Assembly: GCA_016235345.1 (NCBI GenBank) | Contig: JACRLG010000022.1 | Span: 1-64,000, forward strand | DNA length: 64,000 bases | Direction: 5' to 3' | Source: Deltaproteobacteria bacterium | GTDB taxonomy: Bacteria; Desulfobacterota; Desulfobacteria; Desulfobacterales; Desulfatibacillaceae | In this document: in pieces, positions 1 to 64,000 of the stretch | Layout of the letters: each line of letters begins with the position of its first letter | Position numbering within the stretch: the first letter of the stretch is position 1 | Made by a program: the position numbers and the translations under genes | Notes under the pieces: model-generated | The model's input: the letters and a program-made list of their open reading frames with translations, nothing else | Told to the model about the DNA's origin: nothing | The model's database searches: none

Positions 1-934
<934 letters not shown>

Positions 935-994
935 ATCGTTCTCGCCCCTCGTGGGGGCGAATGATCTTGGGCCCGACTTTCGTCTTCCGTCGCT

Positions 995-1013
995 ATTCAG
1001 TTTTCAAAGATCA
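995..1013 (-). promoter_or_regulatory. boxA-like antitermination site in the rRNA leader
   Basis: On the minus strand the leader reads TGATCTTTGAAAACTGAATA about 60 nt upstream of mature 16S. This resembles the boxA element of rRNA leaders bound by NusB/S10. A short GC stem with a TCGT loop follows at about 941-958 and may belong to the 16S processing stem. Assigned by motif similarity only. Confidence 0.5.
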
Positions 1014-1084
1014 GGTTCGTCAAGTTATTGATTTTTGACGATTTTTGTACTCGCCGTTTGTTTGACCACCCGGCGAATTTTTTT

Positions 1085-1113
1085 GTTGTAGCCCAACCCG
1101 CTTTTTCTGTCAA
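1085..1113 (-). promoter_or_regulatory. rRNA promoter, gene-proximal of four
   Basis: Minus strand: -35 TTGACA (1108-1113), 17-nt spacer, -10 TACAAC (1085-1090). The -10 is preceded by GGC, as in the two promoters upstream. Confidence 0.7.
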
Positions 1114-1198
1114 CCCCTTTTTTTCCACTCGCCTCCACTTGGGATCAGCGAGCCTTTCGGCGTTGACTCTTATTTCAGGAGCGCTGCAACGAAGGCGA

Positions 1199-1228
1199 CT
1201 TATAGCCGAAAGTTTTTCCGGCTGTCAA
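1199..1228 (-). promoter_or_regulatory. rRNA promoter, third of four
   Basis: Minus strand: -35 TTGACA (1223-1228), 17-18-nt spacer, -10 CTATAA/TATAAG (1199-1205). The sequence after the -10 (GTCGCCTTCGTTGCA) is nearly repeated at the next promoter upstream, so the two look like duplicated units. Confidence 0.75.
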
Positions 1229-1319
1229 GTCTTTTTAAGCCGCCCCGCTATTTCATTTGGCTGCCGGTTTGTTTCCCAAAGGAAACTTGGTTCGGCTGGC
1301 CGTTGTGCAACGAGGGCGA

Positions 1320-1349
1320 TTTGTAGCCGAACCAGGCCAAGCCTGTCAA
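1320..1349 (-). promoter_or_regulatory. rRNA promoter, second of four
   Basis: Minus strand: -35 TTGACA (1344-1349), 18-nt spacer, -10 TACAAA (1320-1325). The discriminator TCGCCCTCGTTGCA matches that of the neighbouring unit almost exactly. Confidence 0.72.
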
Positions 1350-1429
1350 GCATTTTTAATTCCGCCCCCCTATGTCTTTTCCCGCCCGTCCTGCTTTTCT
1401 CTGAAAGCGGTTCCGTTCAGGAAGGCCGA

Positions 1430-1458
1430 CTTCTATGCCAAGGCCCGGAACAAGTCAA
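1430..1458 (-). promoter_or_regulatory. rRNA promoter, distal of four
   Basis: Minus strand: -35 TTGACT (1453-1458), 17-nt spacer, -10 TAGAAG (1430-1435). A further TTGACG lies at 1470-1475. The signal is weaker than the other three. Confidence 0.55.
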
Positions 1459-1527
1459 GCACCTTTTCGCGTCAAGCACAAAAAAGCCCATAATTAAATA
1501 TAAGGCCTTTTAATTGGGGCGCAAGGC

Positions 1528-2820
1528 TCAGCCCGCCTTTACGATCCTGTGGTACTTCTTTTTCCCGGTGCGGACCAGAAGGCCGTTTCCAGAAAGGCTT
1601 CCCAGATCCACCCTGGTATCGGGGGAATCCACCCTTTCACCTACTATATAAAGGCCGCCCTGGGCGATCTTGCGCCGGGCCTCGCCCTTGGAAGGAAAGA
1701 TTCCCGCCGCGACAGCCAAGTCCACCACCGAGACCGAGTCATCCCCAAAGGCTTTGCAGTCCACGAAGGTGGCCGGAACGTCGGAGCCGTCTGAGACTGC
1801 CTCACCCCTTGGTATGCCCGAAGAAGGCAGAAGCCCATCGCTTACCACCCTTTTGCCGAACATGCGGCCAGCCGCCTCGAAGGCCGCGTTGGCTTCGGCC
1901 TTTCCGTGGGCAAGGGCCGTGGCTTCAAAGGCCAGGACCGCTTTGGCGGAATTCAAGTCCGCCCCGGAGAAATTCTTCACCTCGTTCACCTCCTCCATGG
2001 GAAGGAAGGTGAAAAGCGCAAGAAACCTCGCCACATCGTCGTCGTGGGTGTTGATCCAGAACTGGTAGTAGTCGTATGGGCTGGTGCGCGCGGGGTCCAG
2101 CCACACCGCGCCCTGGGCGGTCTTGCCCATCTTCGCGCCGCTACTTGTGGTGATGAGCGGAAAGGTAAGCCCGTAGGCCCGCCCCCCGCATTCCCGGCGG
2201 ACCAGTTCCACGCCCGCCACGATGTTGCCCCACTGGTCGCTTCCCCCCATCTGCAATTTGCACTGATAGTCCGGGTGCTTGTACAGGTGGAGGAAGTCGT
2301 AGGCCTGGAGGCACATGTAGTTGAACTCGATGAAGGAAAGACCCTCCTCGGATTCCAGCCTCATGCGGTAGGATTCGGCCTTTATCATTCGGTTCACGGA
2401 AAAATGCCTGCCGTAGTCCCGCAGGAACTCTATATAATTCAAGTTGCAGAGCCAGTCGGCGTTGTTGGCCATTATCGCGCCGCCGGAAAAATCAATGAAA
2501 TGCGCCAACTGGGCCTTGAGCCCCAGGGCGTTTTGCTCCACCGTTTCGCGGGTGAGGATTTTGCGCATCTCGGTCTTGCCGGAAGGGTCCCCCACAAGGC
2601 CGGTGCCGCCGCCCACCAGGGCTATGGGCCTGTGCCCCTCGCGCTCCATGTGGGCGAGCGCCATGATGGGAACCAGGCTTCCCACGTGGAAGGAAATGGC
2701 CGTGGGATCGAAACCGATGTAGCCGGTGACCTTCTCCTTTTCGAAAAGCTCCCTAAGCTCGTCCTCGTGTGTGGCGGCCTCGATGAAACCGCGCTGTTCA
2801 AGCACATCGTAAAGGCTCAT
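1528..2820 (-). CDS. tyrS: Tyrosyl-tRNA synthetase
   Basis: Charges tRNA-Tyr with tyrosine (ATP-dependent class I aminoacyl-tRNA synthetase, cytoplasmic). The 430-residue protein is the usual bacterial length. The HIGH-class motif appears as HVGS near residue 46, the substrate loop GGSDQWGN near 193-200, and the KMSKS-class motif as KMGKT near 231. The C-terminal 70 residues form an S4-type RNA-binding domain (AAGIFPSKGEARRKIAQGG). It lies downstream of rny on the same strand, separated by a dispersed hairpin element. No T-box or other leader regulator was seen upstream. Confidence 0.97.
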   Translation of the reverse strand: MSLYDVLEQRGFIEAATHEDELRELFEKEKVTGYIGFDPTAISFHVGSLVPIMALAHMEREGHRPIALVGGGTGLVGDPSGKTEMRKILTRETVEQNALGLKAQLAHFIDFSGGAIMANNADWLCNLNYIEFLRDYGRHFSVNRMIKAESYRMRLESEEGLSFIEFNYMCLQAYDFLHLYKHPDYQCKLQMGGSDQWGNIVAGVELVRRECGGRAYGLTFPLITTSSGAKMGKTAQGAVWLDPARTSPYDYYQFWINTHDDDVARFLALFTFLPMEEVNEVKNFSGADLNSAKAVLAFEATALAHGKAEANAAFEAAGRMFGKRVVSDGLLPSSGIPRGEAVSDGSDVPATFVDCKAFGDDSVSVVDLAVAAGIFPSKGEARRKIAQGGLYIVGERVDSPDTRVDLGSLSGNGLLVRTGKKKYHRIVKAG

Positions 2821-2994
2821 CTTGCTTCCTTCATAAAAAAATACTCACCACGGGTAATTTCATAACTTCCCGAAATGGTGAATTCGACGTAGGCTGGAAA
2901 AAATATGGAACAAAATCAACCTGTTGGGCTTCGCTCCGGAGCCCTGCCTACGATAGGCTCACCGAGTGCCTTTAAGGAAATCACCCCGCACTTC

Positions 2995-3118
2995 CGGGCT
3001 TTTCAGGATCGTCGAGAGCAAGGAAGGCGAGAAGCGCGCGGGCGTAAGCGTACTCAATGTACGTGCGCACCGCGTGCTGCGTGGCCTGACACAGCTATCG
3101 TCGATCCTGGAAAGCCCG
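2995..3118. repeat. Dispersed hairpin element, copy 1
   Basis: Outer arms are 17 bp with one mismatch (2995-3011 against 3102-3118). The core AAGCGTAC-n5-GTACGTG and the flank AGCAAGGAAGGCGA match copies at 43675 and 41731. It lies between rny and tyrS; the rest of the 2821-3124 gap shows no other feature. Confidence 0.75.
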
Positions 3119-3124
3119 ACCGGC

Positions 3125-4684
3125 CTATTTCGTGGCGTAACCTATGGCCCTTGTCTCCCGGATTATGGCCACCTTGATCTGGCCGGGGAAGGTGAGGTTT
3201 TCCTCGATCTTCCTGGTGACGTCACGGCAGAGCAACACCGCCTCTTCATCGGAAATCTTGTCGCTTTCCACCATCACCCGAAGCTCGCGCCCGGCCTGGA
3301 TGGCGAATGATGAGGCCACGCCGGTAAAGGACGTGGCGATTTTTTCCAGGTCGTCCAGACGCCTGATATAGCTTTCGTACATCTCCCGCCGGGCTCCGGG
3401 ACGCGCCCCCGAAAGGCCGTCGGCGGCCTGGACCAGATGGGCCAGCACCGAGTTGGGCGGAACGTCCTCGTGGTGGGCGGAAATGGCGTGCACGATCTTG
3501 GGATTTTCGCCGAATTTCTTGGCGAGCTTCGCGCCGATAAGGGCGTGGGGACCTTCGGTCTCGTGGTCCACGGCCTTGCCCAGATCGTGAAGGAGCCCGG
3601 CCCTGCGGGCTAGCTTCACGTTGAGGCCGAGTTCGGCGGCCATCATGCCGCACAGGAACCCGACTTCCAGGGAATGCTCCAGCATGTTCTGGGCGTAGGA
3701 GGTGCGGTATTTCAGGCGGCCCACGTTGCGCACGATTTCCGGGTGGATGCCGTGGATGCCCAGATCGAAGGTGGCCTGCTCGCCCGCCTCCTTTATGGTC
3801 TGCTCAACCTCGCCCTCCACCTTCTTGACGATCTCCTCGATGCGCGCCGGGTGGATCCGCCCGTCGGCTATGAGGCGAAGGAGGGACAGCCGTGCGACTT
3901 CGCGGCGCACCGGGTCGAAGCCGGAGAGGATGACCGCCTCCGGCGTATCATCCACAATAAGGTCGATTCCCGTTGCTGCTTCCAAAGCCCGGATGTTGCG
4001 GCCCTCGCGCCCGATGATGCGGCCCTTCATTTCCTCGCTGGGAAGCTGGACCACCGAGACCGTGCGTTCGGCCACGAAATCGCCCGCGTAGCGCTGGATG
4101 GCGGTGGAGAGGATTTTTTTCGCCTGCTTGTCCGCCTGCTCCCTGGCCTCGGTTTCGATGCGTTTCACGAGCTTCGCGCCCTCGTGCCGGGCCTCGGACT
4201 CCATTTCCCTCACCAGGGTTTCCCTGGCCTCCTCGGCGGAAAGGCTCGCTATGCGCTCCAGGGCCTCCCGGCGCTGAGTCACCAGGGCTTCTGCGTCCTC
4301 CTCGTCCTTGGCGATTTTCTGCTCGCGCTTTGTCAGGTTCTTTTCGCGGTTGGAAAGCTCCTGGTCGCGCCTCTCCAGCTGGTCCAGCTTGCGGTCCAGG
4401 TTTTCCTCCCGCTGAAGAAGGCGGGTTTCGATCTTCTTCTGTTCCGCGTGCCTTTCCTTACTTTCGGTCTCGAAATCGGCCTTCAACTTGAAGACGATGT
4501 CCTTGGCCTCGACCTGTGCGCTTTTTATGATGTTTTCGGAGCTGCGACGGGCCTCTTCCTGGATTTTGAGGATTTTTTCCTCGGCTTCCCGGCTCTTCCG
4601 GCCCATGACCATTTCGCGGTAAAAATGGGCGGCAAGGGCTCCAAGGCCCGCGCCCGCCACAAAAAATATTAAATGCCAGAACAT
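3125..4684 (-). CDS. rny: Ribonuclease Y
   Basis: Endoribonuclease that starts mRNA decay, anchored to the inner membrane. The protein has about 519 residues. An N-terminal membrane helix ([19 protein letters not shown]) is followed by a charged coiled coil (about 25-190), a KH domain with the [12 protein letters not shown] loop (about 210-280) and an HD domain ([12 protein letters not shown], near 360). The start is the ATG at 4684 because a strong GGAGGTCGCTTA ribosome-binding site precedes it; the frame stays open further upstream but that part is not rny-like. It sits downstream of zapA and 6S RNA and upstream of tyrS. Confidence 0.95.
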
Positions 4685-4815
4685 TAAGCGACCTCCGCAT
4701 GAGGGGGCCAACTGCATCCCCTGTATAAATGTCAGACCCGTTCGCGCTAACCCATGAAGGAACACGTAAACATGATACGTAAACCCTTATGAAACCGCGC
4801 ATTGGTGCTAGTTTT

Positions 4816-4835
4816 AAGCCGGTTTAAACCGGCTT
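4816..4835. repeat. Perfect 20-bp palindrome in the rny upstream region
   Basis: AAGCCGGTTTAAACCGGCTT is its own reverse complement. It lies about 130 bp upstream of the rny start. There is no T-run suitable for a terminator on the minus strand, so it may be an operator or an RNA hairpin; function unknown. Confidence 0.5.
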
Positions 4836-4937
4836 TGGAACACAAAGCCAGGCCGGTTGAAAAACCGGAAATGCAAAACAAGGGAAACATGAGGCAGGAC
4901 ACAGGGGGGAGCACATTGTCCGGGACCGCCGTTTTTG

Positions 4938-4963
4938 CGAATGTCCCGGTTGCGGGACATTCG
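4938..4963. repeat. 11-bp perfect inverted repeat with 4-base loop
   Basis: CGAATGTCCCG, loop GTTG, CGGGACATTCG. It lies between the 3' end of 6S RNA and rny. With the palindrome at 4816 it is the only structure seen in the 405-bp gap 4685-5089. It lacks a U-tract on the minus strand, so a simple terminator is not supported. Confidence 0.5.
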
Positions 4964-5089
4964 AGACTGGCGAAAAACCGGTGTTTCGCGCAGGCCTTGT
5001 CAAACGGGCCGCGTAAACGCCGACTTTCCGAATGTCGACGGGGACGGTGATTGGGGTTTATCGAAGGGCGTTACGTAATTTGTGAAGGA

Positions 5090-5262
5090 AGGCCCCCGCA
5101 AGATGCCGTGTGGACAGGTAGCCTTGAACCTGTTTTACAGGTGGGCATCAGATTGCTTTCATCGGGCCTTTTAAAAGGCTCGCCAGAAAGCATGGGCGAT
5201 TCCCGCTTTTTGGGTGTTGGATCAGGCTTATCAGGCCCATCACGAACACCGCAGGGGCATTC
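5090..5262 (-). ncRNA. ssrS: 6S RNA
   Basis: The minus strand directly downstream of zapA carries the 6S 3' signature: an ACAGGTTCAAGG stem-loop (5127-5140 region), then ACCTGTCC and ACGGCATCTTGCGGGGGC. This is closely parallel to the E. coli 6S 3' half (GGGTTCAAGG ... ACAGCCTGCGGCGGCATCTCGG). The 5' end GCCCCTGC near 5251-5259 pairs with the 3' GCGGGGGC at 5092-5099, closing a roughly 173-nt rod. 6S RNA binds RNA polymerase holoenzyme in stationary phase. Position after zapA is the classical location. Ends are estimated from the closing stem. Confidence 0.82.
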
Positions 5263-5322
5263 CATTCGATCCGGAGACTTCCTCCGGGCCGTCCTTCAAA
5301 AATTCCGCCCTAAAACCCAGGC

Positions 5323-5643
5323 TCACAGTTCCGACTTGGAGGATAGGCCATCACCCTCAAACAGGGTTTCGGACTTTTCCACCAGCTTTTCCAGGCGGAT
5401 TTTCATTTCCTCGCGAAGGGCCTCGTGGGAGCCCAAAAGCTCCAGGTAATCCCCGGCAAGGCTTAAGGCGGCCATGAGGACCACCAGTATTTCCTTGCCG
5501 GCCCTGTCCCCCCCCATGCGGGACAGAATTTTGGCGACCTCGCCCTCGACGAGATTTTTGGCCTTGGTGGCCTCAGCCTCTTGGGCCGGAGTTTCGAAAA
5601 CGAAGGTCCGGCCAAAAAGCTCTATGCCTATGCGCTGTGCCAA
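5323..5643 (-). CDS. zapA: Cell division protein ZapA
   Basis: Z-ring-associated protein that bundles FtsZ filaments at midcell. The 106 residues start with a typical small domain (RIGIELFGRTFVFETP) and end in a helical coiled-coil region (LEKLVEKSETLFEG), the usual ZapA build. It sits between a ZapB-like coiled-coil gene and 6S RNA, the normal genomic context. The extreme C-terminus is short and Ser-rich. Family recognition is from layout and length as well as sequence. Confidence 0.85.
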   Translation of the reverse strand: MAQRIGIELFGRTFVFETPAQEAEATKAKNLVEGEVAKILSRMGGDRAGKEILVVLMAALSLAGDYLELLGSHEALREEMKIRLEKLVEKSETLFEGDGLSSKSEL

Positions 5644-5883
5644 TGCCTTTGAAATCCGCCCCCACTAGTTTGTCCCTGCCACAGCTTTATAAATGTAACC
5701 TTGCTGATGACTCTCCCGAAAAGCCCGGCCAGCGACGCCGGATCGGGACTTTACATATTTTACTGTTATTGGCGGAGATGTCGCGCTTCCGCCGTGCATA
5801 GGCCCCTCACCTACCGGAGGGAGTCCGGCGGGCCATCCGAAAACCGGCTGAAAACGAGACGGATCAACCCCCGTGAAGCCGGG

Positions 5884-6111
5884 TCAGTCACCCAGTCTCG
5901 ACAACAGAAAGTCGATTTTCTCGCGGACCTTCGTTCTTTCTTCAGTCAGGCGCTGGTTTTCTGCAGTCTTTTCCGCCAGAAGGGCGGACAGTTCCCCGTT
6001 ACGCGCCGCAAGGGAGGCCTTTTCCGCCTCCACCTGCTTCAAGGAGGCGGAAAGCCTGTCAAGCGCCTGCTCCAACCTGTCAAAACCCTGTAATACGCCT
6101 TCTTCCAACAA
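5884..6111 (-). CDS. zapB: ZapB-like small coiled-coil cell division protein
   Basis: A 75-residue, almost entirely helical protein with heptad leucines (FDRLEQALDRLSASLKQV ... LTEERTKVREKIDFLL). Small coiled-coil proteins of this size upstream of zapA are usually annotated as ZapB or as its delta-proteobacterial counterpart, which cooperates with ZapA at the Z-ring. Sequence alone is low in information; the call depends on the zapA-6S context. The 240-bp gap to zapA contains no other gene. A separate short coiled-coil role cannot be excluded. Confidence 0.65.
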   Translation of the reverse strand: MLEEGVLQGFDRLEQALDRLSASLKQVEAEKASLAARNGELSALLAEKTAENQRLTEERTKVREKIDFLLSRLGD

Positions 6112-6199
6112 AGTGCCTCCTTTTTAGCCCTTTACAAATTTTTATACAAATCCATTCAGCACAAAGTCAAGATAATTCCCGCTATCAGCCTCAACCCAT

Positions 6200-6247
6200 A
6201 CAAACAGCAAGGGGCGAACCCTGTAGAGGTCCGCCCCTTGCTGTTTG
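6200..6247 (-). terminator. Strong hairpin downstream of the ATP synthase operon
   Basis: AAACAGCAAGGGGCG pairs with CGCCCCTTGCTGTTT across a short loop. It lies about 165 bp past the atpC stop on the transcribed strand. The U-rich tail is short. The remainder of 6112-6409 shows no gene. Confidence 0.6.
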
Positions 6248-6409
6248 TTCGACGGGCATTTAAACTGGCCTTTTGGCCCGAAGCGCCAATCGCCGAAATT
6301 CCCGAACCGGCTTTGGCGCAGGCCCTGCGCGCCTTCATTAAATGGAGGCGGACAGGCATTTCGCCATGCCGGAAAAATGACAGTGGAAACCGCAGGGACT
6401 TGAAAGGCC

Positions 6410-6835
6410 CTACTGCATCATCCTGGATCTTCTGGATTCCGCCATGCTCATCCTGGTCTGGGCCCTTAACAGGGCCGACTTGGCCCGCTCGAAATCCAGG
6501 TCGGGTTCGCCTGTTTCCAGCCTTTTCAACGCCCTGGCCAGTGCCTCTTTGGCCCGGTCTATATCGATATCGCAACGACGCTCGGCGCTTTCCGCGAGAA
6601 CGGTCACCTTGGTGGGCGTGGCCTCGGCAAAGCCGCCGCTGATGAAAACGATCCGCTCCCGGTTATTTTCATCCCGGTAGCGCAAGGCTCCTATCTTCAA
6701 CGCGGCAAGAAACGTGGTATGTCCGGGCAGAACGCCGAACTCGCCCTCTGCGCCGGGTGCGTTGACGATAAGAGCGGGCTCGCTCACAACGATCTTTTCC
6801 GGCGTCACCACTTCCAAATGGATGGTGTGTGCCAT
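6410..6835 (-). CDS. atpC: ATP synthase F1 subunit epsilon
   Basis: Central-stalk subunit that couples rotation of gamma and the c-ring and can inhibit ATP hydrolysis. It has 141 residues. The N-terminal beta-sandwich begins IHLEVVTPEKIV and contains GEFGVLPGHT (about residues 30-40). The C-terminal helical hairpin is rich in Ala/Arg (RAKEALARALKRLE). It is the last gene of the atp operon, but unlike the other junctions it is separated from atpD by about 250 bp that holds a strong hairpin. Function is secure. Confidence 0.97.
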   Translation of the reverse strand: MAHTIHLEVVTPEKIVVSEPALIVNAPGAEGEFGVLPGHTTFLAALKIGALRYRDENNRERIVFISGGFAEATPTKVTVLAESAERRCDIDIDRAKEALARALKRLETGEPDLDFERAKSALLRAQTRMSMAESRRSRMMQ

Positions 6836-7013
6836 TTACGTCCTTCCTTGACAAACTTTCGGGACCACTGCAAACCGTTTACCGTTCCGTGCGCCGTAGC
6901 TCCGCCCGGCCATTTTGAAACAGGCGGAAGAACGCAGACGAAAAACGAATTTCGCCATGTCCTGCCAAATGCTGAAGAATTCTGCGCCAATTCCCGGTCC
7001 TTTTTCCGAACAG

Positions 7014-7047
7014 CTTTTAAACCGGGCGGTTTCGCCCGGTTTAAAAG
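7014..7047 (-). promoter_or_regulatory. 14-bp inverted repeat between atpD and atpC
   Basis: CTTTTAAACCGGGC, loop GGTTTC, GCCCGGTTTAAAAG. It begins about 40 bp after the atpD stop. On the minus strand it could work as a processing or partial termination signal that lowers epsilon expression relative to beta. A short U-run lies within the arm rather than after it. Confidence 0.55.
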
Positions 7048-7085
7048 GGCCGGGATGGTTTTCCAAAGCCTTTTCAAACCTTGGA

Positions 7086-8681
<1,596 letters not shown>

Positions 8682-8718
8682 TTAAAAGTTATCGTAAACC
8701 TTTTTGGTTTAAATCCGT

Positions 8719-9612
8719 TTATCCCCTCAAGGCCTCTGCCCCGCCCACGATGTCCATGAGTTCCTTCGTGATGGCGCCCTGGCGTGCCTTGTTATAGGAA
8801 AGAGTGAGCGCGTCCAGCATGTCGTTGCACGCCTTGGTGGCGTTGTCCATCGCCATCATGCGGGCAGCCTGCTCACTTGTGGAGGTTTCCAGAAGGGCCC
8901 TGTAAATCTGGATTGAAACGTTCCGGGTAAGAAGCACCGAAAGCAGAGCCTCGGCTGAAGGCTCGCAGATGTGTTCGGGCAGATACCCCTCTTCGCCGAT
9001 AACCCCCGCTGCCTCGTCGGCCTCAAGGGGCGGAATGGGAAGAATCTGCTGCACAACGGCCTTCTGGCGGGCCATGGTCACGAATTCGGCGAATACCACG
9101 TGGACCTCGTCGTAACGGTCGGACAGGAACCCGTGAATGAGGCTCTGTGCGCACTTGGCCGCAACGGTGAACCCGAAACGGCCGCCGATCACACCAAGGT
9201 GCTCGGAAACCCGCTCCAGCTTGTTCTTGCGGGCCCAGTCGCGGCCTTTTTTGCCGAAATTGGTGAAACTGACCGTGACTTCATCCCCGGCCCTGGCTGC
9301 AACGAATTTCTCGGCTGCGGCGATGAGGTTGGCGTTGAAACCGCCGCAGAGCCCGCGATCCGAGGTGCACAGAACCAGGTGGATGTTCTTTATCTCCTTC
9401 TTTGAAACAAGAAGGGGGCTGATGTCTTCCCCTGCGCGGCCCGCGAGGCTTCCCAGAACCTCACCGAACTTTTTCGCATAGGGCCGGAACGCCTCCATCT
9501 TTAGCTGCGCCCCGCGCAGCCTGGAAGCGGCCACCATGTTCATGGCCTTGGTGATCTGGCGGGTCTTTTGAACACCGCCGATCTTGGCCTTGACGTCCTT
9601 CAAACTTGGCAT
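8719..9612 (-). CDS. atpG: ATP synthase F1 subunit gamma
   Basis: Central rotor shaft of F1. It has 297 residues. It begins PSLKDVKAKIGGVQKTRQITKAMNMVA and ends with the matching C-terminal helix containing MDNATKACNDMLDALTLSYNKARQ; these two helices form the coiled-coil shaft. The central Rossmann-like part contains SDRGLCGGFN near residues 84-93. It lies between atpA and atpD, with about 50 bp on the atpA side. Length and both terminal helices match the family. Confidence 0.97.
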   Translation of the reverse strand: MPSLKDVKAKIGGVQKTRQITKAMNMVAASRLRGAQLKMEAFRPYAKKFGEVLGSLAGRAGEDISPLLVSKKEIKNIHLVLCTSDRGLCGGFNANLIAAAEKFVAARAGDEVTVSFTNFGKKGRDWARKNKLERVSEHLGVIGGRFGFTVAAKCAQSLIHGFLSDRYDEVHVVFAEFVTMARQKAVVQQILPIPPLEADEAAGVIGEEGYLPEHICEPSAEALLSVLLTRNVSIQIYRALLETSTSEQAARMMAMDNATKACNDMLDALTLSYNKARQGAITKELMDIVGGAEALRG

Positions 9613-9661
9613 ATATTGACACCCCTCTCAAAAACGGCATAGCCGGAAAGTAAGCACCGGA

Positions 9662-11179
9662 TTACCGGATGGTGTCCGCAAATTCCTCGCCGTATTCGGA
9701 AAGGGCCTTCTGGAGTTTGGCGTCAGTCTCGTCGCTGATCTTGCGTTCGGCTGCGATGCTGTCCAGGATGTCCTGGTACTTGGCTTCCAGGAACTTGTAG
9801 AGGCCGGCCTCGTACTTGCCGAGAACTTCGATGGGCAGCTTGTCCAGGTATCCGCGCGTTCCCGCGAACAGGATTGCGACCTGCTTTTCCAGGGTGAGCG
9901 GCTGGTACTGGGGCTGCTTCAAGATTTCAACCATGCGCTGGCCGCGTGTGAGCTGGGCCTGGGTGGATGCGTCGAGATCGGAGCCGAAGGCCGCGAAGGC
10001 TTCCAGTTCGCGGAACTGGGCCAGATCGAGGCGAAGGGTTCCGGCCACCTGCTTCATGGCCTTTTCCTGGGCCGCTCCGCCGACGCGGGAGACCGAAAGG
10101 CCGACGTTGATGGCGGGCCGGACGCCTGCGAAGAAGAGGTTGGGCTCAAGATAAATCTGACCGTCGGTGATTGAAATAACGTTGGTGGGAATGTAGGCCG
10201 AAACGTCGCCCGCCTGGGTCTCGATGATGGGGAGCGCCGTAAGGGAGCCCGCGCCCAAAGCATCGTTCATCTTGGCGGAGCGTTCGAGAAGCCTTGAGTG
10301 GTTGTAGAAAATGTCGCCGGGGAAGGCCTCGCGTCCGGGCGGACGGCGCAGAAGAAGGGAAATCTGCCTGTAGGCCACCGCCTGCTTGGAAAGATCGTCG
10401 AAAATGATGAGTGCGTGCTCGCCCTTGTCCCTGTAGTATTCGCCCATGGCGCAACCGGCGAAGGCGGCCACGTACTGAAGCGTTGCGGGGTCGGAGGCGC
10501 AGGCCGCGACGACCGTGGTGTAATCCATGGCGCCGTGTTTTTCGAGAATGGCAACAACCTGGGCAACCGAGGACTTCTTCTGTCCGCAGGCCACGTAGAT
10601 GCACTTGATGCCCGAATATTTCTGGGCCAGGATTGCGTCGATGGCGACTGCGGTTTTGCCGATCTGGCGGTCGCCGATGATGAGTTCGCGCTGTCCGCGT
10701 CCCACCGGGGTCATGGCGTCGATGGCCTTCAAGCCCGTGTACATGGGCTCATGCACGGACTTACGGGCGATGACGCCGGGGGCCACCATTTCCACGCGGC
10801 GGAACTCCTTGGTCTCGATGGGGCCCTTGCCGTCAATGGGAATGCCAAGGCCGTCCACGACGCGGCCAAGAACGGCCTCGCCAACGGGAACCTGGGCGAT
10901 GCGCCCGGTGCGCTTGACCAGATCGCCTTCCTTGATGTGGATGTCTTCGCCCATGATGGCGACGCCCACGTTGTCCTCTTCCAGGTTCAGGGCCAAGCCC
11001 AGGATGTTTCCCGGAAATTCCACCAGTTCGAGGGCCATGACCTTTTCCAGGCCGTACACGCGGGCAATGCCGTCGCCCACGGAGATGACCGTGCCGGTTT
11101 CCGACAGGTCGACCTTCTTGTCGTAGTCCTTGATCTGTTCCTTGATGATCCGGCTTATTTCTTCGGCTCTAATTTCCAT
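9662..11179 (-). CDS. atpA: ATP synthase F1 subunit alpha
   Basis: Non-catalytic nucleotide-binding subunit of F1. It has 505 residues. It begins [15 protein letters not shown], the stator-contact helix. The P-loop GDRQIGKT is near 169-176, followed by the alpha-specific [15 protein letters not shown], and the conserved [15 protein letters not shown] is near 283. It is flanked by atpH and atpG in the usual order and is complete. Confidence 0.98.
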
Positions 11180-11231
11180 CAGACCGCCTCACTCCTTTTA
11201 TGGGTGTTTTCGTTCGCTTTGAAGCGCTCGC

Positions 11232-11774
11232 TTAAATTTCCGAAAGAGACGCGCGCATGTTGGAAAGCTGTGTCCTGACCGAACCGTCCAGGACCAGATC
11301 GCCTATGCGGGCCACGATGCCGCCGATGAGGTCGGGATCTTTTTCCATTGTCAGAAGGACCGACTTCCCCGTAAGGCGGGAAAGCCCGGCCCGGATGGCG
11401 TCCACGGTTTCATCGGAAAGGTCTCCGGCCGTTTGCAGGCTGGCGCGGGCCACGTTGTTGTCCTCGTCCGCAAGAACCTGGAAAACCTCGGCTATGGCCC
11501 TTATGAGGCCTATGCGGCCCTTGTCGAAAAGAAGCGTCAGAAAGGCCGAAAGAGCCGTGGCCACTCCCAGGAGGGAGGCGACCTCGAAAAGAACCTTCCT
11601 TCTACCCGCCGCATCGTAAACCGGATTGGTAATGGCGGCCTCAAGGCCCGGATTTGCGTCCAGAACCGCGATGAAGGAATCGATCTCGCGCCGGAAAACC
11701 TCCGTGGCGCCCTCTTCCCTGCCGATGATCAACAAAGCCTTGGCGTAGCGCCGTGCCACCTTCACGTTCTTCAC
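11232..11774 (-). CDS. atpH: ATP synthase F1 subunit delta
   Basis: Peripheral-stalk subunit linking alpha to the b subunits. It has 180 residues, as expected. The N-terminal helical domain begins ARRYAKALLIIGREEG. The C-terminal part contains the family signature DPDLIGGIVARIGDLVLDGSV (residues about 146-166). Its start overlaps the stop of atpF by 4 bases, which implies translational coupling. Confidence 0.95.
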   Translation of the reverse strand: MKNVKVARRYAKALLIIGREEGATEVFRREIDSFIAVLDANPGLEAAITNPVYDAAGRRKVLFEVASLLGVATALSAFLTLLFDKGRIGLIRAIAEVFQVLADEDNNVARASLQTAGDLSDETVDAIRAGLSRLTGKSVLLTMEKDPDLIGGIVARIGDLVLDGSVRTQLSNMRASLSEI

Positions 11775-12439
11775 TGGACCACCACCTTTTCCAGGAATTC
11801 GGCAACAAGCCTGTCCTGATCATCGGAATTGATGTTAGTGCGGATGATCTTTTCGGAAGCCTCCATGGCCTTGTCCACGATTTCTGCGGTCAGGGTCGCG
11901 CGAGCGTCCTTGATCTCGTGCTCCATGTGGCGGCGGGCCTGATCCTGGAGACGGTCGGCGGCAAGGGCCGCCTCTGAAAGAATCTTGTCCCGGACCCTCT
12001 CGCCCTGCTTTATGTAGTCGGCCACTATGCGTTCCGACTCCTGGGCGAGCCCCGAAAGACGGGCCTCGTACTCGGCGAGCTCCTTTTTGGCCGCTTCCTT
12101 TTTGGCCGCAAGATCGTCAAGCTCCTTCTGGATGGCTGTGATCCGGCTGGCAAGGGCCGGGCGTCCCATCTTCCAGAACACCCAGAACAAAAACGCGCCG
12201 AGTACCGAAAAGTTCATCACCTTGTAGGTGTCGGTCTTGGCCCATCCGCCGTGAGCGCCTTCTCCGTGTCCTCCGCCTTCGCCCTCTTGGACGGCAGCCT
12301 CCCCGTGCCCGGTTGCCGCCTCCCCGCCGTGACCCTCTTCAGCCGTGGCTGTTGCCCAAGCCCCGGAAGCGGCCACAAGCGCCATCAGAAGGACGAAGAG
12401 AACCCACAAAAGGGCCTTTTTCCTGTTACCAAACATCAA
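11771..12439 (-). CDS. atpF: ATP synthase F0 subunit b, with an N-terminal signal-like segment and Gly/His/Glu-rich spacer
   Basis: Peripheral stalk of the membrane sector. It has 222 residues, about 60 longer than a minimal b subunit. Residues 1-30 look like a cleavable signal or first membrane helix (ALLWVLFVLLMALVAASGAWA). A Gly/His/Glu-rich stretch follows (about 31-65). Then comes the canonical b membrane helix (VLGAFLFWVFWKM) and a long charged helix. The gene overlaps atpH by 4 bases and follows the b' gene by 8 bp. Extended b subunits occur in related anaerobes; the role of the extra region is not known to me. Confidence 0.9.
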   Translation of the reverse strand: MMFGNRKKALLWVLFVLLMALVAASGAWATATAEEGHGGEAATGHGEAAVQEGEGGGHGEGAHGGWAKTDTYKVMNFSVLGAFLFWVFWKMGRPALASRITAIQKELDDLAAKKEAAKKELAEYEARLSGLAQESERIVADYIKQGERVRDKILSEAALAADRLQDQARRHMEHEIKDARATLTAEIVDKAMEASEKIIRTNINSDDQDRLVAEFLEKVVVQ

Positions 12440-12447
12440 ACGCCTCC

Positions 12448-12879
12448 TTATTGCAGGGTTCTTCCCAATATCTTTTCGCCGATAGCCGACGCAAAAATGT
12501 TGATTTCAGCTTCCAGGCCCTTTTTGGCCTCCCTGGCCTCGTTTTCGATTTTCGCTTTTAAAACGGCAAGTTCGGATGCAGCCTTGGCGGAAATCTGAGC
12601 CAGAAGCTCCTTTTCCTTCTCGGCTGCTTCGGCTGCCAGGACCTCCTTGGCCGCTGCGCCCTTCGAGCGGGCCGCCGCGATTCCGGCTTCCAGGGCCTTT
12701 CCCCTGTCCGCCGCGCCCGTGAGCGCGCCTTCGATGTCGCCGGAAAGGCCGTCAACCACGCCTTTCCGCTCGTTCATCATCTTGCGGATGGGCTTGTACA
12801 CGATCATGTTCATCAAAAAAATGAGTACCAGAAAATTGGCGATCTGAAAAACGATGGTGATATCCGGACTGATCTTCAT
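12448..12879 (-). CDS. atpF': ATP synthase F0 subunit b' (second b-type subunit)
   Basis: Second peripheral-stalk subunit that pairs with the longer b protein. It has 143 residues. A short periplasmic end (KISPDITIVFQ) leads into a membrane helix (IANFLVLIFLMNMIVYKPI) and then a long Ala/Glu/Lys helix. The ATG at 12879 is preceded by GAAGGGTG and gives the usual b' length; a further upstream start would add an unrelated Cys-containing leader. It is the first gene of the operon. Genes for a and c subunits are not in the window. Confidence 0.92.
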   Translation of the reverse strand: MKISPDITIVFQIANFLVLIFLMNMIVYKPIRKMMNERKGVVDGLSGDIEGALTGAADRGKALEAGIAAARSKGAAAKEVLAAEAAEKEKELLAQISAKAASELAVLKAKIENEAREAKKGLEAEINIFASAIGEKILGRTLQ

Positions 12880-12984
12880 ACAAGCACCCTTCACCTGAAT
12901 TGAAGTCTTTATTGAAGCCTGAAAGGCCGCGCAGAAAAACGCACTTTTCCCGAAGTCTTCCGGCACTTATCCCAAAGACGCGGA

Positions 12985-13014
12985 TGTATAACACCCGCAC
13001 AAAAGCCTTGTCAA
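12985..13014 (-). promoter_or_regulatory. Putative promoter of the ATP synthase operon
   Basis: Minus strand: -35 TTGACA (13009-13014), 18-nt spacer, -10 TATACA (12985-12990), about 105 bp upstream of the b' start. Confidence 0.6.
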
Positions 13015-13203
13015 AAGTTTTTTTGCCGTTTTGCCGTCAAAAGGCTTGCCAAAAGGCTTTGGGCGGTGAAATTGCGACCCGGCCTCGGCGTCGTGTATTT
13101 TATGATTTACGGTTCGCATCCGGCAAAACTTCCGGCCAGCAAATTTCCCGCCAAGAGATCGGGGCCGCCCATATAATAATGGTATCGGTTTTTCTCGCCC
13201 GCG

Positions 13204-13233
13204 TTGACTGCGAACATTTTTTCGGGGTATTCT
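13204..13233 (+). promoter_or_regulatory. Putative promoter of the SRPBCC-epimerase gene
   Basis: Plus strand: -35 TTGACT (13204-13209), 18-nt spacer, -10 TATTCT (13228-13233). It lies in the divergent region 12880-13349, which otherwise holds only the opposing atp promoter. Confidence 0.4.
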
Positions 13234-13349
13234 GCGGAAAAATTCCGCATGGCAGTGCCGAACATTGCCCGAACCCGCGCGGCGGACTGAAATTTCACGC
13301 ATGGCGGCGAGCTTCGCCTCCCCGGTCTTCATGGAGAAAGGCGGCAAAA

Positions 13350-14723
13350 GTGATCTTCGAATACCAGTCAAACCTCGATGCCCCGGTTTCCGAAGCCTTT
13401 CAATGGCATTGCCGCAAGGGGGCCTTCGAGAGGCTCAACCCGCCCTGGGAAAGGGTAAGGGTCGTTGGCGGAAACGGAACCGTGGAGGGCGGGGGGACGG
13501 TCTGTTTCAAGATCAAGACCGGCCCGGCCTGGAGCGACTGGAAGGCCAACCACGTGGCCTGCATAAAAAACGAGTTCTTCGCCGACGTTCAGGTGGAGGG
13601 TCCCTTCGCATCCTGGCGGCACGAGCACCGCTTTATCCCGGACGAGGCGGGCCGGTGCGTGCTGACCGACCACATCGAATACGGGCTTCCCCTGGAGCCC
13701 CTGGGCCGCTGGGTTGCGGGCGGCATGGTGCGCAGGAAAATGACGCGTATGTTCGGCTACAGGCACAGGGTGACGAAAAACGACCTGGCCCTGCACGCCC
13801 GCTACGGGATGGCGCCCCAATCAATAGTCATTTCGGGAGCTTCCGGGGTGTTAGGCTCGGTCCTGGCCCCCTTTTTCACCACCGGCGGGCACAGGGTCTC
13901 AAAACTGGTAAGGCGGGAGCCCAGGCCGGGCTTTGACGAAATCTTCTGGGACCCGGTCTCCGGGCGAATGGACGGCAAGGCCCTGGAGGGCGTGGACGCG
14001 CTCATCCATCTTGCGGGCGAAAACATCGGAGAGGGAAGGTTCACCGAGGAGAAGAAGCGCCGGGCGGTTGAATCCAGGGTAAAGGGAACCGGGCTTCTGG
14101 CGAAAACCCTGGCGGGCCTCAAAAATCCGCCCAAGGTCTTCATCTGCGCCTCTGCGGTTGGCTTTTACGGCAACCGGGGGGATGATTTTCTGGACGAGGA
14201 CTCAGGAGCAGGCAAGGGCTATGTGGCGGACCTTTGCAGAAAATGGGAGGAGGCCGCAGCCCCTGCTGTGAGCGCCGGAATCCGCACGGTTTTCATGCGC
14301 ATAGGGGTTGTTCTGACCCCGGCGGGCGGGGCGCTGAAAAAACTGATGGTCCCGTCCATGCTGGGCCTTGGCGGGCACATGGGAAACGGGCGGCAGTATA
14401 TTTCGTGGATAAGCCCGGACGACGTGGCGGGCGCGGTCCTGCACGCAATGGCCACGCCCGGCCTTCGCGGGCCGGTGAACCTCGTGGCCCCTAAGGCCGC
14501 CACCAGCCATGAGCTTGCGGTGGCCGTGGCCGGGGCCTTCAAAAAGCCCGCCCTGTTCAACGCGCCGGAATTCGCCCTAAGGGCGGTTTTCGGGGAGCTG
14601 GCCGACGAGGTGATCCTGGCTTCGGCCAGGGTGGTTCCTGCAAGGCTCGCGTCAAGCGGCTTTCGCCACTCCTATCCCGATCTCAACCAGGCCCTGGCTC
14701 ATGTTTTGGGAGTAGAAGCCTAA
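13350..14723 (+). CDS. TIGR01777-type NAD(P)-dependent epimerase fused to an N-terminal SRPBCC domain
   Basis: About 457 residues from a GTG at 13350, chosen because the SRPBCC domain starts there (VIFEYQSNLDAPVSEAF) and GGAGAAAGGCGG stands just upstream. Residues 1-150 resemble polyketide-cyclase-like ligand-binding folds. From about 155 a Rossmann fold starts with VISGASGVLGSVLAPFF, followed by LIHLAGENIGEGRF, SAVGFYGNRGDD and a C-terminal DUF1731-like part. This two-domain arrangement is known for the family (SDR39U1/YfcH relatives), whose substrate is not established. The gene is divergent from the atp operon. Confidence 0.88.
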   Translation: MIFEYQSNLDAPVSEAFQWHCRKGAFERLNPPWERVRVVGGNGTVEGGGTVCFKIKTGPAWSDWKANHVACIKNEFFADVQVEGPFASWRHEHRFIPDEAGRCVLTDHIEYGLPLEPLGRWVAGGMVRRKMTRMFGYRHRVTKNDLALHARYGMAPQSIVISGASGVLGSVLAPFFTTGGHRVSKLVRREPRPGFDEIFWDPVSGRMDGKALEGVDALIHLAGENIGEGRFTEEKKRRAVESRVKGTGLLAKTLAGLKNPPKVFICASAVGFYGNRGDDFLDEDSGAGKGYVADLCRKWEEAAAPAVSAGIRTVFMRIGVVLTPAGGALKKLMVPSMLGLGGHMGNGRQYISWISPDDVAGAVLHAMATPGLRGPVNLVAPKAATSHELAVAVAGAFKKPALFNAPEFALRAVFGELADEVILASARVVPARLASSGFRHSYPDLNQALAHVLGVEA

Positions 14724-14767
14724 GTTTTCGCAAGCTGCACGATGAAAAAACCTCCATTGAAGCCCGG

Positions 14768-14899
14768 AATCAGGCTGGCTGAGGGCGATGATATGCAAGG
14801 CGCGCGAGCGAGTGGCGATGGAGCGTACGCCTTTGTACGTGACCGAGCCGCGAGGCGATGCGCGAACACTGCCAGATCGCGCCCTCATCCAGCCTGATC
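14768..14899. repeat. Dispersed hairpin element, copy 2
   Basis: Outer arms TCAGGCTGG and CCAGCCTGA. The interior matches the copy at 23619 (reverse orientation): GCAAGGCG, GCGAGCGAGTGGCGA, AGCGTACGC and GTACGTGAC. It lies between two convergent genes. Confidence 0.75.
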
Positions 14900-14905
14900 A
14901 AACAC

Positions 14906-14942
14906 GAAAAGCGCCGGAAGCATAGCTTCCCGGCGCTTTTTG
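14906..14942. terminator. Bidirectional terminator
   Basis: AAAAGCGCCGGGAAGC and GCTTCCGGCGCTTTT form a stem with A/T runs on both sides. It serves the short gene on the minus strand and possibly the epimerase gene. Confidence 0.75.
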
Positions 14943-14973
14943 CGTCCAAAGAATTCGATGCGGCAGCCGACCG

Positions 14974-15072
14974 CTACTTGCTCTTCCTGCGCTGATGGCG
15001 AGTTTTGGCCAAGAGCTTGCGGTGCTTGTGCTTGCGCATTTTCTTTCTGCGTTTCTTGATGACGCTTCCCAA
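14974..15072 (-). CDS. AURKAIP1/COX24-domain (mS38-like) small basic protein
   Basis: A 32-residue protein, more than half Lys/Arg/His, containing VIKKRRKKMRKHKHRKLL and ending in RHQRRKSK. It starts at a TTG (15072) preceded by a near-perfect GGAGGTGATCC ribosome-binding site and ends in a TAG followed by a strong terminator. The KKRRKKMRKHKHRK core is the signature of the COX24/AURKAIP1 family, whose mitochondrial member mS38 is a small-subunit ribosomal protein. In bacteria, short proteins of this type are considered ribosome-associated. The gene is easily missed because of its size. Confidence 0.8.
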   Translation of the reverse strand: MGSVIKKRRKKMRKHKHRKLLAKTRHQRRKSK

Positions 15073-15287
15073 AGGATCACCTCCTTAACCAGATGTGCGG
15101 CGGCTGTGTAAGCCCCTTTCAAGGATTGAAAACTGTACAAGGAATCGTCCTTAATCCTTTTCCAGGCCCATGTCAACAAACTTGGACGATCTTTTCGGTC
15201 CGCCCTTTTTTTATCGGGGGCCGCAGGGGCGGAAAAACCCTTCAAACGCCGCCGAAAACGAGGACAGGGAAAGCGCCGCGCCCGGAA

Positions 15288-16112
15288 TCAGGCTTGGGCC
15301 TTTTCCGCCTCCTCCCGAATCCGCCTTTTAAGGAAGGTCCAGCCGGGCAGGATGTCCTCGTGAAGATGTCCCACCAGGGGGCTTTTCACCGGGTAGCCAA
15401 GGTTGAACTCTTCGCCCGACCGAAAAAGATTGGCCGCCGCGCTCAGAAGGGCCCCCGGCGTCATGCCCACGGCCACCTCGTCCGCTCCTGTCCCCGAAAA
15501 GGCCCGGTCCCCGGCCCCCGGAATCACCACGTGGCTTTTGCCGGACAGATACGGCAGAAGCGCGCCCTTGATGCAGGACTCGCAATAGCCGTTGAAGGGC
15601 GACCTTAGGAGGTTCTTCCCGTCGTAGGAAAGGGCCTGTATGATGTGGGTGATCTGGGCCGGGTTGCCGTAAACCAGAACGGAATCCGGTTCAAAGGGCA
15701 TGGTGGCGACGGGGGCCGTTATGAAGCCGATGTGCTCCGCAAGCCTTGCCTGGTTTTCCGGGCTCATGACCTCGACGTACAGGGACTGCGCGGCAAGCTC
15801 GGCCTCCATGTCACGGCGCCACTTGTTGAGGCGCTGGCTTTCCAGGAGGTCCTCCACCGGCAGAGGCATCCAGCCGTGGGCCACCGTGCTTGCAAGGCAG
15901 AAGTTGTCCTTTGCGGTCATGGCCGCGTGGCCCCTGTGCACCCTTGCGAAGGTGAAGGCCTGGCAGAGGCTCCACTTCTGGCCAAGGGCCGAGGGCGATA
16001 TAAACCCTTCGGGAACGGCCTCCCCGGTCTTCTGATACTTCACCCCTATGGGCAGGCTCCCCAGGCGGAGCCCGTCGTACAAAACTTGCGCGGCCTTTCT
16101 GTATGCCTCCAT
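15288..16112 (-). CDS. DUF169 family protein
   Basis: About 274 residues from the ATG at 16112, which has GGGGAGGG 5 nt upstream. It shows the family pattern: LPIGVKYQKTGEAVPEG near the start, SLCQAF, then GFITAPVATMPFEPDSVLVYGNPAQ in the middle, and GYCESCIKGALLPYLSGKSHVVIPGAGDR toward the end. Cysteines at CQAF, FCLAS and CESC are candidate metal or cluster ligands, as in other DUF169 proteins. Function is not established. It is downstream of the 4Fe-4S protein gene on the same strand with a 58-bp gap, so the two probably form one transcription unit. Confidence 0.85.
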   Translation of the reverse strand: MEAYRKAAQVLYDGLRLGSLPIGVKYQKTGEAVPEGFISPSALGQKWSLCQAFTFARVHRGHAAMTAKDNFCLASTVAHGWMPLPVEDLLESQRLNKWRRDMEAELAAQSLYVEVMSPENQARLAEHIGFITAPVATMPFEPDSVLVYGNPAQITHIIQALSYDGKNLLRSPFNGYCESCIKGALLPYLSGKSHVVIPGAGDRAFSGTGADEVAVGMTPGALLSAAANLFRSGEEFNLGYPVKSPLVGHLHEDILPGWTFLKRRIREEAEKAQA

Positions 16113-16170
16113 TTTCGCCCTCCCCTGTTTTGAAAAATTAAATATGAAAACAGTATGTTTCATGAAGCGG

Positions 16171-17505
16171 TTAGTCCTGTTTCCTTATCCCTGGCGCTCC
16201 GTTTCTCACGGCCTTTTTCAAACGGCGGGAGTAGAGCAGGCCCCTTATCCCGCTTTTCGGCTCAAGGCCGAAAAAGCGACGGTGGAAGATCAGGCCGGTG
16301 GCGGCACCGTCTGCAGCCCCCTTCAGCAGGGAAACCTTCGGCAGGTGTTTTTCCCTGAGTGCCACAGCCTCTTCGTAAGTCCTCACCACCACCGGCTCAC
16401 CGGAAGGTCCTGGCGCCACTATGCCGCTTTGGGTGAGCAGCCTGAACCTTCGCGCGGTCTCTATCTTGTCTGGCCCGCAGACAAGGGCGCAATTGCCGCA
16501 GGTGAGAACTAGATCGGTGCGGAAGTCATCCGGCCGGGCCGCACCCAGATTCCTGGCGAAGTCCCTCAGAAGGGCCACGCGCTCCGAATGCGGCCTCTTT
16601 GCCGGCTCCAGGGCGAGGTAGGAATCGATGACCTCCCTGGGATGGGCCTCGCGGCCTATACTGCGTATGAGGTCGAACCGGGCCGTGGAGTCCCCCGCCC
16701 TGGCTCCCGCCAGCATCATGTACTTCCGGGCCTGAAAGGCCGAAAGCTCTCCTGGCGGAGAGTTGAGCCAGTCCTCGATCCAGTTCAATCCCCACGTGCT
16801 CCACAACCTGTCCTGGGAAAGGGAATGCAGGCCGAAACAGGCGATTTCGCACAAATCGATGCTCGCGCGTTTTCCCCGGGGATGGAGGGCGCCGTTTACC
16901 AGCACGTATTCCTCGCCCCTGGGCGAAAACATCTGGGCCACGCAGGTTTTGGCGCACTTGCGGCAGGAATTGCAGTAGGTATCGATGAAATGGCGGGGCG
17001 AAAAACGCAGAGGGTCGCTTTTGAGCACGGCGTCAGTAACCACGGTTCCCAGGTAAACGGACGCGCCGTATTCCTCCGTCTTCACGTTGCCCGACCAGCC
17101 CATGCCCGCCACCCCCGATGCGATGGCCCCCAGGCGGTGGGAAAAGGCCGGGTGCATGGCCCAGGGGTCGGGACTCCTCCTGTAGTCGGAGTTGGACGGC
17201 AGGGCACTTGCCCGGTGGCCCTTTTTCCTTATGAGGGCGGCTATGCTCTCCCCTATCCTTCTGAGTTCCTGGTTCCAGCGGGTCTGGTCCAGGTTGTGGG
17301 CCGAAGACGACCGCTTGGACAGGAAATCCCGCACCGCCTCCGCGTCCATGGGCGCAACCAGCGAGACTATGCTCCTTGCGCCGGGCATGGAGTAGGACGG
17401 GTCAAGGGACGGCGGGCCGTCAAGACGGCCTGGCCCCGCGATCCCCGTCACAGTGATTCCCATCTCCCTTGCATGGTCCTTGATGAGGCTTTCCAGTTCT
17501 CCCAT
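16171..17505 (-). CDS. 4Fe-4S protein resembling the epoxyqueuosine reductase (QueG) family
   Basis: 444 residues from the ATG at 17505 (GGGGGGA upstream). The middle carries a CNSCRKCAKTC cluster-binding motif (about residues 176-186) and the C-terminal part a second one, CGNCALVCG. The region GAIASGVAGMGWSGN before the first motif matches the QueG/reductive-dehalogenase-like layout in which a corrinoid domain precedes the ferredoxin domain. Typical QueG is shorter and lacks this C-terminal extension, so a queuosine role is not claimed. It is transcribed divergently from a TetR-type regulator and followed by the DUF169 gene. Confidence 0.7.
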   Translation of the reverse strand: MGELESLIKDHAREMGITVTGIAGPGRLDGPPSLDPSYSMPGARSIVSLVAPMDAEAVRDFLSKRSSSAHNLDQTRWNQELRRIGESIAALIRKKGHRASALPSNSDYRRSPDPWAMHPAFSHRLGAIASGVAGMGWSGNVKTEEYGASVYLGTVVTDAVLKSDPLRFSPRHFIDTYCNSCRKCAKTCVAQMFSPRGEEYVLVNGALHPRGKRASIDLCEIACFGLHSLSQDRLWSTWGLNWIEDWLNSPPGELSAFQARKYMMLAGARAGDSTARFDLIRSIGREAHPREVIDSYLALEPAKRPHSERVALLRDFARNLGAARPDDFRTDLVLTCGNCALVCGPDKIETARRFRLLTQSGIVAPGPSGEPVVVRTYEEAVALREKHLPKVSLLKGAADGAATGLIFHRRFFGLEPKSGIRGLLYSRRLKKAVRNGAPGIRKQD

Positions 17506-17556
17506 GAAAATCCCCCCGGCCCAAAAGGCCTTTTGAGTCAAGTTGCGGAAGGCGGA

Positions 17557-17586
17557 TTGACTTTCACACAATCGTGTAATTATAAT
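17557..17586 (+). promoter_or_regulatory. Promoter of the TetR-type regulator gene
   Basis: Plus strand: -35 TTGACT (17557-17562), 18-nt spacer, -10 TATAAT (17581-17586). The operator at 17566-17581 fills the spacer, which suits autorepression. A minus-strand TTGACA at 17605-17610 may serve the divergent 4Fe-4S gene. Confidence 0.65.
17566..17581. promoter_or_regulatory. Operator site 1 (inverted repeat)
   Basis: ACACAATCGTGTAATT; half-sites match the second site at 17618 (TACACGATCGTATA). Overlaps the promoter of the regulator gene. Confidence 0.6.
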
Positions 17587-17617
17587 GACTCAGTTGTTTT
17601 CCACTGTCAAGCACTAA

Positions 17618-17634
17618 TTTACACGATCGTATAA
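17618..17634. promoter_or_regulatory. Operator site 2 (inverted repeat)
   Basis: TTTACACGATCGTATAA, centred on CGATCG, about 52 bp (five helical turns) from site 1 and between the promoter and the start of the regulator gene. Confidence 0.62.
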
Positions 17635-17654
17635 CTACCCGGCCAGGAACAAAA

Positions 17655-18305
17655 ATGCCAAAAACAAAGCCGACTGAAAGAGCGCCCGGAGAAAAGGCCG
17701 CGCCCACGCGGGACATAATTCTTGAGGCGGCCACAAAGGTCTTTTCCGGCCACCCCTACCACGCAGCCAGCATCCGGATGATAGCCGCCGAGGGGGGCTT
17801 TTACCACGGGCTCATCCGCTACCACTTTCCCAGCAAGGCGGGCATCTTCGGGACGGTGGTGGAAAGCGCCTGCCGGAAGCTGAAGGAAGCCAACAGGCTT
17901 TGGCTTTCCGAGGTCGCCGCGCTTGGCCCACGCGATGGGCTCGCGCTCTACCTGGACCGGTTTTTGGAGCATTACCGGGCGCATCCCGAAATATTCCGCA
18001 TCGTTATACAGAATCTTTCCCAGAAGGACCAGGAAGGCGTGCCGGGCTACCATCATCTTCTGGACCTGCTTTCCGGAAGCCAGGCGGATTTCCGGGAAAT
18101 TTTCACGGGCCTCTTTGACGGGGATTCCGCCGCAAGGGTCCTGGAAAGCTTCAACGCCCTCATCATCCACTATCTGGGTGCGGCGGATGCGGAGGCATGG
18201 CTTCTGGGGATGGAGCCGGAAAGCCCCGGTTACCTGGAATGGGTGAAGGAGACCATGCTTTTCGTGTTTCTTCCGGTATTGGAAAAGACCCTGGCCTTGA
18301 AATAG
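17655..18305 (+). CDS. TetR/AcrR family transcriptional regulator
   Basis: 216 residues. The N-terminal helix-turn-helix domain (about residues 18-65) has the family pattern: TRDIILEAATKVFS, then SIRMIAAEGGFYHGLIRYHFPSKAGIF. The C-terminal ligand-binding part is helical and unassigned. It is divergent from the 4Fe-4S/DUF169 unit, with two similar inverted repeats between them, so it probably represses both itself and that unit. The inducer cannot be read from sequence. Confidence 0.93.
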   Translation: MPKTKPTERAPGEKAAPTRDIILEAATKVFSGHPYHAASIRMIAAEGGFYHGLIRYHFPSKAGIFGTVVESACRKLKEANRLWLSEVAALGPRDGLALYLDRFLEHYRAHPEIFRIVIQNLSQKDQEGVPGYHHLLDLLSGSQADFREIFTGLFDGDSAARVLESFNALIIHYLGAADAEAWLLGMEPESPGYLEWVKETMLFVFLPVLEKTLALK

Positions 18306-18436
18306 AACGCCCAAGGCTTGACTTCATGGCCGCCAGGATGAATAATTGACCATGTTGATAAAATACTGGCCGCGTAAATCCGGCCCGGCGTCCACCCGAC
18401 GGTTGCGGCACCATCAGGAGGTCAGGAGAAAACCGA

Positions 18437-18922
18437 ATGAAATCGATCAGATCAATCACCCTTGCAATTATCGGCATAGCCCTTCTGCTGTCGGGCTGCG
18501 GTGGCGCGGTGGCCCTTAAGGACGTCATGCCCGTTCCGGGCGACCGGCCACTGTATGGCTACACCGAAAGCGGGGTCTTTTTCATCCACGAGTCGGTTAT
18601 CGCCAACGCCGGAGCCAGGTCCGTAATCTTCGTTTCCGAGGTCACCAGGGCCGAAGGCAGGAAGATGATCCTGGCCAACGGTTATTACACCTATGACGTG
18701 AATCGGGTGGGGGCGGACAGGGTCGATTTCGACCGCCAGATCGGGCGGGGGGTCTCGGTGCGCTACTTTTTCATCATCGGCACCAACGTACAGATACCGC
18801 GCGATATAATGGACAAGACCGGCTGGATCGCCAAGGCCGATGTCACGACGGACAAGGGAATCCCGGTCCTTTCCACCAAGCCGGTCAAAAACCCCCATAT
18901 TCAGGGCGCACCTGCCAAATGA
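18437..18922 (+). CDS. Predicted lipoprotein, paralogue of the next gene
   Basis: 161 residues with a type II signal sequence ending in the lipobox LLSGC (Cys at residue 21). The mature part contains YGYTESGVFFIHESVIANAG and YYTYDVNRVGADRVDF. I do not recognise a named family. The next gene shares the order of motifs and clearly similar sequence, so the two are tandem duplicates. Likely attached to the outer or inner membrane; function unknown. Confidence 0.8.
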   Translation: MKSIRSITLAIIGIALLLSGCGGAVALKDVMPVPGDRPLYGYTESGVFFIHESVIANAGARSVIFVSEVTRAEGRKMILANGYYTYDVNRVGADRVDFDRQIGRGVSVRYFFIIGTNVQIPRDIMDKTGWIAKADVTTDKGIPVLSTKPVKNPHIQGAPAK

Positions 18923-18959
18923 AGCCCCAATGAAAACAGACCCCGTTAGGAGTCGTTAC

Positions 18960-19412
18960 ATGAAAAAATCCCTGCCGCTTCTTTTGGCGCTTGTTCTGGC
19001 CTTTTTCGCCGGGGCCTGCAAAAAAGAGGAACTCAAAATCATCGTTCCCCAAAACGTGCCTCACTACGGCTACACAAAGGAGGGCGTCTTCTTCGTCCAC
19101 GACACCCTTATCCAGAATGCCGGTTTCGGCCCGGTGTCCCTAAGGAGCCTGGTCTCCGAGTACAAGCCTAGGCCAATGGAGAAAAAGGGCGACTACTGGT
19201 TTTACGATGCCCGCGCGGACGCCACCGACATGGAGCGATTCAGGATTTACAAGGATTTCCCCATTTCCTACTATTTCGAGCTTCCGGACAAGGCTCAGGT
19301 CCCAGGCTCCCTGGTGAAATATCCGGGCCTTTTCGACCGGGAATTCATTCGGGCCATAGCCGGTATCGGCTTTGTCTTCTACACCGAACCCGTCCCCTCT
19401 CCGGCGGACTGA
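18960..19412 (+). CDS. Predicted lipoprotein, paralogue of the previous gene
   Basis: 150 residues from the ATG at 18960, which has AGGAG about 8 nt upstream; two further in-frame ATGs upstream are less well placed. The signal peptide ends in FFAGAC (lipobox Cys near residue 20), followed by charged KKEELK. The motif YGYTKEGVFFVHDTLIQNAG matches YGYTESGVFFIHESVIANAG of the preceding protein. A 37-bp gap suggests co-transcription. Its 3' end is close to, or slightly overlaps, the hrpA start. Confidence 0.8.
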   Translation: MKKSLPLLLALVLAFFAGACKKEELKIIVPQNVPHYGYTKEGVFFVHDTLIQNAGFGPVSLRSLVSEYKPRPMEKKGDYWFYDARADATDMERFRIYKDFPISYYFELPDKAQVPGSLVKYPGLFDREFIRAIAGIGFVFYTEPVPSPAD

Positions 19413-19422
19413 CCGCATCGCC

Positions 19423-22400
19423 TTGCAGACGCCTTATTCAAAACGCATCGCCCATCTGCGCGGACGCCTTTTAACGGTGATGATCCGGGACGCCCTGGCC
19501 CTGGAAAAGGACCTGTCGCGCCTTTCCACTTTGGGCCTCGACCCCGAAGAGACCGCCCGCCGCCTGGACCGCATGGAAGCCAGAATCCAGGCGTCCGCGA
19601 GGCTCCGCCGCAAGAGGGACGCCACGGCCCCAAGCCCGGGCTATCCCGAAAACCTTCCCATCTCATCCAAAAAAGACGTAATTGTCGCGGCCATAAGGGA
19701 ACACCCCGTTGTGGTCATCACCGGCGAGACCGGTTCCGGCAAGACCACCCAGCTTCCCAAGATGTGCCTGGAGGCGGGTCGCGGACGGGCCGGGATCATC
19801 GGCTGCACCCAGCCCAGGCGCATCGCGGCGGTCACGGTGGCCCAGCGCATAGCCTTCGAGATGGACGAGGAGCCCGGAAAAAGCGTGGGCTACCGGGTGC
19901 GCTTCGCAAAAAAGGAGGCCGCCCTTCCTTATATAAGGGTGATGACCGACGGCATCCTTCTGGCCGAGGTCCAGGCCGACCCGGCGCTTTCCGCCTACGA
20001 CACCATAATAGTGGACGAGGCCCACGAGCGGAGCCTGAACATCGATTTCGTGCTGGGAATTTTAAAAAGGCTCCTTGAAAAGCGGCCCGATCTGAGGGTC
20101 ATCATCACCTCGGCAACGCTGGACACGGAAAAATTTTCAGCGGCCTTCGGAAACGCGCCAATAATAGAGGTCTCCGGCAGGGCCTTTCCCGTGGAGGTAG
20201 TCTGGAAGCCGCTGGAAGAAACCGAGGACGCCGGGGAAGGCGATTACACGGCGGGCGCGGCGGCGGCCATTGACGAGCTTTTCGCCAAAAAGCGCCTGGA
20301 CGGAGACGTTCTGGTTTTCATGCCCACCGAAAGCGACGTCCTGGAAACCTGCGAGCTTCTTTCGGCGCGAAGCTTTCCCGGCTGCGCCGTGATCCCGCTT
20401 TTCGCGCGCCTTTCCGCAGGCGAGCAGGCAAGGGCCTTTGCCCCCAACACCGGCCCCAAGATCGTGGTGGCCACCAACGTGGCGGAAACCTCGGTCACCA
20501 TTCCCAACATAAAATACGTGGTGGACACCGGCCTTGCCCGGATTCCCTGGTACTCGCCCAAGACCCGAACCCTAAGCCTTCCGGTGCGCCGAATAAGCCG
20601 GGCTTCCGCCGACCAGCGAAAGGGCCGGTGCGGGCGAGTGAGAAACGGCGTGTGCATAAGGCTTTTTTCCCAGGAGGACTACGAGGCCCGCCCCAGGTTC
20701 ACCCCGCCGGAAATCCAGCGGGCCAACCTTGCCGACGTGATCCTTCGCATGGTGAGCGCCCGGCTTGGCGACCCGCTTTCCTTCCCCTTCGTTGACCCGC
20801 CCCCCGAAAAGGCCGTGAAGGACGGTTTCGCGGTTCTGACCGAGCTGTGCGCCATAGGGGTGAACCCGGAAAAGGGCGGGGACGGGGTCACTTACTCAGG
20901 ACCGGTTCTGACGGAAACGGGCCGGGTCATGGCGAGGCTCCCACTCGATCCCCGCATAAGCCGGATACTCGTCGAGGCAAGGCGCGAGGGCTGTCTTTTT
21001 CAGGCAACGGTGATCGCGGCGGCCCTTTCGGTCCCCGACCCCAGGCGAAGGCCCCTGGACCGCGAGGCCGAGGCCGCCGCCCTCCACGCCTCCTTCGCCG
21101 ACCCCACATCCGATTTTTCCACCATCATAAACCTCTGGAACCGCATCTCCGCCCAGGAGGGCCAGGGCCGATCCAACAGCAGGACCCGGAAATACTGCAA
21201 GGACAACTTCCTCTCCTTCCGCCACGTAAAGGAATGGCGGGAGGTCTGGGAGCAGATATGGGGAATCCTCCACGAGGAGGGCCTAAGCCCTTCCGAGCGC
21301 CCGGAAAAGGGCTCGGTGGAGCCCCTGGCCGGACCGGCCTTCGCGGCCCTTCACCGCTCGGTGCTTTCCGGGTATCTTTCCCACATCGCCCTGTTGCGCG
21401 AAAAAAACCGCTACCTTGCGGCCAGGGGAAAGGAGGTCATGCTCTTTCCGGGCTCGGCCCTCTTCAACCGGGGCGGAAAGTGGATAATGGCCGCCGAGAT
21501 GGTGGAAACCTCGCGCCTCTACGCAAGAACCACAGCCAACATAGAACCGGGCTGGATAGAGCCTCTGGCCTCGCATCTCATCAAGTACCGCTACTCCGCG
21601 CCCCGTTTCGAAGCGTCCCGTGGCCAGGTGGTGGCCGACGAGGAGGCCTCCCTTTACGGGCTTCCCGTGGTCCCAAAGCGCATGAAGCCCTACGCCAGAA
21701 TAAATCCCGCCGAGGCCAGCGAAATTTTCATCAGAAGCGCGCTTGTTGAAGGGGAGATGAGGGAGCTTCCACACTTTCTGGACCACAACAAAAAGGTGGT
21801 GAAAAAAGTCCTGGACATGGAGGAGCGCCTGCGCCGCCGGGACATCTACGCGGGCGACGAGGCGGTGTTCCGCTTCTATGCCGATCGCCTTCCCCTGGTG
21901 TGCGACACGGCCACCCTGAAGCGCCGGATAAGGGAAAGGGGCGGCGACGCCTTCCTGCGCCTGTCATTGGAGGACGTTACGGCCAAGGCCCCGGACTCAC
22001 GCGAACTCGCGCTTTTTCCGGGTAAAATGAGCCTTTCCGGGGCAGAATTTCCGGTGCGATACCGCTTCGAGCCCGGAAAGCCCGAAGACGGCGTAACGGT
22101 GAAGGTTCCGGCCCAGCTGGTGGACGCGGTGGACCCCAAAAGCCTGGAATGGCTGGTTCCGGGCCTTCTCACCGAAAAGATCACCGCCCTCATCAAGGCC
22201 CTTCCCAAGCAGTACCGCAAGCGCCTGGTTCCGGCCAGGGACACCGCCGCGAAGCTCTCAACCGATCTCACGGCGGAAGACAGAAAGGGCTCCCTCACCT
22301 CCGCCCTGTGCCGGGCCGCCAAGGCCCGTTACGGCGTGGATATTCCGCTCGCCGCCTTCAAGGACGCGGAAATCGCCGATCATCTGAAAACCCGCGTGGC

Positions 22401-23412
22401 CGCCACGGATTCAGCCGGGCGTCTCATAAAGGCGGGCCGGGACGTGAACGCGCTTTCGGCGGAGCTTTCCAGCCGCACGGAAAAGACCGGGGCGCTCCTT
22501 CTGGCCGAGGCCCGGAAAAAGTGGGAAAAGGAAAACATTACAACCTGGGATTTCGGCGATCTTCCCGAAATGACTGAGCTTTCGGCCAGCGGTTCCGAGC
22601 GCTTCTTCGCCTTTCCCGCCCTTGCGGCAGAGCCGACAGGCGTGGCCTTGAGGCTTTTTGCCGACATGAGGGAGGCCCGGAGCCGCCACGCCGATGGCCT
22701 TTCCGCGCTATATTCCATAGCCCTCAAAAAGGAGCTGGACCTTGCCCGGAAAAGCCTCGCCATCCCGCCCGCCTTAAAGCCTGCCACCGTCTTTTTCGGC
22801 GGGGCGGCAAACCTTTCCCAGGCCCTTTACCAGAGCCTTCTGGCCGACCTCTTCAACCGGCCCGTGCGCACCAGGGAGGAATTTTTCGCGCACCTCAAAA
22901 AGGCCGAACGGGAGATTTTCCCGGCGGCCAAAAGGAAGATGGAAACCGTCGGCGCGGTCCTCACGGCCCTGTCCGGGTTTTCGTCCCAGCTTTCCGCCCT
23001 TCGCAAAAAAAACGCCAAAAACAGGGGCGCTGCCAGTTTTCTTGACCAGATGGAAAAATCGGCCCAAAAACTGGTCCCTGCCGATTTCGCCACACGCCAC
23101 GCCCCGGAACGGCTCGATCAGATACCCAGACACGTAAAGGCCCTTGCCATACGCACCGAACGCGGCCTTCTGGACCTTTTGAAGGACGAGGCCAAGACCA
23201 TTCAGGTGACGCCTTTCATAAAAAACCTCGAAGAGGTCGAATCAAAGCTTTCCGGCCATGAATCCGCCGAAAAAATGAAGGCCCTGGAGGAATTTTTCTG
23301 GATGGTGAAGGAGTTTGAAATCTCCCTTTTCGCCCCGGAGATAAAGACCCTCTTTCCGGTGTCCCCAAAGCGCCTGGCCGCCGCCTGGGAGGCGCTGACC
23401 ACCCTGGAATGA
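19423..23412 (+). CDS. hrpA: ATP-dependent RNA helicase HrpA (DEAH box, DUF3418 C-terminus)
   Basis: About 1329 residues, the length of E. coli HrpA. The helicase core has Walker A GETGSGKTT (near residue 100), DEAHERS, SATLD, and motif VI QRKGRCGRV, followed by the HA2 and OB-fold regions and a long DUF3418 C-terminal half. HrpA unwinds RNA and has been linked to ribosome rescue and collision responses in E. coli. No ATG lies near the start: TTG at 19423 matches the family N-terminus, while a TTG at 19372 would overlap the lipoprotein gene by 41 bases. Confidence 0.95.
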   Translation: MQTPYSKRIAHLRGRLLTVMIRDALALEKDLSRLSTLGLDPEETARRLDRMEARIQASARLRRKRDATAPSPGYPENLPISSKKDVIVAAIREHPVVVITGETGSGKTTQLPKMCLEAGRGRAGIIGCTQPRRIAAVTVAQRIAFEMDEEPGKSVGYRVRFAKKEAALPYIRVMTDGILLAEVQADPALSAYDTIIVDEAHERSLNIDFVLGILKRLLEKRPDLRVIITSATLDTEKFSAAFGNAPIIEVSGRAFPVEVVWKPLEETEDAGEGDYTAGAAAAIDELFAKKRLDGDVLVFMPTESDVLETCELLSARSFPGCAVIPLFARLSAGEQARAFAPNTGPKIVVATNVAETSVTIPNIKYVVDTGLARIPWYSPKTRTLSLPVRRISRASADQRKGRCGRVRNGVCIRLFSQEDYEARPRFTPPEIQRANLADVILRMVSARLGDPLSFPFVDPPPEKAVKDGFAVLTELCAIGVNPEKGGDGVTYSGPVLTETGRVMARLPLDPRISRILVEARREGCLFQATVIAAALSVPDPRRRPLDREAEAAALHASFADPTSDFSTIINLWNRISAQEGQGRSNSRTRKYCKDNFLSFRHVKEWREVWEQIWGILHEEGLSPSERPEKGSVEPLAGPAFAALHRSVLSGYLSHIALLREKNRYLAARGKEVMLFPGSALFNRGGKWIMAAEMVETSRLYARTTANIEPGWIEPLASHLIKYRYSAPRFEASRGQVVADEEASLYGLPVVPKRMKPYARINPAEASEIFIRSALVEGEMRELPHFLDHNKKVVKKVLDMEERLRRRDIYAGDEAVFRFYADRLPLVCDTATLKRRIRERGGDAFLRLSLEDVTAKAPDSRELALFPGKMSLSGAEFPVRYRFEPGKPEDGVTVKVPAQLVDAVDPKSLEWLVPGLLTEKITALIKALPKQYRKRLVPARDTAAKLSTDLTAEDRKGSLTSALCRAAKARYGVDIPLAAFKDAEIADHLKTRVAATDSAGRLIKAGRDVNALSAELSSRTEKTGALLLAEARKKWEKENITTWDFGDLPEMTELSASGSERFFAFPALAAEPTGVALRLFADMREARSRHADGLSALYSIALKKELDLARKSLAIPPALKPATVFFGGAANLSQALYQSLLADLFNRPVRTREEFFAHLKKAEREIFPAAKRKMETVGAVLTALSGFSSQLSALRKKNAKNRGAASFLDQMEKSAQKLVPADFATRHAPERLDQIPRHVKALAIRTERGLLDLLKDEAKTIQVTPFIKNLEEVESKLSGHESAEKMKALEEFFWMVKEFEISLFAPEIKTLFPVSPKRLAAAWEALTTLE

Positions 23413-23447
23413 GCGCAATGGACCGAAAAATCGCCTTCACCTTTTGC

Positions 23448-23476
23448 TTGACTGCCAAATTCAAGTCATGTAAGAA
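23448..23476 (+). promoter_or_regulatory. Putative promoter of tRNA-Met
   Basis: -35 TTGACT (23448-23453), 17-nt spacer, -10 TAAGAA (23471-23476), 18 bp upstream of the tRNA. Confidence 0.5.
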
Positions 23477-23493
23477 GGCTCGTTGTGCCACAG

Positions 23494-23570
23494 GGCGATG
23501 TAGCTCAGTCGGTCAGAGCATGCGGCTCATATCCGCAGTGTCCGGGGTTCAAATCCCTGCATCGCCACCA
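23494..23570 (+). tRNA. tRNA-Met (anticodon CAT)
   Basis: 77 nt with a 7-bp acceptor stem (GGCGATG/CATCGCC), D-loop AGCTCAGTCGGTCAGAGC, anticodon stem-loop GCGGCTCATATCCGC with CAT, T-loop GGGGTTCAAATCCC, and an encoded CCA. A paired first base and the overall pattern point to elongator Met; a lysidine-modified tRNA-Ile2 also reads CAT and cannot be strictly excluded. Confidence 0.93.
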
Positions 23571-23584
23571 TAAATGCTCACCGG

Positions 23585-23614
23585 CCCTCCGGCTTATGGC
23601 CGGAGGGTTTTTTT
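23585..23614 (+). terminator. Rho-independent terminator after tRNA-Met
   Basis: CCCTCCGGC, short loop, GCCGGAGGG, then seven T. Confidence 0.9.
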
Positions 23615-23618
23615 ATAG

Positions 23619-23743
23619 AAGGCTGTATAAAAACGCGAATTGCTTCGTTGTGCTTCGCCTCGTGGCTCAGTCACGTACAACAGCGTACGCTTCCTCGCCA
23701 CTCGCTCGCACGCCTTGCACTTCATCGTTTTTATCCAGCCTTC
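23619..23743. repeat. Dispersed hairpin element, copy 3
   Basis: Outer arms GAAGGCTG and CAGCCTTC with TAAAAACG/CGTTTTTA inside them. The core CACGTACAACAGCGTACGC and the flanking CTCGCCACTCGCTCGC match copy 2 in the opposite orientation. Confidence 0.8.
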
Positions 23744-23800
23744 CTGGCCGGGCTTCATGTATTGGCTCTACGGGTCTTTGAACGGGGAGGACGCATTCCC

Positions 23801-24169
23801 GTGTTCGAGTATCTTTCATTGGTGGAACAGCGAATTAGGGACGCACAGTCGAAGGGCGCTTTCGACGGGCTTTCGGGAGCCGGGAAGCCTCTGGTCTTCG
23901 ATGACGCCAACGTGCCCGAAGACTTGAGGATGGCCTACAAAATCCTCAAGAACGCCGACTTTCTTCCCCCGGAACTGGAACTTCGCAAGCAAATCCAATC
24001 GACACGGGAACTTTTGAGCGGCATGGGGGAAACCGAGGAAAAGTACAAGGCCATGAAAAAGCTGAACCTCCTTATTTCCAGGCTCAACATGTGCCGACAG
24101 TCCAACATGGCTTTTGAAATGCCCGAACACTACGAGGAAAAGCTCGTGGCCCGCTTCGGGAAAAAATGA
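23801..24169 (+). CDS. DUF1992 (DnaJC28 conserved-domain) protein
   Basis: 122 residues from the GTG at 23801 (GGGGAGG upstream). The beginning, EYLSLVEQRIRDAQSKGAFDGLSGAGKPL, is the hallmark of DUF1992, found in human DNAJC28 and in many bacterial proteins without a J domain. The rest is helical and charged. The function is not known. The frame continues upstream into the adjacent hairpin element, but that part is not homologous and is discarded. Confidence 0.88.
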   Translation: MFEYLSLVEQRIRDAQSKGAFDGLSGAGKPLVFDDANVPEDLRMAYKILKNADFLPPELELRKQIQSTRELLSGMGETEEKYKAMKKLNLLISRLNMCRQSNMAFEMPEHYEEKLVARFGKK

Positions 24170-24233
24170 CCGGCGGCTTTCGCCCGCCATTGCGTTGGCT
24201 GCTTTTTTCAGTGGGGTTTCAAGGGAAGACATC

Positions 24234-24761
24234 ATGTTTTCCAGCAAGAACAGGGACCAGGACGCCAGGGAAGAAAAGAACAAGGACACCATGATGAAGG
24301 GCCTTTTCGCGGCCCAGCTCATCCTCTTGGGCCACGTGGTCCTTGTGTGCGCCATCTTCTTCGTGATGGTGTTCTTCCAGGGCGTGGTGCGCTACATGCC
24401 CTGGATATTCCTCACGGTCGGATCCATCATAGCCCTTGTCATCTGGCGGATTTACGCCAAGATGAAAAGGGAGCACAAGAACCTTGGCGATATTCTGCGT
24501 GACCCCATGTTCGAGGGCCGCTCCATAGAGATCAGCTTCATGGGAGGGGCCATGCAGTTGAAGCTCGGCCAGCCCGCAGCCCCCCTTCTCATAGAGGACG
24601 CCAACCCCGGAGTGCGCCAGAACGAGACCAGGCCCGCGCTCCAGATACGCGAACTCACGGCCCTGGCCGTCCTTTTCGAGCGCAAGCTCATAACCGAGGA
24701 CGAGTACAACAAGGCCAAGGGCGACCTCCTGTCATCCGAGCAGAACCCGTCTCAAAGATAG
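24234..24761 (+). CDS. Membrane protein with a SHOCT-like C-terminal segment
   Basis: 175 residues from the ATG at 24234 (AAGGGAAG upstream). Two membrane helices occupy about residues 23-70 (GLFAAQLILLGHVVLVCAIFFVMVFF and MPWIFLTVGSIIALVIWRIY). The C-terminus, IRELTALAVLFERKLITEDEYNKAKGDLL, resembles the short SHOCT motif found at the ends of many oligomerising proteins. I do not recognise a full-length family. It follows the DUF1992 gene by 64 bp and may be co-transcribed. Confidence 0.7.
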   Translation: MFSSKNRDQDAREEKNKDTMMKGLFAAQLILLGHVVLVCAIFFVMVFFQGVVRYMPWIFLTVGSIIALVIWRIYAKMKREHKNLGDILRDPMFEGRSIEISFMGGAMQLKLGQPAAPLLIEDANPGVRQNETRPALQIRELTALAVLFERKLITEDEYNKAKGDLLSSEQNPSQR

Positions 24762-24764
24762 TTA

Positions 24765-24928
24765 CCAGACTGTCTAAAAACGCGAATTGCTGTGTCGTGC
24801 TTCAAAGCCAATTCCGTCACGTACGAACATCTTGATTTAGCCCAAGAACTCTGCGCTTTCTTGGGCGGGTACGCTTGACTCATTGGCTTTTCCCGCGCCT
24901 TGCACTTCATCGCCAATATTCAGACTGG
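24765..24928. repeat. Dispersed hairpin element, copy 4, with a 43-bp central insert
   Basis: GTCTAAAAACGCGAATTG at one end and GCACTTCATCGCCAATATT at the other. Between CACGTAC and GGTACGC there is an insert with its own stem GCCCAAGAA/TTCTTGGGC. The insert is almost identical to the one at 31622-31791. Confidence 0.8.
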
Positions 24929-25023
24929 TATTCAGGCTTCGTGTCGAGACTTCTTAAAGGGGCTGTTTCAAAACGGCCAAAGCCGGTTGCTTTTCCATCC
25001 TGCTTAAATATCGGGCGGAATTC

Positions 25024-25986
25024 ATGAAAAAACTGCGCATCGCCCTTCTTTCGGGCGGCATTTCAACCGAGCGCGAGGTGTCCCTTAAAAGCGGCGACGC
25101 CGTGCTTGAGGCCCTCGACCACCAAAAATACGACGTCACCCGCTACGACCCCAAGTTCGACATCCCGCGCCTTGTGACGGACGCGGACAAAATCGACGCG
25201 GCCCTGATAATCCTGCACGGCCCATACGGTGAGGACGGGCGCATCCAGGGGCTTTTAGACATCCTGGGCATCCCCTACCAGGGCTCAGGGGTCCTGGGAA
25301 GCTCGGTGGCCATGGACAAGGAGGCGGCCAAGCTCCTCTACCAGGCCCACGGCATCCCCACCCCGGCCTTTGCCTGCCTCGGCCCCGAAGATGCCGACAA
25401 GCTCTCCGAAGCCGGAAGCCGCCTGGGCTTTCCCCTGGTGGTGAAGCCGGTGGCCGGGGGCTCCAGCGTGGGAACCGCCCTTGTCGACAACCAGGACGAT
25501 CTCAAGAGGGCTGCGGACGCCGCCTTTGAAAGCGACAGCAGGATTCTTCTGGAGGAATACATTAAGGGAGTTGAGATAACCTGCCCGGTGGTGGGCAACC
25601 AAAGCCTGGAAACCCTTCCCCTGGTGGAGATCGTGCCCGCCGATGACTGCCGCTTCTTCGACTACAAAGCGAAATACGAGGACAAGCGCACCCAGGAAAT
25701 CTGCCCGGCGAGGCTTTCGGACGAAATCGCCCAAAGGGCCTGCGAGCTGGGAGTCATGGCCCACAGGGCGCTTTACTGCAAGGGCTACAGCAGGACCGAC
25801 ATGATAATTAACGAACGGGGAATCTTCGTGCTGGAAACCAACACCATTCCCGGAATGACCCCCCAGAGCCTTCTTCCCAAGGCAGCAAAGGCGGCGGGCC
25901 TGAGTTTTTCCGCCCTCCTTGACCGCCTCATCGCCCTTTCCCTGGAAGACGCCGAAAACGGCCAGAGGCAGGCAGTAAACAGGTGA
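25024..25986 (+). CDS. ddl: D-alanine--D-alanine ligase
   Basis: Makes D-Ala-D-Ala for peptidoglycan (ATP-grasp enzyme, cytoplasm). It has 320 residues. The N-terminal motif LSGGISTEREVSLKSG, HGPYGEDGRIQG (about residues 63-75), GSSVAMDKEAAK, the ATP-grasp lid GGSSVGTALV, and the metal site VLETNTIPGMTPQSLLPKAA are present. It stands apart from any division cluster: a hairpin element lies upstream and a strong terminator downstream. Confidence 0.96.
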   Translation: MKKLRIALLSGGISTEREVSLKSGDAVLEALDHQKYDVTRYDPKFDIPRLVTDADKIDAALIILHGPYGEDGRIQGLLDILGIPYQGSGVLGSSVAMDKEAAKLLYQAHGIPTPAFACLGPEDADKLSEAGSRLGFPLVVKPVAGGSSVGTALVDNQDDLKRAADAAFESDSRILLEEYIKGVEITCPVVGNQSLETLPLVEIVPADDCRFFDYKAKYEDKRTQEICPARLSDEIAQRACELGVMAHRALYCKGYSRTDMIINERGIFVLETNTIPGMTPQSLLPKAAKAAGLSFSALLDRLIALSLEDAENGQRQAVNR

Positions 25987-26021
25987 GACCCGAATTCATT
26001 CGGTAAAATTTTATCACGAAA

Positions 26022-26068
26022 AAATGCGAAGCGCCGGGAGGACATCATCCCCCGGCGCTTCGCATTTT
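26022..26068. terminator. Bidirectional terminator between ddl and a TRAP gene
   Basis: AAATGCGAAGCGCCGGG and CCCGGCGCTTCGCATTT form a 17-bp stem with A- and T-rich flanks, serving the two convergent genes. Confidence 0.88.
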
Positions 26069-26146
26069 TATGAAGGTGAAGAAAAGGATTGAATCAACTC
26101 CGCCTCTTGCATCCCTGGCTATAGCCGTGAAATGCGGGGCCGGATT

Positions 26147-27175
26147 TCACTTCTTTTTTCCCGCCCGGTACTGGGCCAGATGGCCCTTCAACTCATCCAG
26201 AAGGTCTTTCGGATAGAGCTTCCCGGCCAGTTCGTCCCAAAGCGGCATGGACTTTTCCTTTATGGCCTTTATTTCCTCGGGGCTGGAGCGCACCTTTCTC
26301 ACCCCGTAGGCCACCATGGCGTTCAGGCTCTTTTCTGCGTCCACCCTGGTCTTTACGCAAAAATCCTTCGCCCATTTTTCGCGCCCGTCGAAAACGCCTT
26401 TCTGATACTGCTGGGGAAGGGCGTCCCAGGCCCTTGACGTGCATACGCAAAAGGCGGGAACGTAGCGAAGCCTTGTGGTGTTCACGAACCGGAAGGTGGA
26501 GTAAAGCTGGGTTCCCACAACCCATATGGAAGGCGCTATCAGGCTCTCGGCCACCCCTGCCCGAAGCGATGACGGTATCTCGGTTATGCCCATTGGCACC
26601 GGGCTTGTGCCCATGCGCTCGAAAAATTTGCCTTCCAGGGGCCCGAACCAGGTTATGAAGCGGGTCTTCGGGAAATCCGACACCTTGGTCACGGGCAGTT
26701 TCGACGAATATATCTGGTCGAAATCCTGGTCCAGCCAGACCAAAAGCCGCAAGCCCTCCTTGGCCACTATGCCGTCGAAGCGGGCCATCATCTGGTGCTT
26801 TATGGCGTCCACCTCGTCGTAGTCGTTGAAGAGGAAGGGCAGGCCCAGAATCGCAAGGGATTTGGACATCATGAATGTGCCCTGGCCCGAAAGCCCGGCG
26901 GCCTGGAGCTGGTCCACCTTCATTTTTTTCAGGTGCTGCTCGTCGTCGCCCATGACCCCGCCCCAGTAGACCTTGAGCACCACTTCGCCGTTGGTCACCT
27001 TTTCCACCGCCGGCATGAGCACCGACTGGACCTGCTTGGCGTAGCCGATGTCCTTGGGAGCCAGGGTTCCGGTCTTCCATGTCCACTTGACTGCGGCCTC
27101 AGCCGCAAGCGGCGAGACTGCGGCAAAAACGGCGGCAGCGGCAACGGCCAGAAACGCCTTGCGAAAAAAAGTCAT
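26147..27175 (-). CDS. TRAP transporter solute-binding protein (DctP family), first of a pair
   Basis: Periplasmic receptor for an organic-acid-type substrate, 342 residues. The signal peptide covers about residues 1-28 (FFRKAFLAVAAAAVFAAVSPLAAEA). Family features: TGTLAPKDIGYAKQV, VYWGGVMGDDEQHLKKMKVDQLQA, and the signature region FGPLEGKFFERMGTSPVPMGITEIPSSL, which includes the conserved substrate Arg area near RFITWFGP. No DctQ/DctM membrane genes are nearby. The protein is clearly paralogous to the next gene upstream. Confidence 0.92.
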   Translation of the reverse strand: MTFFRKAFLAVAAAAVFAAVSPLAAEAAVKWTWKTGTLAPKDIGYAKQVQSVLMPAVEKVTNGEVVLKVYWGGVMGDDEQHLKKMKVDQLQAAGLSGQGTFMMSKSLAILGLPFLFNDYDEVDAIKHQMMARFDGIVAKEGLRLLVWLDQDFDQIYSSKLPVTKVSDFPKTRFITWFGPLEGKFFERMGTSPVPMGITEIPSSLRAGVAESLIAPSIWVVGTQLYSTFRFVNTTRLRYVPAFCVCTSRAWDALPQQYQKGVFDGREKWAKDFCVKTRVDAEKSLNAMVAYGVRKVRSSPEEIKAIKEKSMPLWDELAGKLYPKDLLDELKGHLAQYRAGKKK

Positions 27176-27293
27176 GATCCCCCCCTTGATGAATTTTTCG
27201 GAACGTTTGTTTCAAACGAAAAAACTGCGGGAAAACGGGTGGCATCCTGAAAAGCCCGCGAGTACAGGGCGGGTTTTCGCTAAACGGGAAACG

Positions 27294-27321
27294 GGCCGGG
27301 CGGGTCAGTCCCCGCCCGGCC
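27294..27321 (-). terminator. GC-rich hairpin between the two TRAP genes
   Basis: GGCCGGGCGGG and CCCCGCCCGGCC around a 5-base loop, about 60 bp past the stop of the upstream gene. The U-tract is poor, so it may be an attenuator or mRNA-stabilising stem. Confidence 0.5.
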
Positions 27322-27378
27322 ACGCTGGTTTGAGGCGCAACACATACGCTTTGGCGAAAAAAACGCACCGTGAAAAGG

Positions 27379-28398
27379 CTATCCCTTTTTACGGGCAGCC
27401 GCTATATGGGCCAGAAGCTCGTCCAAGAGGCTTTTCGGGTAGAGCTTGCCTACCATTTCCTGGCCCACCGGAGCCAGGACCTTTCTGATTTCCTCAAGTT
27501 CCTTGGGCGAGGGCGTGGCCTTTCTCATGCCGTATTTCAGCATGGCGTCAAGGCTTCTGTCGTTGTCCTTCCTCGTATCCGTCACAAAGTCGCGGGTGAG
27601 CTTTTCCCGCTCGGATTCAAGGCCCTTGCGCATGAATTCGGGAATCTCGGCCCAGGCCTTGTTGGTCACCACGATAAGGGCCGGGGCATAGCGGATGTTC
27701 ATGGGATTGACGTACTTGGCGACGCTGTGCATCTGGCTTCCCACCATCCAGATTGCCGGGGCTATGGTTGCGTCTGCTATGCCGCTGCGGAGCGAGGCCG
27801 ATATTTCGGGCACGGCGATGGGAATGGGGCTTGCGCCAAGCCGGGTGAGGACTTCCTTTTCCAGGGGGCCGTACCAGGTGACGATTCGGCCTCCCCTGAA
27901 CTCGGCCAGCGAGGCCAGGGGCTTTTTGATGGAGTAGAGCTTGTCGAAATCCTGGTCGATCCACACCAGAAGCTTGAAGCCTTCCTTGGCCATCATTGCT
28001 TCAAAGGTTTTGAACATTTTCGGGCGGACGTAATCCACTTCGGCATAGCTGTTGAAAAGGAAGGGGATTTCCACCACGGCCCATTCCTTGCTGATGAGAA
28101 TGGCGCCCATGGCCGTAAGGCCGCCCGCCTGGAGCTGGCCGATGCGCATTTTTTTGATGTAATCGGAGTCATCGCCCATGACCCCGCCCCAGAACACCTT
28201 TATTCCAAGCTGCTTGTTGGTCTTCTGGGCTATGTAGGGCAAAAGTATGTGTTCCACCTGCTTGGCCCATCCAACGCCCTTGGGCGCAAGGGTCCCCACC
28301 TTCCACAGGTGTTGCGGCTCGGCGAAACACGGGGCTGCAAAAACAAGGAGCATCAGGATTGAAATAAGTACGACAACCGGTTTTCTGCTGGCAAGCAT
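27379..28398 (-). CDS. TRAP transporter solute-binding protein (DctP family), second of a pair
   Basis: 339 residues with a signal peptide (about residues 1-26, VVVLISILMLLVFAAPCFA). It shares the full motif series with the neighbour: VGTLAPKGVGWAKQV, VFWGGVMGDDSDYIKKMRIGQLQA, TWYGPLEKEVLTRLGASPIPIAVPEISASL and AIWMVGSQMHS. Overall similarity is strong over the whole length, so the pair arose by duplication. Without membrane subunits in the window, it must use partners encoded elsewhere or act in another role. Confidence 0.92.
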   Translation of the reverse strand: MLASRKPVVVLISILMLLVFAAPCFAEPQHLWKVGTLAPKGVGWAKQVEHILLPYIAQKTNKQLGIKVFWGGVMGDDSDYIKKMRIGQLQAGGLTAMGAILISKEWAVVEIPFLFNSYAEVDYVRPKMFKTFEAMMAKEGFKLLVWIDQDFDKLYSIKKPLASLAEFRGGRIVTWYGPLEKEVLTRLGASPIPIAVPEISASLRSGIADATIAPAIWMVGSQMHSVAKYVNPMNIRYAPALIVVTNKAWAEIPEFMRKGLESEREKLTRDFVTDTRKDNDRSLDAMLKYGMRKATPSPKELEEIRKVLAPVGQEMVGKLYPKSLLDELLAHIAAARKKG

Positions 28399-28544
28399 GG
28401 CACAATCCCCCTACCGGCTTCTTCCGAAGCCTTCTTACTTATGATGATTTACATCCATCGGCCCGACGCCGATCCCCTTTTCAGATACCAACCCACCCCG
28501 AATGCATATTCCGCCGGGATGGGGTAAAAACACCTTCCCGCTTT

Positions 28545-29012
28545 TCAGCAGGCGAACTTCGCGTGTACGTTTTCTTCGAACTTGTCCGCAGTACCGTTGA
28601 ATTCCCGGACGATGAGCGGCTTTACCAGGGCCTTTGCAAGGCTTGGAATGAAGGAAAAGGAAAGGTCGAGCTTAGTGGAAAAATCAACGATGACGCCGCC
28701 TGCGGTCTTTACGATGCGGGCCTGTCCCTGGTTTCTGGCGTTGCCCGCGCCCTCCACCGGGGTCCAGGTTATTATGCCCTTTTCCTTGTCGTTGGCGTAT
28801 GAGCAGGCGTAAACCACCTGGATGGTATACTTGGCCACGCCCACCTTCTGCATTTCCCACTGGTATTTTCCGCCTCCCAGGTCCACGAGCCTGTCAACCT
28901 TGGGGAAAATGGCCGCCGTGGCCGGCACGTCGGTGAAAAAGGCGAAGGCGGTGTCGTAGTCTATGGCAAGATCAAGTTTTTTCGTAAATTCTATCGACAT
29001 TTCAAGCGCCAT
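28545..29012 (-). CDS. SRPBCC (START-like) family protein
   Basis: 155 residues from the ATG at 29012, preceded by GAGGAGAG. The pattern FTKKLDLAIDYDTAFAFFTDVPATAAIFPKVDRLVDLG and VVDFSTKLDLSFSFIPSLAKALVKPLI matches the small hydrophobic-ligand-binding SRPBCC fold (CoxG/polyketide-cyclase-like). The ligand is unknown. It sits upstream of the TRAP pair with about 150 bp between them and could be transcribed independently. The 462-bp gap on its other side (29013-29474) is somewhat AT-richer and holds no convincing gene. Confidence 0.78.
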   Translation of the reverse strand: MALEMSIEFTKKLDLAIDYDTAFAFFTDVPATAAIFPKVDRLVDLGGGKYQWEMQKVGVAKYTIQVVYACSYANDKEKGIITWTPVEGAGNARNQGQARIVKTAGGVIVDFSTKLDLSFSFIPSLAKALVKPLIVREFNGTADKFEENVHAKFAC

Positions 29013-29474
29013 GGCGTCTCTCCTCTAAGTATTTGATTGAAGGCGGGAAAAACCGCCAGGGAAGGCTGATGCTTTTTTTGCGACCGGAAAAAAACCGCAC
29101 GGACGCTGATGGAGCCCTGAAAAAAGCCTTCGCAAAAGCTAATCGTAAAACCTGTGCATGTAACTGGATTGTTGCATCAAAGGAAGTGTTGCAGGATAAT
29201 CGGCCTGCCTTTGAAAAATAATCATGAACCGACCCCGAAGTCAACCGGATTATGAGCCAAAATGCTTAAAGATTTCTCAAACTTCCGATCCATGGGGCTA
29301 TGAATTCATACCCATACGAAAGAACGACCCGGAAAAAATATGCGCTCGGCCCTGCCTAAATTACATGTTTTCGGATAGTTATAACCAGGCCAGGGGAATT
29401 GACTTTTTCACGCGGGCTGATAACGTCATTTCCGGCAGGCCGGAAAGAACGTTCAAACAGGAGTGGGAGGAAAA

Positions 29475-30179
29475 ATGCCGACGGTTTTTTCAAGAACCGC
29501 CCCTTTCATCGCCGCCCTTGTCTTGTGCCTCACGGGCTGCGGCCCCAGGGCAGGCATAAGGGGGGTGTTGGAGGACGCATCGGGCAGGCCGGTAAGCGGC
29601 GTAACGGTGCTTGCCGTTAAGGCCGGAGAGGAGGGGAGCAAAAAGTTCCTTTCCGCAAAGGTGGGCGGGGACGCCACTTTCAGCTTTGAAAAACTCTTGC
29701 CCCAGAGCCGCTACGTTTTGCGGGTCGCCTCAAAAGACTGGGTTTCGGGCGCGGCTTTTCCCGTGGGCACGGGGCAGGCGGGCTCGATAATTCCCCTCCC
29801 GAAGCCCCTTGTCCTAAGGTTCACCATGACGCCGGACGGAGTGATAAAGGACTCGGCCACGGGCCTGGAATGGCTGCCCCTTTCCGGCCCCGGCCTGGAT
29901 GCTTACAAGGCCGCAGGATGGGCGCGGAAGCAGAAGGCTGCGGGCGGCGGCTGGCATCTTCCCGACATAAGCGAATTGAAGCGCCTTGTTTCCGTCAACC
30001 AGGAAAGCGCCTGCCAGCTCGATCCCCTCTTCAATCCGGGCAGGCTGTGCTTTGTCTGGAGCAACCCGGCGGGCGACCCGCGAAAAACCCCCGCCTTTGA
30101 TTTCAGGTGCGGAAGAGCCATGCCCTTGTCCTCGCTCGACCCGAACGTGCGCACCTTTGCGGTGAGGGTGGCCAGATGA
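29475..30179 (+). CDS. Lipoprotein with carboxypeptidase-regulatory-like and DUF1566 (Lcl C-terminal) domains
   Basis: 234 residues from the ATG at 29475 (GGGAGG upstream). A lipobox LTGC (Cys near residue 21) ends the signal peptide. Residues about 27-110 resemble a carboxypeptidase-D regulatory-like beta-sandwich (GVLEDASGRPVSGVTVLAV). The remainder, from DSATGLEWLPL through GGGWHLPDISELKRLV to the terminal TFAVRVAR, is a DUF1566 domain related to C-type-lectin-like folds. Its stop overlaps the start of the phosphopantetheinyl transferase gene (ATGA), implying coupling. Confidence 0.82.
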   Translation: MPTVFSRTAPFIAALVLCLTGCGPRAGIRGVLEDASGRPVSGVTVLAVKAGEEGSKKFLSAKVGGDATFSFEKLLPQSRYVLRVASKDWVSGAAFPVGTGQAGSIIPLPKPLVLRFTMTPDGVIKDSATGLEWLPLSGPGLDAYKAAGWARKQKAAGGGWHLPDISELKRLVSVNQESACQLDPLFNPGRLCFVWSNPAGDPRKTPAFDFRCGRAMPLSSLDPNVRTFAVRVAR

Positions 30180-30973
30180 CGGGAGGGAGCCTCGCTGACG
30201 GCGGCGGCCAGGGGCAACCAGCCCGCCTTTCCCTGTGGTGGACGCCCACCGGGAATTACTGCGCAAATTCGGATACCGGCGTTCTGACCATAGAGGAGAA
30301 GGCCAAATGCGCCCGCTACAGGCGGGAAAAGGACAGGACTGCCTGCCTTGCAAGCCGCCTTCTCGTAAGAAGGGTTCTTTCCGGGCTCTGCGGCAAGGCC
30401 CCCGAAGAGCTTGTTTTCGGCCAGGGCTCGCACGGCAAGCCCATGCTCCTTGCGGACGACGGCAATCCCTGCCCGGTGCGCTTCAACCTCTCCCACAGCG
30501 CTGATTTGGTGATGCTTGCGGCTTCCACCGAAACCGGGGTTGGGGTTGACGTGGAAAAAATTGCGGAACGGGCCGACATCGCCATGATAGCCCGGCGCTT
30601 CTTTTCCCCGGACGAGGCCCTGGAGCTTTCCGCCCTTTCAGGCGGCGAGCGCCTCGAAAGGTTCCTCGCCCTGTGGACCCTCAAGGAGGCCGCCATGAAG
30701 GCCCTGGGGGGCGACATTTTTCTGGGGCTTGCCGGAATCCGCTTTTCCTTTCTTTCGGGCGGCCTGATGGGCTTTTCATTGGCCGGGGGTTTTCCGAAAG
30801 AGGCGAAAAACCTCAATTTCGCACTTTTCGAGCCATGCGAGGGCTACGTGGCTGCGGTGGCGGCCTTCGGGGAATTTTCCCTGGAGGTTTTCCGGGCAGG
30901 CTCCGAGGGACGGGCGGAAAAATCCCCGCCGGTTTTGATCGCCAGGACGCCCGGCTTTCACCCGGAGCCATAG
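30176..30973 (+). CDS. 4'-phosphopantetheinyl transferase (Sfp type)
   Basis: Transfers phosphopantetheine from CoA to carrier proteins. 265 residues. Signature motifs: FNLSHSADLVML, GVGVDVEKIAERAD (magnesium-binding GVDxE), RRFFSPDEALEL and FLALWTLKEAAMKALG (WxxKEA). Length and motif spacing fit Sfp-type rather than AcpS-type enzymes. It starts in the ATGA overlap with the preceding lipoprotein gene. No polyketide or non-ribosomal peptide synthase gene is visible in the window, so the carrier partner is elsewhere. Confidence 0.92.
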   Translation: MTGGSLADGGGQGQPARLSLWWTPTGNYCANSDTGVLTIEEKAKCARYRREKDRTACLASRLLVRRVLSGLCGKAPEELVFGQGSHGKPMLLADDGNPCPVRFNLSHSADLVMLAASTETGVGVDVEKIAERADIAMIARRFFSPDEALELSALSGGERLERFLALWTLKEAAMKALGGDIFLGLAGIRFSFLSGGLMGFSLAGGFPKEAKNLNFALFEPCEGYVAAVAAFGEFSLEVFRAGSEGRAEKSPPVLIARTPGFHPEP

Positions 30974-31043
30974 CGGTTTCATTTCCGATAAGAGAAGCTT
31001 TGAACAATTTCCAGATTGCAGGGGCAATCGAGGAAGAATTTTT

Positions 31044-31113
31044 TTCCTGGGAGCGCGGGCATCTTGCCCGCATTAAACAGCAAAAGCGGGCGGGACGCCC
31101 GCGCTCCCAGGAA
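31044..31113. repeat. REP-like palindrome
   Basis: TTCCTGGGAGCGCGGGC and GCCCGCGCTCCCAGGAA form a 17-bp stem, with further internal pairing (GCCCGC/GCGGGC). Type of sequence that recurs in many environmental genomes. No other copy is in the window. Confidence 0.7.
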
Positions 31114-31154
31114 AGCCACGCCTTGCTGTAAATAGTCCAGAGCCATGTATAAAA

Positions 31155-31194
31155 AAAAGGGCGGCCTTCCGGATTTCGGAAGACCGCCCTTTTC
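31155..31194. terminator. Bidirectional terminator
   Basis: AAAAGGGCGGCCTTCCG and CGGAAGACCGCCCTTTT with A- and T-runs. It serves the transferase gene (plus) and the small lipoprotein gene (minus). Confidence 0.88.
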
Positions 31195-31224
31195 TTGCAT
31201 GCGCCGCAAAAAGGCCGTAAAGCC

Positions 31225-31581
31225 TCAGTCGGCGAGCCCGTTTTTCCGCTTTTCCCAGATGTTGTAGCCAAGCCAGCCGAAGACAGGGATCAGGATAAGG
31301 AAAATGAACCAGTAGGTCTCGAAGAAACCGGGTTTTTTCTCCTCCTGGAGACCGGCGTAAACCCCCTCCAGTTTCTGAATCTGCGCGCCTATGGCGTTGG
31401 ACTGGCCCTGGAGCGCGGCGGCTGTCTTGTCTATGGCCTGTTTCTGGGCCTTTAAGGCGTCAAGCCCCTCCTGGTACTGGGCCATGAGCGCCTGTTTCGC
31501 GTCCTTGTCTTCGGCTGAACCGCAACCGGCCGCCACGAGGCACAGAAGGACGGCAAGAAGCAGGATGATGGTCTTTTTCAT
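31225..31581 (-). CDS. Small lipoprotein with coiled coil and C-terminal membrane helix
   Basis: 118 residues from the ATG at 31581. The signal peptide ends in LVAAGC (lipobox). A charged coiled-coil region (about residues 25-80; QEGLDALKAQKQAIDKT) is followed by a hydrophobic helix FFETYWFIFLILIPVFGWLGYNI and a short basic tail. This lipid anchor plus membrane helix is unusual: it would bridge two membranes or lie twice in one. No family recognised. Confidence 0.72.
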   Translation of the reverse strand: MKKTIILLLAVLLCLVAAGCGSAEDKDAKQALMAQYQEGLDALKAQKQAIDKTAAALQGQSNAIGAQIQKLEGVYAGLQEEKKPGFFETYWFIFLILIPVFGWLGYNIWEKRKNGLAD

Positions 31582-31621
31582 GGGGTTTTCCACTTCCTTT
31601 CATGGTATGTTCGACCCGCTA

Positions 31622-31791
31622 ACAGCCTGTCTAAAAACGCGAATTGACAGTGCCCGTGCATCAAAGCCAATTCCGTCACGTACGAACATCTTGATTTAGC
31701 CCAAGAACTCTGCGATTTCTTGGGCGGGTACGCTTGACTCATTGGCTTTTCGCACTCCTTGCACTTCATCGCCAATATTCAGAATGGTATC
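31622..31791. repeat. Dispersed hairpin element, copy 5, with a 43-bp central insert
   Basis: Same ends and same central insert (ACATCTTGATTTAGCCC ... CTTGGGCGGG) as the copy at 24765. It lies between divergent genes and fills most of the 31582-31920 gap, so it is not confined to transcript ends. Confidence 0.82.
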
Positions 31792-31920
31792 CCGGCTTCG
31801 CGCACAGCCTTTTTAACGACCCGTTAGGAGCGATTGAATTTCTTCGCTTGCGAGACTCTGCGCCCGATTCATAACAAGGCTTTGATGCGATTGCAAGTCC
31901 TCTTGACCGGGGTTTAAGCC

Positions 31921-32907
31921 ATGCGTTCGATCGATATAGGAAAATCGGGAGTGGCCGTCTCCGCCGTCATAATGGGAGGCTGGCAGGCGGGCCTCAAGGA
32001 CTGGGCCGGAATCACCGACTCCATGTCCGAAAGGGCGGTAAAAGCCTCGCTGGACGCCGGAATCACGGCCTTCGACACTGCGGAATCCTATGGCGACGGG
32101 CACTCCGAGCGGGTTCTGGGTCGGGCGCTTAGGGGCGTCAGAAGCCGGGCCGCCATACTGGGCAAGGTCTTCGCCAACCATCTCCACGAAGACGCCGTGA
32201 TAGCCGCCTGCGAGCGGTCCCTGAAAAACCTCGGAACGGATTACATAGACCTTTACCAAATCCACTGGCCCTCCGGCTCCTTCGGCATGAAGCCCGTGCC
32301 TCCCGAAGAAACCATGGCGGCCTTTTGCCGCCTGAAAAAAGAGGGAAAAATCCGGGCTGCGGGCCTTTGCAACGCAAGCGTTGAAGCCGGCGAAAAATAC
32401 GCTCGACACGGCGGGATAGACGCAGTGCAGTCGCCCTATTCCCTCTTTTTCAGGCAGGCGGAAAAAAGCCTCATCCCCTGGGCCGCCGGGCGGGGCGTTG
32501 CCTTTCTGGCCTATTCGCCCCTTGCCCAGGGCTTTCTGACGGGAAAATTCAAGGTCGGCCACGAATTTGAACCCGGAGACCACCGTACGCGCAACAGGCT
32601 CTTTTCGCCGGACGTCTTTCCCCGCGTCATCGACTGCGTGGAGCGCATCCGGGCTGTCTGCAGGCCGCTTGAAACAAGTCCCGCCGCCGCCGCCCTCGCC
32701 TGGGTGCTTTCCGAAAAAGGGGTCGCCGCAATCGCCGGGGCCAGGAACGGGGAGCAGGCGCGCATGAACGCGGAAGCCTCAAAAATCGCGCTTTCCGAAA
32801 AGGACCGGGCTGCCCTTTCCGAAGCCGCCCTTCCTGTGGCGTCGATTTTCATGGAGGAAACCCTCATGTGGTATCCGCCCGAACGAAAGGGCCGGTCAAA
32901 CCCGTGA
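31921..32907 (+). CDS. Aldo/keto reductase
   Basis: NADPH-dependent oxidoreductase with a TIM-barrel fold; 328 residues. The catalytic tetrad is visible: Asp and Tyr in FDTAESYGDGHSE (about residues 45-57), Lys in AAILGKVFA and His in LYQIHWPSG. The cofactor-binding end carries AAALAWVLSEKGVAAIAGARN, as in the family. Substrate cannot be told from sequence. It begins at an ATG 8 nt after GGGGT; it appears to be transcribed on its own. Confidence 0.92.
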   Translation: MRSIDIGKSGVAVSAVIMGGWQAGLKDWAGITDSMSERAVKASLDAGITAFDTAESYGDGHSERVLGRALRGVRSRAAILGKVFANHLHEDAVIAACERSLKNLGTDYIDLYQIHWPSGSFGMKPVPPEETMAAFCRLKKEGKIRAAGLCNASVEAGEKYARHGGIDAVQSPYSLFFRQAEKSLIPWAAGRGVAFLAYSPLAQGFLTGKFKVGHEFEPGDHRTRNRLFSPDVFPRVIDCVERIRAVCRPLETSPAAAALAWVLSEKGVAAIAGARNGEQARMNAEASKIALSEKDRAALSEAALPVASIFMEETLMWYPPERKGRSNP

Positions 32908-33018
32908 CCGGGCCGCCCGGTTTTTCCTTGCAAAGGCCGGTCAAATCCTTTACTAGCCCGAAAATCGGTGCATCGTTTTCCAAATCCAGTCAATTTGTCC
33001 ATCCAAAAGGAAATCCCC

Positions 33019-33513
33019 ATGAAAGGCAGGGCCTTCTTCGCAATCATCGTGCTTACGGGGCTTTTTCTGGCCGCAGGGACATTGCTGGCCGGGGAGCCGG
33101 TGAAGATCACCGGCAGGGTTCTGGGCCACGTGCTGGCGGGCGACGACGACCGGCTCTACGAAATGGTGCCGTCCCCCAAGTCCGAGGCGCTCATGGACCT
33201 TGCGGGCCGCCGGGTCACCATCAGCGGGATTCTCTTGAACGACTGCGACTGGACCTGCATCATCGAGATAACCGATTTTTCTGACCTTTCGGACCAGACC
33301 CCGCCGCCTCAGGCGGTCTTTGTCCCGGCCAGGCCCAAAAAGGAGGAACCGGCCCGGATCGAACCGGAAAAGACGCCCGAGCCAGCCCCCGCGCCCGTCG
33401 TTGCAGAACCCGCGCCCCCCGCGCAGGTCATTGAGTCTCCGGCCCCCCCCGCGCCGACGGTTGCGGAGCCCCCGCTGCCCGCAGGCGATCCTTCAACGTT
33501 CAGGGCCCGCTGA
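33019..33513 (+). CDS. Secreted protein with a small beta domain and Pro/Ala-rich C-terminus
   Basis: 164 residues from the ATG at 33019 (AAGGA upstream). A signal peptide covers residues 1-24 (FFAIIVLTGLFLAAGTLLAG). Residues about 28-90 (VKITGRVLGHVLAGDDD ... VTISGILLNDCDWTCIIEI) look like a small OB-type beta domain with two Cys. The rest is rich in Pro, Ala and Glu and probably disordered (EPAPAPVVAEPAPPAQ), as seen in periplasm-spanning linkers. No family recognised. Confidence 0.7.
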   Translation: MKGRAFFAIIVLTGLFLAAGTLLAGEPVKITGRVLGHVLAGDDDRLYEMVPSPKSEALMDLAGRRVTISGILLNDCDWTCIIEITDFSDLSDQTPPPQAVFVPARPKKEEPARIEPEKTPEPAPAPVVAEPAPPAQVIESPAPPAPTVAEPPLPAGDPSTFRAR

Positions 33514-33604
33514 ACCGGCCTTTTTCCGAATTTCGTTTAATTTTCCGGACAAAAATGTATTAATTGCAGGGAGCACATGGCGGCATCCCCAAGGAGGCCG
33601 ACCC

Positions 33605-35338
33605 ATGCCCTCGCAAAACCGACATGCGCGCCCTAATCATTCGAGGAAGACCATGAAGCGCTCAAGAGCCTTGAAATTCGCGGTGTTCGCGATTTTCGTT
33701 TCAGCCTTCCTATCTTTCGCGGCCCCTCCCGCCGGAGCCGAAGAGCCGGTCGAAAACATCTCGGTTCTGCGCCAGGGCGGCGGAGCCAAGCTGCGGACCC
33801 TGGGAAACATCGTCTCCAACATGAAAGACTTGAAGGCCCAGGAGGAGTCCCTCACAAGGCTTCTAAACAATACAAAGGTTCAGGACGAGAGGGACGCCGT
33901 TTCCGAGGAGCTGAAAACCGTTTCCGGCAGGATTTCCCAGTTAGAATCGGATTTCACCAGGATAGCTGCCGGGGTAAATCCTTCCGATCTTTCAACGGAC
34001 ATGAAGGACGCCACGTCCTATGACTGGAAAAGCGAAATCCAGGATTTTCTGACTCCTCTTTTCATGGAAATGAAGGACTTCACGGCGCGTCCCAGGAGCA
34101 TTGCAAAGCTGCGGCAGGAGATGGCCTTTTACAGCAAGCGCAGGGACATCATGACCGAGGCCGTGAGCAATCTCTCGCTTCTGGCGGAACAGACCGCGGA
34201 CGCCGACCTGAAGACCCACCTCGAAAAAGCCGTCAGGGACTGGCAAGCCCGCAAGGAGGCCGAAGAAAACCGGGTGTCCTATCTCGAACACCAGATAGAA
34301 AGCCTGGAATCGGAAAAGACCTCGATTTTCGATTCCGGCAGGTCGATAATCAAATCCTTCTTCAAAAGCCGGGGCAGGAACCTGGTCCTGGCGGCGCTGG
34401 CCTTTTTCGTTTTTTTCATGCTGATGCGGGCCGGGCACCGCAGGATAAGCCGCCACAGCCCGTGGCACAGGCAGCCCGAAAGGGGCCCGTTCGTCAGGAT
34501 GGGCGACCTGGCCTACCACGCCGTGACCCTGATCGGCTCGGTGGGCGCCATGCTGGTGGTGCTCTACGTTTCAGAGGACTGGGTTCTTCTAAGCCTTGCC
34601 GTCATCTTCATTTTGGGCCTCGCGTGGACGGCCAAGCAGGGGCTCAGCCAGTTTTTCGAGCAGTTCAAGATACTTTTGAACCTGGGGCCAGTGCGGGAAA
34701 ACGAGAAGGTGATATATAACGGCATCCCATGGCTGGTTTCATCCATCAACCTTTATTCCGCCCTCAGAAATCCTACCCTTTCGGGCGCGGACATCAGGCT
34801 GCCCATTTCCGCCATGCGGGGCATGGTGTCCAGGCCCTTCAGCCCGGAGGAGCCCTGGTTTCCCAGCAACACCGGCGACTGGCTGATGCTTTCGGACGGC
34901 GTTTTCGGGCGAGTGGCGCTGCAGAGCCCGGAAAGCGTGGTCATGGCGCTTTTGGGCGGGGCCTTTAAAACCTACCCCACCCAGGATTTTCTGAGCCTGG
35001 CCCCGCTGAACCTTTCAAAGGGCTTCAGGCTCGTGGAGGTTTTCGGCGTCGATTACCGCCACCAGGAAATCGTCACCCGAAAAATTCCGCAAATCATGAA
35101 AAGCCGGGTGGAACAGGCGATAAACGACGAAGGCTGGGGGAAATTCATCGTAAATATAGGCGTGGTGTTCAAGACCGCGGGAGCCTACAGCCTGGATTTC
35201 GAGGTGATCTGCGACTTTTCGGGCGACGGCGCTCCCTATTACCGGGGCTTTCAAAGGGTGCTCAACACCTGTTTCGTCGAGACCGCAACGGAAATGGGCT
35301 GGAACATACCCTTCAACACGCTTACCCTGAAGACCTGA
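33605..35338 (+). CDS. MscS-like mechanosensitive channel family protein with a periplasmic coiled coil
   Basis: 577 residues from the ATG at 33605, which has a perfect AAGGAGG; an ATG at 33653 with GAGGA gives 561. A signal sequence is followed by a roughly 200-residue helical periplasmic region (KDLKAQEESLTRLLNN...) and then three hydrophobic segments (VLAALAFFVFFMLM, AVTLIGSVGAMLVVLYV, LLSLAVIFILGLAWTA). The cytoplasmic part (VRENEKVIYNGIPWLVSSINLYSALRN and RLPISAMRGMVSRP) follows the MscS beta-domain pattern, but with several positions changed. Ends 17 bp into the convergent holA gene. Confidence 0.75.
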   Translation: MPSQNRHARPNHSRKTMKRSRALKFAVFAIFVSAFLSFAAPPAGAEEPVENISVLRQGGGAKLRTLGNIVSNMKDLKAQEESLTRLLNNTKVQDERDAVSEELKTVSGRISQLESDFTRIAAGVNPSDLSTDMKDATSYDWKSEIQDFLTPLFMEMKDFTARPRSIAKLRQEMAFYSKRRDIMTEAVSNLSLLAEQTADADLKTHLEKAVRDWQARKEAEENRVSYLEHQIESLESEKTSIFDSGRSIIKSFFKSRGRNLVLAALAFFVFFMLMRAGHRRISRHSPWHRQPERGPFVRMGDLAYHAVTLIGSVGAMLVVLYVSEDWVLLSLAVIFILGLAWTAKQGLSQFFEQFKILLNLGPVRENEKVIYNGIPWLVSSINLYSALRNPTLSGADIRLPISAMRGMVSRPFSPEEPWFPSNTGDWLMLSDGVFGRVALQSPESVVMALLGGAFKTYPTQDFLSLAPLNLSKGFRLVEVFGVDYRHQEIVTRKIPQIMKSRVEQAINDEGWGKFIVNIGVVFKTAGAYSLDFEVICDFSGDGAPYYRGFQRVLNTCFVETATEMGWNIPFNTLTLKT

Positions 35339-36821
35339 GATATCCGGCTGCTCCCATGCAGATGGCCAGGGCCGCCGCCTCCACCACAAGGCGCGGGTCC
35401 TGGCCGGTGCTTTTGAGCCTTCGGTCGGCGTCCAGAAGAAGAAGAAGCGCCTCAGCCAGTTCCTCCTCGGAAAATTTCTGCGCGGTTTCAAAGCTCTTGA
35501 ACACCACATAGGGATGGGCTCCCTTTTTGGCCACAAAAAGGTCGGTTTCAGCGGCTGATTTTTTAGGGCCCGCCGCCTTTTTCCGCCCCTTGGGAGCCGG
35601 GGTTTCGTCCCGCTCCACGCCCGCCTGCTCCTCTTCCCCGCCTGAAAATCTCATGGAGGCGCAAAGCCCGGCCACGTGCTCGTCAAAGGCGGGGATATGG
35701 GGCAATACGTCCCTCTCGAAGGCTTTTGAATCCATTCCCCTCCGCCAGGCCCTTCCGTGGGGGCTTTTGATGAAAGCCTTAACCGAAAGAAATTTCCTGG
35801 TCTGGTTCGCCAGGGCTCCCACTGCTCCTATCGCCGAAAAATCCCCTTCCAGAATTTTTCCCAGAATCCTCAAGGCCCGGCCAGGATCACGGGCGAAAAC
35901 AGCGTTGGTGAACTCGTAAATTGGGTCGGTGCGGGTCTGGGAGACCTGATCCCTCACGTCATTCACGGTTATTTTCCGGCGGTCCCCGGCGTGGGCGGCA
36001 AGCTTTTCAAGGGCCGAGGTCAGGGCTGCGACATCCAATCCCACGCGTTCCAAAAGCGTGTCAAAGGCGGCCCGGTCCAGGCTCTTTTCAAGAGGCCCCA
36101 GAACCCGCAAGGCCCTGTCCCACAGGATTTCCTTCTGGGCGTTCTGGTCCGCCGAGCGGCTGCCCTGGGGGATGGTGCAGTCCACAGCAAGGCCCTTTTC
36201 GGCCATGACCTTGTAGAGCCTCTTGCGCTTGTCAACGACAGGGGCCGTCACGCACAGGTGGTGACCGGCGGGGAGCCCCTTTTCCAGGGCGTCGGCCAGA
36301 AGGTCGGAATCATCGGTGAAAGGCGAAACCTGAAGCCCCTGGGTGCGGCAATAATCCAGAAGTTCCGAAATCCAGGCTCCGCGCTTTTCGGCGGGAAAGG
36401 CCGACAGGGGGTCATCCGAATAGATATCGGATAACGACATGCCGGAAATGGCCATGTATTCAAGTAGATATGACGCTGCCTTTTTGGCCTCGCCGCCCGC
36501 GTGGGCCTCCCTGGCCTTGTCCAGAAAGGCCCCTGTCTCCTTTTTGGACGCAAGGATGCGGGTCTCGCGCCAGACCACCAGCTTGGGAGCGGGAAAAAGC
36601 GGCAGGGTGAAAAGGCTTTCGATTACCCGGCCCGTGGAATCGGAAACGCCGTCTAAGGTATCCTGGTTGAGGGATTTCTGATGCGCCGGAACCAACAGGT
36701 CGGCGGTCATCAGAAGGGCTTCGCGGCAGAGCAGGTCGTCGCCGTAAAAAAGGTAGACAGGGACTTTCGCCCTTTCGGGGTCTTTCAGAAAATCCGGAAG
36801 CCGTGAATTGGCTATTTCCAT
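35322..36821 (-). CDS. holA: DNA polymerase III subunit delta
   Basis: Clamp-loader subunit that opens the beta clamp. It has 499 residues, well above the usual 330-350. The start PVYLFYGDDLLCREALLMTADLL and the C-terminal part DPIYEFTNAVFARDPGRALRILGKILEGD are typical. The extra length lies mainly in a segment near 80-150 and in a charged insert near 395-440 (EEEQAGVERDETPAPKGRKK). It is the last gene of the ileS-lspA-lgt-holA unit, with only a 1-bp gap after lgt. Confidence 0.85.
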   Translation of the reverse strand: MEIANSRLPDFLKDPERAKVPVYLFYGDDLLCREALLMTADLLVPAHQKSLNQDTLDGVSDSTGRVIESLFTLPLFPAPKLVVWRETRILASKKETGAFLDKAREAHAGGEAKKAASYLLEYMAISGMSLSDIYSDDPLSAFPAEKRGAWISELLDYCRTQGLQVSPFTDDSDLLADALEKGLPAGHHLCVTAPVVDKRKRLYKVMAEKGLAVDCTIPQGSRSADQNAQKEILWDRALRVLGPLEKSLDRAAFDTLLERVGLDVAALTSALEKLAAHAGDRRKITVNDVRDQVSQTRTDPIYEFTNAVFARDPGRALRILGKILEGDFSAIGAVGALANQTRKFLSVKAFIKSPHGRAWRRGMDSKAFERDVLPHIPAFDEHVAGLCASMRFSGGEEEQAGVERDETPAPKGRKKAAGPKKSAAETDLFVAKKGAHPYVVFKSFETAQKFSEEELAEALLLLLDADRRLKSTGQDPRLVVEAAALAICMGAAGYLRSSG

Positions 36822-36822
36822 G

Positions 36823-37596
36823 TCACGGGTTTGCCTTGGCGCGTTTTCTTAAGATGAAAAAAAGAACCACGGCGGCAATGACCGCGCCCGCCGCAACGGT
36901 CTGGGAGGGCGAAAGGACGCCCAAAAAATACGAGCCCCGTTCGTCGCCCCGTAAGAACTCTATGAAAAACCGCATGGTGGCGTACAGAAAAAGGTAGGAG
37001 GAAAAAAGCATCCCGTCGAACCTTGTCCTCTTGCGCAGGAAAAAATAAAGGAAAGCGAAAAGAATGAGCAGTCCCGCCGCCTCATAAAGCTGGGTGGGAT
37101 GAAGGGGGTTTCCGTAAGGGGCGAGCCCGCCGTTATTGGGAAAGGTGACGGCCCAGGGAAGGTCGCACACCTTGCCGTAACAGCACCCGGCGGAAAAGCA
37201 GCCCAGCCGCCCGAAAAAATGCCCAAGGGGAACCCCCAGCGCGAAGAGGTCCGCAGTCTTCCACACGGGCATCCGGTGACGCCGCACAAACCAGAAGTAA
37301 ACCAGGGCCGCGCCCAGGAATCCCCCGTAAAAGACCAGGCCGCCGCGCCACACCCGGAAAATTTCAACAAGGTCGCCCGAAAAAAATTCCCAGTTGAAGG
37401 CCACGAAAAAAAGCCTGGCCGAGATTATCCCGGCGATCAGGCAGTAAAAGCACAGGTCCAGAACCTTTTCCGGGTCCAGGCCCTTTCTTGCTGCCTCCTT
37501 GAACGCCACGGCCATTCCCGCAAGGCAGCCCACTGCCAGGAGAAATCCGTAGGTGTGCAGGGTAAGGGGGCCTATCTTCAAAAGCACCGGGTACAC
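36823..37596 (-). CDS. lgt: Prolipoprotein diacylglyceryl transferase
   Basis: Integral inner-membrane enzyme that adds diacylglycerol to the lipobox Cys; 257 residues. Multiple membrane helices are visible. The signatures RGGLVFYGGFLGA (about residues 83-95) and GRLGCFSAGCCYG (about 128-140) are the Lgt hallmarks; the second has three Cys in place of the commoner GRLGNFINGE. It starts with GTG, sharing one base with the lspA stop. Adjacent lspA performs the next step of the same pathway, and the window encodes several lipoproteins. Confidence 0.95.
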   Translation of the reverse strand: MYPVLLKIGPLTLHTYGFLLAVGCLAGMAVAFKEAARKGLDPEKVLDLCFYCLIAGIISARLFFVAFNWEFFSGDLVEIFRVWRGGLVFYGGFLGAALVYFWFVRRHRMPVWKTADLFALGVPLGHFFGRLGCFSAGCCYGKVCDLPWAVTFPNNGGLAPYGNPLHPTQLYEAAGLLILFAFLYFFLRKRTRFDGMLFSSYLFLYATMRFFIEFLRGDERGSYFLGVLSPSQTVAAGAVIAAVVLFFILRKRAKANP

Positions 37597-38090
37597 TAGA
37601 AGGGCTCCTTCTTGAAAAGGACGTGGATGACCAGGATGGTCACCCCCACGGTGACGCAGGAATCAGCCACGTTGAACGACGGAAACTGCCAGCGTCCATG
37701 ATAGAACAGCAAAAAGTCGTCCACGTAGCCGAACCGGAAGCGGTCGATGAGGTTTCCCACGGCCCCGGAAAAAATGAGGATGAGGGCCCCCGCAAAAAAC
37801 CGGCTTTCAAGGGGGGTCTTGTAATACATGTAAAGCACCATGCCCGCAGCAACCAGGGTCAGCACCATAAAGAGGGCTATCCGCACCGTGGGGCCGTGGC
37901 TGGCGAAGACCCCGAAGGCCCCGCCCGGATTGTGGGCGTGGGTGAGGCTGAAAAAACCCGGAATCACCGGGATTTCCTCATAAAGGGGTATGGCCTTCTG
38001 AACCCACCACTTGGTGAGCTGGTCCAAGGCCGCCATGGGAATGCTGACTGCCAAAAGCCTTGCGAATTTCTTCCTGGTGTCGGATGTCAT
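37596..38090 (-). CDS. lspA: Lipoprotein signal peptidase (signal peptidase II)
   Basis: Aspartyl membrane protease that cleaves lipoprotein signal peptides after Lgt action. 164 residues from the ATG at 38090, which overlaps the ileS stop as ATGA. Conserved boxes: DQLTKWWVQ, LTHAHNPGGAFG, GAVGNLIDRFRFGYVDDF (first catalytic Asp) and FNVADSCVTVG (second catalytic Asp). Four membrane helices are visible. The coupling of ileS, lspA and lgt by overlaps suggests one transcript. Confidence 0.96.
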   Translation of the reverse strand: MTSDTRKKFARLLAVSIPMAALDQLTKWWVQKAIPLYEEIPVIPGFFSLTHAHNPGGAFGVFASHGPTVRIALFMVLTLVAAGMVLYMYYKTPLESRFFAGALILIFSGAVGNLIDRFRFGYVDDFLLFYHGRWQFPSFNVADSCVTVGVTILVIHVLFKKEPF

Positions 38091-40870
38091 CAGATGCGCC
38101 CGATCACCGCTTTTTGGCACCTTTCGCAAAGGCCGTCGCTGTCAAGGACCGGCTCGCGCACCCAGCACCTTGCGCATTTTTCGCCTGATGCTGCGGCAAC
38201 CTTGAGGGAAAGGCCCTCCATGCCCGTGGAGACAGCGCCTTCCGGGGCCTGGCCCTCGATCAGTTCGACCTTGGAGATGATGAAGACCCCGCGAAGCTCA
38301 TCCGTAAATTCCGCAAGCCCCTTGTAAACGTCGCCTTCGGCGTAGAGCACAACCGCCGCGTCCAGGCTGTGGCCCACCTCCTTGGCGTTTCTGGCGTCCT
38401 CTATAACCTTGGTTACCTCAGCCCTGACCTTGCGCACGAACTCCCACTTTTTGGCCAGATCCTCGTTCACGAAGCCTTCCTCTATTTCGGGGAAAAGAGC
38501 CGCGTGGACGGTGCCCGGAGTGCCCTTGGCCTTGGGCATGGCCTTCCAGACTTCTTCGGTGGTGAAGGCCAGCACCGGGGCCAGAAGACGGGCCGTTGCG
38601 GACAAAATCGTGTAAAGGGCCGTCTGGGCGCTGCGGCGCTCCAGCGAATCGGGCGGCGACACGTAGAGCCGGTCCTTTAAGATGTCGAGATAGAACGCGG
38701 ACATGTCAACGCCGCAGAAGTTGTGCATGGCGTGATAGACCATGTGGAACTCGTATGACTCGTAGGCGGCCCTGGCCTTTCTGATCTGGCCCGAAAGAAG
38801 GTGAAGGGCGTAGCGGTCCATGGAGAGCATATTTTCCACCGGCACCGCGTCTTTTTCGGGGTCGAAATCAAAGAGGTTCCCAAGAAGGAAGCGCCAGGTG
38901 TTCCTTATCCTCCGGTAGGCGTCCACAAGCTGTTTTAAGATGTTGTCGGATATCCTGATGTCGTCGCGGTAGTCGGTGGCCGAGACCCAGAGCCGAAGGA
39001 TTTCAGCGCCGTATTTGTCGATCACCTGCTTGGGCGCTATGACGTTCCCCAGGGACTTGCTCATCTTGCGGCCCTTCTCGTCCACCACGAAGCCGTGGGT
39101 GAGGACCGCGTCGTAGGGGGCCTTGCCCCTGGTGCCCACCGCCGTCAGAAGGCTTGAGTGGAACCATCCCCGGTGCTGGTCGCTTCCCTCAAGGTACAGG
39201 TCGGCGGGCCATTTCAGATAGGGACGCTGCTCCAGCACAGCCGCGTGGCTCACGCCGGAGTCGAACCAGACATCCAGGATGTCCTTTTCCTTGTTGAAGG
39301 ATTCGCTCCCGCACTTTTGGCACTTGGTTCCGGGGGGTGTGAAGCGCGTGGCGTCGCCTTCAAACCAGACATCCGCCCCTTCTTTTTCCACGATGGCCGC
39401 CACAAACTCGGAAAGCTCGCGGCTTGCCAGAAGCTCGCCGCAGTCCGCGCAATAAAGGGCCACTATGGGCACGCCCCAGTAACGCTGGCGGGAAACGCAC
39501 CAGTCGGGCCGGTTTTCTATCATGCCGTAGATGCGCTCGCGGCCCCAGTGGGGTATCCAGCGAACCCGGTCGATTTCGGAAAGCGCCGTCTTCCGGAGGC
39601 CGGTCTTCTCCATGCTGATGAACCACTGGGGCGTGGCCCGGAAGATGACGGGCTTTTTGCAGCGCCAGCAGTGCGGATATGAATGGGCGAAGGAGGAGCC
39701 CTTGATGAGCATTCCGGCTTCTTCGAGTTTCGCCACGATCTCCGGGTTGGCCTCGAAAACGCCCTTGCCCGCGAAGAACTCCACCTCGTCCGTGAACCTG
39801 CCCCTGCTGTCAACCGGGGAATAGGTGTCTATTCCGTAAACCGAGCCTACCACGTAGTCCTCCTGGCCGTGGCCGGGGGCGGTGTGGACGCAGCCGGTTC
39901 CGGCTTCCAGGGTGACGTGGCGGCCAAGGATCAGAAGGGAGTCCCGGTCGTAGAGCGGGTGCCGGGCGCGCTTTTTTTCCAGCACCTTTGCCGAAAAATC
40001 AGCAAGAACCGTATAACCCTCGCGGCCCCAGTCCTTCATGCAGGTTTCAACCAGTTCCTTGGCAAGTATCAGCACCTCGCCGTCGGTTTCAACCGCCGAA
40101 TAGACGAAATCCGGGTGAAAGGAGATGGCGAGGTTGGCGGGGATGGTCCAGGGGGTGGTGGTCCAGATGGCCACGGAAACCTTTTTTCCCGCAAGGGCCG
40201 GGATGTCGCCCGAAACGTCGTCAACAAGCGGAAAGCGCACGTAGATGGAGGGGCTTTTTTCGTCCTCGTACTCTATTTCGGCCTCGGCAAGGGCGGTCTG
40301 GCAGGAGTTGCACCAGTGGATGGGTTTCTTGCCCCGGAAAAGCCCGCCGTTTTCCGCGAACTTGCCGCATTCCCTTATGATTACGGCCTGATACGGGTAG
40401 GCCATTGTGAGGTACGGGTCGTCCCAGTTGCCGCAGACCCCCAGACGCCTGAACTCGGCCTTCTGGATTTCTATGAAGCCTTCCGCGTACTTGCGGCACT
40501 GCCGCCTTATGTCCACGATGGACATGTCGCGCTTTTTGGCTCCTAGCTCCTTGTCCACGTTGTGTTCGATTGGGAGCCCGTGGCAGTCCCAGCCCGGCAC
40601 GTAAACGGCGTCGAAGCCCGCCATCTGGCGGCTGCGCACGATCATGTCCTTTAAAATCTTGTTGAGGGCGGTTCCGATGTGGATGTGGCCGTTGGCGTAG
40701 GGAGGGCCGTCGTGCAGCACGAACAGGGGCCGACCCTTTGAACTGCTGCGCAGAGTGCCGTAAAGGTCCGTCTTTTCCCAGTCTTCCAGGAATCCGGGTT
40801 CCTTTTTGGCCAGGTCCGCCTTCATGGCAAAGGCCGTATCGGGAAGGTTCAAGGTCTTTTTGAAATCCAT
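38090..40870 (-). CDS. ileS: Isoleucyl-tRNA synthetase
   Basis: Charges tRNA-Ile and edits valine. 926 residues from the ATG at 40870 (TGGAGG upstream); the frame is open a further 150 bp but unlike the family. HIGH region [10 protein letters not shown] (near residue 58), editing domain with [17 protein letters not shown] motif KMSKSLGNV (near 600), anticodon-binding helices, and a C-terminal zinc finger CARCW ... CERC. First gene of the ileS-lspA-lgt-holA unit. No leader regulator was detected. Confidence 0.97.
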
Positions 40871-40997
40871 CAGCCGCCTCCAGGGTATTTGATGACCGGT
40901 CCGCACAGGGGCCGGTAATAATCGGGTGAACGCCATTATAATGGTTCGGAAAGCTCCGCAGGGCCGCTTGAGATGCCTCAAGTCCGCGTAAACTCTC

Positions 40998-41027
40998 TTT
41001 TTATGCCACCTGCCGGACACATGTCAA
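40998..41027 (-). promoter_or_regulatory. Putative promoter of ileS operon
   Basis: Minus strand: -35 TTGACA (41022-41027), 17-18-nt spacer, -10 ATAAAA/TAAAAA (40998-41004), about 130 bp upstream of ileS. Nearby at 41085-41094 is a run of ten G. Confidence 0.5.
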
Positions 41028-41142
41028 GCACGACGAAAGAGCCTGCCCGGCGAGGGCGTCGGGAACAAGGCCGCCGCGTTCGGCGGGGGGGGGGCCACCG
41101 GCTGATCCTTGTCCTCCATCCCTTCCCGATGAAGTTCTTTCG

Positions 41143-41171
41143 TTGACAATCGGAATACTTTCATATATTCG
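41143..41171 (+). promoter_or_regulatory. Putative promoter of the PilZ gene
   Basis: Plus strand: -35 TTGACA (41143-41148) and an AT-rich -10 region (TATATT at 41164-41169 or TATTCG at 41166-41171). Spacing is 15 or 17, so the exact -10 is uncertain. Confidence 0.35.
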
Positions 41172-41266
41172 ATGAAATACCTGTCCATTACAACCGCGTC
41201 TTCACCACGGAGGCATGGGGCTTCCGGGCCGGGGACGCTGCGGTAAGTCATTTCCGAGGGTTTTGT

Positions 41267-41623
41267 ATGACGCTGGAACGAAGACGCCATTGCCGGGTGG
41301 ACGCCATAAATCTTCTCAATTTCTCCTGCTTCGATGCGGCTGACCGCATGGTGGAGCAGGGAATGGGACGGACCTTGAACGTCTCCGAGTCCGGCATCCT
41401 TTTGGAGACCGCCGTGCCCATGGACCTTGATGCCGTGGTCTACGTCACCGTGGCCTTTGACGACGAGCTTGTGGACGTGAAGGGCCGGGTGGTCCGGTGC
41501 AAGGAGAGCGCCGATAAAGCCTATGAAATGGGCATAACCTTCATAGACATAGATGAAAAGCGCCTGCATTTCATCAAGGAATACATAAAAATGTTCCTGG
41601 CGACCTGCGATACTCCCGACTGA
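41267..41623 (+). CDS. PilZ-domain protein (c-di-GMP receptor type)
   Basis: 118 residues consisting of a single PilZ domain. The first c-di-GMP motif RRRHCRV lies at residues 4-10 (RxxxR) and the second appears as NVSESGILLE (consensus D/NxSxxG) near 38-47. Both key Arg and the Ser/Gly are present, so binding of c-di-GMP is plausible. No partner domain is present. A strong terminator follows, and the gene appears monocistronic. Confidence 0.88.
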   Translation: MTLERRRHCRVDAINLLNFSCFDAADRMVEQGMGRTLNVSESGILLETAVPMDLDAVVYVTVAFDDELVDVKGRVVRCKESADKAYEMGITFIDIDEKRLHFIKEYIKMFLATCDTPD

Positions 41624-41649
41624 CGCCAAGCCCTATAGATATGTTTCAC

Positions 41650-41692
41650 AAGGCCGACCCCCGCATGGATGGGGGGTCGGCCTTGTTTTTTA
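41650..41692 (+). terminator. Rho-independent terminator after the PilZ gene
   Basis: AAGGCCGACCCCC, 8-base loop, GGGGGGTCGGCCTT, then GTTTTTT. Confidence 0.92.
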
Positions 41693-41730
41693 TGGTGCAG
41701 TGCTTATGATTTCTGACGGGCCTTGTTTAA

Positions 41731-41852
41731 CAGCCTGTCTAAAAACGCGAACTGAGGCGTTGTGCTTCAAAGCCAATTCCGTCACGTACATTAAGTACGC
41801 TTACTCATTGGCTTTTCGCACGCCTTGCATTTCATCGTTTTTATCCAGGCTT
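41731..41852. repeat. Dispersed hairpin element, copy 6
   Basis: Outer arms GCCTGTCTAAAAACG and CGTTTTTATCCAGGC. Inner stem AAAGCCAAT/ATTGGCTTT around the core CACGTACATTAAGTACGC. This is the clearest uninterrupted copy. Confidence 0.85.
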
Positions 41853-41944
41853 TAAATCCAGCCTTTTTCAGCAGGCTCATAAAGGTCATCCGAACCGGGC
41901 GAAAACCGCCTGTTCGGCCAATTTCAGCAAAGCAAGGAACGACA

Positions 41945-43684
41945 ATGGACCAGCATGAAAACATGCCCCGGCCCGAGGAAGTGGAAAAGGAAATTTCCGA
42001 GTACCTTTCCAAAAGGTTCGGGGACAAGGTGAAAATCGTGGCCGCAACCGCCCTGGCCGAGGAAGACGGCGAACGCCGGGACAAGGTCGGCCCCTCCAAA
42101 AAAAAGCCCTTCAATTTCAGCATCAAGCCCGAAGAACTCACCGGCTACCTCAACCGCTACATAGTGCGCCAGGACAGGGCCAAGGCCGTACTGTCCACAA
42201 AGATCTGCACCCACTACAACCGTGTGGCCCGCGCCTCCGAAGGCTCTTTCGCCAACTCACCCGCCGTGGGCGGCGTCAAGAACAACGTGCTCCTTTTGGG
42301 TCCCACCGGTGTCGGCAAGACCTACATGATAAGGCTCATCGCCAAAAAACTGGGGGTTCCCTTCGTGAAGGGCGACGCCACCAAGTTTTCGGAAACCGGC
42401 TACGTGGGCGGCGACGTGGAAGATCTGGTGCGCGACCTGGTGCGCGAGTCGGACGACGACCTTGACCGCGCCCAGTACGGCATCATCTACATCGACGAGA
42501 TTGATAAGATCGCTTCGCCCGGAAACGTGATAGGGCTTGACGTTTCCCGCACCGGGGTCCAGCGGGCGCTTTTGAAGCCGATGGAAGAGACCGAGGTTGA
42601 GCTCAAAGTCCCCCACGACCCCATCTCCATGATGCGGGAAATGGAGCGCATGAGGCGCGAGGGCGACAAGGCCCCCCGCACAGTAAGCACCCGGAACATC
42701 CTTTTCATCATGAGCGGCGCTTTCACCGAGCTTTCCCAGATCATCAAAAAGCGCGTGGAAACCCAAGGCATAGGCTTTTCAGCCGCCATGCGCAAAAACG
42801 GCGACGATTCGGGCTATCTGGCCCAGGTGCGGAGCCAGGACCTTGTGGCCTACGGGTTCGAGAGCGAGTTCATAGGCAGGATTCCCATAGTGGCCACCCT
42901 GTCGGCCCTGTCGGCGGATGATCTCTTCGACATCCTCAAAAACCCCAACAACCCCATAATACTAAGCAAAAAGCTCGACTTCGCAGCCTACGGAATAAGC
43001 CTCAAGTTCACCGACTGCGCCCTTAAGCGCATCGCCGAAAACGCCGCAACGGAAAACACGGGCGCGCGCGGCCTCGTGAGCGCGGTGGAAAAGGCCCTCC
43101 TGGTCTTCGAGCACAGGCTTCCGTCAACTGAAATCAAGTCCTTCGTGGTGACCGGCGAGGTGGTGGACGACCCGGACGGGGCGCTTTCAAGGCTTCTGGC
43201 CGACCCGTCCGATCCCTGTTTTCAGGCGGCCTTTGACCGGGCCGCCCAAACCGAGCGCGAGTGGCTGGCCTCCCGGTTCCGCTCGCTTCAGGCGGACCTT
43301 GGGGAAAAGTACGCGGTGAAACTCACCCCGGAGCGGGCGCTGATCGCCGCCGACCTCTACGCCAAATCCCCGGGCGACCTGGAAAGCATCGCCGCCGACC
43401 TCAAAAGGCGTCTGGACCGGGTCAAAACGCTCGAAATCCGCTTTCTGAAGGATCACGACCTGGATATCGCCTTTGATGACGACGCCGCAAACATCCTGGT
43501 TCCGGGCCTCGATACCGAAAACGACCTGGACGCCTGCTACAGGCACTTGACGGCAGGCCTGGAATATGGCCTAAAACTGGTGAAGGAAAAAACCGGGGCC
43601 GGAAAGTTCCTCATCACCCCAAAGGCCCTGAACGAACCGGAAGGCTTTATCAAAGACCTTCTGGCCAGTAAGACGCCCGTCTAA
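41945..43684 (+). CDS. ClpX-like AAA+ ATPase lacking the zinc-binding domain, with extended C-terminus
   Basis: 579 residues from the ATG at 41945 (AAGGA upstream). Walker A is GPTGVGKT (near residue 120), Walker B IIYIDEIDKI, and sensor region EFIGRIPIVATLSAL, all close to ClpX. A GIGFSA segment corresponds to the IGF loop with which ClpX docks on ClpP. The N-terminal Cys4 zinc domain that defines ClpX is missing and replaced by about 50 charged residues. About 170 extra residues follow the ClpX-like core. It may be an alternative unfoldase for ClpP or an independent remodeller. Confidence 0.85.
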   Translation: MDQHENMPRPEEVEKEISEYLSKRFGDKVKIVAATALAEEDGERRDKVGPSKKKPFNFSIKPEELTGYLNRYIVRQDRAKAVLSTKICTHYNRVARASEGSFANSPAVGGVKNNVLLLGPTGVGKTYMIRLIAKKLGVPFVKGDATKFSETGYVGGDVEDLVRDLVRESDDDLDRAQYGIIYIDEIDKIASPGNVIGLDVSRTGVQRALLKPMEETEVELKVPHDPISMMREMERMRREGDKAPRTVSTRNILFIMSGAFTELSQIIKKRVETQGIGFSAAMRKNGDDSGYLAQVRSQDLVAYGFESEFIGRIPIVATLSALSADDLFDILKNPNNPIILSKKLDFAAYGISLKFTDCALKRIAENAATENTGARGLVSAVEKALLVFEHRLPSTEIKSFVVTGEVVDDPDGALSRLLADPSDPCFQAAFDRAAQTEREWLASRFRSLQADLGEKYAVKLTPERALIAADLYAKSPGDLESIAADLKRRLDRVKTLEIRFLKDHDLDIAFDDDAANILVPGLDTENDLDACYRHLTAGLEYGLKLVKEKTGAGKFLITPKALNEPEGFIKDLLASKTPV

Positions 43685-43792
43685 AAACGCGAACTGCTGT
43701 GTCAGGCTTCACGGCGCGGTCCGCCACGTACGAAAAGTACGCTTGCTCCCGCGCCGTTCGCCTTCCTTGCATTTCATCGTTTTTATCCAGGC
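43675..43792. repeat. Dispersed hairpin element, copy 7, overlapping a stop codon
   Basis: Outer arms GTCTAAAAACG and CGTTTTTATCCAGGC. Inner stem CGGCGCGG/CCGCGCCG around CACGTACGAAAAGTACGC. The TAA of the ClpX-like gene (43682-43684) lies inside the conserved end sequence. Confidence 0.85.
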
Positions 43793-43893
43793 TTGATTTT
43801 AATAAATAGAACCCATTTCAAACATATTTTTGAGATGGATTCTAATAAACCGGATTGGCGGCTTAATCCAACACGCGGAATCGACGGAAACCA

Positions 43894-45078
43894 ATGATAG
43901 GAATATCCAAACTCTACTGCGGCGGCGTGGAGCCCTCGGACGCCCTTCGCTACGGCAGGCATTCGGGCAGGCTTCCCTCGCACCTTCTCCAGTTCTCCGA
44001 AGACAAGAAACCCGTGGTGGTGTGGAACATGAGTCGGCGGTGCAATCTTAAATGCGTGCACTGCTACGCCCACGCAACCGCCCAGGCCGGGCCGGAGGAG
44101 CTTACCACGGCGGAGGGCAAGGCCCTCATCGACGACCTTGCCGCCTACGGAAGCCCGGTCATGCTCTTTTCCGGCGGTGAGCCGGTGATGCGGGAAGACC
44201 TGGTGGAGCTTGCCGACCACGCCGTAAAGCGCGGCATGAGGGCCGTAATCTCCACCAACGGGACCTTGATCGACAAGGCGAAGGCCAAGGCCTTAAAGGA
44301 CGTGGGCCTTTCCTACGTGGGCGTGAGCCTGGACGGCATGCGCGAGGTCCACGACAGGTTCCGGGGCGTAAAGGGCGCTTTCGACGAGGCTTTAACCGGC
44401 ATCGACAACTGCCGAGAGGCGGGCATCAAGGTGGGGCTAAGGTTCACCGTCAACAAGCGCAACGCCTCGGAAGTCCCGGCTGTCTTCGATCTATTAGAGG
44501 AGCGCGACATACCGCGCATCTGCTTCTATCACCTGGTCTACGCGGGCCGGGGCACCAAACTCATGGAAGAGGACCTCGACCACGCCGAAACCCGCGCGGT
44601 TGTGGACCTCATCATGGACCGGGCGCGCGATCTCTCCGACCGGGGCAGGCCCAAGGAGGTCCTAACCGTCGATAATCACGCGGACGGGCCCTACGTCTAC
44701 CTGCGGCTTCTGAAGGAGGACCCGGACCGGGCGGCCCAGGTGCTGGAGCTGTTAAAAATGAACGAGGGAAACAGCACAGGCCGGGGCATCGGCTGCGTTA
44801 GCTGGGACGGAAGCGTCCACGCCGACCAGTTCTTCCGCCATGTCACATTCGGAAACGTGCGCCAGCGCCCATTTTCCGTCATCTGGGAGGACCTCTCCCA
44901 CCCCATTCTCGCCAAGTTGAAGGACAAGCGCCCCCACGTCAAGGGCCGTTGCGCCGCCTGCCGCTGGTTGGACATCTGCGGCGGCAACTTCCGCGTCCGC
45001 GCCGAGGCCGCCACCGGCGACCTCTGGGCCCCCGACCCGGCGTGCTATTTAACGGATGATGAGATCAGACCTGCATAA
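43894..45078 (+). CDS. ahbC: Radical SAM enzyme of siroheme-dependent heme synthesis, AhbC type (12,18-didecarboxysiroheme deacetylase)
   Basis: 394 residues. The radical-SAM cluster motif is CNLKCVHC (Cys-x3-Cys-x2-Cys, near residues 51-58), followed by FSGGEPV. The C-terminal region holds a SPASM-like site (CAACRWLDICGG) and ends AEAATGDLWAPDPACYLTDDEI. The start IGISKLYCGGVEPSDALRYGR and WNMSRRCNLKCVHCYA fit the AhbC/NirJ group used by sulfate reducers and archaea to turn siroheme into heme. AhbD is a close relative; the N-terminus argues for AhbC. Other pathway genes are not in the window. Confidence 0.78.
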   Translation: MIGISKLYCGGVEPSDALRYGRHSGRLPSHLLQFSEDKKPVVVWNMSRRCNLKCVHCYAHATAQAGPEELTTAEGKALIDDLAAYGSPVMLFSGGEPVMREDLVELADHAVKRGMRAVISTNGTLIDKAKAKALKDVGLSYVGVSLDGMREVHDRFRGVKGAFDEALTGIDNCREAGIKVGLRFTVNKRNASEVPAVFDLLEERDIPRICFYHLVYAGRGTKLMEEDLDHAETRAVVDLIMDRARDLSDRGRPKEVLTVDNHADGPYVYLRLLKEDPDRAAQVLELLKMNEGNSTGRGIGCVSWDGSVHADQFFRHVTFGNVRQRPFSVIWEDLSHPILAKLKDKRPHVKGRCAACRWLDICGGNFRVRAEAATGDLWAPDPACYLTDDEIRPA

Positions 45079-45085
45079 AAGCACA

Positions 45086-45109
45086 ATGGCCGCGTGAAAA
45101 CGCGGCCAT
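45086..45109 (+). terminator. Hairpin after ahbC
   Basis: ATGGCCGCGT, GAAA tetraloop, ACGCGGCCAT. Very stable, but followed by GATTTAAAC rather than a clear T-run. Confidence 0.6.
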
Positions 45110-45139
45110 GATTTAAACTATCCCGAAACATATTAATAT

Positions 45140-46588
45140 TCATATATAATTACTTCCGTCATCATATAATAATTCTAAATTCATCAACGCCTTAAACGGA
45201 ATCTCATGATGATCAATTTGCCAATCATAAAGATACTTTTCATAAGCTTTATCAAGCCTCTGAATTATTTCCTTTTTTGAAGTTATATTTAATAACTTTT
45301 TTAATCTATTAAAATGGTGCCTATTTGTTGCTCTTATAAAAATCTCAAAAGGCTTTCTATCATAAAATTCTTTATACACCAGCGTTTTTGGAAACCAATA
45401 ATACCCAGTGCTATTATTCAATATCCATCTAAGGCATAAAATGAAATCTGCCTGCATTATGCTTTCAAAAGGCAATGGTTTTATATCAGCCCTATTATGA
45501 ATTAAATCAGCTGTTAACGAAATTCTATTCAGGTTCAATCGCTTATTTCTATTCTCTAAGCCCTCAATATAATTGTTAAATGAACTAAATGACTGCAATT
45601 TTCCACCATTTTTCATCAAGTAGTAATCTTCACTTAAAAATAAATCTAATAGTTCATATTTATTATAACGAATAAGCGTAGCCGCTAAATAGATAAATAG
45701 CTCCATATTGAAAAATTTATAATGATCAAACCATCTTTTATTATATCTTTGCATGTCTTGTGCCGGATAATTAAATTCTAACGCTTTTTCTAAAAATGCA
45801 TGAATAATGTTAAAGGACTCGCCAGCTACCTGAGAGTTAACAACTAACAATAAATACTCAACAAATTGGTCGCGATACGGCTTTAATCTTGCGATGCCAT
45901 CAACTATTTGCTCATCAATATCTTCACTTTCACCCTGAAATCTGATGTCTTCCATCCCTTCCAAAACCCGATCAAGGAAAATATTTCCAAGTATGCCTGC
46001 ACTTGGCTTGCCTGCTAACATCGCCTCCTTGAAAGCTGCAAAAGCATGTTGGCTGGTTCCGGCCCTTGGGGATTCCTCCAATAAATAAGCCGGGGGCTTA
46101 CCGCGTTTGGGCTTTGTTAGCAATGGCCTTTCATATATATTTCTTATAAGTTTTTCATATTCAGCATAGTAATTTTCTGTTTTGGCTAAGTTAATGTACA
46201 TTCGTGTTCCTAAAAAGGTCGGCAACCATGGATTTCCATCTTCTTTAAACTCTACAACAACAGGTATAAATTTTTCCTGTTTCACCTTGGAATATACTTC
46301 TATCGAAATAATTTGTGATTCTGTCCCTACTCCTCCTTCTCTTGCATCAGCTTTTTCCGCATATTTTTGGTCAGAAATGATGATTACTTTTGATATCAGA
46401 GGGTCAGTCACCATCTGTTCCATAAATGCATATTTGTCATGCCCTTCCCTCAATTCCCACTTATCAAGCACTACATTGACACCGTCGCTCATAAGGTTTT
46501 CCGAGAGCTTAATTATGAAATCTTCATGTTGAGGCGAGCTCCAGCTATATGAAATGAATACTCTAGGGGTTTCTAAAGTCGTGGGCAT
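45140..46588 (-). CDS. SEFIR/TIR-domain protein, AT-rich and probably acquired
   Basis: 482 residues. The N-terminal 150 residues carry a SEFIR/TIR-type fold: RVFISYSWSSPQHEDFI, VVLDKWELREGHDKYAFME, VIIISDQKYAEKA, and SQIISIEVYSKVKQEKFIPVVVEF. The remaining 330 residues are helical with no family I recognise. Such proteins often act in NAD-cleaving or signalling antiviral defence, but I see no proof of catalysis. The gene is far richer in A/T than its neighbours. A good promoter (46617-46645) and a single isolated position suggest a self-contained unit. Confidence 0.8.
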   Translation of the reverse strand: MPTTLETPRVFISYSWSSPQHEDFIIKLSENLMSDGVNVVLDKWELREGHDKYAFMEQMVTDPLISKVIIISDQKYAEKADAREGGVGTESQIISIEVYSKVKQEKFIPVVVEFKEDGNPWLPTFLGTRMYINLAKTENYYAEYEKLIRNIYERPLLTKPKRGKPPAYLLEESPRAGTSQHAFAAFKEAMLAGKPSAGILGNIFLDRVLEGMEDIRFQGESEDIDEQIVDGIARLKPYRDQFVEYLLLVVNSQVAGESFNIIHAFLEKALEFNYPAQDMQRYNKRWFDHYKFFNMELFIYLAATLIRYNKYELLDLFLSEDYYLMKNGGKLQSFSSFNNYIEGLENRNKRLNLNRISLTADLIHNRADIKPLPFESIMQADFILCLRWILNNSTGYYWFPKTLVYKEFYDRKPFEIFIRATNRHHFNRLKKLLNITSKKEIIQRLDKAYEKYLYDWQIDHHEIPFKALMNLELLYDDGSNYI

Positions 46589-46616
46589 AGTGCATTATCT
46601 CCTTTCCTTCCAGTCT

Positions 46617-46645
46617 ATATTATGATTCATGTATTACATTGTCAA
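46617..46645 (-). promoter_or_regulatory. Promoter of the SEFIR gene
   Basis: Minus strand: -35 TTGACA (46640-46645), 17-nt spacer, -10 TAATAT (46617-46622), followed by AAGGAG before the ATG. The gene therefore does not depend on read-through from the S24 repressor gene upstream. Confidence 0.72.
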
Positions 46646-46699
46646 GCGCGGCATATCCCATCTACACTTTTTAGAGAAAACTTGCCCAACAAGAGCATG

Positions 46700-47383
46700 T
46701 TATAATTCTTTTCCAACCCACACCACCCTTCCTATGATGACCACCGAGGCGAGGTCGGTTATGGTGTAGTCGCGGTGGCCTTCGGCAATGTTGTCCGAGC
46801 GCACCAGAAGGCTTCCGGGCTCAAGGAAGAGGCGTTTCACCTTCAAAAGCGCCTCCCCTCCCACCACGTCGTCCATGAAGGCGTAAATTTTCCCCGAAAG
46901 CACGTCGGTCAACCGGTTCTTGGAGGTGTCCACCAGGACCAGGTCGCGGTTTCCTATGGTGGGGCTCATGGAGTCGCCCTCCACCTCAAGGGCCACCAGC
47001 CGGTTCACCGGGGCAATTTTGGAGAGCCAGTCCCGCCGGAAAGCCACCTGGAAATCCACCTCCCCCGCGTCGGAAAAGGCCCAGGAGCCGCCCCCGCCCG
47101 AAAGCCTGGCCCTGTGCTTGGGAATCTGCGCAAACTCGCCCTCCCGGTCATCCTCCCTCATCCGGCCCTCGCCGGTTACGAGCCAGTGGAAATTGACCCC
47201 CCGGTCCACGGCCAGCCTGTAGAGGCGCTCCCACGGGAGCGAATCCCGGCTTTTCCAGTTGGCGAAGGTCTGGGGCTTGACGTCCAGCGCAAGGGCCGTC
47301 TGGCGGTCGGATTTCGTGTTCAGAATCACGGCCACGCGATCCAGGATGCTTTCCGCATTCAAAATGAAGTTCTCGCCCGGCAT
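46700..47383 (-). CDS. S24-family (LexA/CI-like) repressor with N-terminal helix-turn-helix
   Basis: 227 residues from the ATG at 47383 (CAGGAGG upstream). The N-terminal part resembles the phage CI helix-turn-helix (ILNTKSDRQTALALDVKPQTFANWKSRDSLP). The C-terminal S24 peptidase domain has VEGDSMSPTIGNRDLVLVD with the catalytic Ser and LLKVKRLFL with the candidate Lys, so self-cleavage is possible. It has no recognisable cleavage-region match to LexA. Normal GC content and absence of phage genes point to a resident regulator. Confidence 0.87.
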   Translation of the reverse strand: MPGENFILNAESILDRVAVILNTKSDRQTALALDVKPQTFANWKSRDSLPWERLYRLAVDRGVNFHWLVTGEGRMREDDREGEFAQIPKHRARLSGGGGSWAFSDAGEVDFQVAFRRDWLSKIAPVNRLVALEVEGDSMSPTIGNRDLVLVDTSKNRLTDVLSGKIYAFMDDVVGGEALLKVKRLFLEPGSLLVRSDNIAEGHRDYTITDLASVVIIGRVVWVGKEL

Positions 47384-47544
47384 GGTGTCCTCCTGACAAA
47401 AAAGCAAACAGAAGCAGAGGTGTCTTGCTTTCAAAAAATTGGAACTTCCGGCCTGACCCGCTTCAAAAGCCTGATTATTCTCCAATTTTTCGTCCAGATA
47501 CGATATTTGTGAGATAAAATCAATAAAAATTCACTCAAATTGGG

Positions 47545-47563
47545 ATATTTTTGTCAAAAATAT
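47545..47563. promoter_or_regulatory. Perfect inverted repeat in the divergent S24/acetoacetyl-CoA synthetase region
   Basis: ATATTTTTG, central T, CAAAAATAT. Lies about 160 bp upstream of the S24 start in an AT-rich stretch (47480-47570); a candidate operator. The remainder of 47384-47761 shows no gene. Confidence 0.45.
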
Positions 47564-47761
47564 GAATTTTAGGCTTCCTGCCCATTTTTCGTGAAATTTC
47601 AGCCAATTGCCCCAAAACGGCCTCCTGCGACGGATTTTCCCCTTTGCCTGCGCCCTCCCGCAGTCCCCTTCTTTTGATGGAAAAGAGGCCCTGCCGCCGT
47701 TTTTTTTCCTGAATGTTTATGCTATAAGGCAGGCTCTCATCAAATCCGAAAAACCTAAAAC

Positions 47762-49756
47762 ATGGCGAAACCAGCGCCGCAAAAGGAAAAAGGGGCCTTT
47801 CACGTGGGAAAACTTCTCTGGCAGCCAGATGAGCTTCGCATAAAAAATTCACGCATGTTCCGCCTGATGGAAAGAATAAACCGGGACTTTGACAAAAATA
47901 TTACAGATTACCACGGCCTTCACCGGTTCAGCGTGGAGAACACGAAGGATTTCTGGGCGATTGTCTGGGACGAGCTTGGGGTGATCGCGTCAAAGCCCTA
48001 TGCCAAAGTGGTGGACGACCCGAAAAAAATGCCCGGAGCCCAGTGGTTTTCAGGGGCCGAGCTCAATTTCGCGGAAAACCTCCTTCGATTCAGGGACGAC
48101 AGGCCCGCCCTGGTTTTTCTGGGCGAGGACGGCCAGCGCTTAAGCCTCACCCACAACGAGCTTTACGACACCGTGGCGAGGCTCGCCAAAAGCCTGAAGG
48201 CGCTGGGCGTCGGCCCCGGCGACCGGGTAGCCGGGTTCGTTCCCAACCGGCCCGAAACCGTGTGCGCCATGCTTGCGGCCACGAGCCTTGGTGCGGCCTG
48301 GTCGTCTTGCAGCCCGGACTTCGGCCCCAAGGGGGTCCTGGACCGCTTCGGACAGATAAGGCCCAAGGTGCTTTTCGCGGGTGACGGCTACTTTTTCAAG
48401 GGCAGGCGCTTCGATTCTCTGGAAAGGGTGCGCGAGGTGGCCCAAAGCCTTCCCACCCTGGAAAAAATCGTGGTTTTCGCCACCTCCGATGCCGCGCCTG
48501 ATCTCTCCTCGGTGCCCCGCGCCGTTGCCTGGGACGATTTCCTTGCAGGCGGCCCGATCCCCGAAATGACCTTCGCCCAGACGCCCTTCATGCATCCCCT
48601 CTACATAATGTATTCCTCCGGCACCACCGGTTTGCCCAAGTGCATGGTCCAGGGCGCGGGCGGAATCCTGCTCCACCACGGCAAGGAGCACGCCTTCCAC
48701 ACGGACATCGGCCCGGACGACGTGGTCTTCTACTTCACCACCTGCGGATGGATGATGTGGAACTGGCTGGTTTCCGTGCTGGCTACGGGGGCCACGGTTG
48801 TGCTTTTCGACGGCAACCCCTTTCACCCGGACCCAGGGGTCCTGTGGCGCATGGCGGAAAGCGAGAAGGTCACGGTCTTCGGCACCAGCGCGGGTTACCT
48901 CACGGCCCTGGCCGCCACCGGCTATGTCCCGAAAAAGGCCTGCGACCTCTCGTCCATCAAGACCCTGCTCTCCACGGGCTCGCCCCTGTCCGACGAGATG
49001 TTCGACTGGGTTTACGAAAACGTTAAGGCCGATCTCCAGCTTGCGTCCATTTCGGGAGGAACGGATTTAAACGGCTGCTTCGCCCTGGGATGCCCCATAA
49101 AGCCCGTTTACGCGGGCGAACTGCAATGCCTTGGGCTTGGCATGGACGTGGAAGCCTGGGACGAAAACGGCAAACCCGTTATCGGAACCCAGGGCGAGCT
49201 TGTGTGCAAGACAGCCTTTCCCTCCATGCCCCTTTATTTCTGGAACGACCCGGACGGCCAGAAATACAACGCCGCCTATTTCGACGTTTATCCCGGAGTG
49301 TGGCGGCACGGGGATTTCGTAACGGTAACAGTTAACGGCGGGGTGGTGATGTACGGAAGGAGCGACGCCACCTTGAATCCGGGCGGGGTGCGCATAGGCA
49401 CGGCGGAAATCTACCGGGTGGTTGACGGCTTTTCCGAGGTGGCCGACTCGGTGGTGGTGGGCCAGGACCACCAAAACGACGTCCGGGTGATCCTGTTCGT
49501 GAAAATGGCCGAGGGCCTTACCCTCACCGACGACCTGAAAAAAAGGTTAGCGGCGGCCATAAGGACCAACGCCTCCCCACGGCACGTGCCCGCGAAGATC
49601 ATAGAGGTTCCCGACGTGCCCTATACCTTGAACATGAAAAAGGTGGAGCTTGCGGTAAAAAATATCATCGAGAACAAGCCGGTGAAGAACCGCGACGCTC
49701 TGGCCAACCCGGACGCTCTCGAGTTTTACAAAAATCTTCCGGAGTTGGCCGACTGA
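47762..49756 (+). CDS. Acetoacetyl-CoA synthetase
   Basis: Activates acetoacetate to its CoA ester with ATP (ANL adenylating superfamily). 664 residues, the usual AACS length. Adenylation motif YSSGTTGLPKCMVQGAGG (near residue 280), GGTDLNGCFALGCP, YGRSDATLNPGGVRIGTAEIYR and the late Lys region YTLNMKKVELAVKN are present. The N-terminal part (FWAIVWDELGVIASKPY) matches the AACS/ACS leader domain. It links ketone-body or branched-chain breakdown to central metabolism. Confidence 0.93.
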   Translation: MAKPAPQKEKGAFHVGKLLWQPDELRIKNSRMFRLMERINRDFDKNITDYHGLHRFSVENTKDFWAIVWDELGVIASKPYAKVVDDPKKMPGAQWFSGAELNFAENLLRFRDDRPALVFLGEDGQRLSLTHNELYDTVARLAKSLKALGVGPGDRVAGFVPNRPETVCAMLAATSLGAAWSSCSPDFGPKGVLDRFGQIRPKVLFAGDGYFFKGRRFDSLERVREVAQSLPTLEKIVVFATSDAAPDLSSVPRAVAWDDFLAGGPIPEMTFAQTPFMHPLYIMYSSGTTGLPKCMVQGAGGILLHHGKEHAFHTDIGPDDVVFYFTTCGWMMWNWLVSVLATGATVVLFDGNPFHPDPGVLWRMAESEKVTVFGTSAGYLTALAATGYVPKKACDLSSIKTLLSTGSPLSDEMFDWVYENVKADLQLASISGGTDLNGCFALGCPIKPVYAGELQCLGLGMDVEAWDENGKPVIGTQGELVCKTAFPSMPLYFWNDPDGQKYNAAYFDVYPGVWRHGDFVTVTVNGGVVMYGRSDATLNPGGVRIGTAEIYRVVDGFSEVADSVVVGQDHQNDVRVILFVKMAEGLTLTDDLKKRLAAAIRTNASPRHVPAKIIEVPDVPYTLNMKKVELAVKNIIENKPVKNRDALANPDALEFYKNLPELAD

Positions 49757-49842
49757 CAGGCCGTCCACAAGCAAATAGGGCGGAATACCGCCTTGAGCCC
49801 TTACTACGGGGAGCATGGTTTCTATTTTAGAGGGGGTAAGCC

Positions 49843-49924
49843 TCCGTCACCCCGGCGTAGGCCGGGGTCCAGAAGTACATTGCGCAAGCAAAAAACTGGA
49901 TTCCGGCTTTCGCCGGAATGACGG
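49843..49924. repeat. REP-like palindrome (CCGGCGTAGGCCGG / CCGGCTTTCGCCGG)
   Basis: CCGTCACCCCGGCG ... GGGGTCCAG, short spacer, CTGGATTCCGGC ... GGAATGACGG. This inverted pair is a widespread intergenic repeat type in environmental bacteria. Lies between the synthetase and CoA-transferase-family genes. Confidence 0.75.
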
Positions 49925-50001
49925 AATCGGGCAACTAACCCCCACAAAAAAATGGAACTAAATAAAGCTCCTGTTAATATCACCACAAAGGAGTCAATCA
50001 A

Positions 50002-51153
50002 ATGGAAAACAACGGCGCGCTGAAGGGCATAAAGGTTGTGGACCTGACCCGGCTTCTGCCCGGCCCCTACTGCTCCATGATCCTGGCCGACCACGGGGCG
50101 AGGGTCATAGCCATAGAGGACAAGCGCTTCATGGCCGACGGCCTTTACCTCGACACCGTGAACCGCAACAAGGAGCACATCAGCCTTGATCTCAAAACCT
50201 CCGAGGGCAAGGAAATCTTCTATAAGCTCGCCAAGCACGCGGATGTGGTGATGGAGGGCTTCCGGCCCGGAGTGGTGGAAAAGCTGGGGGTGGACTACGC
50301 AACCATATCCAAATTGAACCCACGGGCGGTCTACTGCTCCATCACGGGCTACGGCCAGACAGGGCCAATGCGGGACGTTGCCGGCCACGACGTGAACTAC
50401 CTCTCCTACGCGGGCGTCCTGAACCTCATCGGCGCTGCGGACAGGCCGCCCTCCATTCCGGGGGTGCAGCTTGCAGACATCGCGGGCGGCGGCATGTACG
50501 GGGCCATAGGCATCCTCATGGCCCTTCTGGCCCGCGAGCGCACCGGGCGCGGCCAGTACGTGGACATCTCCATGACCGACGGCATGGTGAGCCTTCTGCC
50601 GGTCTCCCTCATGTTTTACCAGCTTTTCAAGCAGATACCCCAGCGCTCGGAGACCATGCTCTCCCACCGCTACGCCTGCTACTCAACCTATGAAACCAAG
50701 GACGGCAGGCATCTTTCGATAGGGGCGGTGGAAAACCGTTTCTGGCGCAGGCTCTGCGAGCTTCTGGACGCGCCTGCCGATTACGTGATGCTCCAGTACG
50801 ACGAGGCCAGACGCCTCGAAATCCACGATTTTCTCATCAATAAGTTCAAGACCAAGACCCTTGCCGAGTGGGAGGCCCTGCTGGCCAGGGAGGACGTGTG
50901 CATGGGGCCGGTCCTGAACCTTGCCGACGTTCTGAACGACCCCCTTTTCATTGAGCGGGAAATGTCGGTCACGGTGAAGGGCAAGGACGGCAAGCCCATA
51001 CAGGCCATAGGAACCCCGGTCAAGCTCTCCGACACAAAAGGCGGCGTGCGCACGCCGCCCGTGAAGTTCGGAGAAAGCACCGATTCGGTGCTGGCGGGCC
51101 TGGGCTATTCCGGCGCGGAAATCAAGGCCCTAAGGGAAAAGGGCGTGGTATAG
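50002..51153 (+). CDS. CaiB/BaiF family protein, alpha-methylacyl-CoA racemase-like
   Basis: 383 residues of the type III CoA-transferase fold. Features: GIKVVDLTRLLPGPYCSMILADHGARVI at the start, VVMEGFRPGVVEKLGVDY, and AVYCSITGYGQTGPMRDVAGHDVNYLSYAG. The His-Asp in GHDVNYL is the catalytic pair of alpha-methylacyl-CoA racemases, which invert 2-methylacyl-CoA in branched-chain breakdown. It follows acetoacetyl-CoA synthetase by 245 bp on the same strand, consistent with a role in acyl-CoA metabolism. A transferase role is possible but less likely. Confidence 0.85.
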   Translation: MENNGALKGIKVVDLTRLLPGPYCSMILADHGARVIAIEDKRFMADGLYLDTVNRNKEHISLDLKTSEGKEIFYKLAKHADVVMEGFRPGVVEKLGVDYATISKLNPRAVYCSITGYGQTGPMRDVAGHDVNYLSYAGVLNLIGAADRPPSIPGVQLADIAGGGMYGAIGILMALLARERTGRGQYVDISMTDGMVSLLPVSLMFYQLFKQIPQRSETMLSHRYACYSTYETKDGRHLSIGAVENRFWRRLCELLDAPADYVMLQYDEARRLEIHDFLINKFKTKTLAEWEALLAREDVCMGPVLNLADVLNDPLFIEREMSVTVKGKDGKPIQAIGTPVKLSDTKGGVRTPPVKFGESTDSVLAGLGYSGAEIKALREKGVV

Positions 51154-51215
51154 CAGCCCCAGGTTTCATACCAAGTTGCGAACAAAGCGATAACAAAGAA
51201 CAGAATATCCATATC

Positions 51216-51248
51216 CCCGTAGGGGCGACCGCCGGTCGCCCCTACGGG
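51216..51248. repeat. REP-like palindrome
   Basis: CCCGTAGGGGCGACC, GCC, GGTCGCCCCTACGGG: 15-bp perfect arms with a 3-base loop. Common mobile intergenic palindrome type. It occurs once here, downstream of the racemase-like gene. Confidence 0.8.
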
Positions 51249-51367
51249 TTCGATTTCTTCATCTGATATATTGCCTGAATGCAAATTGGTTTTTGCCGAC
51301 CTGCTCCGGGCCGCTTTTGCCGGAGCCGGTCGGATGCTCTCCCTTCCCCAAAAAAGCCCGACCGGTC

Positions 51368-52420
51368 ATGGCGGGCTCAAAGCCAGGCATGGAAAAACCC
51401 CCATCCCCAGAAAAACCGGAATCCGGGCCTCAAATTCCAGATGGGGCGGCCTCCGGCAAAAAGGCCGGGAAGCGCCGGTTCCGCATCGCGCTGGCCCTGC
51501 TGTGCTCGCTTTTGGTCCTGGAGGGGGCGGCCCGTCTTTTCTTTCCGGCCCAGGTCTTCCGGAAGGCGCAGTTCAAGGCTTACGGCGGCGTTTACCGCAT
51601 GTCGGAAAACCCGCTTCTGGTGTACGTTCCCACGCCTTATGCGGACGGGAACAATTCCTACGGACATCGCGGGCCGGAACACGCCTTTTTAAAAACCGGG
51701 AAAAAGAGGCTGGTTTTTTTGGGAAGCGGCGTGACCGAGGGCGCGGGGCTGCCCATTACGGCGCGCTTCTCGGAGCTTCTGGGCTCGCGCCTCAGCGACC
51801 GGTACGATTTCATCAATCTGGGGGTCGCGGGCTACAGCCTTTCCCAGCAGGCGGAATACCTGAAAACCCTGGGCGTCCGTTTTTCGCCGGACACGGTGAT
51901 CTGGCTGGTGGGCCCCTCCGATCTCTCCCCGAAAAAAAGCATGTCTGCCGAATACGTGGAAAAAAGCCCGCACGGGGCCTTCTACCGGTCATATTACGGG
52001 GCGCAAACCGGGCGCTTCCTTTATCGGAGCGCCATTTTCAGGCTTCTGTCCTGGTTTTTTTCGGGAAGGGCCGACGGATTCAACCCTTCCGCAGAGGCCG
52101 ACATGGCCGAGCCGGAATTTTTTTCCAGGCAGGTTAAGGATATCAAAAACCTTGCGGCCAGCCTTGATTTCAAGCCGGTCTTCATCCTGCTCCCCTCGCC
52201 CCTCACCGGCGAAGACCCGAACATTGACCTCTTGAGGCTTGTACTTTCGCGGGAGCAAATCCCCTTTCTCGATCTTTACTCCCTCGTAAAGGCCAGCCTG
52301 CGCAAGGGAGAGTTGGCCGCCTTTCTGCAGGCCGAAAATCCGAATCTCTATAACGCCACGGGCCATGAATATCTCGCCAAAGCCATCATGAGCCTTGCCG
52401 GTGAAATTTCCCCGCCCTGA
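51368..52420 (+). CDS. Membrane-anchored SGNH-hydrolase-like protein with degenerate active site
   Basis: About 350 residues if started at the ATG 51368; the true start is uncertain because no clear ribosome-binding site is seen and the frame is open upstream to 51293. A Pro-rich N-terminus leads to a single membrane helix (FRIALALLCSLLVLEGAA). The SGNH fold is suggested by RLVFLGSGVTEGAG, FINLGVAGYSLSQQAEYLKTL, DTVIWLVGPSD and NATGHEYLAKAI. In block I the usual GDS is GSG, so the nucleophile position is Gly. It may act as a non-catalytic binding protein. Confidence 0.72.
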   Translation: MAGSKPGMEKPPSPEKPESGPQIPDGAASGKKAGKRRFRIALALLCSLLVLEGAARLFFPAQVFRKAQFKAYGGVYRMSENPLLVYVPTPYADGNNSYGHRGPEHAFLKTGKKRLVFLGSGVTEGAGLPITARFSELLGSRLSDRYDFINLGVAGYSLSQQAEYLKTLGVRFSPDTVIWLVGPSDLSPKKSMSAEYVEKSPHGAFYRSYYGAQTGRFLYRSAIFRLLSWFFSGRADGFNPSAEADMAEPEFFSRQVKDIKNLAASLDFKPVFILLPSPLTGEDPNIDLLRLVLSREQIPFLDLYSLVKASLRKGELAAFLQAENPNLYNATGHEYLAKAIMSLAGEISPP

Positions 52421-52441
52421 TTTCGTTCCGGGCCGACACTA

Positions 52442-52497
52442 AAACAATCGGGGCGGACAGGAGCCAAAAGGCCGCCGGTCCGCCCCGCTTGTTGTTT
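52442..52497. terminator. Hairpin between the SGNH-like gene and the giant protein gene
   Basis: AACAATCGGGGCGGAC and GTCCGCCCCGCTTGTT pair, with an A-run on one side and TTGTTT on the other. It could end both convergent transcripts. Confidence 0.65.
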
Positions 52498-52533
52498 AAG
52501 GTGCCTATGCCCTCTGAAAAAAGGCTGAACGCA

Positions 52534-52590
52534 ACGCCGGATAAAAACGATGAAGTACGACACCGCAATTCGCGTTTTTAGACAGGCGTT
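52534..52590. repeat. Dispersed hairpin element, copy 8, internally deleted
   Basis: AACGCCGGATAAAAACG and CGTTTTTAGACAGGCGTT are the outer arms; only about 20 bp remain between them (GATGAAGTACGACACCGCAA). It ends at the stop codon of the giant protein gene. Confidence 0.75.
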
Positions 52591-55500
52591 ACATCCGGCC
52601 CTTGATCCAGGAGCTATATATCCCCATTCCAGCTATGGCCGCCAGTATGGCCAGAGACAGGAGCCAGCAGGCCCCGGACGAATTTTTGGCCACCGTCTCC
52701 ACGAAGCAGGCCCCGCCCGATGCCACGCTCCCGGCCTCGCCTATGGCGTCCGGGCTTCCGGTGTTCGCGCCGCCGATGCCCGGAGGCGAGGGCGGGGTGC
52801 GGTTAAGGGTCGATGCAAAGGCCGTACCGACTCCCCTTGAAAGCAGCCTTGCCGCGCTTGCCAGGAAGGTGTCCTTTTCATTGGCCCCCACCAGCTCCCC
52901 GAAGGCCGGAACGGAAATCCTTATGATGACGTCCTGCTTCTGCGGGTTGAACACGAAGTAGCCGGTGTTGGCCTTCATGATATTGGTGACCACGTACCCG
53001 TTGTCGCCGTCCAGGGCGTTGGGCGGGTCATAGTCGTAGAGGGGCTCGCCCGAAAGTGGATCGGCTCCGTAGGCGTCGGTGGGAGCAACAAAGGTCTGGC
53101 CGTCCAGGGAACGCTCCACCGCGCTCCAGTTCATTTCCCTGGGGAAGGGGTTTCCGATCATGTTCCAGCCGGGTATGAGCCTTAAGTAGAACGGGTCGGG
53201 CGAAACGGCGAGGCCCGGCACCGATACGGTTTTCGTTGCGCGGCTTATGGCCCAGAAGGCCCGCCCGGCCTCAAGGGGGAAGCGCTCGCTGAAATCCGCT
53301 GCGTCGCCTTCCACGTAATACTCGTTGGGGTTGCCCCCGGCGAGAAGGGCGTTGTCCACGCCGAAGAGCCGCCACATGCGGTCGTCGTAGGTTCCAAGGT
53401 TGGCCGGGTCGGACAGAATCCCGGTCAGGTTTTCGGATGAAGCCGCGTGGGCCGGGAAGCACACCATGCGGTAGTCGGCCACCGTGCTTCCTGCGGCCAA
53501 GGTTTTTGTGAAGGTGCTTGGTTCCGCCACCGTGAAAAGCGAGAAATGCGGAGTGGAGAAGGTAAGGCGCTCGCTTCCGGGAGTGGAATCCCTGCCCGTT
53601 ATGGGCAGGCCCACCCAGCGGCTCTTTACGGAATCATAGGTAAGAGCCACCAGATTGTTCAGAACCGCTCCCCCGCCCACCAGCCCGGACACGGGAACGC
53701 CCACCAGCACGTTTTGGGCAAAGGCCATGCCCGAAGGCTCCACAAGGGCCTTTAAGGTGGAGTTCTCGAAAAGATAGGGCCAGCCGAGAAGCACCCTGGC
53801 CGCCGTAATGTCGAAGGGGGCCGGGGCCGCGCCCGCAGGCACGAAAAAGCTCCATCCCAGAAGGTCGCCCGACCCGATGTTGAAGCTGTTGTCCACCGCC
53901 GGGTTTTCCACCGGCATGGTGTAGACGGGCGAGGTGTTCAAGAGCACCACCTCAAAAGGCCCTGACACCAAGCTGAAAGCCTCAGGAGCCGCCGGGGTCG
54001 AATCCGTGATCCTTATGAGGGCCGGATCCACGCCGTCGCCGGTGGGTCCGACGGGCACCAAGGTGAAGGCCCCGTTGGTCTTTCCGTCAACAAGTCCCGT
54101 GAGGTTAGCCACTGTCCCGGCCCCGCTGGCCAGGGCCACGCTGTAGGGCGGGGTTCCACCCGTGATGTTGAAATCAATCGGCTGGGGAGTCGCGCCGTAC
54201 AGGAAGGCCGTGCCGCTCATGGGCGAAAGCGACAGGGCCGGGACCACGGTTATGGTGAAGGCCTGGCCTTCGGCGGTGGCGTTTCCGGCAACCACCTTGG
54301 GAACCAGGGAAGTGGATGTTCCGACAACGCCGCTGCCCGGCGTCCAGTTGACTATGGCCGGTGATGCGCCGAAAACCGGCTGGTTGAAGGTAAGTCCGTC
54401 GGGGACCGTTCCCAGGAGTGAAAAATCCAGCGGATCCACCGCCGTTTCCCAGGACGCGGTAAATTCCAGGCAGAAGGGCCGGCCCTCCATGGCGTAATAG
54501 AGGGGAGCCGCCACCTTGGGCACAGGAGCCGTGAGAGAGTCCCTGAGCTCATAGCAGCCTATGTCGAAACGCCCGCCCACCGGACGGTTCACTGCCCTTA
54601 TGTCGATGCCCACGTAGAGAGGCTCGTCGGCGATGGGGGCCGGATCAAGGGCGTCCTTGGCCGGAGAGGTGGGGCCGGGCCGGTAGTCGCCGTTGTCGCG
54701 GTCAACGAACATCGGGTCGAACGCGATGTCGCCCGTTCCCATGGCTATGCCGAAATATTCGCCGTCGTCGTTGCCCCACACGATGTTGCGCCCAAGGGCC
54801 GGGGAGCCGTTAAGCCTGTTGACGCCGTAACGCCCGTTGACGGCCAGTATGTTGTAATAGACCTTGGCGCTGGAGTTGGCCAGGTTCACGCCGTCGTAGT
54901 TGTTGTCCGTTATGGTGTTGAAGGAAATAACCGGCTGGGGAAAACCGGCGTCCCCGGTGTTCTGGTCGTAGGCGTAGACGCCGGAAACCCCGTTCCAAAA
55001 AATGAGGTTGTTTTCCAGCACGTTGGCTTCGTTGGCGGTGATGAGCACGCCGTCGCCGATGTTTTCCGTTATGCGGCAGCCGGAAATGACGTTGCCTGTG
55101 GTTCCCTGGGAGTGGGCGGAAAGCTCGACGCCCGCCACCCCGCCGTTTATTATGGTGAAGCCCTTCAGGATGAAGTTGTCCGTGCCGAAAAGGGTGACAA
55201 CGGCCAGGTTGGCGTTGCCCTCCAAAATCGTGGTTTCAGGGTTCTCGCCCACGAGCCTGATGCCGGAGTGCCTCTCGCCAAGCTCCAGGGTCTCATGATA
55301 GGTTCCCGGATGCACCAGGATGGTGTCGCCGCCCGTCGCGTCCAGAAGCGCCCCGGTTATGGTGGCGTATTGATTGGGCACCTCGAAGGTGGCGTTTTCC
55401 CTCACGGTGAAGTTTATGGTGTCGTCCCCGGCTATGGGGTTTGAAGCCCCGTCCATGCAGTAAATCCGCACAGAGTGGGCCGTGCCCACGGTCAGGGAGG

Positions 55501-58500
55501 GGGTGAAGGACACCGCGACGTTTTTGGGGTCTGTCGCGTCAATCGTCAGCGTTGCGCCCGGAACCGCCACGTTGTCCAGCCAGACCGCGATGGAGTCGGT
55601 CCTTATGTCGGAATCAGCGTCCGAAACCGTGAGCCGGACAAGGGGAAAGGTTCCCACGGCGCCGCTGCCGTCGGCAGGGTCGGAGGACGCCAGGAAGGGC
55701 GCGGTGGTGTCCTTCACGAAACGGCGGACTTCGGAAACCGCCCGTCCCCAGGGGTCCAGGGCGTCCAGGCCGCCCAGGGCCACCACCCGCCACCAACCGG
55801 CCATGCTTTCCCACGAAAGGCCTTCGGGAAGGGTAAGGCTGTAGCTTCCTCCCCTTCCGTCATCGGCCAGCGGGAAGGAGCCTATGAGGCGGCCTAAGTC
55901 GGACGAGGAGAAGACCTCAACTATATAGGCCGCCGCCCCCGGCACTCCGTTGAACGTGAGCTTGGGCGGCCAGCCCGTTATGCCGTCGTTTGCCGGGTCC
56001 AGAAGGGCCGGGACCTGGTCGAAGACCCTGACTCCCCTTTGGAAATAAGCCGCGTTGTTGGCCGAGTCGGTTATGGTGACGCCAAGGTTGTAGTCACCCG
56101 CCTCGATGGCTGCGGGGCTGTTTGCGGGGGTGCGGTAGGCGGCCAGAAAGTCGCCGGGGCCGAGATAGGCCGATTCGGTGGTGAGGTTAAAGGTAAAGGG
56201 GATTTCGGAAATATTGCCCGCCACCTCAAAGGTTTCGCCCGGCCATGCAAGATCGCGGTCCGTCGCCAGGGCGTCAAGGCCGATGAAGTAGCCGGAAGGC
56301 GTCTTGGTCAAATCCGGCCACGGCCCGCCGCCGGTGGTCAGCCGCTCGAACTGCGGCGTCTTGTTGGCGAAGCCCGCCGCCGTGGTGAACGAAAATTCCT
56401 CAGGCTGGGCTGCAGTGCCCGAAAGGTCCTTCACCTGGGGGGTGACGCTTATGGTGTAGGTTTCGCCTGGCTCAAGCCTTGCGAAGTTCATCTGCGGCTT
56501 CTTCACCAGCGAAAGGCCGTGGTCGGGCCTGCGATATTCGATGTCGAAAAAGCCCGTGACATCGACGCTGTCCGAATCCCTGATCTCGATGGAGCCCGGA
56601 ACCATGCTTGCCGGGTCAATGTCGCGGGAGGGATAAAGGATTATGGCCGGGTTCGCCGGGTCGACGTCCGTGGCCCCGCTTATGGGAACCATGAAGGCCG
56701 GAGCGCCTGCATACGGGGCTCCGGTCTGGAATTCCCAGGTAAAGATCGAGGCCGGCGCGTTTCCGGACATGTCCCTGATGCTTCCAAGGGTCACCCTGTA
56801 CCAGGAATTTCCGGCAAGGTCGGCTTCCGGCAGCACCGACACCCGGTGGCCGAAGCCCTCAGCCGCAAGAGGGATATTCTGGACGACAAGCCCCCCCGGC
56901 CCGTCCAAGAGCTCAAGTGTGACGTTTCCGGCAAGGCTCGAAGGCTTCATCGCCTCGCTGAACCAGGCCCCTATCCAGCGCCCGTCGCCCTTCCTGGCCC
57001 CGGTGACGGAAACCCCGGTGGCCCCGTTTCCCGGAAGGTGCGACACCACGAAGGGCTTCACGCTCTCCGCGCCCCTGGCCGTGGTGAAGGTCCACGCACG
57101 GTCGGCTGTCTCGCCCGCAGGCTCGTAACCGGCGGCATCCCGCCCGAACCAAGAGGCCCTGTAGGCCGTTCCGGGTTTGAATGCCACGTTGGGCGTGAAT
57201 GTGAAGGTGTCGTCCGAAAGGACGTAGGAGCCCCACTCTATGGTTCCGCCTATGATGCCGCGCAGGGAGTCGTGCACCACGTTGCCCCACTGGTCTAAGA
57301 GGAGCAGGCCGACTGAGGCGGTATTCATGGACTTATTGAAGGTGATGGAGACGTTGCTTCCCACCGGCGCGTTTTCCATGCCGGCCATGGGGACCGTATC
57401 TATGGCCTGTGGCCGGGCCGCAGCCGGATCGCTCACGAAAATGGTCTGGACAAGCTCGTGAACCGTCTGGCTGTTTACCTCAGACGTTGCCCAGTCGATC
57501 CCGTTTTCGGGCGTTATGGCCATAACGCCGATGCCGGTGGGATCGGTGAGCGTTATCGTGTTGCCCGAAACATCGGCCTGGACCGCATCTCCGGGGCGAA
57601 GAGCGCGCACCCTGGTTTCGGGAACGTACTCCACCGCGCCGTTGGCGTTCTGGGGGCTTATGTCCAAAAGTTTCCTGTAGACATAAACCTGGCCCGGCAC
57701 GGGGTTGTCCACGATTCTTCTGAAAAAGCCCGCGACGGCGTTGTATTGCTCGGAATCCACGGGAACCCCGCCTTCCATCAATCCGCCCTGGGCGTTGAAG
57801 TCCGCCACGGCTATGGGCGTATCCCTGTCGAAGATATCGATGTTGAGGCGGCTTATGCCGGTGTCGTTCACCGCGACCTCGACCGTCACCCAGCGCTGGT
57901 AGGGAGCCGCCTGGGCAGGCCCGTCAAAGGTGCGGGTCACGGCAAAGGGCATGGCGGTGGCCACGGCGTTGGAACTTACGGCCAGCACGCCCATTTCGTC
58001 ACCGTCTGCGGCAAGGCTCGGCAGGTCCGTCCACTTGTAGCGGCTGGTGGGGGAGTTGGGCATTTCGACGTAACCGGGCGGCAGGGCGTCGTTCTGGGGC
58101 CCGCCGTACATGGGCATGTAAAGGTGCTGGGCGAAAACGTTCTCCACCGGACGCCCGGCCATCCAGTCAACGTCCGGAAGCTGAATCTGGTCCTGGCCGC
58201 CCGTTGGCCTTCCCAACCACACCTCGCCGCGCGGCTGTACGGGCAGGTTCGGGTTATCGGCCCCGTCAAAATGGTCGCGGGTTGTTTCGACGTGGAAATT
58301 CTTTCTTACCGTGAGGTTCATCACGTCGTAATAGGGAAGGTCCAGGGAAGGAATTTCCGTGATCCCCCCTGACACGGCCAGGAAGGCTTTTTGAGCCTGC
58401 CCGCCGCCCGGACGCCTTGCCGTCACCGTATAGGAAACGCCTTGCGCCGAGGCGGCAAGGCCGTGGAGGGTGTAATTGCCGGACGTGTCCGTGACGGCGT

Positions 58501-60736
58501 AACCGGCCAGCGCGCCGCTCGAATCCGTGACAAAGACGGTGGCTCCCAATATGGGGTTGCCATTGTCGTCATAAACGGTTCCCGTGGCCTGGGTCACATC
58601 CGCGCCTGGCAGGTCAAGCGCCACCGGTGTCTCGCTTCCGCCTTCCACCACGATCCCCAGGGCCTTGTCGAGGACCGTGATCTGATCCGGCCTGTCGGGA
58701 GTCTGGACGTTCCAGACAAGGTAGATGTCGTAGGTTGCCGGGCACAGGGGGGCCAGCATGGCCGCGCCCGGCTGGCTGTTTATCTCCCCTTCCCTGGCGG
58801 TTTTCAGCCGGGCAATGTCCTCGGCTTCCACCGGGGTCGTGAGAAGGCCCTGGGCAATGGCCAGAACGTAGAGCCCGCCCTCTGGGGGCGTGACCCAGGC
58901 CGGGTTGGCAGGCACGGTCACGGCTACGCTTCCCGAAACCTCCCCGAAATGGACCGTGAGGTCGGGGGCGTTTACCAACAGGTTTTCTGCCAGATCCATG
59001 GCGGTTACAGTAACCGCTATTGTGCAGGAGCCGAAGCCGCTCCAGTTGTCGTCAGCCTCTGCCGAGATGAAGTGAGTGCCAAGGGGCAGCACCAGCCGGT
59101 ACATGCCGTCGCAGGCCCTGGACCAGGCGGAAAAATCGAGTCCGTCCGCGCCCACTTCCAGGCACGAAAGGTTTCCTCCGAATTCATCCTTCACAAGCCC
59201 GGCGACGACGGCCCCCCTAAGAAGGGTGATCGACCCCATGTTGAGGTTCTGGCCCGGCCCGAGGCTCACAAGGCGTTCGGCAGAGGCGCACAAAAGGGTG
59301 TCCTCGCCGGGTATCACCGTTATGTCGCCAAGTCCGGGCGGCAGGCAGGGCAGGAAGAAGCTGCCATCCGTTCCGGTTTCCACAGCCCGGTCAATGTCCA
59401 GCCCCTTGGTATGATACGAAACCGCAGCGCCCGCCACCGGCTGGCCGTCCGGCGAAAGCACCACTCCCGATACCGTGGCTCCGGGGGCAAGGGCGAAATC
59501 GAAGCCCGCGACATCTCCCACAAGGTCCACGGGCCTTGAATCCATCCCAAAGGGCCCGGCAAAAAGATAGACCTTTACGGTTCCCTTCCCCGGCGGCAGG
59601 TTGGTGAGGGTGTAATCGCCGTTGGCATCGCTTATGGCGGTCATCCTCTGGCCCGCGTCATTGTCGTAAACAACGGTGATGGCCGGGATGCCCAGGCCTT
59701 CGGCGGAGATCCTTCCCCTTACGGCGTGTCCGTTGTCGGCGTAAATGAAATCAACCAGGGACCCGCCCGAAGCCTCGGAAACGGCGTAAAGGCAGACGGG
59801 CGCGGGGGTTACGAGGTCTTCGTTCACCACAACACCGGCGGTAACGCTGTAGCAGCCGGGAGCCACGTACAAGGTGTAGTCGCCCGCGATATCGCTTGCG
59901 GCCCACATCCAGAAGCCGGTTTCCTGGCGCGGGCTGGCGGTGACCCACCCGAAGGAAACAGGGCTCTGGTCGGCCCTGGTGAGCTTTCCGCGAATGACCG
60001 ACGTAAGGCCCGCCGCTTCCCTGATTTCCTCACGGGACAGGGCCGACGAATAAATCCTCACCTCATCGATGGAGCCCAGAAAATGCCCGGAGCCGACGCC
60101 TATGGTGATGGGGGCCGAGCCGAGAAAGGGCTGGCGGATATAGGGGGTGGGGTTGAACAGGATTTCGCCGTTTATGTAGATGGACAGATAGATGCCGTTC
60201 CACACCGCAGTGATCTGGGTCCACTTGCCGGGGGAAAGCGCGTAATCGTGCACCGCCTCGCCGTCGAACTGGCTTCCGTCCCAGGTTCCGTCCGGGGAAA
60301 GCCGGAACCTCACCGATGAGCCGTCCTGGATGAGGGCCCAGGAAAACTGGCCCGCGCCCTGGCTGCGGGAGGCTATCACCCGCATCTCGCCGGGGGTGAC
60401 GTCATCAGGATTGACCCAGGCGCACACCGAAAACGGCCCTTCCGTGTTCATTCCTGCCTGAAAGGGCACAGTCACGGAGGAATTGGAATCGAAATAGAGG
60501 GCCTGATCGGGCCTGCCGAGGAAATCCCTTGTCCAGGCCGCGCCAGATATGGTCCCGTTAAAGCCGTTGGGCGAAGAATCATAGGCCGTGGCTCCGCTGC
60601 CCTCGCTGAAGGCCCAATGGCCCGATAGGGCGTCGAGGCCCTGGGAGGCAAGGCTCTCGGACGGAAAAAACACCGGGAAAACAGCCATCGCCACCAGGAT
60701 GATCGTGACTGCGGTGACCGGAATGGATCGATTCAT
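52589..60736 (-). CDS. Giant secreted multidomain surface protein (LamG, carboxypeptidase-regulatory-like, Ig-like and beta-helix domains)
   Basis: 2715 residues from the ATG at 60736 (GGGAGG upstream). Signal peptide: about residues 1-30. A LamG/concanavalin-like domain spans about 33-245 (GHWAFSEGSGATAYDSS; IDEVRIYSSALSREEI). Carboxypeptidase-regulatory-like modules follow to about 790. Big_5/SbsA-type Ig-like modules lie near 1105-1455, with another Ig-like stretch near 1672-1769. A parallel beta-helix follows near 1782-1975 (TTGNVISGCRITENIGDGVLITANEANVLENN style rungs). The end has a Gly/Ser/Pro linker, a Cys-containing motif (GGACFVETV), one membrane helix and a basic tail. Probably cell-surface anchored; role possibly adhesion or polysaccharide binding. 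Confidence 0.88.
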   Translation of the reverse strand: MNRSIPVTAVTIILVAMAVFPVFFPSESLASQGLDALSGHWAFSEGSGATAYDSSPNGFNGTISGAAWTRDFLGRPDQALYFDSNSSVTVPFQAGMNTEGPFSVCAWVNPDDVTPGEMRVIASRSQGAGQFSWALIQDGSSVRFRLSPDGTWDGSQFDGEAVHDYALSPGKWTQITAVWNGIYLSIYINGEILFNPTPYIRQPFLGSAPITIGVGSGHFLGSIDEVRIYSSALSREEIREAAGLTSVIRGKLTRADQSPVSFGWVTASPRQETGFWMWAASDIAGDYTLYVAPGCYSVTAGVVVNEDLVTPAPVCLYAVSEASGGSLVDFIYADNGHAVRGRISAEGLGIPAITVVYDNDAGQRMTAISDANGDYTLTNLPPGKGTVKVYLFAGPFGMDSRPVDLVGDVAGFDFALAPGATVSGVVLSPDGQPVAGAAVSYHTKGLDIDRAVETGTDGSFFLPCLPPGLGDITVIPGEDTLLCASAERLVSLGPGQNLNMGSITLLRGAVVAGLVKDEFGGNLSCLEVGADGLDFSAWSRACDGMYRLVLPLGTHFISAEADDNWSGFGSCTIAVTVTAMDLAENLLVNAPDLTVHFGEVSGSVAVTVPANPAWVTPPEGGLYVLAIAQGLLTTPVEAEDIARLKTAREGEINSQPGAAMLAPLCPATYDIYLVWNVQTPDRPDQITVLDKALGIVVEGGSETPVALDLPGADVTQATGTVYDDNGNPILGATVFVTDSSGALAGYAVTDTSGNYTLHGLAASAQGVSYTVTARRPGGGQAQKAFLAVSGGITEIPSLDLPYYDVMNLTVRKNFHVETTRDHFDGADNPNLPVQPRGEVWLGRPTGGQDQIQLPDVDWMAGRPVENVFAQHLYMPMYGGPQNDALPPGYVEMPNSPTSRYKWTDLPSLAADGDEMGVLAVSSNAVATAMPFAVTRTFDGPAQAAPYQRWVTVEVAVNDTGISRLNIDIFDRDTPIAVADFNAQGGLMEGGVPVDSEQYNAVAGFFRRIVDNPVPGQVYVYRKLLDISPQNANGAVEYVPETRVRALRPGDAVQADVSGNTITLTDPTGIGVMAITPENGIDWATSEVNSQTVHELVQTIFVSDPAAARPQAIDTVPMAGMENAPVGSNVSITFNKSMNTASVGLLLLDQWGNVVHDSLRGIIGGTIEWGSYVLSDDTFTFTPNVAFKPGTAYRASWFGRDAAGYEPAGETADRAWTFTTARGAESVKPFVVSHLPGNGATGVSVTGARKGDGRWIGAWFSEAMKPSSLAGNVTLELLDGPGGLVVQNIPLAAEGFGHRVSVLPEADLAGNSWYRVTLGSIRDMSGNAPASIFTWEFQTGAPYAGAPAFMVPISGATDVDPANPAIILYPSRDIDPASMVPGSIEIRDSDSVDVTGFFDIEYRRPDHGLSLVKKPQMNFARLEPGETYTISVTPQVKDLSGTAAQPEEFSFTTAAGFANKTPQFERLTTGGGPWPDLTKTPSGYFIGLDALATDRDLAWPGETFEVAGNISEIPFTFNLTTESAYLGPGDFLAAYRTPANSPAAIEAGDYNLGVTITDSANNAAYFQRGVRVFDQVPALLDPANDGITGWPPKLTFNGVPGAAAYIVEVFSSSDLGRLIGSFPLADDGRGGSYSLTLPEGLSWESMAGWWRVVALGGLDALDPWGRAVSEVRRFVKDTTAPFLASSDPADGSGAVGTFPLVRLTVSDADSDIRTDSIAVWLDNVAVPGATLTIDATDPKNVAVSFTPSLTVGTAHSVRIYCMDGASNPIAGDDTINFTVRENATFEVPNQYATITGALLDATGGDTILVHPGTYHETLELGERHSGIRLVGENPETTILEGNANLAVVTLFGTDNFILKGFTIINGGVAGVELSAHSQGTTGNVISGCRITENIGDGVLITANEANVLENNLIFWNGVSGVYAYDQNTGDAGFPQPVISFNTITDNNYDGVNLANSSAKVYYNILAVNGRYGVNRLNGSPALGRNIVWGNDDGEYFGIAMGTGDIAFDPMFVDRDNGDYRPGPTSPAKDALDPAPIADEPLYVGIDIRAVNRPVGGRFDIGCYELRDSLTAPVPKVAAPLYYAMEGRPFCLEFTASWETAVDPLDFSLLGTVPDGLTFNQPVFGASPAIVNWTPGSGVVGTSTSLVPKVVAGNATAEGQAFTITVVPALSLSPMSGTAFLYGATPQPIDFNITGGTPPYSVALASGAGTVANLTGLVDGKTNGAFTLVPVGPTGDGVDPALIRITDSTPAAPEAFSLVSGPFEVVLLNTSPVYTMPVENPAVDNSFNIGSGDLLGWSFFVPAGAAPAPFDITAARVLLGWPYLFENSTLKALVEPSGMAFAQNVLVGVPVSGLVGGGAVLNNLVALTYDSVKSRWVGLPITGRDSTPGSERLTFSTPHFSLFTVAEPSTFTKTLAAGSTVADYRMVCFPAHAASSENLTGILSDPANLGTYDDRMWRLFGVDNALLAGGNPNEYYVEGDAADFSERFPLEAGRAFWAISRATKTVSVPGLAVSPDPFYLRLIPGWNMIGNPFPREMNWSAVERSLDGQTFVAPTDAYGADPLSGEPLYDYDPPNALDGDNGYVVTNIMKANTGYFVFNPQKQDVIIRISVPAFGELVGANEKDTFLASAARLLSRGVGTAFASTLNRTPPSPPGIGGANTGSPDAIGEAGSVASGGACFVETVAKNSSGACWLLSLAILAAIAGMGIYSSWIKGRM

Positions 60737-60848
60737 GGGGGACCTCCCTTGTGAAGCGCGGTGCGGTCTTTTTTTTCGATTTATATGAGCGCCCGAAGCA
60801 TTCCGCGCCTGTCTGGCGCAAGAAATAATCCGGGCCACTATAATGAAA

Positions 60849-60883
60849 GGGTTCCGGGCGCCGAAACGGCGCTTGCGGAACCC
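60849..60883 (-). terminator. Hairpin after the FecR-domain gene
   Basis: GGGTTCCG...GGCGCC, GAAA loop, CGGCGC...CGGAACCC. It lies 30 bp past the stop of the FecR-domain gene, before the giant protein gene. Confidence 0.6.
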
Positions 60884-60913
60884 TCCGGCTGATTCAGTTA
60901 TGTCGCTCGATCC

Positions 60914-62119
60914 TTACCCCGGCAACCCCGGCAGCCCCGGCGGCCCCGGCAAAGGCGGGAACGTCGTGGTGCTGGTTGTCGTGGTGCTGGTGCTGGTGGT
61001 TGTCGTTGTGGTTGTCGTCGTCGTCGTTGTGGTGGTGGTCGTGGTGGTGGTGGTAGTCGTCGTCGTCGTGGTCGGCTCCGTCGTTGATGTCGGGGCCGTG
61101 GTGCTTGTGGGCGCCGTTGTGGACGTCGGCTCCGTGGTGGTGGTCGGCTCCGTTGTGGACGTCGGCTCCGTGGTGGTGGTCGGCTCCGTGGTCGTTGTGG
61201 TGGTGGTCGTTGTGGTTGTGGTGCTTGTCGGCTCCGTGGTCGTCGTCGGCTCGGTTGTGGTGGTCGGCTCCGTGGTCGTCGTCGGCTCGGTTGTGGTGGT
61301 CGTGGTGGTTGTCGTCGTCGTTGTGGTGGTGGTTGTCGTGGAACTCGTTGTGGACGACGTCGTGGTGGTTGTCGTGCTGGTGGAGGACGTGGTGGTGGTT
61401 GCCTCGGTGGTGGTGGCCTCGGTGGTGGAAGCCTCGGTTGTTGAAGCCTCGGTGGTTGACCCCTCCGTTGTGGTGGCTTCCACCGTGAAGCCCTGGGCGC
61501 GGAACTCCTCCAGTTCCTCCTCGGTCATGAGCACCGGGACGGTGGGAGCCTCGCCGGCCAGTATCTGGGTTTTCAGGCCTGGATTCAAGACCACGTACTG
61601 ATCGGGGTTATAAACGTTCGACACCTGGACCTGGGAATCGAAACAGGACACCACGGTTACGGTGTTGTTGACGACCCAGACCATGAACACGGTTCCGCGC
61701 ACGCCGCAGATGGCCGTGGGGGTCTTGATGTCGAAACTTCTTTCCCGATAGCCCACAAGGCGGTTGGCGAAGATCCGCACCTTGCCGGAAAGCATCGAGA
61801 AATAGGCCGTGCGCTCCTTCTTGTCGGGGTCGAAGGAGTATTTGGAAAGGTCCAGGTGGCTCCGCTCCTCCACCGTGACCACGCTGTTGTCGGCAAGGGT
61901 GATCCTTAGGCGCGCCCTTCTGCCGGTCTTCACCACGTCCTTGGGGAAAAGCTCCATCCCCTGGGAGGCCGGGAGTTTCCGCCCGTCCCGCTCGATGATG
62001 GCGCTTCCTTCGATCCTGCTTATTTTCCCAAGGGTTTTCTCTGCCGCTGCGGCATTTTCCGCCAAAAACGCGAAAACCAGCGCGAACAGCAACACGACCC
62101 CGATTCTTGCGGTCTTCAT
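60914..62119 (-). CDS. FecR-domain protein with Thr-rich repeat tail and collagen-like end
   Basis: 401 residues from the ATG at 62119 (GGAGAGG upstream). A signal peptide (about residues 1-25) is followed by a FecR domain (about 30-190; LGKISRIEGSAIIERDGRKLPASQGMELFPKDVVKTG, then TPTAICGVRGTVF). From about residue 215 to 385 the chain is nearly all Thr with Glu-Pro and Ser interruptions (TTTTEPTTTTEP). It ends FPPLPGPPGLPGLPG. The Thr tract would be an extended, heavily modifiable stalk. It lies between the barrel gene and the giant protein gene. Confidence 0.85.
   Translation of the reverse strand: MKTARIGVVLLFALVFAFLAENAAAAEKTLGKISRIEGSAIIERDGRKLPASQGMELFPKDVVKTGRRARLRITLADNSVVTVEERSHLDLSKYSFDPDKKERTAYFSMLSGKVRIFANRLVGYRERSFDIKTPTAICGVRGTVFMVWVVNNTVTVVSCFDSQVQVSNVYNPDQYVVLNPGLKTQILAGEAPTVPVLMTEEELEEFRAQGFTVEATTTEGSTTEASTTEASTTEATTTEATTTTSSTSTTTTTTSSTTSSTTTTTTTTTTTTTTTTTEPTTTTEPTTTTEPTTTTEPTSTTTTTTTTTTTTEPTTTTEPTSTTEPTTTTEPTSTTAPTSTTAPTSTTEPTTTTTTTTTTTTTTTTTTTTTTTTTTSTSTTTTSTTTFPPLPGPPGLPGLPG
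60960..61490. repeat. Triplet tandem-repeat tract coding the Thr-rich tail
   Basis: About 530 bp of GTG/GTC/GTT triplets (ACN on the coding strand), with interspersed 18-21-bp units that encode EPTTTT. Such tracts can change length by slippage and may vary between strains. Confidence 0.9.
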
Positions 62120-62219
62120 GGCCCTCTCCTCTGGGGCGTCCCAAAAAAGCCGTTTTCCGCCAGGCCCCTTACGTGCGCTGGTCCAGACAAAATTTCCGAT
62201 AATGCATCCTAACACGCAT

Positions 62220-62391
62220 TAGGGGCTGTTTCCAAAAAAACTTTTGCATTCGGTAGCGCCTTCATCCCCGCCGACTGTGTTGCGCTCCTTGCGGAATACG
62301 TTAAGTATGCCGCAAGGAGACGCGCCTTGTCGGCGGGGCGAATTCGCAACCTCGGTGCCACAAATTTTTTTCGGAAACAACCCCTGAGCCT
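62220..62391. repeat. Nested palindromic element (second repeat type)
   Basis: Outer arms AGGGGCTGTTTCC (62220-62232) and GGAAACAACCCCT; middle arms CCCCGCCGAC and GTCGGCGGGG; inner stem CTCCTTGCGG and CCGCAAGGAG around AATACGTTAAGTATG. It lies between the barrel gene and the FecR-domain gene. A single half of the outer arm (AGGGGCTGTTTC) also occurs at about 24958-24969. The rest of 62120-62435 has no gene. Confidence 0.75.
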
Positions 62392-62435
62392 TTCATGTGG
62401 GAAAGGCCACAGCGCGTGTGCGAGATGTGTCACAC

Positions 62436-64000
62436 TTAAAAAGCAGCCGACAGGGTGAGGCTCAGCATGTTCTTGCGGTACTCGTAATCGTCGCCGCCGG
62501 TTGCAAGGTTGATCACGTTGCTGCCGTTCTGGTTATATGTGTATGAAAGGCTGGCGTCGACAAAATCGAAAAACCTGCGATTGACGGCCAGGGTCAGTCG
62601 ATGCGAGCCGTCCTTCCGGGAGCCTGTCCAGATCATGGGGTTGTCGTCGTAAGCCGTGCGCGTAAAGGCGTAGGATGCGTCCAGGCCGAAACCCATGGCA
62701 AGCCCGGTGAAGGCCCCCAGGCCGATCTGATGATAATTATAGGAATTTTCCTTCTGTTCGGAATCCTCCATATAGTAGGAGTAAGACGCCCGGAAGGTGA
62801 GGGACTTGTTCTGATCGGGCCGCCAGGTCTGGGTGAGGAAGAACTGGGCCGCGTCGGCGTCGGCGGTTACGCCGAAATAGTCCTTGGCCATCCAGGCCAG
62901 GGCAACATCGGTCATGAGGCCGTGGGGCTCCTCGATGGCCAGCGCCGGCATTATCCTGTGGGTGGACAGGCGGTCGTCGGAGCTGTCGAAGGTTAAGAGC
63001 CATCCGTAGTCGTGGATGGACTGGCTTTCGCCGCCCGTTAAATAATAGTTGAAATCGTAGCGAAGGCGAAGGTGGGTCTTCGCCTTGTGCGACTCGAAAA
63101 ACAGGAACGGGTTGTAGGCGAGAATGTTGTTCTGGGGCATGTCGTGGTAGCCCAAAACGTTCATCGAAAGGCCAAACCCGCTCCGAACGCCCTTTTTGTT
63201 GTACGCGGTGAATCCGGCCGTTGCGGTGAGGGTCTCGAACCAGTCGTCCTTGTCTTCGGGATAAATACCCGCCTGGGGGTCCAGGGGCTTGTTGATCACG
63301 TTATCGTCGTAGCCTATGGTGAAGCTGGTATTGGCGAACCAGGGCCTCTTGGACTTCCTGGCCAGGGCCACGGCCTTCAGCGAGGCCCTGGCGCTCTCGC
63401 CAAGGGGCGACTGGGCGTTCTGGGCCGCTATCTGGGTGAGCAGGGCCTCTGCGGCCTCGTAGTCCTCCTGCTCGAAATAAATGGAGGCGATGAGGCTTTC
63501 GGAAGAGCCCTTGGCAGCCGGATCGATCTCCCCGGCCTTTTTGGCGTACATCAGGGCCTGGTCGGTGTCGCCCATGTTCTTGGCCACAACGGCGGCCTCC
63601 AGGTAGGGCCGGGCATCGTCGGGCTTCGCCGCCATTGCCTCTTTAAGCACGTCCAGGGCCTTTTGGTGCCGGTTCTGGGCCGAATGGATGGCGGCAATGT
63701 CGAAATATGCCTTGCGGTATTCTTCGGGATGTTTCGAAAGAAGATCGGACAGGGTCTCCACGGCCTTGTCCGAACGGCCTGTTTTGGAGTAAACAAGGGC
63801 GAGGTAATAAAGGATTTCGGAATTGTCCGGTTCCTCGGCCAGGGCCTTCTGGAAAAAGGCCTCGGCCTCGCCGTACTTTTGCTCCTCGAAGGCCTCCACG
63901 CCGTCCACCAGGGTCTCCATTGACGCGAAGGCCAAATTCGCATTAAAGACCAGAAGAGACGCGACAAGGAAGAGCGCCGCGAAAAGGGCACGTTTTGAAC
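62436..64000 (-). CDS. TPR and beta-barrel outer-membrane protein, 5' end off the right edge
   Basis: At least 521 residues are in the window; the start codon lies beyond position 64000. The first visible residues form the end of a signal peptide (ALFAALFLVASLLVFNANLAFA). TPR repeats follow (EEQKYGEAEAFFQKALAEEPDN, and further units to about residue 190). Residues after WFANTSFTIGYDDNVIN are a beta-barrel with alternating hydrophobic strands, ending in SLTLSAAF with a terminal Phe typical of Bam-inserted barrels. The layout recalls Slam-type surface-protein exporters (TPR plus barrel), though I cannot confirm that family. Confidence 0.82.
   Translation of the reverse strand, partial: SKRALFAALFLVASLLVFNANLAFASMETLVDGVEAFEEQKYGEAEAFFQKALAEEPDNSEILYYLALVYSKTGRSDKAVETLSDLLSKHPEEYRKAYFDIAAIHSAQNRHQKALDVLKEAMAAKPDDARPYLEAAVVAKNMGDTDQALMYAKKAGEIDPAAKGSSESLIASIYFEQEDYEAAEALLTQIAAQNAQSPLGESARASLKAVALARKSKRPWFANTSFTIGYDDNVINKPLDPQAGIYPEDKDDWFETLTATAGFTAYNKKGVRSGFGLSMNVLGYHDMPQNNILAYNPFLFFESHKAKTHLRLRYDFNYYLTGGESQSIHDYGWLLTFDSSDDRLSTHRIMPALAIEEPHGLMTDVALAWMAKDYFGVTADADAAQFFLTQTWRPDQNKSLTFRASYSYYMEDSEQKENSYNYHQIGLGAFTGLAMGFGLDASYAFTRTAYDDNPMIWTGSRKDGSHRLTLAVNRRFFDFVDASLSYTYNQNGSNVINLATGGDDYEYRKNMLSLTLSAAF

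What the first reader, a model, noticed from the sequence alone, without database searches (positions are those of the whole stretch)
41731..43792. Hairpin repeat family whose internal stems change together
At least eight copies share end sequences (GTCTAAAAACGCG / CATCGTTTTTATCC), a core of CACGTAC-n-GTACGC and an outer stem. The inner stem differs between copies: AAAGCCAAT/ATTGGCTTT at 41731, CGGCGCGG/CCGCGCCG at 43675, GTGGC/GCCAC at 23619. Changing both arms in step implies that pairing itself is conserved, as RNA or as a cruciform. Copies sit at convergent, tandem and divergent junctions, so a terminator role alone does not explain them. No transposase is nearby, so they may be non-autonomous or REPIN-like.
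Basis: partly seen in the sequence, partly recalled or inferred. Interest (0 to 1): 0.72.

Follow-up and report, generated by a model that had tools for sequence, protein, structure and literature searches.

The report
Phylum-wide mobile hairpins at stop codons
This bacterial genome carries about 560 scattered copies of a jumping DNA hairpin, mostly placed right behind the stop codons of genes, whose paired arms change letters together so that one DNA strand can always fold, and relatives of it occur in a large share of the bacterial phylum.

Summary
The window has eight copies. The sampled genome (1.18 Mb) has 166 (140/Mb, so about 560 in all), and a covariance model finds the family across the order (27/59 genomes) and phylum (72/247). 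Covariation is extreme: 25 of 34 pairs change on both sides, and arms of one stem are locked while different stems vary almost independently. At three orthologous sites 13 of 17 pair changes are Watson-Crick double changes.

It is a non-autonomous mobile element. The 5' end abuts the stop codon of a co-oriented gene in about 70% of copies.

The constraint does not look like mRNA folding. G-T wobble is rare (0.8% against 6.8% in tRNAs), one C.T mismatch in stem 2 is almost always kept, and the strand opposite the mRNA folds better in 143/144, 61/62 and 53/54 copies. Best reading: a MITE-like element whose bottom strand folds as a hairpin read by an unidentified recombinase or transposase, somewhat as attC sites work, though it is neither an attC nor a RAYT-REPIN. 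The mobilising enzyme was not found.

The parts
41727..41856 (+). Element copy 1, core hairpin; full element about 41731-41878 with tail; left flank TTAA 41727-41730, right ATAA 41879-41882 (3 of 4 match)
   Evidence: R1 hit 129.8 bits; sequence; TSD offset
41733..41747 (+). Copy 1, 5' outer arm (GCCTG 41733-41737, TAAAAACG 41740-41747); partner 41836-41850 (CGTTTTTA, CAGGC)
   Evidence: fold; pair counts
41769..41777 (+). Copy 1, inner stem 5' arm AAAGCCAAT; partner ATTGGCTTT 41807-41815
41785..41799 (+). Copy 1, apical hairpin CGTAC-attaa-GTACG
41851..41878 (+).
   Evidence: logo, phylum copies
43669..43798 (+). Element copy 2; the upstream ORF 41825-43684 ends on the TAA inside the element's TCTAAAAACG
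   Evidence: R1 hit 137.5 bits; ORF
23615..23746 (+). Element copy 3, just after a terminator-like hairpin with T-run behind the tRNA gene
   Evidence: R1 hit 106.6 bits; sequence
24762..24931 (+). Element copy 4, with a roughly 40-nt hairpin (GCCCAAGAA...TTCTTGGGC) inserted in the apical loop and an alternative 3' arm; upstream gene stop TAG at 24759-24761
   Evidence: R1 hit 88.4 bits; sequence
31619..31790 (+). Element copy 5, long variant of the same length class as copy 4
   Evidence: R1 hit 69.9 bits
14767..14900 (-). Element copy 6 (GAGGGCG-type outer stem)
   Evidence: R1 hit 81.8 bits
2991..3122 (-). Element copy 7 (divergent outer stem, fully re-paired)
   Evidence: R1 hit 78.9 bits; fold
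52529..52594 (-). Mini form (about 65 bp): outer stem kept, inner stems deleted
   Evidence: R1 hit 43.2 bits; sequence

Best explanation
A family of short non-autonomous transposable elements (about 150 bp plus a 4-bp target duplication; MITE-like). SHOWN: high copy number, presence or absence at orthologous sites, inverted-repeat ends with duplicated YTRR target, and a multi-stem imperfect hairpin whose arms are locked by compensatory change. INFERRED: the bottom strand (opposite to the mRNA of the upstream gene) is what folds, probably as single-stranded DNA exposed by replication or transcription; a recombinase or transposase supplied in trans reads the fold (helices plus conserved mismatches and the GTAC tip) rather than the helix sequence, so helices are free to change as long as they pair, and inserts the element at YTRR. 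YTRR contains the stop triplets TAA, TAG and TGA, and insertion there regenerates the stop, so insertions behind stop codons (or behind terminators) are harmless and survive. Pairing continues to be kept after insertion, as the orthologous copies show.
For: Copy number and spread. Covariation; arms of one stem share 48-84% of information (bias-corrected), different stems 6-14%. Orthologous copies: 13 two-sided WC-to-WC changes of 17 changed pairs, 3 one-sided. Presence/absence between G000 and G001 at about half of the testable intervals. TSDs: direct 4-mers TTAG, TTAA, CTAA, CTGA, ATAG, CTGG, TTGG, CTAT in many phylum copies; in this genome the 4-mer at the predicted offset matches in 10/125 copies against 1.3 expected. 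Stop-codon adjacency: 101 of 112 copies with a co-oriented upstream gene; 106/144 against 15% for random intergenic points; 22/40 in other genomes. Wobble: GT 36, AC 105, WC 4614 here, GT 29, AC 21 in G001, against 12 GT, 0 AC, 165 WC in 8 tRNAs of these genomes. Conserved C.T/T.C mismatch in stem 2 while letters change. Bottom strand more stable with DNA parameters in 143/144, 61/62, 53/54 copies, control 157/278.
Against: No mobilising enzyme was found. Y1_Tnp does not track the element; PF01609 is missing from several element-rich genomes (G011, G252, G341, G151), PF13546 from all ten and PF13701 from seven of ten; no ORF flanked by split element ends in 1.4 Mb. Target duplications suggest a staggered double-strand cut, which known hairpin-ssDNA systems (IS200/IS605, attC) do not make (own knowledge). 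Bottom-strand stability follows partly from Y.Y mismatches becoming R.R, so it is not independent of the mismatch evidence. TSDs in this genome are detectable in a minority of copies only.
Confidence: 0.55

Rival explanations
1. The hairpin acts in the mRNA: a mobile 3'-UTR element that ends transcription, protects the 3' end or slows ribosomes at the stop codon, and pairing is kept by selection on the top-strand RNA.
For: Fixed orientation with the 5' end on the stop codon; E. coli REPs within 15 nt of a stop codon are reported to stall ribosomes (PMC12306157); maintained pairing at orthologous copies.
Against: Almost no G-U on the top strand and no excess over A-C; top strand is the weaker fold in nearly every copy; no terminator-like site found at the two copies 41.7-43.8 kb; 28 of 117 tandem copies lie in the opposite orientation.
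Confidence: 0.17
2. A functional RNA transcribed from the bottom strand (antisense to the upstream gene), for example a guide or regulator of the mobilising enzyme.
For: Bottom strand is the better fold under RNA parameters in 137/144, 59/62, 54/54 copies; top-strand A-C outnumbers G-T in this genome, that is bottom-strand wobble.
Against: Bottom-strand wobble still only about 1-2%; in G001 the asymmetry is absent; no Rfam family; no promoter-like site seen in the region scanned (weak test).
Confidence: 0.15
3. Ordinary DDE-type MITE whose hairpin is mechanically perfected by template-switch (quasipalindrome) correction between arms, with no functional fold.
For: TIR plus 4-bp YTRR TSD, as in some DDE insertion-sequence families (own knowledge); exact Watson-Crick complementarity; 3' arm mirrors the end of the host gene in some copies.
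Against: Internal mismatches and asymmetric loops (C against AT; one Y.Y in stem 2) are kept in nearly all copies instead of being healed; the core structure is recognisable phylum-wide.
Confidence: 0.1

Closest known systems
REP / REPIN elements with RAYT (GTAG- and CGTC-tagged palindromes, PMC3733652)
   Same: Hundreds of dispersed intergenic palindromes; complementary changes in stems; conserved stem mismatches in some families; the GTAG terminus often supplies the stop codon TAG of the flanking ORF.
   Different: About 150 bp with four stacked stems instead of 20-40 bp; inverted-repeat ends and 4-bp target duplications; not associated with the genome's RAYT; wobble rare, whereas GT pairing is described as frequent in GTAG REPs.
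Bacterial MITEs (Chunjie of Geobacter uraniireducens, Correia, ERIC/IRU; review PMC10969869)
   Same: Short, high copy, intergenic, TIRs and direct repeats, no ORF.
   Different: Arms of all internal stems covary and the fold is conserved across a phylum; known MITEs are defined by their TIRs. Relation to Chunjie untested (paper not held).
Integron attC sites
   Same: Sit right behind the ORF's stop codon, co-oriented; structure conserved while sequence varies; bottom strand is the stronger fold; conserved unpaired bases (attC properties from own knowledge).
   Different: R'' RYYYAAC in 3/125 and R' GTTRRRY in 3/125 copies; no integron integrase above cut-off in this genome or G001, G045, G330, G252, G341; copies dispersed singly; target duplicated.
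'Multicopy nucleotide sequences' of Geobacteraceae genomes (PMC2700814, PMC2996986, PMC3543383)
   Same: Intergenic multicopy families in delta-proteobacteria, some palindromic.
   Different: Alignments are in supplements that could not be opened; identity with this family is unknown.

Membership tests
MITE (non-autonomous transposon) | Terminal inverted repeats | tested here: met
   CAGGCTGTTGAAAAAC ... CTTTTTCAACAACCTG in G330/G280/G341 copies
MITE (non-autonomous transposon) | Target-site duplication | tested here: met
   4-bp direct repeats in many phylum copies; 10/125 against 1.3 expected in own genome
MITE (non-autonomous transposon) | Parental transposase with the same ends | tested here: inconclusive
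   PF01609, PF13701, PF13546, PF01797 searched; no partner found, not exhaustive
REP / REPIN with RAYT | Cognate Y1 HUH transposase flanked by the repeat | tested here: not met
   Only Y1_Tnp at C17:84890; no element copy detected in its locus; none detected in G001
REP / REPIN with RAYT | 20-40 bp palindrome with GTAG or CGTC foot | tested here: not met
   About 150 bp; foot is the variable duplicated YTRR
Integron attC site | R'' RYYYAAC and R' GTTRRRY boxes | tested here: not met
   3/125 and 3/125 copies
Integron attC site | Integron integrase in the genome | tested here: not met
   No hit above the TIGR02249 cut-off in G000
Known structured RNA (Rfam) | Match to an Rfam family | tested here: not met
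   No hit at gathering threshold in window or relatives that covers the element; only a chance hit at E 0.69
Intrinsic terminator | GC stem followed at once by T-run | tested here: not met
   Scan finds none at the two copies; the T-run lies in the paired outer arm

The most novel reading that the evidence does not exclude
A phylum-wide class of transposon whose substrate is a structure-coded single DNA strand (bottom strand, helices free in sequence, purine-purine mismatches fixed), moved in trans by an undescribed enzyme that nevertheless makes a 4-bp target duplication and whose YTRR target lets it settle on stop codons.
Probability: 0.33. Interest if true: 0.85.

Novelty: new variant of a known kind. 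Interest (0 to 1): 0.66.

Why it matters
It is one of the most abundant repeats in this genome (about 1.7% of the sampled DNA) and occurs in roughly a third of sampled genomes of the phylum, yet it matches no Rfam family and none of six diagnostic sequence strings occurs in the open papers searched. Its hundreds of natural variants with locked arms and a fixed mismatch amount to a mutational scan of what a hairpin-reading enzyme needs, and its placement on stop codons links a mobile element's target choice to harmless insertion.

Tried and rejected
RAYT/REPIN: rejected. Integron attC: rejected on boxes and integrase; relatives with integrases exist, and an attC-like site in L320 looks different. 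Palindrome correction alone: disfavoured because the mismatches survive. Replication-strand bias: GC skew too weak on these contigs to use. DDE partner by three Pfam families and by scanning for split elements: nothing. Phage, plasmid and IMG/VR collections: no hits. Literature by sequence words: none. Rfam: none. A Pfam scan of the neighbouring genes failed on one wrong coordinate and was not repeated.

Full report
WHAT IS THERE. The window holds eight copies of a 120-130 nt imperfect hairpin, two of them at the coordinates given. The shared core is far beyond chance, and single copies fold much better than shuffled sequence. The window is part of a 4.0-Mb draft genome. In 1.18 Mb of it an nhmmer model finds 166 copies, 140 per Mb, which extrapolates to about 560; the covariance model R1 scored its 150 best candidates genome-wide, all at E < 1e-19. 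By DNA similarity the family reaches the sister genome G001 (apparently the MAG WY2.bin34, judged from matching contig lengths) and two more relatives. By R1 it reaches 27 of 59 relatives from the order and 72 of 247 genomes of the phylum at E <= 1e-6, with only 13 candidates scored in each. No Rfam family matches.

COVARIATION. On 53 copies, 94.2% of cells form pairs (shuffle mean 75.5, slid structures about 40), 25 of 34 pairs change on both sides and 329 cells do so (shuffle mean 103); no shuffle of 500 reaches these values. Arms of the same stem share 84% (stem 2), 61% (stem 3) and 48% (outer) of the available information, whereas different stems share 6-14%. So stems vary nearly independently of each other while the arms stay locked; this is not a set of a few subfamilies. 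At three sites where the two sister species clearly carry the same copy, 13 of 17 changed pairs are Watson-Crick to Watson-Crick changes on both sides, 3 are one-sided. Pairing is therefore maintained after insertion.

WHAT KIND OF PAIRING. If the top strand (the mRNA of the upstream gene) were selected, G-U should be common and A-C rare. In this genome there are 36 G-T, 105 A-C and 4614 Watson-Crick cells; in G001 29, 21 and 1995; in eight tRNAs from the same sequence sets 12, 0 and 165. The tRNA control is small and the covariance-model alignment leans towards G-U, so the deficit is, if anything, understated. One pyrimidine-pyrimidine mismatch in stem 2 is kept while the letters around it change: ACTG/CATT 41, ATCG/CGCT 25, TCCG/CGGC 15, ATTG/CACT 12, TCTG/CAGC 7 of 117 copies, each with one C.T or T.C. 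On the bottom strand these become purine-purine mismatches. With DNA energies the bottom strand is the better fold in 143/144, 61/62 and 53/54 copies of this genome, G001 and the phylum, against 157/278 control segments. The constraint thus appears strand-specific, on the strand opposite to the mRNA, and not of the wobble-tolerant kind. The mismatches speak against mere palindrome correction between arms, which would have healed them.

MOBILITY. Orthologous intervals between the sister species show presence/absence at about half of the testable places; in three alignable cases the native stop codon of the upstream gene sits at the same codon with and without the element (the codon comparison is by reading the alignments). 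Copies from distant genomes show that the element continues past the hairpin into a tail that is an inverted copy of its 5' end, and that 4-bp direct repeats (TTAG, TTAA, CTAA, CTGA, ATAG, CTGG, TTGG, CTAT and others) flank the whole (identified by eye in the printed sequences). In this genome the 4-mer before the element equals the 4-mer at the predicted place behind the tail in 10 of 125 copies (1.3 expected), the best of 47 offsets tried. The element is therefore a non-autonomous transposon with a YTRR-like target.

STOP CODONS. Of 112 copies with a co-oriented upstream gene (own simple gene caller), 101 have that gene's stop codon within about 13 nt of the element's start, 44 of them at exactly one offset. 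With a caller-free test the figure is 106 of 144, against 15% for random intergenic points, and 22 of 40 in other genomes. Copies not at stop codons often follow the T-run of a terminator. YTRR contains all three stop triplets, and a duplicated target keeps the reading frame intact; target choice plus removal of harmful insertions would explain the pattern. Why the 5' end rather than the 3' end faces the stop is explained if the target is read with polarity; this is inference.

MECHANISM. Most likely the bottom strand folds as single-stranded DNA and is recognised by structure by an enzyme supplied in trans, as attC sites are by integron integrases and REPs by RAYTs (own knowledge of those systems). 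The enzyme was not found: the Y1 transposase gene has no copy of this element at its locus, and none was detected in G001; three DDE families do not track the element; no split copy encloses a gene. Integron integrases occur in four of ten relatives examined but not here, and the attC boxes are absent. The target duplication is unexpected for known single-strand hairpin systems and is the main tension in this account.

KNOWN OR NEW. It resembles REPs (stop-codon termini, complementary stem changes; PMC3733652, PMC12306157), MITEs (PMC10969869) and attC sites, and fits none fully except the broad MITE definition. Geobacteraceae papers mention palindromic multicopy intergenic families (PMC2700814, PMC2996986, PMC3543383), but their alignments could not be opened, so an earlier unnamed record is possible. 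ISfinder was not available.

Noticed in passing
window 24762-24931 and other copies (14 of 166): A hairpin of about 40 nt (GCCCAAGAA-n-TTCTTGGGC) sits in the apical loop of 14 copies, apparently always at the same point: a heritable insertion in the element's tip.
   Followed up: partly
L159:16800-16864, L064:6186-6250, L158:19765-19829, L157:15082-15146, L068:4218-4282, L074:5528-5592; window 52529-52594: A recurring mini form of 65-66 bp keeps the outer stem and loses all inner stems.
   Followed up: no
window 24900-24945; 8 of 166 copies: Alternative 3' arm (CATCGCCAATATTCAGACTGGTATCCAGGC) that no longer pairs with AAAAACG but pairs further out.
   Followed up: no
L091 (G000:C17:83390-86629): The genome's single Y1/RAYT-like transposase gene lies between copies of a different palindrome (TTCCTGGGAGCGCGGGCG...), and the same palindrome occupies a site where the sister species has the present element (C28 near 373400).
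   Followed up: partly
window 23600-23625, 41660-41735; C28:64686, C2:47945: Copies not at stop codons often start directly behind the T-run of an intrinsic terminator.
   Followed up: partly
G027 contigs C100, C120, C125, C140, C144, C145 and others: In G027 many near-identical copies lie at contig ends, suggesting recent amplification that breaks the assembly.
   Followed up: no
G027:C26, C56, C166, C320; G280:C80, C109; G011:C34; G151:C398: Integron integrases (and, in G027, several truncated pieces, some at contig ends) occur in some element-rich relatives; an attC-like site in L320 has a different sequence from the element.
   Followed up: partly
window 1-933 (-), 5089-5260 (-), 44001-48000: Partial 16S rRNA and a 6S RNA gene; GC content dips to 0.49 at 44-48 kb.
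   Followed up: no

Follow-up and report, generated by a model that had tools for sequence, protein, structure and literature searches.

The one-gene defence family bSEFIR, called SEFIR in papers, was reportedly described by Millman et al. in 2022. The features that its members share are a single gene, an N-terminal SEFIR domain, a long helical C-terminus, carriage by mobile elements and AT-rich DNA. A likeness in the effector domain connects the family to Thoeris, a system of two genes with a signal molecule in which the ThsB protein contributes a TIR-type NAD-processing domain. According to published work, SEFIR systems deplete NAD+ (PMC12926258; PMC11084316; PMC11559045) by cleaving it to NAM and ADPR (PMC12774641), and a SEFIR system tested in S. 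thermophilus, where it acted on a narrow range of phages, is listed under NAD+ depletion (PMC12322248). Recognition of the major capsid protein by SEFIR is stated as well (PMC10884400, citing Stokar-Avihail 2023; PMC11364771), and one row of a table places SEFIR among the systems that phages escape via mutations in structural proteins (PMC10286901). In the case of DSR2, the depletion of NAD+ is triggered by the phage tail tube protein (PMC10981675). DSR2 and other SIR2 defence proteins would thus share with bSEFIR the depletion of NAD+ upon a structural trigger from the phage, whereas they carry a SIR2 domain in place of SEFIR; one plasmid-borne SIR2 protein, discussed below, has the C-terminal module of bSEFIR.

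Family membership and carriers of the gene

The gene studied here is a full-length, ATG-started open reading frame of 482 aa on the reverse strand (45140..46588) of the window, by which we mean the whole 64-kb stretch of DNA that was analysed. Its product matched the PADLOC bSEFIR model PDLC03957 (7.1e-104, aa 6-459 against profile positions 36-369 of 412) and, near end-to-end and with the C-terminus covered, PHROG 11745 (9.9e-130, aa 5-462). The latter is a family of phage proteins (482 positions) to which no function has been given, whereas the copy described here is chromosomal. Judged by these matches, the gene is a new copy of the already described one-gene defence bSEFIR and no new kind of defence. 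An earlier note, made on the DNA alone, had proposed a one-gene SEFIR/TIR antiviral module; that reading is supported, for what is in fact an established system.

The assignment can be specified further for the two halves of the protein, which is 29-43% identical to the 12 relatives that were aligned first. The C-terminus alone found no match to the PADLOC model at 1e-3, and hence it is mainly the SEFIR domain that accounts for the score on this model, on which proteins of the SEFIR-NB-ARC and SEFIR-NACHT types likewise obtain 154-245 bits. The C-termini of 35 out of 58 aligned relatives do reach it (best 2.5e-32), and the C-terminus of this gene aligns with those of its relatives. We have therefore filed the gene as a bSEFIR with a diverged C-terminus. 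The mean identity in the alignment is 26% for the C-terminus versus 52% for the SEFIR part, and the phage trigger may therefore differ from that of the relatives. A Pfam scan of the protein identified no NTPase family, the feature that would have placed it with the SEFIR-STAND (NB-ARC/NACHT) proteins.

The base composition of the gene is foreign to its surroundings, as the earlier note had observed. Its GC content is 34.6%, versus a mean of 59.2% (sd 2.6) and a minimum of 51.7% in 597 other segments of 1449 bp from the same 64 kb. Both parts of the gene are AT-rich (37% GC for aa 1-150 and 34% for the remainder), and the composition shifts within some 150 bp of the gene ends. No second bSEFIR copy was found in the 4.0-Mb genome, the sole other match being a stretch of 37 residues (E 0.4), and a search for similar DNA in E. 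coli genomes returned no match.

The relatives reside on phages, prophages and plasmids. A profile scan of the viral contigs of IMG/VR found 87 matches, of which 80 loci were kept and 69 had a full-length ORF (55 at 90% identity; the counts that follow use all 69). A P2-type gene is located near 27 of these 69, and in 21 a P2-type portal gene lies within 1.5 kb, at a distance of 14-141 bp in all but one and convergent with the SEFIR gene. In P2, the tin and old genes sit at this end of the genome. In Klebsiella phage ST15-OXA48phi14.1 the SEFIR gene is flanked on one side by the portal gene and on the other by small genes located after the replication gene. Plasmid copies occur in Pseudomonas luteola (by P2-like genes), Bacillus velezensis (by phage-type genes), Leptospira, Deinococcus and Acinetobacter. 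Thirty homologues, hand-picked and not fully independent of each other (the C-terminus of L045 is identical to that of L056), were without exception AT-richer than their own flanks, with a mean of 36.9% versus 48.4% GC. AT-richness thus is a family trait, and the possibility raised at the outset, that the homologues would occur only at conserved chromosomal sites with normal composition, fails. Some redundancy is present among the loci: L043 and L074 refer to a single contig, and the protein of L043 is found again in L005.

The genes beside the homologues vary. PADLOC, applied to 150 of 186 neighbour ORFs and read without a background control, indicated Septu PtuA/PtuB, a type IIG restriction enzyme, PD-T4-2 and others. 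Directly after the SEFIR gene on plasmid p4 of Leptospira interrogans (L046:11438-12409) we observed a gene for a nucleoside 2-deoxyribosyltransferase. Two relatives are disrupted: a break after the SEFIR part divides the copy on a Paenibacillus larvae plasmid (L050:9977-11418) into two frames, the second holding the C-terminus, and that on pSymA of Sinorhizobium medicae (L137:4956-7726) is interrupted by an IS3-family element. Closer to the window, bSEFIR is rare: five of 59 related genomes, that of the window included, match at 1e-3, the only other full-length bSEFIR among them being in a genome of the same family (G006) and in another setting, and the bSEFIR model at 1e-20 is reached in 10 of 395 genomes of the phylum, again counting the own genome.

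The gene stands alone on a chromosome, and the family scan of its neighbours detected no mobile-element gene. It could thus be a degraded or silent remnant left by an old mobile element, all the more because relatives such as those of Paenibacillus and Sinorhizobium do decay. Nevertheless, the frame is open over its full length, the residues that are invariant throughout the family have been kept and a promoter-like sequence is present, and we therefore regard an inactive remnant as unlikely.

The effector domain and the proposed mechanism

The N-terminal part, aa 7-163 (46100..46570, reverse strand), constitutes a SEFIR/TIR effector domain. Its SEFIR/TIR character, recognized before from the letters alone, was confirmed by Pfam (SEFIR 1.1e-17, 65.2 bits versus a cut-off of 23; TIR_2 7.3e-14). 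The solved prokaryotic SEFIR structures 5y8e and 5y8f, which comprise the effector domain only, are sequence relatives (best 4.6e-35) and the closest match to the domain; the model of the domain superimposes on 5y8e with Z 21.4 and rmsd 3.0 over 153 aligned residues at 44% identity. The SEFIR domains of IL-17 receptors and various TIR domains, including those of SPARTA, SARM1 and AbTir, follow in the structural list.

Glu90 (codon 46319-46321, reverse strand) is present in all 58 aligned sequences. The structural alignment pairs model residues 8..152 with SARM1 residues 562..700, and its ends put Glu642, the catalytic residue of SARM1, between model residues 88 and 94. On this basis Glu90 is the putative catalytic glutamate, and the alignment ends suggest its equivalence to the catalytic Glu of TIR domains. 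The search for such a residue, advised in the earlier note, has thereby yielded an invariant candidate at the expected place. The appearance of IL-17 receptor folds among the structural matches would also suit a SEFIR domain that merely recruits partners, as a scaffold without enzyme activity like that in eukaryotic IL-17 signalling. However, the invariance of Glu90, a prokaryotic SEFIR domain as closest structural match, the occurrence of the same C-terminal module in a SIR2-domain protein and the NAD+ depletion reported for SEFIR systems (PMC12774641; PMC12322248) make a scaffold highly improbable.

All in all, we are rather confident that the gene is a horizontally acquired, single-gene bSEFIR that acts by abortive infection through depletion of NAD+, most likely with a C-terminus that would sense the phage capsid, SEFIR domains that would assemble and Glu90 serving in the cleavage of NAD+. 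In the uninfected cell the protein would be inactive. Upon infection, a product of the phage would be bound by the C-terminal helical module, the major capsid protein being the probable one. The SEFIR domains would then come together and, by means of an active site that contains Glu90, cleave NAD+; the infected cell would thereby stall or die before the release of phage. Of this scheme, the analysis itself established the family membership, the domain architecture, the invariance of Glu90, the mobile carriers of the relatives, the foreign base composition and the pairing of the C-terminal module with other effector domains. The depletion of NAD+ and the response to the major capsid protein are taken from the papers on relatives, and the activity of this copy, the sensor role of its C-terminus and its activation by assembly are inferred.

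Surroundings of the gene

The gene is situated between the 3' ends of two genes. On the left, and convergent with bSEFIR, is ahbC (43894..45078, forward strand), which encodes 12,18-didecarboxysiroheme deacetylase (NCBIfam TIGR04546, 770.6 bits, above cut-off); on the right is a regulator with a CI-type HTH and an S24 peptidase domain according to Pfam (46700..47485, reverse strand). Neither is part of the system. The interval in which ahbC and bSEFIR converge contains a 10-bp hairpin (45086..45109, reverse strand) that is a possible terminator. Upstream of bSEFIR, at 46617..46645 on the reverse strand, we found a sigma-70-like promoter sequence (TTGACA-17-TAATAT, 10/12 matches). The consensus promoter claimed in the earlier note thus has a site to correspond with, although its weight as evidence is small, since the AT-rich region holds 13 promoter-like sites versus 6.5 (sd 2.4) in shuffles, i.e. 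twice the count.

PADLOC was run on 42 ORFs of the window. These derive from 51 non-overlapping ORFs of at least 100 aa, from which ten were left out (bSEFIR itself, plus nine that looked like antisense or overlapping frames) and to which one PilZ-like ORF was added. At 1e-10 these 42 ORFs contained no other defence gene, no match to a Thoeris model and none to a nucleotide cyclase model for CBASS or Pycsar; the description of the neighbours as housekeeping or regulatory, with no further defence gene, was borne out in this respect as well. The thsA (SIR2-SLOG) partner that would belong to Thoeris is likewise absent among the 42. One ORF matched the pVip (viperin) model, which we read as a cross-match to the radical-SAM gene ahbC. 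Further along, the window also contains an ORF of 2749 codons when read from the first GTG (52592-60838, reverse strand), which the PADLOC run covered.

The adjacent regulator, on the same strand, could make bSEFIR a toxin-like gene in a prophage-type switch instead of a phage-triggered sensor, but this is very hard to reconcile with the pairing of regulator and acsA in a same-genus genome in which no bSEFIR was found, with the own promoter-like site of bSEFIR and with the varied neighbours of its homologues.

Regarding the acquisition of bSEFIR, that same-genus genome (G001), with its S24-acsA pair, offers no clean empty site, as ahbC was not found in it at cut-off, and different genes lie 3' of ahbC in other members of the family. 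Nor are there flanking repeats of the insertion type; the direct repeats, of 12-17 nt, look like chance. In G006 a different AT-rich gene of 227 aa is located downstream of ahbC (L032:714-1397, local GC 24-45%), for which neither Pfam nor PADLOC gave a match. Considering this gene, foreign DNA may have landed repeatedly on the 3' side of ahbC.

The C-terminal module and its exchange between effectors

The remainder of the protein, aa 171-482 (45143..46078, reverse strand), is conserved family-wide and is our proposed phage sensor. When modelled alone it obtained a pLDDT of 92.2 and a pTM of 0.92, with a fold that is all-helical save two strands of three residues, and no Pfam family was assigned to it; the helical and unassignable C-terminus of the earlier note stands. 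According to the confident model, it is a family-specific helical module. Foldseek searches with the model against PDB and BFVD returned nothing at 1e-3, and a profile search of PDB sequences nothing below 0.17. The best VIA-align match, to a designed helical repeat protein, had a Z of 9.5 and an rmsd of 4.3 over 166 aligned residues, which is below the threshold of about 13 for helical proteins and does not imply a new fold. The idea that the C-terminus would belong to a known non-defence family found no support in the Pfam, Foldseek-PDB and PDB-profile searches. The literature searched, in which few subscription papers are included, makes no mention of a shared C-terminal module, which is no proof of the module being unreported.

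A profile built from the 58 bSEFIR C-termini was used to search genomes and found, besides SEFIR proteins, one protein with a non-SEFIR N-terminus in genome G210, a member of the phylum of the window (L135:1447-2895). By tblastn this protein matched the C-terminus of the P. luteola SEFIR protein (4e-7) and that of a 'SIR2 family protein' on plasmid p5 of Azospirillum argentinense (WP_137118764.1, L136:7140-8897; 1e-6). An HMM of the module, built without these two proteins and run on 2555 ORFs, recovered the G210 protein at 1.1e-39 and the Azospirillum protein at 2.5e-20, whereas no match came from the 2555 reversed ORFs at E <= 1 or from 400 shuffled copies at E <= 10. Neither of the two proteins was matched by a SEFIR HMM. 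The N-terminus of the Azospirillum protein contains Pfam SIR2_2 (1.1e-10), and that of the G210 protein a CAP12/Pycsar-type TIR domain below cut-off (21.5 versus 24.7 bits, 2.5e-4). The sequences GAGVS, TTNFD and PHG in the former and NPNVLIELG in the latter are motifs typical of SIR2 and TIR-like enzymes, respectively.

Both genes have mobile surroundings. The TIR-like gene adjoins a phage-type integrase, and the SIR2 gene adjoins a gene for a NACHT protein and has integrase and TniQ/TniB transposition genes nearby; neither has a conserved partner beside it, the upstream genes being unrelated. In the tree, which is read here as unrooted, the C-termini of these two proteins form a cluster with support 1.000. 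This may reflect two exchanges, one with SEFIR as either its source or its destination and another that involved the TIR-like and SIR2 domains. Searches for more cases gave none. On viral contigs, the C-terminal profile detected 19 loci, all of them on contigs already listed for bSEFIR and none with a further swap, and scans of the viral contigs with the TIR-like and SIR2 proteins singly detected no relative. Phage records held none for the TIR-like protein and matched the SIR2 protein through its N-terminal aa 1-235 only, and in plasmids the C-terminus of the latter found itself only. The module was found in 5 of 395 genomes of the phylum (one TIR-like) and in 3 of 389 of the class (with G598 outside the inspection of N-termini), both counts including the genome of the window, and in 1 of 26 of the class of G210. 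With so few matches, the swap rests on two proteins.

SEFIR itself, on the other hand, is found fused to NB-ARC/TPR or NACHT domains in proteins of related genomes that resemble STAND immune receptors (L007 and L010 in G052, L040 in G338). Since the module occurs with TIR-like and SIR2 domains and SEFIR occurs with STAND sensors, both halves of the gene are exchangeable, and this is what a combination of effector and sensor should look like. We consider it somewhat probable that the C-terminal ~310 residues are a portable module for phage sensing, to which interchangeable NAD-degrading effectors of the SEFIR, SIR2 and CAP12/Pycsar-type TIR-like kinds have been joined. If so, it is the sensor, rather than SEFIR, that should define the family, and the proteins with SIR2 and TIR-like domains would be undescribed one-gene defences that maybe answer to the same phage protein.

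The analysis places a member of a known phage-defence family on a further chromosome. For the unassigned half of bSEFIR it provides a structure model of high confidence and a conserved core, together with evidence that this half is an exchangeable unit. Moreover, it indicates two unnamed candidate defences, the SIR2 and TIR-like proteins that carry the module. The phage-sensing part of a one-gene, NAD-depleting defence thereby becomes directly testable by comparing proteins in which the halves have been swapped naturally.
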